Positions 1 to 24,611 of a stretch of DNA of 24,611 nt are shown here, one piece after another. How positions within the stretch are numbered: position 1 is the first letter of the stretch; every line of letters begins with the position of its first letter. The DNA comes from a virus: positions 1-24,611 of IMG/VR virus record IMGVR_UViG_3300036799_000061. The stretch is one strand, 5' to 3'. Under the pieces are notes generated by a model. The model did not search any database. It was not told where the DNA came from and saw nothing but the letters and a program-made list of their open reading frames with translations. A program made the translations under genes and the position numbers.

Positions 1-162
1 ACCCCAGAATGGCCACAACCACATATCCTGTGCGATTCGAATATCGTAACCGCATGACGAAAGCCCATAACTTCGACCATGAACAACTTCGCGTTCGTGC
101 CATGGAAAGAGATGTAATTTTTCTTCTAGTACCATCTGTCGAATAGTTTGGGCGCAGAGCAT
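1..162 (-). CDS. dcd: dCTP deaminase-like protein, 3' end cut off by window
   Basis: The first 54 residues are visible; the rest lies beyond the left edge. The stretch SYGLSSCGYDIRI is the characteristic N-terminal motif of the dCTP deaminase/dUTPase family, which makes dUTP from dCTP as a precursor for dTMP. The start ATG (160-162) is preceded by a strong AGGAG five bases upstream, and the clamp gene stops only 8 bases before it, so it is the next gene of the same operon. A supply of dUMP would feed the thyX gene upstream in this operon. The catalytic residues are outside the window, so dUTPase or a bifunctional enzyme cannot be excluded. Confidence 0.8.
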   Translation of the reverse strand, partial: MLCAQTIRQMVLEEKLHLFPWHEREVVHGRSYGLSSCGYDIRIAQDMWLWPFWG

Positions 163-170
163 TGAATCTC

Positions 171-1133
171 CTAAGTATGCATTCCGACTATCACGCCTCG
201 AATTGTATCACTATCTCCATAGAATAGACTCGGTTCTGGGTACGACTCAAAAGAACATGTCTCGGCTACGGTTCTAAGTAAGAGCAATTGCTTTAGGTTG
301 AAGGACCCCTTCTCAGGGATCCCAGGTAGAGCGACAGCAGCGCCATCTGCTTCCGTTGCTTCTGTGGACATCTTATCTTTAGTGAAGTAGCATCTTTCGA
401 AGTCGTTTATAAATGGGAGCAGTTTTTCTAGATCCTTGAAGAAGCCGTGTGGGATTGGGGTCTTCCCACCTTCTTTGTTTAGGAGTTCAGCTACATTTGG
501 CCATTCAGTACTTAATAGTTGAGATCGCAGCCAACGCCCGCCAGGGAAATGGAACGTTACGCTCCCGCTTGAGGCTTGGATCTTTATAGGAGCATGTCCT
601 ATACGAAGCAGTTCGTTAACAGAATCAGCGGGGATGTTGATTTCAGGAAAAGCAACACCAATCCACTTTTCGATCAAAATGATGTTGTTGGTTGCAAAGG
701 CGCTTGGTCCTCTAAAGAGTACTCCACGAGCCCAAGGGCGAGAAGCATCTATGGCTATGAATGGCTGGAGGATCTCTAGAGCATCCATCAGTTTAGCGCC
801 ATCCATTTGAATCTCGGCACCTTCAGGTTCGATATTGGGATACTTTTCTTCTTGAGGAAGGCAAGGTACAAATACACTGAAATCTCCGCTCTGGACAGCT
901 AGACGCCCAGTTGGAGTCAAGTGCATTTGAACAGTACCTTCGCAAGACGAGATAGCTTTGATAAATAGATCTGCTCTAGGATTACATTCAAGGTTTAGAT
1001 CAATAGGACTACTTAGCGATATAGCTCCATTGTAGCCTTGAATAGTATGATCTTTAATCCTAAAGTGTTGGAGAGCCGGTACGAAGTCTTTCTTCGCGAT
1101 CGAACCCCTCACGAACTTTAAAGTTTCAATCAT
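171..1133 (-). CDS. DNA polymerase III beta-like sliding clamp
   Basis: This 320-residue protein resembles phage-encoded beta-type sliding clamps, which encircle DNA and tether polymerases and other enzymes to the replication fork. The recognition rests on overall pattern: an N-terminal segment with FVRGSIAKKDFVPALQHFRI, repeated strand-rich segments, and a mid-protein segment matching LxRIGHAPIKIQASSGSVTF. Its length is a little below the roughly 365 residues of cellular beta clamps, which is usual for phage versions. The start ATG overlaps the stop of the HNH gene (ATGA). No DNA polymerase is present in this window. DpdA, encoded three genes upstream, ends in a clamp-binding-like peptide. 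Confidence 0.72.
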   Translation of the reverse strand: MIETLKFVRGSIAKKDFVPALQHFRIKDHTIQGYNGAISLSSPIDLNLECNPRADLFIKAISSCEGTVQMHLTPTGRLAVQSGDFSVFVPCLPQEEKYPNIEPEGAEIQMDGAKLMDALEILQPFIAIDASRPWARGVLFRGPSAFATNNIILIEKWIGVAFPEINIPADSVNELLRIGHAPIKIQASSGSVTFHFPGGRWLRSQLLSTEWPNVAELLNKEGGKTPIPHGFFKDLEKLLPFINDFERCYFTKDKMSTEATEADGAAVALPGIPEKGSFNLKQLLLLRTVAETCSFESYPEPSLFYGDSDTIRGVIVGMHT

Positions 1134-1534
1134 TTAGAAATCCTGTATTGATATACTTTCTTAATCCAGTTTAAAAATTCGTCTTCTGAAAAAGTATTCT
1201 TTGCTATATTACATTGAAAACAACAAGGATTACAGTTTTCTAGAGTGTAACTTTTATTTGAATCGATTCTATCTATACCTACATCAACAGATCCACAATA
1301 GACACATATTTTAGAAACAAGACTACAAAATTGTTCAAAAGTTAAACTAAATTCTAAATTTCTCGATTTAGCACCTTTCTTACAATCTTTAAATTTACCT
1401 TTAAGAGTTAATCTATATTCTTTATTATATTGGTAAGACTTTTCTGAATTTTGTCTATAATATTTTTGATGGTACTTTTTACGATATTCTTCTGAATACG
1501 AAGATAACTCGTTTCCATTATCATCATATTCCAT
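1130..1534 (-). CDS. HNH endonuclease, probably homing type
   Basis: This 134-residue protein has an HNH nuclease core of the zinc-finger type: CVYC (77-80), GIDRID (86-91), then N100-C101 and CCFQCNIAK (104-112), so C77/C80 and C105/C108 form the zinc pairs. The N-terminal third is rich in Tyr, Lys and Arg, as in free-standing phage homing endonucleases of this group. The gene is clearly more AT-rich than its neighbours, which suggests recent acquisition. It sits between the SLOG gene (TAATG junction) and the clamp gene (ATGA junction) without disturbing either, so it is translated as part of the operon. Its target site is unknown. Confidence 0.85.
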   Translation of the reverse strand: MEYDDNGNELSSYSEEYRKKYHQKYYRQNSEKSYQYNKEYRLTLKGKFKDCKKGAKSRNLEFSLTFEQFCSLVSKICVYCGSVDVGIDRIDSNKSYTLENCNPCCFQCNIAKNTFSEDEFLNWIKKVYQYRISK

Positions 1535-1959
1535 TATCCCCTCGGGAGAATGTATACTTCTTTTTTCATGTGCTTAGCATATCTGATGGTACTCCATGTA
1601 CCAGATCTAAGTTTTTCGCCGTTAGTTCTCGGAGCGGCAATTAGAAGATTGCATGAATCAACAATAATCTTATTACGTTCGAGATATGGTCTAGGAAATT
1701 CAAGCCTAGAATATGTCTTGCAAAAAGCTCTAAGTTTATCTTGATCTGGAGGGTGAATTACAACTTTAAATCTGAATGTTAAAGCAATAGCGTGAGCTTC
1801 AGCATCTGCGCCTACGCAGTCTCCATGATGGAATTCTTCCCAGATAATTGCGTAAATTTGACTTTGTTTGGGTTCTTTTAGTTCTGTTAATTTACCATAG
1901 AGAGCTTGCTTTTGAAGTTCAGACATTCCAAATCGGGTTCCAGTAAATCCGACGTTCAT
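1534..1959 (-). CDS. SLOG-superfamily (DprA/YspA-like) nucleotide-binding protein
   Basis: The 141-residue protein has the Rossmann-like SLOG signature: GFTGTR (4-9), HHGDCVGADAEAH (44-56), a PYLERN segment (91-96), LLIAAP (105-110) and SGTWSTIRYA (119-128). SLOG proteins bind nucleotides or nucleotide-derived ligands; some (LOG family) cleave the N-glycosidic bond of nucleotides and others (DprA) bind DNA. The exact activity here is unknown. The start overlaps the dpdA stop (ATGA), placing it inside the 7-deazaguanine operon. A role in handling free bases or nucleotides for that pathway is only inference. Confidence 0.75.
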   Translation of the reverse strand: MNVGFTGTRFGMSELQKQALYGKLTELKEPKQSQIYAIIWEEFHHGDCVGADAEAHAIALTFRFKVVIHPPDQDKLRAFCKTYSRLEFPRPYLERNKIIVDSCNLLIAAPRTNGEKLRSGTWSTIRYAKHMKKEVYILPRG

Positions 1960-2876
1960 CCGAATAACCCCATTTGATCAAAAATGAACTTTGGATTTTC
2001 AGTATGAATTATCTTCCCGAGTTGATCATAAGCCCAGATGTTGTATGCCCATCTGCTTAGATATGTTTCCCTCATGCGTTGAAGATCAACACCGCATTCT
2101 GTTAATCGTTTCTCAATTGCTTCTCGTTGAATTGGAGGGAGTGTATCAATATGTCTCCATTCAATCTTACGGTTAGGTGATACATTAGATACTGAAACAA
2201 TGCGACCATCTAACAGCAACATACCACCAACCCGCGCAACTTGAACCCACGAAGATGAATCCACCGAATACCATGGGTACCTCTTCATCAAGTCTATTTG
2301 AGAGAGACCAAACCCGTGAACTCGTACTTTAGGGCGCCCTGCTCCGTCACATAAGTAACGCTCCCAGATACGGTCGAGCCAGTAAAAGAGCTGAGGCGTG
2401 CTAATCGGTACCATTCCTCCGATGGTGATATATTGATAATGACTGACATACCATTCAAGGTATCGTTCATCTTCACCGTAATGGAAGCATGGCAAGGGTC
2501 TGACACCAAGTTTCTCCATTGCTAGTTGGTTTTGATATGTAAGAAGAGGATCACCAATTCCATCAAGAACAGAAGCCACAAGAATACCATCGATAACTTC
2601 AATAATATCTATGTTCCTTTTGATGAAGTCGACATAGTTTTTGAGGTTAATTCTAGCGCCCTGCGTGTAAGCAGAAAAAGCACCAGAGTCCAGAAAAATT
2701 TTTCTGCCATCGTTTCTTATCGGATTAACTTTAGATTCTTTGTTGATGTAATGGAACGATTCTAGAAGATATGATACATTATCTCGTTGATACTTCTCAT
2801 AATCAGTGAGTCGATTGTAGAGATTGCTCCCTTTATGAAAATTTGCAGTATAAATTCCAGCTAGATAAAGTCTCAT
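1956..2876 (-). CDS. dpdA: DpdA-like 7-deazaguanine DNA transglycosylase
   Basis: This 306-residue protein belongs to the phage branch of the tRNA-guanine transglycosylase (TGT) fold, whose DpdA members exchange guanine in DNA for a 7-deazaguanine base. Visible motifs are FLDSGAFSA (61-69), FHYGED (131-136), IGGMVPIST (152-160), KVRVHGFG (183-190) and WYSVDSSSW (202-210). The tight CxCxxC zinc motif of tRNA-type TGT is not evident, as expected for DpdA. It lies downstream of folE, queD, queE and queC in the same operon, which makes the substrate. Start and stop are both in ATGA overlaps. The last residues are QMGLFG, matching the bacterial clamp-binding pentapeptide QxxLF. Which strand or sequence context is modified is unknown. 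Confidence 0.85.
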   Translation of the reverse strand: MRLYLAGIYTANFHKGSNLYNRLTDYEKYQRDNVSYLLESFHYINKESKVNPIRNDGRKIFLDSGAFSAYTQGARINLKNYVDFIKRNIDIIEVIDGILVASVLDGIGDPLLTYQNQLAMEKLGVRPLPCFHYGEDERYLEWYVSHYQYITIGGMVPISTPQLFYWLDRIWERYLCDGAGRPKVRVHGFGLSQIDLMKRYPWYSVDSSSWVQVARVGGMLLLDGRIVSVSNVSPNRKIEWRHIDTLPPIQREAIEKRLTECGVDLQRMRETYLSRWAYNIWAYDQLGKIIHTENPKFIFDQMGLFG

Positions 2877-3079
2877 GATTCTTTGTGTATATCTCTACGA
2901 TGTTTTTCCCAAGCATCAATAAGAATATGTTTATGTGCTTCTATTACTCCTTTAGAACTACATGCGATTGATAGTTGAAATGAACTTCTAATCGGACAAT
3001 CTCTGCATTCAACCCATAGTACAATCATAAATCTTCCATTAATAACTTGGGATCCTTTGATAATGTTTGATTGCTTCAT
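2873..3079 (-). CDS. small protein of unknown function in the modification operon
   Basis: No family is recognised for this 68-residue protein. It has a CRDC pair (C25, C28) and another Cys (C40), followed by a His/Lys-rich C-terminus, so metal binding is possible. Support for it being a real gene is positional: it starts 3 bases after the cupin-like gene and its stop overlaps the dpdA start (ATGA), so it fills the gap exactly and is probably translated together with dpdA. It could be an accessory factor for DpdA, but the sequence does not show this. Confidence 0.7.
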   Translation of the reverse strand: MKQSNIIKGSQVINGRFMIVLWVECRDCPIRSSFQLSIACSSKGVIEAHKHILIDAWEKHRRDIHKES

Positions 3080-3082
3080 ATT

Positions 3083-3655
3083 TCATATCAGCTTGAGAGC
3101 TTCTTTGACCATGAATTCGATTTCATTTATTCTTGCTGGTCTCGGTTCAGCAGATACCCAAGGTCCTGATTGCCAGTAAACATGAGCATGATTATCTTTG
3201 CGCACAAGTTTACGATCACAGATTGTAACCGTACCGTCTAATGCAAATGTTTGATGAATTTCGTCAGCTCGTTGAAGATATGATTGTCCAGGAAAGATCG
3301 ATTCAGCAGGCAAATGCTGTAGACGCTGACTATCGTATGTTGAGATCATATTCGCTGCAGTTGTTCCTGGACCGCATTCAATCTTAACGTGCTGATAAAT
3401 CTCTCCATCTTGATGAAGAGAATACTTGACGTTCTGAATCTGTCCTGCTACTACGTATGATGTGAAGTCCCAGGGATGATCATGAATCGCACTAACATCT
3501 TTAACTTGGAATTTCGAATGCCAGATATGAAGTCTGAATCTGCGATCCTTATCGAGATAAGTTCTTAGCATTCCTAGACCTTGGATTGACCATTCAACAT
3601 CTGCCCAACGATTCAGAAGAGGTTTCACTAGAGCTTGAACCATATGCGCATTCAT
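3083..3655 (-). CDS. cupin-like protein in the 7-deazaguanine operon
   Basis: The 190-residue protein looks like a small beta-barrel cupin. It has AIHDHPWDF (56-64), with two His in HxH arrangement, followed by G71 about a dozen residues on, then a second motif around ADEIH (130-134) that could supply another metal-ligand His. Cupins of this size include metal-dependent dioxygenases, isomerases and non-catalytic sensors. Its placement between thyX and dpdA, with an ATGA overlap to the gene before it, makes a role in tailoring the modified base or nucleotide conceivable. That is inference; no substrate can be read from the sequence. Confidence 0.65.
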   Translation of the reverse strand: MNAHMVQALVKPLLNRWADVEWSIQGLGMLRTYLDKDRRFRLHIWHSKFQVKDVSAIHDHPWDFTSYVVAGQIQNVKYSLHQDGEIYQHVKIECGPGTTAANMISTYDSQRLQHLPAESIFPGQSYLQRADEIHQTFALDGTVTICDRKLVRKDNHAHVYWQSGPWVSAEPRPARINEIEFMVKEALKLI

Positions 3656-3828
3656 AAAATCCTCTTGAAATGGCCGTCTTCGAATTCGCTTACTCTACGA
3701 ACGTTGAAAGTTCGATGACCTAAAGAAAAATAGAGCCACTTACGCTCCCTCGGTTGGTCGTTTGTACTTTCCCATACTATCCAAAGTCTTATGTAATAGC
3801 TACGTGTTTTCAGATGTTTCCAGATCAT
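3652..3828 (-). CDS. 58-residue protein of unknown function
   Basis: A small basic protein rich in Arg, Trp and Tyr, with no recognised family. An upstream in-frame ATG at 3879 would overlap thyX by 55 bases. The ATG at 3828 is preferred because it forms an ATGA overlap with the thyX stop (3825-3827), and the protein stop in turn forms an ATGA overlap with the cupin-like gene. This tight packing is the main reason to call it a gene. Confidence 0.6.
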   Translation of the reverse strand: MIWKHLKTRSYYIRLWIVWESTNDQPRERKWLYFSLGHRTFNVRRVSEFEDGHFKRIL

Positions 3829-4691
3829 TCTAAACCTTGGAAGAGGTTTGGCCAGCGCACAACGCAAAGCATCTTCCACTTGTTTGCGAACCTTTGCATT
3901 TCAGCATCTGCCAATAGATCACAACGTTCCTTAAACAGTTTCTTAAGAGCCATTGGATTGGTAGTCCAGATAAACGACGTCTCGCAAGAATGAGAAAGAT
4001 ACGAAGATGCACCTTCATAAATTCTCTTGCGTTCGAGACCTTTTGGTTCTTCTTGATTGTGAAGGTACTTGAATTGATCAACTTCGCGATCGATGAAGTC
4101 AGTGTAAGCGTCGTAGTTGACTTGCATTGCTTCTCTAAACTTCTGCGTCTCTACTTGGCTCCCATGAATCTTTGGGTGCACAACATAGAATCCGTAATGA
4201 TGAGTAAACCTTGTTGATTCTTGAGAAGGTGATCCTTCTTCGTCGCGATCCGCTCCTACATAGTTACGAATCAACTCATGAGATACGCGACGCGAAACTC
4301 CGGCGATGAAAAACGACATCTTTGCATGATATTGAATAGATGCGTGAGGAATGGGACCTTTTTGAGTAGTAGCGATATATTCTCTGTTCGTAGCTTTCTT
4401 GCCTTGCTCAGCAAATGAGTCATAGCACTTGCGCCCAGCAAGTTCTACGAGAAGTTCGTTCCCGCTAAGGTAGCGATCAGGTTCACTCATAGGAGATGCA
4501 AAAGCGTCTGAAGCTTCGAATCCACCATGAGGGAACAAATCAATCATTGATTCGATCCCATCAGCAGGAATGCAATTTGGCCTGTGGAGCTTAATCCACT
4601 CAGCCATCTTCATAATACCAGGTTGCTCGAGATTCATCTCAGCAATGCATTCAACGGTCGGCTGATAAACTAGAGTGATTTCTTTGCTCAT
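3825..4691 (-). CDS. thyX: flavin-dependent thymidylate synthase (ThyX-like)
   Basis: ThyX makes dTMP from dUMP using methylene-tetrahydrofolate and FAD. The 288-residue protein shows the family layout: a central SHELIRNYVGA segment (137-147), SPSQESTRF (154-162) matching the Ser/Gln-Glu-Ser-x-Arg core of the ThyX motif, and a C-terminal helix region with TNPMALKKLF and a following run rich in Ala, Glu and Arg. The usual RHR/RTR triplet reads RNY, and a short acidic insertion (DRDEEG, about 148-153) separates it from the SPSQES core, so the motif is atypical. Start overlaps the folE stop (ATGA). FolE could also serve folate supply for this enzyme, but that link is inferred. Confidence 0.82.
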   Translation of the reverse strand: MSKEITLVYQPTVECIAEMNLEQPGIMKMAEWIKLHRPNCIPADGIESMIDLFPHGGFEASDAFASPMSEPDRYLSGNELLVELAGRKCYDSFAEQGKKATNREYIATTQKGPIPHASIQYHAKMSFFIAGVSRRVSHELIRNYVGADRDEEGSPSQESTRFTHHYGFYVVHPKIHGSQVETQKFREAMQVNYDAYTDFIDREVDQFKYLHNQEEPKGLERKRIYEGASSYLSHSCETSFIWTTNPMALKKLFKERCDLLADAEMQRFANKWKMLCVVRWPNLFQGLE

Positions 4692-5404
4692 GGCGTACTC
4701 CTGTCAGCGAGATCTAGAAATTCTGAGCGAGCTTTTGCATCGGAGAATAGAACGCCTCTTAGAGCACTCGTGATCGTATGTTGGCCTTGTTTGCAAACTC
4801 CTCTCGACTCCATACAGAGATGGCGAGCTTTGATAAGAACACCTACTCCTTTAGGATTGAGATCTTCGCTATTCGCTAAAGCATCAGCGATCTGGTTTGT
4901 CATCCTCTCCTGAACTTGAAGCCTGCGTGAGAAGATTTCTGTAAGCCTCAGCAGTTTCGATAGTCCAAGTATGCGACCCTGAGGAATGTACGCTATTGTG
5001 GTTATACCGAAGAATGGCGCGAGATGATGTTCGCAATGAGAATAGAATGGGATATCTCGCTGAACAATCATTTCGTCGTAATCAATCTTTTCAAACGTCT
5101 TCATTACATCTTTTGGTTCTTGACTATAACCACAAGTCCATTCGTACCAGGCGCGGGCGACGCGAGCTGGCGTTTCTCTCAGCCCCTCGCGATTAGGATC
5201 TTCTCCTAGATGCTCCAATAGCTTACAGATAACAACTTCGAATTCTTCGTGGTCATGTTCGTTTACTGGTTTGTCTCTTTTCACAAGACCTGTGACGCTC
5301 CGAACGCTACAAGATTCACTCGATTGATTACTATGAATCCATTTTTGAGAAAATGGATCAAACCAACATTTAGTTCCACCGCAAGGTGCATTCTTTGGAA
5401 TCAT
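4688..5404 (-). CDS. folE: GTP cyclohydrolase I
   Basis: FolE converts GTP to dihydroneopterin triphosphate, the first step of both folate and 7-deazaguanine synthesis. Family motifs are clear: EDPNREGLRETPARVARAW, the zinc-binding HCEHHLAPF (C124, H126 region in this numbering), LGLSKLLRL, and HLCMESRG with the second Cys ligand, then HTITSALRG. The start at 5404 makes a TAATG overlap with queD. An in-frame ATG at 5434 would overlap queD by 31 bases and is less likely. The protein has an N-terminal extension of about 45 residues with Cys at 8, 13 and 32 that is not part of the catalytic domain. Confidence 0.93.
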   Translation of the reverse strand: MIPKNAPCGGTKCWFDPFSQKWIHSNQSSESCSVRSVTGLVKRDKPVNEHDHEEFEVVICKLLEHLGEDPNREGLRETPARVARAWYEWTCGYSQEPKDVMKTFEKIDYDEMIVQRDIPFYSHCEHHLAPFFGITTIAYIPQGRILGLSKLLRLTEIFSRRLQVQERMTNQIADALANSEDLNPKGVGVLIKARHLCMESRGVCKQGQHTITSALRGVLFSDAKARSEFLDLADRSTP

Positions 5405-5862
5405 TAAGACCTCTTGCGATAGGTTGCAGAACATTTTCTTGTTTCTTCAACGGTTACTTCAACGAGGCGAACTTGCGTATCATTGAGATGGCGAGGACCA
5501 ATTTCATCTACTAGATACTTAGCCATATTTTCTGCAGTAGGATTAAACGTTACGATACATGTTCCGTTACTATCGAGTTCTCTTAGTTGATTTAACCATG
5601 GGTCTTTAGACCAAACTAAGAATACATGATCCCAGTTTCGATCTAACCAATCGCAAAGTAGATTCTTGATATGAGAGAAATCGATAACTCGTCCAACTAA
5701 ATCTAAACCATCCTCGTTAGTTCTGATATTAGCATCTGAATCAACAGGTTCACAAACAAACCAGATGCGATAGTTATGCCCATGAAGATGTGCACAAGCT
5801 CCTTCATGTCCAACTACTCGATGACCCGCTGAGATATCATGATACCGTTTTACGCTAAACAT
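5404..5862 (-). CDS. queD: 6-carboxy-5,6,7,8-tetrahydropterin synthase
   Basis: QueD turns dihydroneopterin triphosphate into 6-carboxytetrahydropterin, step two of preQ0 synthesis. In the 152-residue protein the zinc ligands H14, H27 and H29 are visible (SAGHRV, HLHGHN) with the catalytic Cys C23 just before them. VIDFSHIK, NPTAENMA and the final EVTVEET also match the family. The start at 5862 is chosen because it forms TAATG with the queC stop; the ATG at 5889 would add nine residues overlapping queC. Confidence 0.93.
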   Translation of the reverse strand: MFSVKRYHDISAGHRVVGHEGACAHLHGHNYRIWFVCEPVDSDANIRTNEDGLDLVGRVIDFSHIKNLLCDWLDRNWDHVFLVWSKDPWLNQLRELDSNGTCIVTFNPTAENMAKYLVDEIGPRHLNDTQVRLVEVTVEETRKCSATYRKRS

Positions 5863-6725
5863 TAGAAGATTCTCGCACGTTCGAACCATGGACCAAGCAA
5901 TACCGAATTGGCTCCGAAATAGTTTGGCGTATCTGGTAGATGCATCTTTCCTTCTTTGTAGGCTCTCATGATCAAAGGATCAGGAACATTAGCTTCGATA
6001 AATCCCTTTGCTCTAAGAAGCGTAGCGTGATCGTGACCAACTGGAGGATATTCTCCATCGTAAGATGTATGAGTCCACTTCAGTGCTTCATAGCATCCGG
6101 GAAGATCTAGAGCCAACTTTACTGTGTCAGCCTTCTTAAGATCCATCAACGGGACTCGAATATGAATCATCTCTGATAAACTATAATCTCCGAACAACGC
6201 TTTGTTAGAAGCGATTTCAATTTCGTCGATAAACGATTGACGGCAATCAGGATATCCTCCGTAATCTTCTTCGCAAACTCCAGTGAAGATAGACAGGGCT
6301 TTCCTGTGTGCAGCTCTATTCATTGCGATTGTCAAGAACAATTGATTACGCATCGGAATGAACGTCTTTTCTAATCCTCCTGGAAGCGATTGGTGATCTT
6401 TATACTGCTCTAGAGGATTAGTCGATACGAGAGGAGAAGAACTGACAAGAATAGAAGGTCCTAGGTTGATGATTTCATGACTCTCGCATCCTGCGGCCAT
6501 TGCGATATGTTGGGCAGCCTCGATCTCCAGTTGATGCCGTTGTCCATAATTGAATGTAATCGCATGGATCTCGTATCCTGCGAACTTTGCGAAGTAAAGA
6601 CAAGTTGTTGAATCTTGGCCTCCCGACAATACAACGATCGCTTTGGCAGTCAAGGATCCTCCTAGAGGTAGTTTTGTGCGATACTTAGAAGAGAATAAGA
6701 TCTTCTTTTCTTCTTCTCTATTCAT
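5862..6725 (-). CDS. queC: 7-cyano-7-deazaguanine synthase QueC, lacking the zinc-site cysteines
   Basis: QueC uses ATP and ammonia to convert CDG to the amide ADG and then to the nitrile preQ0. The ATP-loop SGGQDS (34-39), FNYGQRH (58-64), YPDCR (158-162) and LRAKGF (237-242) identify the family. In most QueC proteins a four-Cys zinc site lies before LRAKGF. Here the aligned positions are S221, V229, D232 and T235, so none of the four Cys is kept, although surrounding residues are conserved. An N-terminal extension of about 26 residues precedes the first strand. The start overlaps the queE stop (ATGA). Whether it makes preQ0 or stops at ADG cannot be told from sequence. Confidence 0.9.
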   Translation of the reverse strand: MNREEEKKILFSSKYRTKLPLGGSLTAKAIVVLSGGQDSTTCLYFAKFAGYEIHAITFNYGQRHQLEIEAAQHIAMAAGCESHEIINLGPSILVSSSPLVSTNPLEQYKDHQSLPGGLEKTFIPMRNQLFLTIAMNRAAHRKALSIFTGVCEEDYGGYPDCRQSFIDEIEIASNKALFGDYSLSEMIHIRVPLMDLKKADTVKLALDLPGCYEALKWTHTSYDGEYPPVGHDHATLLRAKGFIEANVPDPLIMRAYKEGKMHLPDTPNYFGANSVLLGPWFERARIF

Positions 6726-7441
6726 TCAAGACCAATAATTTTCTGGGTTTGAAGACTGAGAGTGTATCCGAACTTCATGCAGCTATCAATAGCTGCTTTT
6801 AGATTGCGAGCATTCTCTAGGATCTCTTTGTCGTCTCGAGGCTGAACGTAGATGTATCCTTCTGGATCATAACCGTTATCTGGAGGGCGCGCGACGCGAT
6901 CGTGAGATTTTAGACCCAACGAGAATGTAGGTAATCCATCAGTTGGATCTACGTGATCAGCATCTAAGATGTACTTGAAATAGCTGATATGTTTTTCAAG
7001 ATCCTGATTTAACTTCGGAGTCTTTGGGCTGCATACGATTGAAAAGTATTCGTGTTCAAACGGAAGCCCAGGTAGATACAATGTTCCGTTGGTCTCGATC
7101 TGAATATGGAGTCCATGGTCTAGAAGTGTTTCGATCAATGGGACTATGTTTTGGCGTAAAGGTTCACCGCCGGTGATCACCACCAAACTGACACCATTGT
7201 ATTTCACCTTCTTTGTAAACTCTTTCACTTGATCAAGTATAGCTTGAGGAGTTTCGATCCCGCGCATGTTGGTATAGTCAGTATCGCAGTGAGGACACTG
7301 CAGATTGCAACCTGCAAGACGTATGAATATTGATGGGATCCCGGCGAATGGACCTTCGCCCTGAATCGTTGGGAACATATGATGTACATCGACTAAACCA
7401 TTAGGATCTAAAGATTGCTTCTCTGCTACTTGTAGGTTCAT
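6722..7441 (-). CDS. queE: 7-carboxy-7-deazaguanine synthase (radical SAM)
   Basis: QueE rearranges 6-carboxytetrahydropterin to 7-carboxy-7-deazaguanine (CDG). The 239-residue form has FPTIQGEGPFAG near the N-terminus, the radical-SAM cluster C45, C49, C52 (CNLQCPHC), ITGGEPL and a conserved ETNGT segment. The ATG at 7441 has a GGAG five bases upstream. A longer frame reaching 7549 would run through the terminator of the neighbouring gene and is rejected. It is the first gene of the modification operon, which continues by overlapping junctions to the left end of the window. Confidence 0.93.
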   Translation of the reverse strand: MNLQVAEKQSLDPNGLVDVHHMFPTIQGEGPFAGIPSIFIRLAGCNLQCPHCDTDYTNMRGIETPQAILDQVKEFTKKVKYNGVSLVVITGGEPLRQNIVPLIETLLDHGLHIQIETNGTLYLPGLPFEHEYFSIVCSPKTPKLNQDLEKHISYFKYILDADHVDPTDGLPTFSLGLKSHDRVARPPDNGYDPEGYIYVQPRDDKEILENARNLKAAIDSCMKFGYTLSLQTQKIIGLE

Positions 7442-7450
7442 AAGGACTCC

Positions 7451-7456
7451 ATTATA
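7451..7456 (-). promoter_or_regulatory. candidate -10 element for the queE operon
   Basis: A perfect TATAAT on the minus strand lies in the short gap between the upstream terminator and the queE start, 9 bases before the ATG. No good -35 box is seen at 16-18 bases, so it would be weak or activator-dependent. If used, the leader would be only about 2 bases long and the GGAG site would lie upstream of the transcript start. Confidence 0.4.
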
Positions 7457-7504
7457 TAGGAGTTCAAAGCATCTTAATAGATCATTGGAGATCCAAGAGC
7501 AATA

Positions 7505-7537
7505 AAAAAGGAGGCCGGGTTCTCCGACCTCCTTTCC
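7505..7537 (-). terminator. Rho-independent terminator
   Basis: On the minus strand a GC-rich stem (GGAGGTCGG paired with CCGGCCTCC, one G-T wobble, short AGAAC loop) is flanked by A residues and followed by TTTTTTATT. It lies 25 bases after the stop of the 7562-7981 gene and separates that gene from the queE operon. Confidence 0.85.
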
Positions 7538-7561
7538 TATTTGTTTCATGATGTAGTTTGG

Positions 7562-7981
7562 TTACGTGGTCGCTGCCGGCGTCGGAGCGCCAGTCGCAGC
7601 CGGCGTACCGGGAGCAGGCGTACCAGGAGCAGGCTGGGTCGTCACCTGCGGAGTCGGCATGGGTCGCGGCTCGGCCTTGAGCCCGTGGAACTTGCGCCAC
7701 CGACCATACTGCGTCGCGATCGTAGCCTCGTTCAGACCCTCTGCGGTTCCCTTCGCGATCACTTCCTTGCGAGTCGCCGCCCTCCCCGCAGCACGAGACT
7801 CTTCGTCGGAGATCGCCCAGACGCGACCCGTCTGCGTTCCATCCTTCGGACGCGTCACGCCATTCTGCTGGATCTTGGCCGCTTCGCGCCGAGCCTTCTC
7901 TTCGGCCTTCTGCTGAGCCTTGGTCTGCTGGACGGGCGGGGGAGTCTGAGGAGGCGCTGCGGTCGCGGTAGCTTCTGCCAT
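7562..7981 (-). CDS. putative DNA-binding protein with repeated VW-IADE module, strongly expressed
   Basis: The 139-residue protein has a Lys/Glu/Ala-rich helical N-terminus, a central domain (about residues 47-100: GRVWAISDE, ATRKEVI, AEGLNEATIATQYGRWRKF) and a Pro/Ala/Thr-rich C-terminal tail. The central domain recurs in the proteins at 10011-10778 and 11384-12103; its helical pattern suggests a helix-turn-helix-like fold, but no function is known. Codons are GC-rich, so other frames are also open; this one is chosen for its AAGGAG site seven bases before the ATG. A near-consensus promoter, a 5' hairpin and a terminator make it a one-gene unit that is probably highly expressed. Confidence 0.8.
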   Translation of the reverse strand: MAEATATAAPPQTPPPVQQTKAQQKAEEKARREAAKIQQNGVTRPKDGTQTGRVWAISDEESRAAGRAATRKEVIAKGTAEGLNEATIATQYGRWRKFHGLKAEPRPMPTPQVTTQPAPGTPAPGTPAATGAPTPAATT

Positions 7982-8001
7982 TGTATTGCTCCTTTTGTAG
8001 T

Positions 8002-8018
8002 AAGGGCTTTATGCCCTT
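8002..8018 (-). promoter_or_regulatory. 5' leader hairpin
   Basis: AAGGGC and GCCCTT form a 6-bp stem with a 5-base loop. It starts about six bases after the predicted transcript start of the 7562-7981 gene and ends before its ribosome binding site. Hairpins placed like this often protect mRNA 5' ends; that role is inferred. Confidence 0.5.
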
Positions 8019-8030
8019 TAACTGGTAGGA

Positions 8031-8059
8031 ATTATAAAACACGGTATGGCCTTTTTCAA
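8031..8059 (-). promoter_or_regulatory. sigma70-type promoter, near consensus
   Basis: On the minus strand TTGAAA (8054-8059) and a perfect TATAAT (8031-8036) are separated by exactly 17 bases. It drives the single gene at 7562-7981 and is the closest match to consensus in the window. Confidence 0.85.
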
Positions 8060-8066
8060 CCCCGTA

Positions 8067-8261
8067 TTATGAACCTTGTTGAGGCTTTTTTTCCTGAGCG
8101 ATCCTGTATCGGGTTCTGAGGATCGCCAAGTTATCATTATCAGCGCAATTCCCGCAAGTTACCCTCCACCGGTCAGATCTTGTCCAGTAAACGGATCCAC
8201 AAGAACAAAGGATCAATAGAAGATTTATTTCAGGTGTCCAACGAGATCCTATGATTCTCAC
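8067..8261 (-). CDS. small zinc-ribbon-like protein
   Basis: This 64-residue protein has two Cys pairs, CSCG and CGNC, spaced about 17 residues apart, as in a zinc ribbon. It starts with GTG in a GTGA overlap with the stop of the MazG-like gene, which supports it as a real, coupled gene. It is the last gene of the transcription unit that begins at the promoter near 11015. The function is unknown. Confidence 0.65.
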   Translation of the reverse strand: MRIIGSRWTPEINLLLILCSCGSVYWTRSDRWRVTCGNCADNDNLAILRTRYRIAQEKKPQQGS

Positions 8262-8641
8262 TTCGGGACAGGAAGAGCAGTACCAAGATCAGCTTTTGCC
8301 TGATGCCGTCTTCTGGATTCTTCAACAGGAACTTGTTCGATCCTGTCCATTTCTACTTCAGAAATGATTTCAAGATTATGTCCTGCAGCTTCTGCCCACG
8401 CAATCAATGTGAACTGGACACCTGCTGCTTCTTGCGAAGGGGATCCAGGTGGCCGTGAATAAACTCGATTCCGGATATTCTGAATGATGATCGGAGAAAC
8501 GCCTTCGGCTTGCGCCAGTTCAATAGATTCTTCAACGAGGCGCATAGCGCGTTCTTGCCTATTTGTGGTTATCTCATGCCCGTAGCGAGTTTCCAACCAA
8601 GCGACTAGTCGTTTGCCAATCTTCTCTTGAAGAGTATTCAT
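8258..8641 (-). CDS. MazG-like nucleotide pyrophosphohydrolase
   Basis: The 127-residue protein is predicted to be all helical. It carries RLVEESIELAQAEG, with the EExxE metal-binding motif of MazG-type NTP pyrophosphohydrolases, followed by a second helix region SQEAAGVQFTLIAWAEAAG. Such enzymes hydrolyse (d)NTPs to (d)NMPs; phage versions often shape the nucleotide pool. The start at 8641 is preferred over the in-frame start at 8689 because it forms an ATGA overlap with the preceding gene. The usual second ExxD motif is not clear, so catalytic status is uncertain. Confidence 0.65.
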   Translation of the reverse strand: MNTLQEKIGKRLVAWLETRYGHEITTNRQERAMRLVEESIELAQAEGVSPIIIQNIRNRVYSRPPGSPSQEAAGVQFTLIAWAEAAGHNLEIISEVEMDRIEQVPVEESRRRHQAKADLGTALPVPK

Positions 8642-8853
8642 TCGTGGTCCTTGCGACCCGACGTACGAGCCATAGGAGTAGACCACCATGCAAAAGCTTC
8701 ACGATATTCGGTATCTGAATATTTCGTAAAGATCCGTTCTCCCCACACTATGACGTCCGGCATACGCTTGAATGGCGGAACATCAATTTCTTCGACTAGA
8801 GCCGGTACTTGTTGACGCTCTCCAGTCATCACAACTAACTTGACTTTATTCAT
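8638..8853 (-). CDS. hypothetical 71-residue protein
   Basis: No family is recognised. The N-terminal half looks like a short beta-rich domain (KVKLVVMTG, PALVEEIDVP, DVIVWGERIF), followed by an acidic and aromatic stretch. ATGA overlaps at both ends link it to the small zinc protein before it and the MazG-like gene after it. Confidence 0.6.
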   Translation of the reverse strand: MNKVKLVVMTGERQQVPALVEEIDVPPFKRMPDVIVWGERIFTKYSDTEYREAFAWWSTPMARTSGRKDHE

Positions 8854-9011
8854 TTAACCCCCATCTTCTTTTTAGCAACCCAGAGTCCTAGTCCGCAAGA
8901 TTCACAAGTGTAATTAACACCTTGCTTATATGCCTCTGAAGGAGCTAAAGGTTTTTCGACTTCTTGATAAGCAAGACGGCATCTTTTGTTCTGGCAGCGG
9001 TATTTAGTCAT
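8850..9011 (-). CDS. 53-residue zinc-finger-like protein
   Basis: This short gene encodes a protein with CQNKRC (C6, C11) and CESCG (C36, C39), a likely four-Cys zinc site, and a basic C-terminus ending VAKKKMGVK. Its start overlaps the end of the preceding gene by 8 bases (ATGACTAA) and its stop overlaps the next start (ATGA), so it exactly fills what would otherwise be a gap. The function is unknown. Confidence 0.65.
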   Translation of the reverse strand: MTKYRCQNKRCRLAYQEVEKPLAPSEAYKQGVNYTCESCGLGLWVAKKKMGVK

Positions 9012-9222
9012 CTGATGATTCTACTACAACTCCTTCGCCTTCTTCTTCCATCTCGTCGAGGATGTCATTAAGAATGATTTCTACTTCCATTCCATCTTCG
9101 CTTGCTAGCTCTATAGTTCTAGTAAGAAATCCCTTCAAATAATCGGCGTCTTTAAGAATAGCTTCTTTTGGACCCCAGTATTCTTCTGCTGCCTGTTGGC
9201 CTTGAGTCTCTAGATCACTCAT
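9004..9222 (-). CDS. small acidic protein of unknown function
   Basis: This 72-residue protein is strongly acidic, with an Asp/Glu-rich C-terminal tail (DILDEMEEEGEG), and probably helical. The ATG at 9222 has GGAGG five bases upstream; a further in-frame ATG at 9234 lies upstream of that site and is rejected. Very acidic small phage proteins are sometimes DNA mimics or inhibitors, but nothing here proves it. Confidence 0.65.
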   Translation of the reverse strand: MSDLETQGQQAAEEYWGPKEAILKDADYLKGFLTRTIELASEDGMEVEIILNDILDEMEEEGEGVVVESSDD

Positions 9223-9237
9223 AGTATCCTCCATGGT

Positions 9238-9281
9238 ACAAATGGGGTACCCTTACCGCCATACGGTCCCCCTAGCTGTCA
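9238..9281 (+). repeat. bipartite repeat, intergenic copy
   Basis: ACAAATGGGGTACCC, 21 bases, AGCTGTCA: the second copy of the string pair found in the primase gene (21969-22013). It lies in the gap of about 75 bases between the 9297 and 9222 genes, just before the latter's ribosome binding site. Confidence 0.35.
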
Positions 9282-9296
9282 TGGCGTAACAACCGG

Positions 9297-9767
9297 CTAT
9301 GGGCCTTTAACCACTAGATTTTCAGGGCGGGTAAGCGCCTCCCGGGCTTGACAAGGCACACATAATCTGCAATCAATTGGAAGATATAGATCTTCTTGAA
9401 TCTTCGGCCCAAAGAACTTCTTCTTTGGATTCGTGCATGGCTGAGTTGAAGGAGTATCGATACTTAGCTCATTTCTCCACAAGTGCTCTATCGGGCCGCC
9501 AGCGAGAACACGAGGCCTAAGAGTATCGTGCCAATGAGCAGGTAGGTTCTTGATCTCTTCATCAGAGAGCCCGCGGTGGATACAGAGAGTAGCACACATT
9601 CTGAATCCGCGTTCGTACCTCTCGTCTCCAACGCCTTTGAGACCGAGAGCCTTTAGAACTTTGATGGCTGAACGTAACTGAGCGCCAGACCATCTGCCTG
9701 TCGGAATGATATCGCTGGATTCGTTTCGCCTACTAAGACTCGCCAACCACACGGGTCGGCCGGCCAT
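9297..9767 (-). CDS. hypothetical protein with C-terminal CxxC motif
   Basis: The 156-residue protein is not recognised. Its N-terminus MAGRPVWLASLSRR is followed by a helical region and ends with a Cys-containing part (QPCTNPKKKFFGP, then CRLCVPCQAR) that could bind zinc. It lies 9 bases after the previous gene in the same unit. No strong ribosome binding site is seen, so coupling to upstream translation is likely. Confidence 0.6.
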   Translation of the reverse strand: MAGRPVWLASLSRRNESSDIIPTGRWSGAQLRSAIKVLKALGLKGVGDERYERGFRMCATLCIHRGLSDEEIKNLPAHWHDTLRPRVLAGGPIEHLWRNELSIDTPSTQPCTNPKKKFFGPKIQEDLYLPIDCRLCVPCQAREALTRPENLVVKGP

Positions 9768-9776
9768 CGCATCAAT

Positions 9777-9923
9777 TCACTTATTGACGGTTAAGCCAAT
9801 TGAGACTGGACCTGTTTCAGTAATCGGTTCCCACCAGATTTGTCCAGTCTCCTCAGTTAGAATCTGACCCTCGAGCCACGCATTTTCGAGAGCGAGCTTC
9901 TGACGATCTTTGAGTATAATCAC
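9777..9923 (-). CDS. 48-residue hypothetical protein, GTG start
   Basis: The protein reads IILKDRQKLALENAWLEG from a GTG start that overlaps the previous gene's stop (GTGA). Longer versions starting with TTG at 9998 run back through that gene in another frame and are less likely. No family is recognised; the C-terminal half contains IWWEPITE and looks like a small beta-rich fold. Confidence 0.5.
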   Translation of the reverse strand: MIILKDRQKLALENAWLEGQILTEETGQIWWEPITETGPVSIGLTVNK

Positions 9924-10129
9924 TGATGGGCCTTCTTTCTTAGATTGTTGAGAATCTTGTTTCGATGTGCAGCACAAAGAGGACTGCCACAAATGCAATC
10001 GATTACGAAGTTACACCTCCCAAGGTGGTTTGTATCTCTGCTGCACCGCTGGCCTGACTTTCTGCTGTGCGTTCCGCAAAGCGGCTGTTGTTTCAGCTGC
10101 GTGATTCTGTTCTCTTCTGAGTTGAGCAT
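9920..10129 (-). CDS. small Cys/His zinc-knuckle-like protein overlapping its neighbour
   Basis: A 69-residue protein with the order CGTHSRKSGQRC, HLGRC, CICGSPLCAAH, giving at least six Cys and three His in about 40 residues. The same CxxxxxxxGxxC...HxxxC layout begins the protein at 19477-20097. The only ATG (10129) makes it overlap the end of the 10011-10778 gene by 119 bases in another frame, which is unusually long for this genome. Either a real overlap exists or a non-ATG start inside is used. There is no clear ribosome binding site. Confidence 0.5.
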   Translation of the reverse strand: MLNSEENRITQLKQQPLCGTHSRKSGQRCSRDTNHLGRCNFVIDCICGSPLCAAHRNKILNNLRKKAHQ

Positions 10130-10778
10130 ATTGGACTGCGGCAGTACCTGGGTGTATGCCTGCTGCGATTGCGGCGGCGATTAGTTCCTGCCTTGTCTTG
10201 AACCCTTCTTTTTCAAGATCTAAATAGATCTTGCGAGTCTGTTCTACGATTCCACCACGTTTCGGCAGTTCAACGTCTGCTCCCGCAGCTTTTCGCCGCA
10301 AAAGTCTAGCGCGATAACGCTGAGTGGCTGCATTGTATTCTGATCCAATACTCTCGAGATAGTTAGCAAGTGATTCTGCTTGCGATGCTTTCTTCGCAAG
10401 AGTATGGGTCGATAGCAAGCCTGGGATCTTCTCGCGAGCCCATAGACCTAGCGCGTGGTGGAATGCTGAATCCTTTGTCTTTTGCAGCAGTTCGTTAACA
10501 ACTGATATAGATTCAGCTTTTAGGATCTTTTGCTTTTTCTCTTCAAGATGCCTTGTGATTGAAATCCCGATTCCCTTCCAAGCGATGATTTGAGTTTCTC
10601 TCGCCTGGCGTCCATGGCCTACGACTATGGTCTTCCAGTACCATGTTTGGATCTCTTCCTCGAGGAGAGATTCCTTTACCCCATAGTCCTTCCATAACTG
10701 GATCAAATATCGATCCAATTCCCTAACAGCCGCCTCCTTTGCCTCATCAAGTGGAGTGAATTGAATTACTTCACCCAC
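10011..10778 (-). CDS. putative DNA-binding protein with VW-IADE-type module and KPPW C-terminus
   Basis: About 255 residues, mostly helical and charged. Near the C-terminus is a domain (IVEQTRKIYLDLE, KTRQELIAAAIAAGI, TAAVQYAQLRREQ) related to that of the 7562-7981 and 11384-12103 proteins. The protein ends RYKPPWEV, similar to the KPPWQK end of the ssDNA-binding protein. A GTG at 10778 with AGGGG six bases upstream and an 8-base overlap with the previous stop is preferred; an ATG at 10811 is possible but lacks a ribosome binding site. The function is unknown. Confidence 0.68.
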   Translation of the reverse strand: MGEVIQFTPLDEAKEAAVRELDRYLIQLWKDYGVKESLLEEEIQTWYWKTIVVGHGRQARETQIIAWKGIGISITRHLEEKKQKILKAESISVVNELLQKTKDSAFHHALGLWAREKIPGLLSTHTLAKKASQAESLANYLESIGSEYNAATQRYRARLLRRKAAGADVELPKRGGIVEQTRKIYLDLEKEGFKTRQELIAAAIAAGIHPGTAAVQYAQLRREQNHAAETTAALRNAQQKVRPAVQQRYKPPWEV

Positions 10779-10980
10779 GCTTATCCCCTGAACCAGCCCA
10801 GTCAACTCCATGCATATGGGTGATATCGAGGAGGCGCGCTCTAGTGAGATCGACTTGAGGATCGGGGATGGGGGTCGGTAATCTACAGATACGAAGAAGC
10901 GTCCAGCCCATCGGGCCGTGAACGTAGATTACTCCGCGATTTTCATCAATCTCGAGCTGACAGCCATTTATCGTAATCAT
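10771..10980 (-). CDS. hypothetical 69-residue protein, leaderless
   Basis: No family is recognised; the sequence (INGCQLEIDENRGVIYVHG, then LLRICRLP) suggests a small beta-rich fold. The ATG lies only six bases after the -10 element of a good promoter (10987-11015), where transcription would begin at the A of the ATG, and no ribosome binding site precedes it. It is therefore probably translated from a leaderless mRNA. It is the first gene of the unit running to 8067. Confidence 0.62.
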   Translation of the reverse strand: MITINGCQLEIDENRGVIYVHGPMGWTLLRICRLPTPIPDPQVDLTRARLLDITHMHGVDWAGSGDKRG

Positions 10981-10996
10981 ATGGGTATTATCCCAT
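10981..10996. promoter_or_regulatory. inverted repeat over the -10 box (possible operator)
   Basis: ATGGG and CCCAT flank TATTAT in a perfect 5+6+5 dyad covering the -10 element and the start region of the promoter at 10987-11015. A similar-sized dyad covers the plus-strand promoter at 21045-21060. Operator function is inferred. Confidence 0.35.
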
Positions 10997-11015
10997 AACC
11001 TAGTGATTACGTCAA
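10987..11015 (-). promoter_or_regulatory. sigma70-type promoter with extended -10
   Basis: On the minus strand TTGACG (11010-11015) and GATAAT (10987-10992) are 17 bases apart, with TGG directly before the -10 box. The expected transcript start coincides with the ATG of the 10771-10980 gene. Confidence 0.8.
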
Positions 11016-11037
11016 GTTAAAATCTGATACTTAGAGA

Positions 11038-11241
11038 TCACGGGAACTTTTCAATTCTGACGAATTCGTTCCCTTCGATCAGGATAATGATCTTCTTGGG
11101 ATCGTCAGTTTCGTTGAGTTCAACGCGCTGGTGGGTATTGATGGCTCGTTCGATTGCATTGAGTTTGGTTTGATCGACACCGAACATCTGGAGACGTCCA
11201 AGATCACCCTCGAGCAATGCCCGCCGGATCAGTTTTGCCAT
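11038..11241 (-). CDS. hypothetical 67-residue protein behind a structured leader
   Basis: The protein (MAKLIRRALLEGDLGRLQ at the start, then a KKIIILIEG strand) has no recognised family. The ATG has GGAGG four bases upstream. The 140 bases before it carry a predicted pseudoknot and a hairpin, so its translation may be controlled by RNA structure. Confidence 0.65.
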   Translation of the reverse strand: MAKLIRRALLEGDLGRLQMFGVDQTKLNAIERAINTHQRVELNETDDPKKIIILIEGNEFVRIEKFP

Positions 11242-11259
11242 GTAGCCTCCAAGGAAAGT

Positions 11260-11286
11260 CCGACCAGAATATCTCCCGCTGGTCGG
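11260..11286 (-). promoter_or_regulatory. GC-rich hairpin before ribosome binding site
   Basis: CCGACCAG and CTGGTCGG form a perfect 8-bp stem with an 11-base loop. On the minus strand it is followed by ACTTTCCTT and then the GGAGG of the 11038-11241 gene. It could be a weak terminator/attenuator or part of a regulatory leader with the adjacent pseudoknot. Confidence 0.45.
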
Positions 11287-11294
11287 CCCGGGTG

Positions 11295-11333
11295 CCTCAG
11301 TTCACGCAGACCACACGCTGAGGTCGCCGTGTG
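11295..11333 (-). ncRNA. candidate H-type pseudoknot in leader of the 11241 gene
   Basis: Reading the minus strand: CACACG, a 4-base loop, CCTCAG, then CGTGTG directly, an 11-base loop, and CTGAGG. Stem 1 (CACACG/CGTGTG) and stem 2 (CCTCAG/CTGAGG) interlock exactly as in a classical H-type pseudoknot with coaxial stems. It lies between the 11384-12103 gene and the 11038-11241 gene. It resembles no riboswitch class I can name. Confidence 0.45.
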
Positions 11334-11383
11334 ATGGTGGCGAGTGCTACTCCATGGCCTTAGAGCGCACATCACCGCCTGCG

Positions 11384-12103
11384 CTATCTCTTGTTAACTT
11401 GTGCTGCATGTTCGATCGATTCCCTCCGCGCTTGCAACCACTGCTGGTATTGAGTCCTTGCAGTGAAGTAAGCGATCCCGCGATTAACACAAGCAGCGAT
11501 AACATCGCGTCTTGGGACTTTGGGATTCTCCAACATCATTTCATCGGCGATGACCCAAACGGTCTTCGTTGGACTCTCGATCGTTGATCGCTTGGGATGC
11601 GGTATTTGCTCGCCGCGATGATTTGTGGTTTGCCTACGAACCTGATCTTGCTGATTCTGATAAGCACCATCTCTGATGTCTTGAACTTCTTTGTCCGAGA
11701 AGTGAGGATGATGTTTCTCTGGAGCGAATGGCGACATCTCGACAATATCGGCCGATTTGACGATGCCTTCTGCTTCCATCTCCTTTCGGATCGTAGGCGG
11801 AAGTTCATTCGCTTCCGGAGGTGTTGGTACTGATGTAGGCGCCGGGGCTGTAGCGATCGTAGCGTTTTCAGGAGTGAGCTCTCCGACTTCGTGTTGTTCT
11901 TCGGATTTTACTTCCTCCTTCGGCATTTCAGGTTCTTGACCAACATGGAGCTTTGCATTCGGAACAGCAACATACTGCTTGACGGTCCGGTAGGTGTAGC
12001 CTTTGGGCCCACCCACGATTTCATATTCACCCTCTTTTAGACCTTTCTTTTCAGCAGCTCTCGACGCATCACTCTTACGAGAGTAGTGATGATCCTTAGG
12101 CAT
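11384..12103 (-). CDS. protein with VW-IADE-type module and long charged linker
   Basis: The 239-residue protein has an N-terminal part with YEIVGGPKGYTYRTVKQYV, a Pro/Glu/Thr-rich low-complexity middle, a His-rich patch (EKHHPHFSDKEV) and a C-terminal domain (about 180-230: KTVWVIADE, PRRDVIAACVNRGI, TARTQYQQWLQARRE). That last domain is the clearest partner of the central domain in the 7562-7981 protein. The function is unknown; DNA binding is a guess. Its promoter is probably at 12168-12196, giving a leader of about 57 bases. Confidence 0.72.
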   Translation of the reverse strand: MPKDHHYSRKSDASRAAEKKGLKEGEYEIVGGPKGYTYRTVKQYVAVPNAKLHVGQEPEMPKEEVKSEEQHEVGELTPENATIATAPAPTSVPTPPEANELPPTIRKEMEAEGIVKSADIVEMSPFAPEKHHPHFSDKEVQDIRDGAYQNQQDQVRRQTTNHRGEQIPHPKRSTIESPTKTVWVIADEMMLENPKVPRRDVIAACVNRGIAYFTARTQYQQWLQARRESIEHAAQVNKR

Positions 12104-12157
12104 TTATGGATCTTTCTCATTAAGAGTCAATCGGGACCATTCCCTATGAACTCCCAA

Positions 12158-12176
12158 TGTTAATAACAGTTTAACA
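12158..12176. promoter_or_regulatory. dyad symmetry at transcription start (possible operator)
   Basis: TGTTAATAACA is a perfect 11-base palindrome, and TGTTAA also pairs with TTAACA seven bases further on. Both overlap the -10 box and expected start of the promoter for the 11384-12103 gene, a typical repressor site position. No repressor is identified. Confidence 0.4.
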
Positions 12177-12196
12177 TATCTAAAAATTTTTGGCAA
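12168..12196 (-). promoter_or_regulatory. sigma70-type promoter
   Basis: On the minus strand TTGCCA (12191-12196) and TAAACT (12168-12173) are 17 bases apart within an AT-rich spacer. It sits upstream of the 11384-12103 gene in a 154-base gap with no gene. Confidence 0.6.
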
Positions 12197-12262
12197 TAGG
12201 TAAATCAAGAATTTATGATCCCAATGTTCCGCGCCCGTTACCAATCGGGTTCGTTAAGGATC

Positions 12263-12508
12263 TCATTTACTGATCAGGTTCCACGTTGATGGGAAAAGAA
12301 CCTGTACGATAGCTTTTGGTGTTTGTTCTCTGCGGCTGAGAATCTGCATAATACGTTCGTTAGTTAAGTAGTCGATCCTGTTAAGGTGCCCACCGGTGTC
12401 GGCCCGAAGGGATCTAACAATGAGATCCTTTCCAGGTATCTTCTCCCGATGCAGTTTTTGCATCGCCATCACGATGGAATCTGCAGCTTCTTCGTAACTA
12501 GTATACAT
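12263..12508 (-). CDS. hypothetical 81-residue protein
   Basis: A small, probably helical protein; the segment GGHLNRIDYLTNERIMQILSRREQTPKAIVQVLF looks like two to three helices, possibly helix-turn-helix, but no family is recognised. The ATG overlaps the previous gene's stop by 11 bases, so the two are co-translated from the promoter at 12757-12785. Confidence 0.62.
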   Translation of the reverse strand: MYTSYEEAADSIVMAMQKLHREKIPGKDLIVRSLRADTGGHLNRIDYLTNERIMQILSRREQTPKAIVQVLFPSTWNLISK

Positions 12509-12737
12509 TAGGATCTCGTTTTGGATTCGGAACGAGCGTGACTTCGTAGACAGGCATGGGATCTATGTAGACGAGCTCATGACTGAGCCTATCGCTGAAC
12601 GCGATATAGATCTTGCCGTTATACTTCATCATTGCTGGGATCTCGAGTGGTACGAAGATAGTATTCTTCAATGTCTCCGGATTATCTCGATCAATAATTC
12701 GATGCAGGGTTCCAACGAATTCTTGTTGAAGATTCAT
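12498..12737 (-). CDS. hypothetical 79-residue protein
   Basis: No family is recognised. The protein looks beta-rich (TIFVPLEIPAMMKY, GKIYIAFSDRL, VYEVTLVPNP). It has a GGAGG five bases before the ATG and a clear promoter with a leader of only about 13 bases. It is the first gene of a two-gene unit. Confidence 0.65.
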   Translation of the reverse strand: MNLQQEFVGTLHRIIDRDNPETLKNTIFVPLEIPAMMKYNGKIYIAFSDRLSHELVYIDPMPVYEVTLVPNPKRDPNVY

Positions 12738-12756
12738 TTTGCCCTCCAGTTAAACC

Positions 12757-12785
12757 ATAATACCATACTTTATAGATCCTTGCAA
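12757..12785 (-). promoter_or_regulatory. sigma70-type promoter with extended -10
   Basis: On the minus strand TTGCAA (12780-12785) and TATTAT (12757-12762) are 17 bases apart with TATGG directly before the -10 box. It drives the genes at 12737 and 12508. Confidence 0.78.
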
Positions 12786-12797
12786 GAGGCAAAGTGA

Positions 12798-13001
12798 TTA
12801 AAAAGGGACCCTTTCGATCCAATCTTGGCACGACAGCACGATCACCTCGTACGGAGGTATGATATTAAACTTCATGCATCTGACCGGTACGTTGGGTCCC
12901 GCGTTTACTGCATTTGGAGCCCAGTACTTGCAGTTCAAGCAACTCTGCCAAACACTGAATTGTAGGATCTTTCGTTGGAATTCAATTCGAGGATTAGTCA
13001 T
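12798..13001 (-). CDS. small Cys-rich phage protein ending in VPF
   Basis: This 67-residue protein has CLNCKYW, RCMKFN, PPYEVIV and CQDWIERVPF, a four-Cys pattern seen in small phage proteins of unknown function, probably binding zinc. The final acidic-hydrophobic tail resembles the C-terminal tip of bacterial SSB proteins, which may be chance. It starts in an 8-base overlap (ATGACTAA) with the helicase stop and is therefore co-translated with it. Confidence 0.65.
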   Translation of the reverse strand: MTNPRIEFQRKILQFSVWQSCLNCKYWAPNAVNAGPNVPVRCMKFNIIPPYEVIVLSCQDWIERVPF

Positions 13002-14652
13002 ATTCGTGACCCATGATCTGCGGAAAATCTTTGTTGATCCAGACTCTAATCCGGCTCGGTTCTTTTAGTTCTTGAAGGCGGAAGAGACCTTCAGCAGTTG
13101 ATTCCGGAATAGGATTCTCTGGAAACTTAGTTCGCATTCTCCACCAATCGCGAGCCTTCTTTCGAGCATAGCCGACGTGATCGAGGCATACCCATTCTTG
13201 GAAGAGCCTGTAACCACAATAGTAGTTGACCTTGATAGAATCGGGTCTGTCGTTCTTGGAATGGTTCTGGTAAGTGATGCGGTCGACATCGTACGTGATA
13301 ACTTGAAGTGATCCGTCTTCGATTAGCTTTTGCGTTGACGCGCCTGCGCCGATTTTGACTTCTTTCGGGAACTCGAATCCGCAGTTGAAACAGTACCTGA
13401 GTGCTGCGTGATTATAAACCCCGCAGTTCGGGCAGATTTTAACAGGAGCTTCACCATCTCCGCCTGCTCCTTTCCTGCGGGGAATTCGAGGGTCATTAAT
13501 AGGTCCGAGCCTTCTGGTGTTCCCTGCAAAATCGAGAACAAGACAATTTTGCTTTTTCGACGCTTTAATCGAATCGAGTCTGCCTTGTAAGGTTTCAAGA
13601 TCATAGCCTCCTTCAGCCCAAACTGGGCGCGTCCCGCGGCCTAGCATCTGGACCCAGAGCCCAGGCGATTGTGTCGGCCGCAGCATGCAAATGCAATCGA
13701 TACCAGGGTAGTCGAATCCTGTGGTTAAAATGTTGTTGTTCACCATTACTCGATACTTGCCTGCTTTGAAGTCAGCGAGGTTTTGATCTCGTTTTTCATC
13801 AGGCATCTTGGAGTGGATGCAAGTAGCCGAAACTCCAAGCTGCTCAAGCATATCAGTAACATGCAATGCGTGATCTACACCAGATGCGAAGACAAGCCAG
13901 TGTTGACGATCGCTTGCAAGCCAGATAGCTTCCTTTAGGATCTCGTATGTAACCTCGTTGATATCAACGGCTTCTTGGAGATCCTTCTGAATATACTCAC
14001 CAGCATGGATCTTGACCTTGTCGAGGTTGTATTCAGTATGCGTTGCCTTTGGGATCAAAGGTACTAGATAACCTTGACTGATAAACCAGTTAAACGCTTC
14101 AACACCGGTCATGTCGAAACAAATATCAGTAAAGACCCCATCCTCCTCAGTCAATAGGCCTTGGCCGAGTCGATACTGAGTTGCTGTAAATCCAATGACC
14201 TTGACCTTAGGATTTATTGCTCGAGCTGCAATAATGAACTTCTGATACATCGTGCCTTCTTTAGGAGACACGAGGTGTGCTTCGTCGATTAGAATTAGAT
14301 CGAGCTTGCCGAAAAGATCCGGATATCTGAACGCCGAAGCGATGCCAGCATAAGTGATAGGATACTTAGTATCTCTGCGCCCGAGCCCAGCAGAGAAGAT
14401 CCCGGCGGGCGCAGTAGGCCATAGCTGGAGGAGATGCCTAAAGTTTTGCTGAATTAGTTCCTTGACATGAGTCAACTTGATAATTCGTGTTCCCGGATAT
14501 TCTTGATACGCTTGTTTGATGAATGCTCCGATAACCGGAGACTTACCTGTTCCCGTTGGCAACGCGACAAGCGGATTACCGGGAGTCGGATTTTCTTCGA
14601 AGTACTTCCATATAGAAGCTATCGCGGCGTCTTGGTAATCTCTCAATTTCAT
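12994..14652 (-). CDS. superfamily II DEAH helicase with zinc ribbon
   Basis: The 552-residue protein carries LRDYQ (3-7, Q-type start), Walker A PTGTGKS (32-38), DEAH (123-126), motif III TAT (about 155), and motif VI QMLGRGTRP (about 335-345), then a four-Cys ribbon CPNCG...CFNCG and a C-terminal extension of about 130 residues. This layout fits phage DNA helicases of the RecQ/type-I-restriction-R-like group that unwind branched DNA in replication or recombination. The ATG lies six bases from a perfect TATAAT, so the mRNA should be leaderless. A small Cys-rich protein follows in an overlap. Confidence 0.9.
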   Translation of the reverse strand: MKLRDYQDAAIASIWKYFEENPTPGNPLVALPTGTGKSPVIGAFIKQAYQEYPGTRIIKLTHVKELIQQNFRHLLQLWPTAPAGIFSAGLGRRDTKYPITYAGIASAFRYPDLFGKLDLILIDEAHLVSPKEGTMYQKFIIAARAINPKVKVIGFTATQYRLGQGLLTEEDGVFTDICFDMTGVEAFNWFISQGYLVPLIPKATHTEYNLDKVKIHAGEYIQKDLQEAVDINEVTYEILKEAIWLASDRQHWLVFASGVDHALHVTDMLEQLGVSATCIHSKMPDEKRDQNLADFKAGKYRVMVNNNILTTGFDYPGIDCICMLRPTQSPGLWVQMLGRGTRPVWAEGGYDLETLQGRLDSIKASKKQNCLVLDFAGNTRRLGPINDPRIPRRKGAGGDGEAPVKICPNCGVYNHAALRYCFNCGFEFPKEVKIGAGASTQKLIEDGSLQVITYDVDRITYQNHSKNDRPDSIKVNYYCGYRLFQEWVCLDHVGYARKKARDWWRMRTKFPENPIPESTAEGLFRLQELKEPSRIRVWINKDFPQIMGHEYD

Positions 14653-14658
14653 AACTAC

Positions 14659-14667
14659 ATTATACCA
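14659..14667 (-). promoter_or_regulatory. extended -10 promoter of the helicase gene
   Basis: On the minus strand TGGTATAAT is a perfect extended -10 element. The expected start point, seven bases on, is the A of the helicase ATG. No good -35 box is visible. The upstream TTTAACT also occurs before the -10 box of the promoter at 18416-18443. Confidence 0.72.
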
Positions 14668-14699
14668 TAAGTTAAAAGAGGTTACACGAAAAAGTCTGA

Positions 14700-15659
14700 T
14701 TACATTTTGATGACGGTATGCTTATCACATCCTTTGATCTGTTCTTCCTTCGTAAGAAGTTCATCGCTTCGATGTACGAGATAGTTAGTGCAAGACCACC
14801 CACCATCAACCGGGCGCGAGAAGACACAAGTTCGGCAGTTGATCTGAGGTACAGGAATGTTCCCGTCGGCGTCTGGGATCTTATGGCAGATCCCGCGTTG
14901 ATAGCACATCCTGCATTTGAACCAACCAGGACTCTCGTTTATCTTTGGAGGTGGATCTCGAGATTCGATAATAAACTTGCCTTTATCTAGGCGCTCTTTG
15001 TAGATTTCTGGATTAAATTCTATAAGTTCTGCATGTAAGTCATCATCGTTCTTGTTAGCAGCTAAGTATAATGCTCCCTGCAACTTATGACCACCCATAT
15101 ACATCTGCATCTGAGTGTAGTAAACAGGTTTAGAAACACGCACTCCTTGACTGACTAACTTTGTGAATGAATCATCATTATGAGTCTTAAATTCACAAAG
15201 AAGAGCAGTAGTTGGACACTCTGGAATACCGAGCACGACTGCATCATTAGACCCACCAAAATGACCTCCGTGAGCAGTAATCTTATACTGTTCACCATTC
15301 TCATCTATTGTCCAAACTTGAACATTGATCATTCGAAGAAGCGCAATCATTCGCGCTTCTTCGAGATGACCGCGATTAAAGAGACGAATTAAACGACCGG
15401 TTTTACGGAATGCTTGAGCCCACCTAAAAGAATACCACTGTTCTCGTAGGCACTCACCGCCGATTAGAGATGCACCAAGATGTGATCTATACCCACCTTG
15501 ACCCTGATTATATGCATCAGTAATCTCATTGATAGTTTCCTTAAGGAGTGAAGTAAACTTCAATCCTTGATCAGCAACAAGAGCCTGTTCAATTGCAGCT
15601 AAGGTTTGCGCTGCAATAAACGGCTTGGCAGGTGCTACGATGTTGAGAGATACACTCAC
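14700..15659 (-). CDS. PD-(D/E)XK exonuclease (Cas4/RecB-like)
   Basis: The 319-residue protein shows the PD-(D/E)XK core: GASLIGGECLREQWY (with an early Cys), GGSNDAVVLGI (catalytic Asp), LLCEFKTHNDD (catalytic E-x-K), and the QMQMYM motif of RecB-type nucleases. The C-terminal part has CRMCYQRGICH and further Cys, which with the early Cys could hold an iron-sulfur cluster as in Cas4 and AddB. It probably makes single-stranded ends for the Sak4/SSB recombination proteins encoded upstream. It starts with GTG in a GTGA overlap with the small membrane protein gene. Confidence 0.85.
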   Translation of the reverse strand: MSVSLNIVAPAKPFIAAQTLAAIEQALVADQGLKFTSLLKETINEITDAYNQGQGGYRSHLGASLIGGECLREQWYSFRWAQAFRKTGRLIRLFNRGHLEEARMIALLRMINVQVWTIDENGEQYKITAHGGHFGGSNDAVVLGIPECPTTALLCEFKTHNDDSFTKLVSQGVRVSKPVYYTQMQMYMGGHKLQGALYLAANKNDDDLHAELIEFNPEIYKERLDKGKFIIESRDPPPKINESPGWFKCRMCYQRGICHKIPDADGNIPVPQINCRTCVFSRPVDGGWSCTNYLVHRSDELLTKEEQIKGCDKHTVIKM

Positions 15660-15832
15660 CTAAACTTAACCTCGACCGCGTGCGGCCAGAAAAGCAAGAA
15701 TGCAAGCAGACCACAAAAGAACATAATGCGACCAACCTCAGCAAGAGCAGGCTTGGCGTACGTTGATCGCGTAGACGAGAAGTAGAAAAACAAGCCGACA
15801 AGTGCCACCGCTAGAGGGACTATGATCGTCAT
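15656..15832 (-). CDS. 58-residue protein with two membrane segments
   Basis: A short gene read on the minus strand. The protein has an N-terminal hydrophobic helix (MTIIVPLAVALVGLFFYF), a short polar loop with KPALAEVGRI, and a second hydrophobic helix ending at WPHAVEV. GAGG lies six bases before the ATG, and its stop overlaps the exonuclease GTG start. Similar small two-helix proteins occur in phages with unknown role; a holin-like function is possible but its place among recombination genes argues against it. Confidence 0.68.
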   Translation of the reverse strand: MTIIVPLAVALVGLFFYFSSTRSTYAKPALAEVGRIMFFCGLLAFLLFWPHAVEVKFR

Positions 15833-15840
15833 TTAGATCC

Positions 15841-16176
15841 TCAATGTGAAATGTACGTAGCAGGCATGTTATCAACTAGTTCAGTATCGGAGTTAGGAAG
15901 CCGTGTGTAATCCTGAAGGATATGTTGATCAGCAGGCTTGTTTTCACGCATTGCTTTAATGCACGCGCCAGTTTCAACGTGACCACAAACTCGGCAGAAG
16001 CGCGGCTTAACTGAAGCTACTTGATAGCGCCTCCTTAGCTCTGCAGCCCACTTCTTTTCGTCTTCTGAAGCTTGATCGTTATTTTGCATCTGCCAAAGGA
16101 GCGCGATGATTTCTGACTTCATCGACCCGCGGCCTTCTAGAAGCCAAGCGTATTCTTCTTTAGTCGGTTCGCTCAT
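15841..16176 (-). CDS. hypothetical protein with Cys-rich motif
   Basis: This 111-residue protein has a helical, acidic N-terminal half and a CRVCGH...GAC motif near residue 60-70 that may bind zinc. No family is recognised. It begins in an ATGA overlap with the preceding gene and ends 8 bases before the small membrane protein gene. Confidence 0.65.
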   Translation of the reverse strand: MSEPTKEEYAWLLEGRGSMKSEIIALLWQMQNNDQASEDEKKWAAELRRRYQVASVKPRFCRVCGHVETGACIKAMRENKPADQHILQDYTRLPNSDTELVDNMPATYISH

Positions 16177-16433
16177 TTATGATCCCTTTCATAGATCAGC
16201 TGTCTCAGGTAAACAGTTTGGTCTAGAGACTCTTGGTAGGCATCGACTAAAGCATCTCGGCCGTTGAACGGTTGCAATCGAGTACCGTATCTTGCTTCAC
16301 CAATCTTGTCTCGTTCCTTCATATCAGTTATAACAAGATCCCAGACAGCAGGGAGAATGTTTCGTTTGGGACCTGGTTGGTCTGCATTCAGCGAAGTCAT
16401 TCTATCGATTCGCCCATCAATCTTTTCGTCCAT
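16173..16433 (-). CDS. conserved phage protein, possibly MazG-like fold
   Basis: The 86-residue protein contains VWDLVITDMKERDKIGEARY, GTRLQPFNGRD and ALVDAYQESLDQTVYLRQL, a pattern I associate with a widespread phage family related to all-alpha NTP pyrophosphatases; the YQESLD part provides an ExxD motif. The family has no firmly known role. The ATG at 16433 has AGGAGG four bases upstream and is preferred over an in-frame ATG at 16466. Confidence 0.72.
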   Translation of the reverse strand: MDEKIDGRIDRMTSLNADQPGPKRNILPAVWDLVITDMKERDKIGEARYGTRLQPFNGRDALVDAYQESLDQTVYLRQLIYERDHK

Positions 16434-16659
16434 GATCCCTCCTAAAATGTCCCCGAGATGTCTCAATGACCATCTTCATCACAAGCACTTCTCCAGCTTC
16501 GGAGCACGGATTGTGAACGGCCGTCGGGGACCAGCGGCGCGAAATCGTGACACGGAAGCGGGACGCTGTGCCCTCTCTTGCCCTGCCGGTTCCCAGGATG
16601 GTTCGCTGGTACACCGGTCTTATGGGATGGACGCCGTGTCATCGCCCATTGGAACTAGA
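16434..16659 (-). other. gene gap with inverted repeats
   Basis: No convincing gene is seen in this 226-base GC-rich gap between the ssDNA-binding protein gene and the next. TGACACGG (16548-16555) and CCGTGTCA (16634-16641) are perfectly complementary. Inside lies a hairpin with CCGGT/ACCGG (16586-16590, 16613-16617) and CCAG/CTGG (16593-16596, 16606-16609). It may be a structured leader. A GTG-started frame (16417-16614) overlaps it but has no family resemblance. Confidence 0.35.
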
Positions 16660-17445
16660 TTACTTCTGCCACGGCGGCTTCGGAGTACCGCCATTCGTCT
16701 GAGCAGGCTTGGTCGCAAGAATCTTCTGCGCCTCAGGATCGGTGGGATTTGCCTCCGCCCATGCGTACGCTTCAGGAGGATACGCAGGAGCCTGTACCGG
16801 AGCCGGTGCGGGCTTCTGCCACGGCGGAGCAGTAGTAGCGGGAGGCTTCCAGCCAGTAGGAGCAGGGGTTTGAGCCGGTGCCGGTGTAGGAGCTGGCTTC
16901 TGCTGCCACGGCGGAGAAGCGGCCGCAGCTGGAGCCGGCGTAGAAACTCCGACGGGACCTGCTCCTGCTCCCTGTTGCCAGGGAGGAGCGGCAACCGTAG
17001 CTCCCGCTGGTGGCTGCTTACCGTCTGCTCCTTGTGGTTTGTACCCTCGGACTTCGTTGGAAGCGTCGTAAAACTTGCCATCTGCTCCTGGACCCGCAGG
17101 CTTTTGAACGATCCTAGCCATCAACGGGATCCCATGAAGCTGTGCAGTATCATTTACCTGCATAACTCCAGTCGCGTGGCAAATCGCCGACAACTGCCGG
17201 TATGCAATCTCCATTGCCGTTTGATTCGGATTCTGGAGATTGAGGCGATCCCACGCCTTGCGACCAACGTAGTCGCCGTCAAGAATTTCCATCGTCAATT
17301 CGAGATATGCTCCGTCGCCTTTCGACGTCGGCTTCATCTCGGATTCAATGATCTTGACGTTGTACCAACCGGTCGGTACTGGCTCGAGCGGTTTAGCAGG
17401 TTCTACCTGCCTTGCGTCGAACGCCCCTGTAGTAAGAAGAGCCAT
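16660..17445 (-). CDS. DUF669-type ssDNA-binding protein with PPWQ-repeat tail
   Basis: The first 135 or so residues match the phage DUF669 family, found with recombination genes and thought to act as ssDNA-binding proteins: VPTGWYNVKIIESEMKPTS, GAYLELTMEILDGDYVGRK, LNLQNPNQTAMEIAYRQLSA and the VNDTAQLHG segment. The remaining 125 residues are a Pro/Ala-rich linker with four PPWQ motifs (two PPWQQ, two PPWQK), the last being the exact C-terminus. Such a tail could bind partner proteins as the SSB C-terminal tip does. AAGGA lies upstream of the ATG. It follows the cold-shock gene in the unit begun at 18416-18443. Confidence 0.82.
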   Translation of the reverse strand: MALLTTGAFDARQVEPAKPLEPVPTGWYNVKIIESEMKPTSKGDGAYLELTMEILDGDYVGRKAWDRLNLQNPNQTAMEIAYRQLSAICHATGVMQVNDTAQLHGIPLMARIVQKPAGPGADGKFYDASNEVRGYKPQGADGKQPPAGATVAAPPWQQGAGAGPVGVSTPAPAAAASPPWQQKPAPTPAPAQTPAPTGWKPPATTAPPWQKPAPAPVQAPAYPPEAYAWAEANPTDPEAQKILATKPAQTNGGTPKPPWQK

Positions 17446-17461
17446 GTTTTATTCCTTGTGG

Positions 17462-17680
17462 TTATCGAGGTCCAAGAACAATCACGTTTGCAGCCTGTTC
17501 GCCTTTCGGAACTTTGACGAGATCAAACTCGACGCGTTCTCCCTCCTTGAGAGAGCGAAACCCGTCCATCATGATCGAAGTATGGTGTACAAAGATATCT
17601 TTGTTTCCTTCATCGGGAATGATAAAACCAAAACCCTTCTTCTCATCAAACCATTTGACTCTACCAGCGTGCTTTGGCAT
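17462..17680 (-). CDS. cold-shock domain protein
   Basis: The 72-residue product is a complete cold-shock domain with both RNA-binding motifs: GRVKWFDEKKGFGFI (RNP1, KGFGFI) and DIFVHHTSI (RNP2, VHH), then a C-terminal VKVPKGEQAANVIVL. It binds single-stranded nucleic acid as an RNA chaperone. An in-frame ATG at 17869 would add 63 unrelated residues overlapping the upstream ATPase gene and is rejected. It lies between sak4-like and ssDNA-binding protein genes, so a role with ssDNA is possible. Confidence 0.92.
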   Translation of the reverse strand: MPKHAGRVKWFDEKKGFGFIIPDEGNKDIFVHHTSIMMDGFRSLKEGERVEFDLVKVPKGEQAANVIVLGPR

Positions 17681-17699
17681 TGTCTTGTTCCACCAAAAT

Positions 17700-18383
17700 T
17701 CACGATGAGAGGATTTTGTTGAAGATATGTGTGAGATCGGGTTTTTCGACGGCGTCGAGATTTCCACTGCGATCTTTTGCTCCATATTGCAAGTCCGGTT
17801 GAGTTTGTAGATACCGATATGTTTCTCCGTTCTGAAGCCTACCGAGTCGAAGACAAAACGTTTCATCAAAGAAATACGGAACCAGCGGCCCCATCTTCTT
17901 GCCCGGGATGCTAGGACCGTACTTCACTTGACCAGTCATATCGTCTTTGATCGGTTCCATCTTCACTGAGAAGTAAACATGCTTGCCCTGTAGATCTCTG
18001 AACGCTCGGATAACCATCGAAAGTTTTTCGATAAGTTCTCCATATGCTTGTCGAGGATCTTTGACTTGTGTTAGAGCATGAGCAAGGATTACTTCTCCAA
18101 TCTCCGAAAGCGAATCGAGACAGACAGTCCAGAATCGATCAGCCTCTTTCGATCCTACTATCCATCGATGCGCTTCTGTGAGATCGTCGATATTATCGAT
18201 TCTGATAAAGGGAATAGCAGGTTTGATTTTTCGAATTGAAAGCAAACCTGCTTCAGCCGATAGGATCAGCGGATAAGGTGCTGTAGAACAAAGTACAGTC
18301 TTGCCCATTCCGTATTCAGAATAAACTAGCGCCTTTACTCCTTGATTCACTACTTGATCGGTCATTCCCCACTTAATTGGCAT
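17700..18383 (-). CDS. Sak4-like RecA-fold ATPase
   Basis: The 227-residue protein has Walker A in YSEYGMGKTV (21-30), LILSAEAG, Walker B in TVCLDSLSEI (about 86-95) and a C-terminal segment with PGKKMGPLVPYFFDE and YRYLQTQPD. This is the pattern of phage Sak4-type single-strand annealing/RecA-like ATPases (often annotated as AAA or NTP-binding). It would work with the nearby DUF669 protein and exonuclease in recombination. GAAAGG lies 10 bases before the ATG, with a promoter just upstream. Confidence 0.82.
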   Translation of the reverse strand: MPIKWGMTDQVVNQGVKALVYSEYGMGKTVLCSTAPYPLILSAEAGLLSIRKIKPAIPFIRIDNIDDLTEAHRWIVGSKEADRFWTVCLDSLSEIGEVILAHALTQVKDPRQAYGELIEKLSMVIRAFRDLQGKHVYFSVKMEPIKDDMTGQVKYGPSIPGKKMGPLVPYFFDETFCLRLGRLQNGETYRYLQTQPDLQYGAKDRSGNLDAVEKPDLTHIFNKILSS

Positions 18384-18415
18384 TAATCAGCGGCCTTTCG
18401 TTTTAGTTATAAGCC

Positions 18416-18443
18416 ATTATACCACAGTTAAAGAGATTCGCAA
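18416..18443 (-). promoter_or_regulatory. sigma70-type promoter with extended -10
   Basis: On the minus strand TTGCGA (18438-18443) and a perfect TATAAT (18416-18421) are 16 bases apart with TGTGG before the -10 box. It drives the sak4-like, cold-shock, ssDNA-binding and following genes. Confidence 0.78.
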
Positions 18444-18457
18444 GTGATTTGTAGAAC

Positions 18458-19465
18458 CTACGGAGCCGTATAGTAGAAGACGTTGATTCGCCAAATAACT
18501 CCTGAAGTTGCAGGAGCTGCGATCGTAGTTGCAGTTGCAACTGCCGTAGATTTTAGTGGCGATGTTAATTGGATATCAGTTTCGTACTGAGTACCGATTG
18601 CAGCAGCTGTTGGAGTCGTCCATGCCAAACTTCCAGGAAGATTCGCTGTAGTAACGTCTACTGGAGTTGCAACGCCTGTTCGAGCAGCTGCTGCGTAGGC
18701 AATGATATTAATTCTCGAGATGTAATGAAATTGTCCAGCAACGACAGGCAATGAAACAGTTAGAGCAACTCCTGAACCACTCTTTTGAGATTGAACTAGT
18801 GTTGCGGGTAAATGCGCAACCGTTCCGCTGATTGATTGAGTTGCCGGAAAGTTGTTAACTCCGACTGTTCCAGAAACTGGTTGTGTAGCAGGGAAGTTAT
18901 TGATCCCGACAGTTCCTGATACGGGTTGTATGGCTGGGAATGCTCCAGCTCTGGTCGATAATGCTACATCAAGATTGTCGGTACGTGCTTTGATTGCAGC
19001 AAGCGTTGCTTCGGTTGAAGCACCGGTTGGGAGCGGTTGAGATGCTAACGATACAGGCTGCGTTGCTGGATAGAATGCTCCAGTTACTGCTTGTGATGAT
19101 GGGAAATTACTGATCGCTACAGATCCCGATATAGACTGGACATCGGTAGGCTTAGTTCTTGACGAAAGCGGGATATCAAGGTTATCGGTCCTAATCCTGA
19201 TAAGATCCAGAGCTTCACTAACTAGAGTAAGTGTATCTTCCGAAGCCAAACCAAGAGGTAGCTGTACCGGAACGGGCGCAGCTCTCAACTCAGCATCAGT
19301 TAATGCTCCTGTTGATGTCCCAGGAGCCGGAGCAGGGGCAGGAGCAGCTGAACTGTTGACTCGTAGATTCCCATTAAGATCTACCGACAGCCAAACTAGT
19401 TCTCCTTCTTGATACTGAGGAGAACCAGAAGACGCCTGAGCAACCGTTTGAGATGACCCTGCCAC
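18458..19465 (-). CDS. repetitive structural-type protein (possible virion protein)
   Basis: The 335-residue protein starts with GTG, seven bases after a strong AGGAGG. After an Ala/Pro-rich linker it contains two copies of an RTDNLD-LS-R unit (about residues 90 and 165) and several copies of a QPVSGTVGV/NNFPATQ repeat in the middle, then a Ser/Thr/Ala-rich beta-type C-terminal domain ending FYYTAP. Repeats like this occur in phage tail, decoration or fibre-like proteins. Its place in the middle of replication and recombination genes is unexpected. No enzyme motif is seen. Confidence 0.68.
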   Translation of the reverse strand: MAGSSQTVAQASSGSPQYQEGELVWLSVDLNGNLRVNSSAAPAPAPAPGTSTGALTDAELRAAPVPVQLPLGLASEDTLTLVSEALDLIRIRTDNLDIPLSSRTKPTDVQSISGSVAISNFPSSQAVTGAFYPATQPVSLASQPLPTGASTEATLAAIKARTDNLDVALSTRAGAFPAIQPVSGTVGINNFPATQPVSGTVGVNNFPATQSISGTVAHLPATLVQSQKSGSGVALTVSLPVVAGQFHYISRINIIAYAAAARTGVATPVDVTTANLPGSLAWTTPTAAAIGTQYETDIQLTSPLKSTAVATATTIAAPATSGVIWRINVFYYTAP

Positions 19466-19476
19466 TTGATTACCTC

Positions 19477-20097
19477 CTATGCGGCTTTGGTCTCATCTTC
19501 CTTGGAAACGAGTTCCAGTGTTGGAGCGGCAGGCTTGATTTCAAGGCACTGCTCGAAGATCTTCTGCTGTTCAGCAGTAAGCCCGCGGTACTCTTTCAGA
19601 ACTACTTCAGGCTTGCGACGAATAAGAATACTTGTATTAATCAGCATCTTTTGCAGTTGTTCTTCAACCGCAGGAAGAGCAGCTTCATCAACCTTACGAT
19701 TGATCTTGATAGTTCCCTTCAAAGTCCAACCAGGCCAGATCTCGAGGTTGTTAGTTCCTTCCTTGCCGTTCGGGAAGGCAATTTCCATCACCTTCTTACG
19801 CAGCTCCATCTCTTGCTTAACTAGAGGTTCGAGAATGTCCTCGTATTTATCAAGCTCGTCAATAATCTTCGACCAAGCAGTAACCGCATCAATAATTCCC
19901 TGATTGATTTCCAATTTATCTTCTCCGTATTTATTTCGACACGCTCTACAGCGTTTATGAGAACTGTCAGGGTGAATTCCATCGCCGCAGGTTTTGCAGA
20001 TTGTTTCTGCTACACACGGTTGTTCATGATCGGCTTCATACCCGCAAGCTCTGCCTTTAGTTGGACCTTGCCTGATTGGATTATTACAACACTTCAT
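19477..20097 (-). CDS. phage protein with N-terminal zinc-binding region
   Basis: The 206-residue protein begins with a Cys/His-rich section (CCNNPIRQGPTKGRACGYE, HEQPC, CKTCGDGIH, CRACR) of about 55 residues that could bind two zinc ions. The rest is helical with an EMELRKKVMEIAFPNGKEGTN segment followed by beta strands (WTLKGTIKINRKVDEAAL), a layout I associate with a phage family of unknown function found near recombination genes. The start overlaps the preceding gene's stop by 14 bases. Confidence 0.72.
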   Translation of the reverse strand: MKCCNNPIRQGPTKGRACGYEADHEQPCVAETICKTCGDGIHPDSSHKRCRACRNKYGEDKLEINQGIIDAVTAWSKIIDELDKYEDILEPLVKQEMELRKKVMEIAFPNGKEGTNNLEIWPGWTLKGTIKINRKVDEAALPAVEEQLQKMLINTSILIRRKPEVVLKEYRGLTAEQQKIFEQCLEIKPAAPTLELVSKEDETKAA

Positions 20098-20281
20098 CAG
20101 GTTCTTTTACTTCGACTTGGACAGGCTTCGCTGTCATAACTTTGATCAACTTAAAGATGTAGTGTTTCTCTAAATCATCGTTAGCAAATATAGAATGTTT
20201 AGCCTCTTCGATAACTTCTTCTTCAGTTGACCAAAGTTCCCCTTCGATTTGATGTTGTTTCAAATACAAGTATTTATTCAT
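20084..20281 (-). CDS. hypothetical 65-residue protein
   Basis: An acidic protein with no recognised family (YLYLKQHQIEGELWSTEEEV, then an IFKLIKVMTAKPVQVEVKE strand-like end). It lies one base after the preceding gene and overlaps the next one by 14 bases, which supports it as a coupled gene. Confidence 0.62.
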   Translation of the reverse strand: MNKYLYLKQHQIEGELWSTEEEVIEEAKHSIFANDDLEKHYIFKLIKVMTAKPVQVEVKEPDEVL

Positions 20282-20282
20282 A

Positions 20283-20474
20283 TCATTTCACTTCAATGCA
20301 AACAGCATAAACGTTGATATGTGAATCTGGAGGATTTGCTTTAAGGGCACTTGAAACAAGTTCACAGCCCTTCTGGTTACTAAATCCAGTAATGGTCTGT
20401 GAGTGCATAGTAATATCAGTAACAGAAAAAGTATTTGCTTTCAAAGTATAGAATAAAAGAAACAACGTCCACAT
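20283..20474 (-). CDS. small protein with hydrophobic N-terminus
   Basis: This 63-residue protein begins MWTLFLLFYTLKANTFSV, which could be a signal peptide or membrane anchor, followed by a polar part with two Cys (CELVSSALKANPP, VYAVCIEVK). GGAG lies ten bases before the ATG. No family is recognised. It is the first gene after the structured region at 20493-20796. Confidence 0.6.
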   Translation of the reverse strand: MWTLFLLFYTLKANTFSVTDITMHSQTITGFSNQKGCELVSSALKANPPDSHINVYAVCIEVK

Positions 20475-20492
20475 GATTTTTTATGCTCCTTC

Positions 20493-20645
20493 GATGAAGA
20501 TTCATGACACCCCGGGTGACCTGAAGTCTTGTCGAGGCCTCTTGTCAACTAAAGGCCCGGCTCGACGTACGGCTCAGTATCTTTGGACGTGAGATCCACT
20601 GATACTTCTACGCCGCGACCACCCAGGGTGTCATCAATCTTCATC
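20493..20645 (-). ncRNA. candidate structured RNA: three-way junction
   Basis: The ends (20493-20512 and 20626-20645) are a 20-bp inverted repeat with one mismatch; the helix continues after one mismatch with GGGTG (20514-20518) pairing CACCC (20620-20624). Inside are two hairpins: GTCGAG/CTCGAC (20531-20536, 20561-20566) with inner GCCT/AGGC, and AGTATC/GATACT (20576-20581, 20601-20606) with inner TGGA/TCCA. Together they form a three-way junction. There is no open frame across it. The strand is uncertain since inverted repeats fold either way; minus is chosen because it lies between minus-strand genes. It matches no RNA family I can name. Confidence 0.55.
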
Positions 20646-20796
20646 CCCTCCGTTAGCGTAGGCACCTTCGATTCCCTACAGCCAAGCATCACGCGACTTT
20701 CAATACCGCAAAATCTTGCTTGACCAGGATGCCATTTAGCGACGCTAAATTCTATCGCTTCTCTCCAGGGAATCGCTCATTCGGAGAAGAAGCGGC
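20646..20796 (-). other. cluster of further inverted repeats, no gene
   Basis: Next to the three-way junction are GTAGG/CCTAC (20658-20662, 20675-20679), GCATC/GATGC (20686-20690, 20728-20732), a near-perfect palindrome with ATTTAGC and GCTAAAT arms (20734-20750), and an 11-bp stem with one bulge, CGCTTCTCTCC with GGAGAAGAAGCG (20756-20766, 20783-20794). The last begins right after the stop of the 55-residue gene on the minus strand. They may extend the structured RNA to about 300 bases, or form a terminator or origin. Confidence 0.4.
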
Positions 20797-20964
20797 CTAA
20801 GTCAATACGTATGGACTTTTATGAAGTGGATGATTCTTTGGAACATCTACGTAATAGATTTGCTTTTGATCCAGTTCATATAAACAACCTCCTCTTAGTT
20901 TCTTTTGTTCTAACATCTGCTTGAACTTGGCAAGATCCAAAACGATTGCTTGTTTCCGTACCAT
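20797..20964 (-). CDS. 55-residue hypothetical protein, leaderless
   Basis: The protein reads MVRKQAIVLDLAKFKQ, then a CLYELDQKQIYYVDVP strand region and ends HKSPYVLT; no family is recognised. The ATG lies eight bases after a perfect TATAAT, so the transcript would begin at or within two bases of the start codon, and no ribosome binding site is present. It is the first minus-strand gene left of the divergent promoter region. Confidence 0.6.
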   Translation of the reverse strand: MVRKQAIVLDLAKFKQMLEQKKLRGGCLYELDQKQIYYVDVPKNHPLHKSPYVLT

Positions 20965-20972
20965 TGTTTTAC

Positions 20973-21001
20973 ATTATACCCTACCCCAAATGATACTCCA
21001 A
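20973..21001 (-). promoter_or_regulatory. sigma70-type promoter, minus strand of divergent pair
   Basis: On the minus strand TTGGAG (20996-21001) and a perfect TATAAT (20973-20978) are 17 bases apart. It drives the 55-residue gene and probably the structured RNA and the genes beyond. Confidence 0.78.
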
Positions 21002-21033
21002 GAGATTTGTTGATCCTAACATCTAAATAACAC

Positions 21034-21063
21034 TTGGGCATCTTATAGGATCTAACCTATTAT
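21034..21063 (+). promoter_or_regulatory. candidate promoter of the primase gene
   Basis: TTGGGC (21034-21039) and TATTAT (21058-21063) are 18 bases apart on the plus strand, about 70 bases before the primase start. It is divergent from the minus-strand promoter at 20973-21001. The match is moderate. Confidence 0.5.
21045..21060. promoter_or_regulatory. inverted repeat overlapping primase promoter (possible operator)
   Basis: ATAGG and CCTAT flank ATCTAA in a perfect 5+6+5 dyad that covers the spacer and the start of the -10 box of the plus-strand promoter. A repressor bound here could shut off the primase gene; this is inference. Confidence 0.35.
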
Positions 21064-21134
21064 GGGAATCTCCGAAAGTCCCAATGATTGTATAGTGTTA
21101 ATGAAGACGACCCTTTAATCAGAGGCAGATTTTC

Positions 21135-23381
21135 GTGTTAGATAATATACCGCTCGAGCTTCGTCAATATCCTTGTTGGGTTGCAGCCGAAATCGACAAG
21201 GTACCGCTAGATCCCAAGACAGGGCAGAAAGCATCAGTAACTGATCCGAATACGTGGTCGACGTTTGACCAAGCGGTTCAGTCAGGACATAAATACGTCG
21301 GATTCGTGCTCTCTCAATGGGATCCATATTCAATCATTGATCTAGATAATAAGACCGAAGACCCTTGTACTCAAGAACAGTTACAACGCCATTTCAAGAT
21401 CCTAGAAGCGTTCAATAGCTATACCGAACGCTCGGCATCCGGAACAGGCTATCACATTGTGGTCAAAGGTTCAATCCCGTCGGGTGTGAAGCGGGATCAT
21501 GTAGAAGTGTATAGTTCTGCCCGTTATATGATTTGCACCGGAGATGTGGTTCGTAATGTTCCCATTGTTGAATATCAAGAGCTTTTGAGATTGATGTATG
21601 AAGAGATGAAATCGACGGATGAATCTGTTGATCTCATTGAGCAAGAAGAAACTCTTGATGATCGTAGTCTAGTTGAGATGGCAATGAGGGCAGCAAATGC
21701 AGACAAGTTTAATGATCTATGTAACGGAAAGTGGGAAGATTTCGGCTACCCCTCTCAATCGGAAGCAGATCTCGCGCTTCTTAGCATCTTTGCATTCTAT
21801 TCAAATTCAAATAAACAATGCAGACGTCTCTTCCGTATGTCAGCTCTTGGCAAGCGGGATAAAGCGACAAGAGACGATAGATATATCAATTACGCTCTCC
21901 AGAAAATTCGGGCAAAACAGCCACCTCCAATTGATTTCGATGCAATCAAAGCAAAACTAAAGCCCGTGACAAATGGGGTACCCCACCCAGAGGTAACGCC
22001 TACCCAGCTGTCAGCGCCCCACCGCAAGGTATTCAATGGCTACATTAAGAAAACTGAACTGCCGCCTGGGCTCGTAGGGGCGTTGGCTTCCTACTTTTAC
22101 GAGACTGCTGTTCGCCCGGTTCCTGATATCGCTCTCTCGGCAGCTATCTCTCTGGCGGCCGGGATCGTAGGGAGATCCTACAACGTAAGCGGAACGGGCT
22201 TGAATCAATATATCATCCTCGTAGCGAAGACTGGGACAGGTAAAGAGAGCGCAGCTCGTGGAATCGATAATCTAATTGCTTCCACCAAGATGACGATTCC
22301 AATGGTAGACCAGTTTATTGGACCCAGTACGTTTGCTTCAGGACAGGCGCTAATCAAAACATTAGATGAACGACCATGTTTCGTTTCGATCCTTGGAGAG
22401 TTCGGATTGACCCTCCAACAAATCTGTGATCCTAATGCTACATCTGCCCAAATCATGTACCGAAAGGTTCTTTTGGACCTTTACTCTAAGTCGGGATGGT
22501 CTAACATTCTTCGTAGTTCTGTATATAGCGATACAGTTAAGAACACAAAAGTGGTACAAGCTCCTAATGTTACAATTCTCGGTGAAACGACTCCTGAGAC
22601 ATTTTTCGACGGTCTTGATTCGAGTCATATCTCGGAAGGTTTGATCCCAAGGTTCTTAGTTATCCAATACGCCGGAAATAGACCGCCTCGAAATAAAGCA
22701 GCAGGGTCACCACCATCTAAGAATCTTATCGAAAAGTTTTCAGAGATCGTAATGATCGCCTTAACTACGAATCAAAATAACCAATGTATTGATGTATCTG
22801 TAGATCCTCATGCATCGAAGTGGATGGATGATTTCGATGCCCTATGCGATGAGCGCATCAATGGTGCCAATCAAGATGTTGAAATTCAAGTTTGGAATCG
22901 GGCTCATCTAAAAGCTTTGAAATTAAGTGCCTTGATTGCAGTTGGTTGTTCTCCTCACCAACCACTTATCACAGCTGATCTAGCTGAATGGTCAATCAAT
23001 TTCATAAAGCGTGATGTAGAGGCAATGGCGTCCAAGTTCTCGACCGGTGATATTGGTCATGGCGACGCTAAAGTATCTGCTGATCTTCAGAGAGTTATCC
23101 ACAATTATGTTCTCGGCGCGTTCGAAGAAGCTCAGAACTATGGTGTAGATAATCAGATGTTCTCGGATAAGATAATTCCGTATTGCTATTTCATCAGGAA
23201 GACGGCATGTCTTGCGGCTTTTAGAAAAGATCGTAGAGGCAGTACGGTTGCTCTGAAGAGTGCTATCCAAGATTGCGTTGATTCTAACTTGCTAGTTGAA
23301 ATACCAACGAATCAGTTATTCGGGAAGTATCGTGCTCGAGGCAAAGCATGGACTCTAGGTCCAGGCTGGAAGGCGCCATGA
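21135..23381 (+). CDS. primase-polymerase / DUF3987 helicase fusion
   Basis: The 748-residue protein joins three parts. Residues 1-150 are an archaeo-eukaryotic-type PrimPol domain: PCWV, DPKTGQKAS, the metal-binding IIDLD (67-71), SGTGYHIVV (102-110) and VEVYSSARYMICTG (123-136). Residues about 200-265 resemble the helix-bundle domain of NrS-1-type phage polymerases (ADLALLSIFAFYSN, CRRLFRMSALGKRDK). From about 310 it is a DUF3987 ATPase with Walker A AKTGTGKE (364-371). Such proteins prime and unwind DNA at phage origins. It starts with GTG (AGAGG nine bases upstream) and is the only enzyme on the plus strand here. It is followed by an overlapping membrane protein gene. Confidence 0.88.
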   Translation: MLDNIPLELRQYPCWVAAEIDKVPLDPKTGQKASVTDPNTWSTFDQAVQSGHKYVGFVLSQWDPYSIIDLDNKTEDPCTQEQLQRHFKILEAFNSYTERSASGTGYHIVVKGSIPSGVKRDHVEVYSSARYMICTGDVVRNVPIVEYQELLRLMYEEMKSTDESVDLIEQEETLDDRSLVEMAMRAANADKFNDLCNGKWEDFGYPSQSEADLALLSIFAFYSNSNKQCRRLFRMSALGKRDKATRDDRYINYALQKIRAKQPPPIDFDAIKAKLKPVTNGVPHPEVTPTQLSAPHRKVFNGYIKKTELPPGLVGALASYFYETAVRPVPDIALSAAISLAAGIVGRSYNVSGTGLNQYIILVAKTGTGKESAARGIDNLIASTKMTIPMVDQFIGPSTFASGQALIKTLDERPCFVSILGEFGLTLQQICDPNATSAQIMYRKVLLDLYSKSGWSNILRSSVYSDTVKNTKVVQAPNVTILGETTPETFFDGLDSSHISEGLIPRFLVIQYAGNRPPRNKAAGSPPSKNLIEKFSEIVMIALTTNQNNQCIDVSVDPHASKWMDDFDALCDERINGANQDVEIQVWNRAHLKALKLSALIAVGCSPHQPLITADLAEWSINFIKRDVEAMASKFSTGDIGHGDAKVSADLQRVIHNYVLGAFEEAQNYGVDNQMFSDKIIPYCYFIRKTACLAAFRKDRRGSTVALKSAIQDCVDSNLLVEIPTNQLFGKYRARGKAWTLGPGWKAP
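21969..22013 (+). repeat. bipartite repeat, copy inside primase gene
   Basis: A 15-base string starting ACAAATGGGGTACCC, then 22 bases, then AGCTGTCA. The same two strings, 21 bases apart and in the same order and strand, occur at 9238-9281 upstream of the 9222 gene. The copy here is within primase coding sequence, in the linker between domains. Confidence 0.35.
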
Positions 23382-23716
23382 CCTATACTCAATGGGCTTG
23401 GATCAATTGCTCGATCTTTCTGCTCGTCATTGAGGCTGTCGCGCTTATCAGAGGTGATGCTTTATTGACCGATGCAATGCGCACTGGCGCAAACCGTTGG
23501 CTGCTCTGGCCAGCGGTCTTCGGTACACTTTGTGGTCATTTCTTTGGAGCATCGACGCTCCCTACGTGGACCGCCTGGTTCTTAGTTCCACTAGGTTTAG
23601 GAATCTTAGCTCGAGACCTATTCATTGGATCTCAAGTTGCTCCGATTAACCATCTCACAGTCTGTATCTTGTTCATTGGTATTGGAGCATTGCTTTGGGG
23701 TGCTCGATCACCTTGA
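23378..23716 (+). CDS. multi-pass membrane protein coupled to primase
   Basis: This 112-residue protein has about four hydrophobic segments (WINCSIFLLVIEAVALI, RWLLWPAVFGTLCGHFFG, WTAWFLVPLGLGILA, LTVCILFIGIGALLWG) with short loops. The start at 23378 forms an ATGA overlap with the primase stop; an upstream in-frame ATG at 23348 is less likely. It may anchor replication at the membrane or be holin-like; neither is shown by the sequence. It ends 3 bases before the convergent minus-strand gene, with no visible terminator. Confidence 0.72.
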   Translation: MTYTQWAWINCSIFLLVIEAVALIRGDALLTDAMRTGANRWLLWPAVFGTLCGHFFGASTLPTWTAWFLVPLGLGILARDLFIGSQVAPINHLTVCILFIGIGALLWGARSP

Positions 23717-23719
23717 TTA

Positions 23720-23941
23720 CTATGGCTGATCAGCCCCCTGAGTTTTTCTGCGAGCATTGTTCAGCTTCTTGATACGCATCGGAAACCATTCACTATTCGG
23801 AATCGAACCCTTCTTCGGAAGGGTATCTTTCTCCCATAGCTTCTGGCATCTTATAGAGCAGAAACCTCGAAGCTCTGCCTGAGACTTCATAGTGTTGTAA
23901 GGTTCGCCACAATGAATGCAAGTACAATTTCGACCGGGCAT
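23720..23941 (-). CDS. zinc-finger protein, HNH-like Cys pattern
   Basis: The 73-residue protein has CIHCGEPY and FCSIRCQKLW, four Cys spaced about 20 residues apart as in a treble-clef zinc finger, followed by a basic tail (RIKKLNNARRK). The spacing resembles small phage zinc proteins and the front half of HNH nucleases, but no catalytic residues follow. AGGAG lies five bases before the ATG. It is the last gene of the minus-strand unit entering from the right. Confidence 0.7.
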   Translation of the reverse strand: MPGRNCTCIHCGEPYNTMKSQAELRGFCSIRCQKLWEKDTLPKKGSIPNSEWFPMRIKKLNNARRKTQGADQP

Positions 23942-23952
23942 TAGATCTCCTG

Positions 23953-24279
23953 TTACGTCAAGTAGTCAGTAGTTTCGGGAGCAGCAACTGCATTGATTCC
24001 AAAAGACTTAATCTTATCGGAGTGCATATTCGCCCACTGGTGAGTATCGGAGATACCTCCAGGCGGGAAGATATCAAAGCAAACACCTTCGTCACTATCG
24101 CGGACTAATCTGGTGTGGGGTCCAAGTAAATTGATCCAGAGCGTAAGACCCTGGTAGCGAGTCCCCATATCGTCGTAGATAAAAGCATCGTTCGGTTTAT
24201 CTGGTTTCAGCTGTGATAGCCCAGTTTCAGGATATTGACGATGCAAGATGACTCGAACTACCCAACGTTGCTTCGGCAT
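23953..24279 (-). CDS. hypothetical 108-residue protein
   Basis: No family is recognised. The protein looks beta-rich (WVVRVILHRQYP, AFIYDDMG, LTLWINLLGPH, GVCFDIFPPGG). The start forms a TAATG overlap with the stop of the preceding gene, so translation is coupled. Confidence 0.65.
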   Translation of the reverse strand: MPKQRWVVRVILHRQYPETGLSQLKPDKPNDAFIYDDMGTRYQGLTLWINLLGPHTRLVRDSDEGVCFDIFPPGGISDTHQWANMHSDKIKSFGINAVAAPETTDYLT

Positions 24280-24503
24280 TAGATTAGACCTTTCATAACT
24301 TGATCGTAGAATTCTTTCAATTCTTCTTGGAATGAATTCAGTTGATCATTAATATCGAAATCGTCATGAACCTTAAGAAGAGCAAGACTGTGATGTTCGT
24401 TGATAGGAATAATTTGGATTGTAGATTCAGCAAGTCCTGTAGCGTTGAGGTAGTGTGCCGACCGGTGAATATTTCCAGGAGTGTTCCATGGTAGTAGTTT
24501 CAT
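24279..24503 (-). CDS. hypothetical 74-residue protein
   Basis: No family is recognised. The N-terminal half contains several His (NIHRSAHYL, NEHHSLALLKVHDD) and the C-terminal part is an acidic helix (LNSFQEELKEFYDQVMKGL). The ATG at 24503 forms an ATGA overlap with the partial gene to the right; a TTG start at 24536 is rejected for that reason. Confidence 0.65.
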   Translation of the reverse strand: MKLLPWNTPGNIHRSAHYLNATGLAESTIQIIPINEHHSLALLKVHDDFDINDQLNSFQEELKEFYDQVMKGLI

Positions 24504-24611
24504 GATCGTTGAGCTCGAGTTTTGAAATCTGTCCAACCTTCAGGCTCGAGAAGCAGCTTTAAGCGAGTCTTATTGACCTTGAGAGGTTGAAGCCTGGTCC
24601 CTAGATCCTTA
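24500..24611 (-). CDS. C-terminal end of a gene cut by the window edge
   Basis: An open frame enters from the right edge and ends in a TGA that overlaps the next ATG. The visible 36 residues include LKLLLEPEGWTDFKTRAQR; the family cannot be told from this piece. The overlap and the absence of stops support it as the end of a real gene. Confidence 0.55.
   Translation of the reverse strand, partial: KDLGTRLQPLKVNKTRLKLLLEPEGWTDFKTRAQRS

Follow-up and report, generated by a model that had tools for sequence, protein, structure and literature searches.

The DpdA-like protein encoded in the window, i.e., in the whole stretch of 24,611 nucleotides of the IMG/VR virus record IMGVR_UViG_3300036799_000061 analysed here, ends in a peptide which fits the bacterial clamp-binding motif. 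Shown are the peptide, its conservation, its flexible position, the beta-clamp fold of the product of a gene further downstream, the conservation of most of the peptide pocket of this clamp, and the co-directional linkage of the two genes. That the DpdA tail binds the phage clamp is a likely inference, reached without binding data and without a model of the complex.

The dpdA gene and its neighbours

The dpdA gene (1956..2876, minus strand) codes for a TGT-like DNA guanine transglycosylase of 306 aa. It reads from 2876 to 1956; the plus strand has no open frame at this place. The protein matches phrog_887 (queuine tRNA-ribosyltransferase) over residues 1-290 with an E-value of 3.3e-76. Its AlphaFold model (pLDDT 94.9) finds tRNA-guanine transglycosylases of the PDB as fold matches, archaeosine TGT 1j2b (Foldseek E 8e-6) and further TGTs among them. 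D63 and D206 are invariant across 22 diverse homologs and are inferred to be catalytic. Relatives of DpdA are present in 231 phage records. Membership in the DpdA family of the bacterial dpd defence system (NF041059) was rejected, the score of 23.5 bits being below the NCBIfam cut-off of 200. Sequence searches of the PDB for relatives of DpdA and of the clamp returned nothing useful; the fold search succeeded. In all likelihood the window protein is a phage DpdA of the phrog_887 type, with DNA base exchange by this protein being inferred.

Genes of the preQ0 pathway are located near dpdA on the same strand. FolE (GTP cyclohydrolase I, 4688..5434, minus; PF01227, E 4e-68), QueD (5404..5889, minus; PF01242, E 6e-23) and the preQ0 synthase QueC (5862..6725, minus; PF06508, E 2e-52) were identified by Pfam. 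A QueE-like radical SAM enzyme of the pathway (6722..7549, minus) was assigned by ORF position, sequence and relatives: a search with it returned 72 relatives from the loci, at the place annotated as QueE in related phages. ThyX, also on the minus strand, is listed between the preQ0 genes and dpdA.

Downstream, the stop codon of dpdA is overlapped (ATGA) by a DprA/SLOG-like gene (1534..1959, minus; phrog_289), for which the Pfam match to DNA_processg_A (E 0.001) is under the curated cut-off. An endonuclease VII-like/HNH gene follows (1130..1534, minus; phrog_1035, E 2e-20), and the third gene downstream of dpdA encodes a beta-type sliding clamp of 320 aa (171..1133, minus). Overlaps of 4-5 bases (ATGA, TAATG, ATGA) join these four genes, and a single transcript from dpdA to the clamp gene is plausible on these overlaps, an inference from sequence alone for which RNA data are lacking. 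A scan of the window for promoters and terminators returned sites no more common than in shuffled sequence. The initial annotation had named a DpdA, a clamp three genes downstream and a shared transcript. The first held by the phrog_887 profile and the TGT-like fold, the second held as well, and the third held as far as sequence can show.

Several observations on other proteins are recorded here in their own right. Three proteins of unknown function in the window (7562-7981, 10011-10811 and 11384-12103, all minus) possess similar short, helical-looking ends, e.g., ...ISDEESRAAGRAATRKEVIAKG... and ...IADEMMLENPKVPRRDVIAAC...; the first and the third share a match to phrog_7864. A protein of 335 aa (18458-19465, minus) consists in part of repeated INNFPATQPVSGTVG-like units and has no Pfam or PHROG match. 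In related loci some QueC proteins carry an N-terminal QLELF (MSEQQLELFEGERK, MTQQLELFKK; L037:1679-2530, L026:5821-6672, L006:552-1358), which is the full clamp-binding consensus, and others have QADLPL (L013) or QQELDL (L101). In the N-terminal region of FolE, SEQDELF or QDGLF occurs (L015:6411-7133, L017:5934-6821), the start codons being mechanical picks.

Conservation and specificity of the C-terminal peptide

The C-terminus of DpdA reads ...NPKFIFDQMGLFG, with DQMGLFG as the last residues and the hexapeptide QMGLFG encoded at 1959..1976 (minus). QMGLF fits the bacterial clamp-binding motif with Q at position 1, L or M at position 4 and an aromatic or hydrophobic residue at position 5. 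Nearly all of 36 IMG/VR relatives with 47-69% identity have a QxxLF-like end past an unconserved linker. For a broader view, the IMG/VR relatives were combined with loci of named phages and as many as 80 additional contigs; these 129 sequences were reduced to 56 representatives with pairwise identities <70%. Position 4 is L in 53/56 and F in the other 3/56, position 5 is F in 54/56, and the LF pair as such is present in 51/56. Q1 is found in 37 of the 56 representatives, and D or E directly precedes the motif in 28. The entropy is 0.30 bits at position 4 and 0.26 bits at position 5 versus a mean of 1.52 bits over DpdA residues 1-290. Unlike the tail, the 15-20 residues ahead of it are not conserved: most of the 15 positions before the motif exceed 3 bits, and the motif follows a conserved R-x-x-x-N helix at a distance of anywhere between 19 and 26 residues. 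An exception in this stretch is F297, four residues ahead of the motif, where Phe is kept in 47/56 representatives. In one relative (L090) the protein extends past the motif, and QPQLF is still kept. The most distant motif-bearing DpdA with a clamp nearby is that of Streptococcus phage Dp-1 (28% identity), which ends in RQRRLF, the third gene downstream coding for DnaN. For the DpdAs from Dp-1, Saguaro and phi47:1, scans returned few relatives or none.

In a large clade, the Queuovirinae branch, Q1 is usually replaced and the tail reads [IV]QELF or VMELF. This weakens the strict motif match and must be counted against the proposal. The clamp loader subunit delta, with AMSLF, sets a precedent for clamp binding in the absence of Q1, and LF is able to bind by itself (PMC11139829). 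The terminal QMGLFG with its fit to the clamp motif, as first noted, is confirmed and strengthened by these comparative data. The strict QxxLF held only in part; what is robust is xxxLF, with a preference for Q1. A lack of conservation in close homologs had been set beforehand as an outcome that would refute the idea. This comparison was run and did not refute it, the tail being one of the best-conserved regions of DpdA.

The AlphaFold model predicts that the motif sits at a flexible C-terminus: residues 301-306 form a coil after the last helix with a pLDDT of 60, while the pLDDT is still 87 at residues 291-300. These values bear on a different reading, in which the hydrophobic tail docks on DpdA itself (a dimer partner or the core) or on a different protein of the replisome, e.g., the neighbouring polymerase, the likeness to a clamp motif being convergent. 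In its favour, F297 is kept in 47/56 and the model is confident at 291-300, so that some of the tail lies packed against the body; also, Q1 is not strict. Against it stand the low confidence of the last six residues, a linker which varies in length and sequence, the tolerance for extensions beyond LF, and the favoured Q1, which self-docking does not predict. We regard this reading as very unlikely.

The peptide is specific for DpdA. The ORFs of 91 loci were called mechanically; 46/85 DpdAs versus 0/1351 other ORFs have Q..LF in their final 8 residues, and LF in the final six is found in 78/85 versus 10/1351. A chance origin of the tail is thus rejected (46/85 versus 0/1351; Fisher p ~1e-63, or ~1e-53 with the 56 representatives; both nominal, as the sequences are related). 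Nearly complete searches of five other phages gave DpdA alone as an ORF ending in QxxLF or an [IV]QELF-like peptide, with one exception, the 9g tail assembly chaperone ending in QDSLFF, which we take to be chance level; beyond this, only a few weak or structural-gene matches were seen. The C-termini of the polymerases in the relatives have no QxxLF. As a separate observation, an internal QLSLL or QLALL around residue ~450 is shared by the polymerases of L041, L054, L059 and other annotated Queuovirinae loci.

Could the conserved end be due to chance, or to a constraint on the nucleotides imposed by the next gene through its ribosome-binding site or an overlap with its start? In support, the end of dpdA overlaps the next start in 33/56 representatives, and 24 of these 33 have a Shine-Dalgarno-like run inside the motif codons or immediately ahead of them. 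The ribosome-binding site of the neighbour thereby accounts in part for G/E at position 3. Yet all six Leu codons are used at position 4 and both Phe codons for the Phe, and six Leu codons in use therefore point to selection on the protein, which largely refutes this explanation. LF is also kept without any overlap in 9g and in two further loci (L068 and L079), and the purine run excludes Q1, L4 and F5. The anchors L and F are not explained by the Shine-Dalgarno-like run. Judged by codon use, nucleotide constraint is ruled out for L and F, and for part of the middle residues it is accepted; as an account of the conserved end it is all but excluded.

The phage clamp, its pocket and its linkage to dpdA

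The clamp gene matches phrog_947 'DNA polymerase processivity factor' with an E-value of 4e-64. The model of its product (pLDDT 93.1) aligns with bacterial beta clamps in Foldseek (E 9e-21, TM 0.84), and the top PDB entries include peptide complexes, e.g., with AcQADLF. A comparison with E. coli DnaN by hhalign gave E 1.4e-7; a search for the Pfam DNA polymerase III beta domains found no family at E <= 0.01. By its predicted fold the gene product is a beta clamp; ring formation and loading on DNA are inferred.

The peptide-pocket residues, as listed in PMC11139829, were compared in a set of 46 phage clamps. Positions equivalent to R152, T172, L177, P242 and V247 are invariant or mostly conservatively changed, and those equivalent to V360, M362, M364 and R365 are kept or mostly conservatively replaced. 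The C-terminal V-V-M-P-M-R corresponds to V-I-V-G-M-H in the window clamp and usually to A-I-[VI]-G-M-R in other phage clamps. Subsite II is less well kept: H175 is replaced by I/V and P363 by G, and N320 and Y323 are unaligned. The equivalent of G174 is N. Residues 152-247 were mapped by hhalign; in MAFFT the 172-177 loop is displaced by two residues. For the pocket residues at the C-terminus the mapping relies on MAFFT alone. From these alignments we infer that most of the pocket is kept and that subsite I, which holds LF, is better preserved than subsite II, which holds Q. The looser Q1 of the DpdA tails fits this weaker conservation of the pocket part holding Q. Covariation of the Q1 state with clamp columns was not used as evidence since the highest-ranking columns should mirror phylogeny; they are mostly outside the pocket, with A135 (equivalent to L155) ranking 12th of 320.

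The genes for DpdA and clamp are co-directional in 77/77 loci in which both were found, and in 69 of these 77 they are within 600 bp. Annotated genomes mostly show the order FolE, DpdA, clamp, DNA polymerase; possibly the clamp gene merely adjoins its polymerase within a shared replication block, which counts against the proposal. All 20 main-group contigs >40 kb that were searched contain a clamp.

Outside the main group, Cellulophaga phage phi47:1 and L231 have a clamp without a clean motif, and the actinophages Saguaro and Finch have neither. Short DpdAs of the AB3P2 type (~240-249 aa) bear motif-like tails (DQQCLF, QLCIFGG, QDGLF, QETLL), and a phage clamp was not found in the AB3P2 record and in 9 of 11 searched relatives, with two weak partial matches. 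Distant DpdAs hence break the co-occurrence of tail and clamp both ways. The expectation that a C-terminal QxxLF accompanies a phage-encoded clamp is met inside the main DpdA group and imperfectly outside (phi47:1, AB3P2-type). As a side observation, short DpdA-like proteins (~245 aa) with clamp-motif-like C-termini form a large family (L062:1866-2597 and L151-L230).

For the AB3P2-type tails, use of the host clamp is conceivable. Extended to all DpdAs, this becomes a rival reading: the tail would bind the host beta clamp instead of or besides the phage clamp and recruit DpdA to any replicating DNA. Its support comes from these motif-like tails, mostly without a phage clamp, and from the fact that the same peptides are bound by beta clamps of different species (PMC11139829). 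Against it, dpdA of the main group is tightly linked to the phage clamp gene, present in 20/20 tested contigs. We deem a host-clamp function unlikely; which clamp DpdA binds is nevertheless an inference.

Proposed mechanism, precedents and implications

In the preferred reading, DpdA terminates in a clamp-binding peptide that is held on a flexible tether. LF would anchor in subsite I, the hydrophobic pocket of the phage-encoded clamp, and Q1, where present, would make additional contacts with subsite II. Being loaded at primer ends and remaining on the new duplex, the clamp would retain DpdA on fresh phage DNA. The exchange of guanine for preQ0 would then trail replication, and new duplex would be modified soon after its synthesis by a DpdA held on the clamp behind the polymerase. 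As a whole this account is likely, with binding and coupling inferred. Binding and fork coupling, as proposed in the initial annotation, are supported by conservation, fold, pocket and linkage, and both remain inferences; for a functional coupling of modification to replication the balance tips only slightly in favour.

The DpdAs of phages 9g and CAjan (Hutinet et al. 2019, PMC6884629) resemble that of the window: they belong to phrog_887, have a TGT-like fold and a FolE-QueD-QueC-QueE neighbourhood, with clamp and polymerase adjoining. Their tails, RLQDLFDE and VMELF, respectively, have no Q1, unlike QMGLF of the window. In the text of this main DpdA phage paper 'clamp' and 'processivity' have zero occurrences. 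For the peptide itself the closest parallel is E. coli Pol II, whose C-terminal QLGLF is near-identical to QMGLF: a pentapeptide at a flexible C-terminus with Q, an aliphatic residue, x, L and F. The QLGLF peptide binds with a KD of 1.7 uM (PMC11139829). The nearest precedent for a phage DNA modifier which binds the phage's own clamp is T4 alpha-glucosyltransferase with gp45 (Sommer 2004; PMC13216743); it differs in that the reaction is glucosylation and not base exchange, and in the T4-type clamp. The interaction of alpha-glucosyltransferase with the clamp is not the main determinant of the modification level (PMC13216743), and because of this, caution on function is warranted even if binding by DpdA is real.

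In its passages bearing on clamp clients, PMC11139829 names polymerases, the clamp loader, ligase, Hda and mismatch repair, and an enzyme of base exchange is not among them. We found no paper connecting DpdA with a clamp in the literature searched; most subscription journals were outside its scope and this is not proof of absence. What is new, and well supported short of binding data, is a probable clamp client from an enzyme class not linked to clamps in the searched literature. A bolder reading, in which the clamp is a travelling workbench where in some phages the preQ0-making enzymes dock too, is unlikely; it draws on the QLELF of QueC (L006, L026, L037) and on QDELF or QDGLF of FolE (L015, L017). 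If true, both the synthesis of preQ0 and its insertion could take place at the fork.

How do 7-deazaguanine phages modify new genomes fast enough to escape restriction, and why are only some guanines replaced? A clamp-tethered DpdA is a simple candidate mechanism for both questions. If true, the list of bacterial clamp clients would gain base-exchange enzymes, and clamp tethering of phage DNA modification would have arisen with an unrelated chemistry and a different clamp type than in T4.
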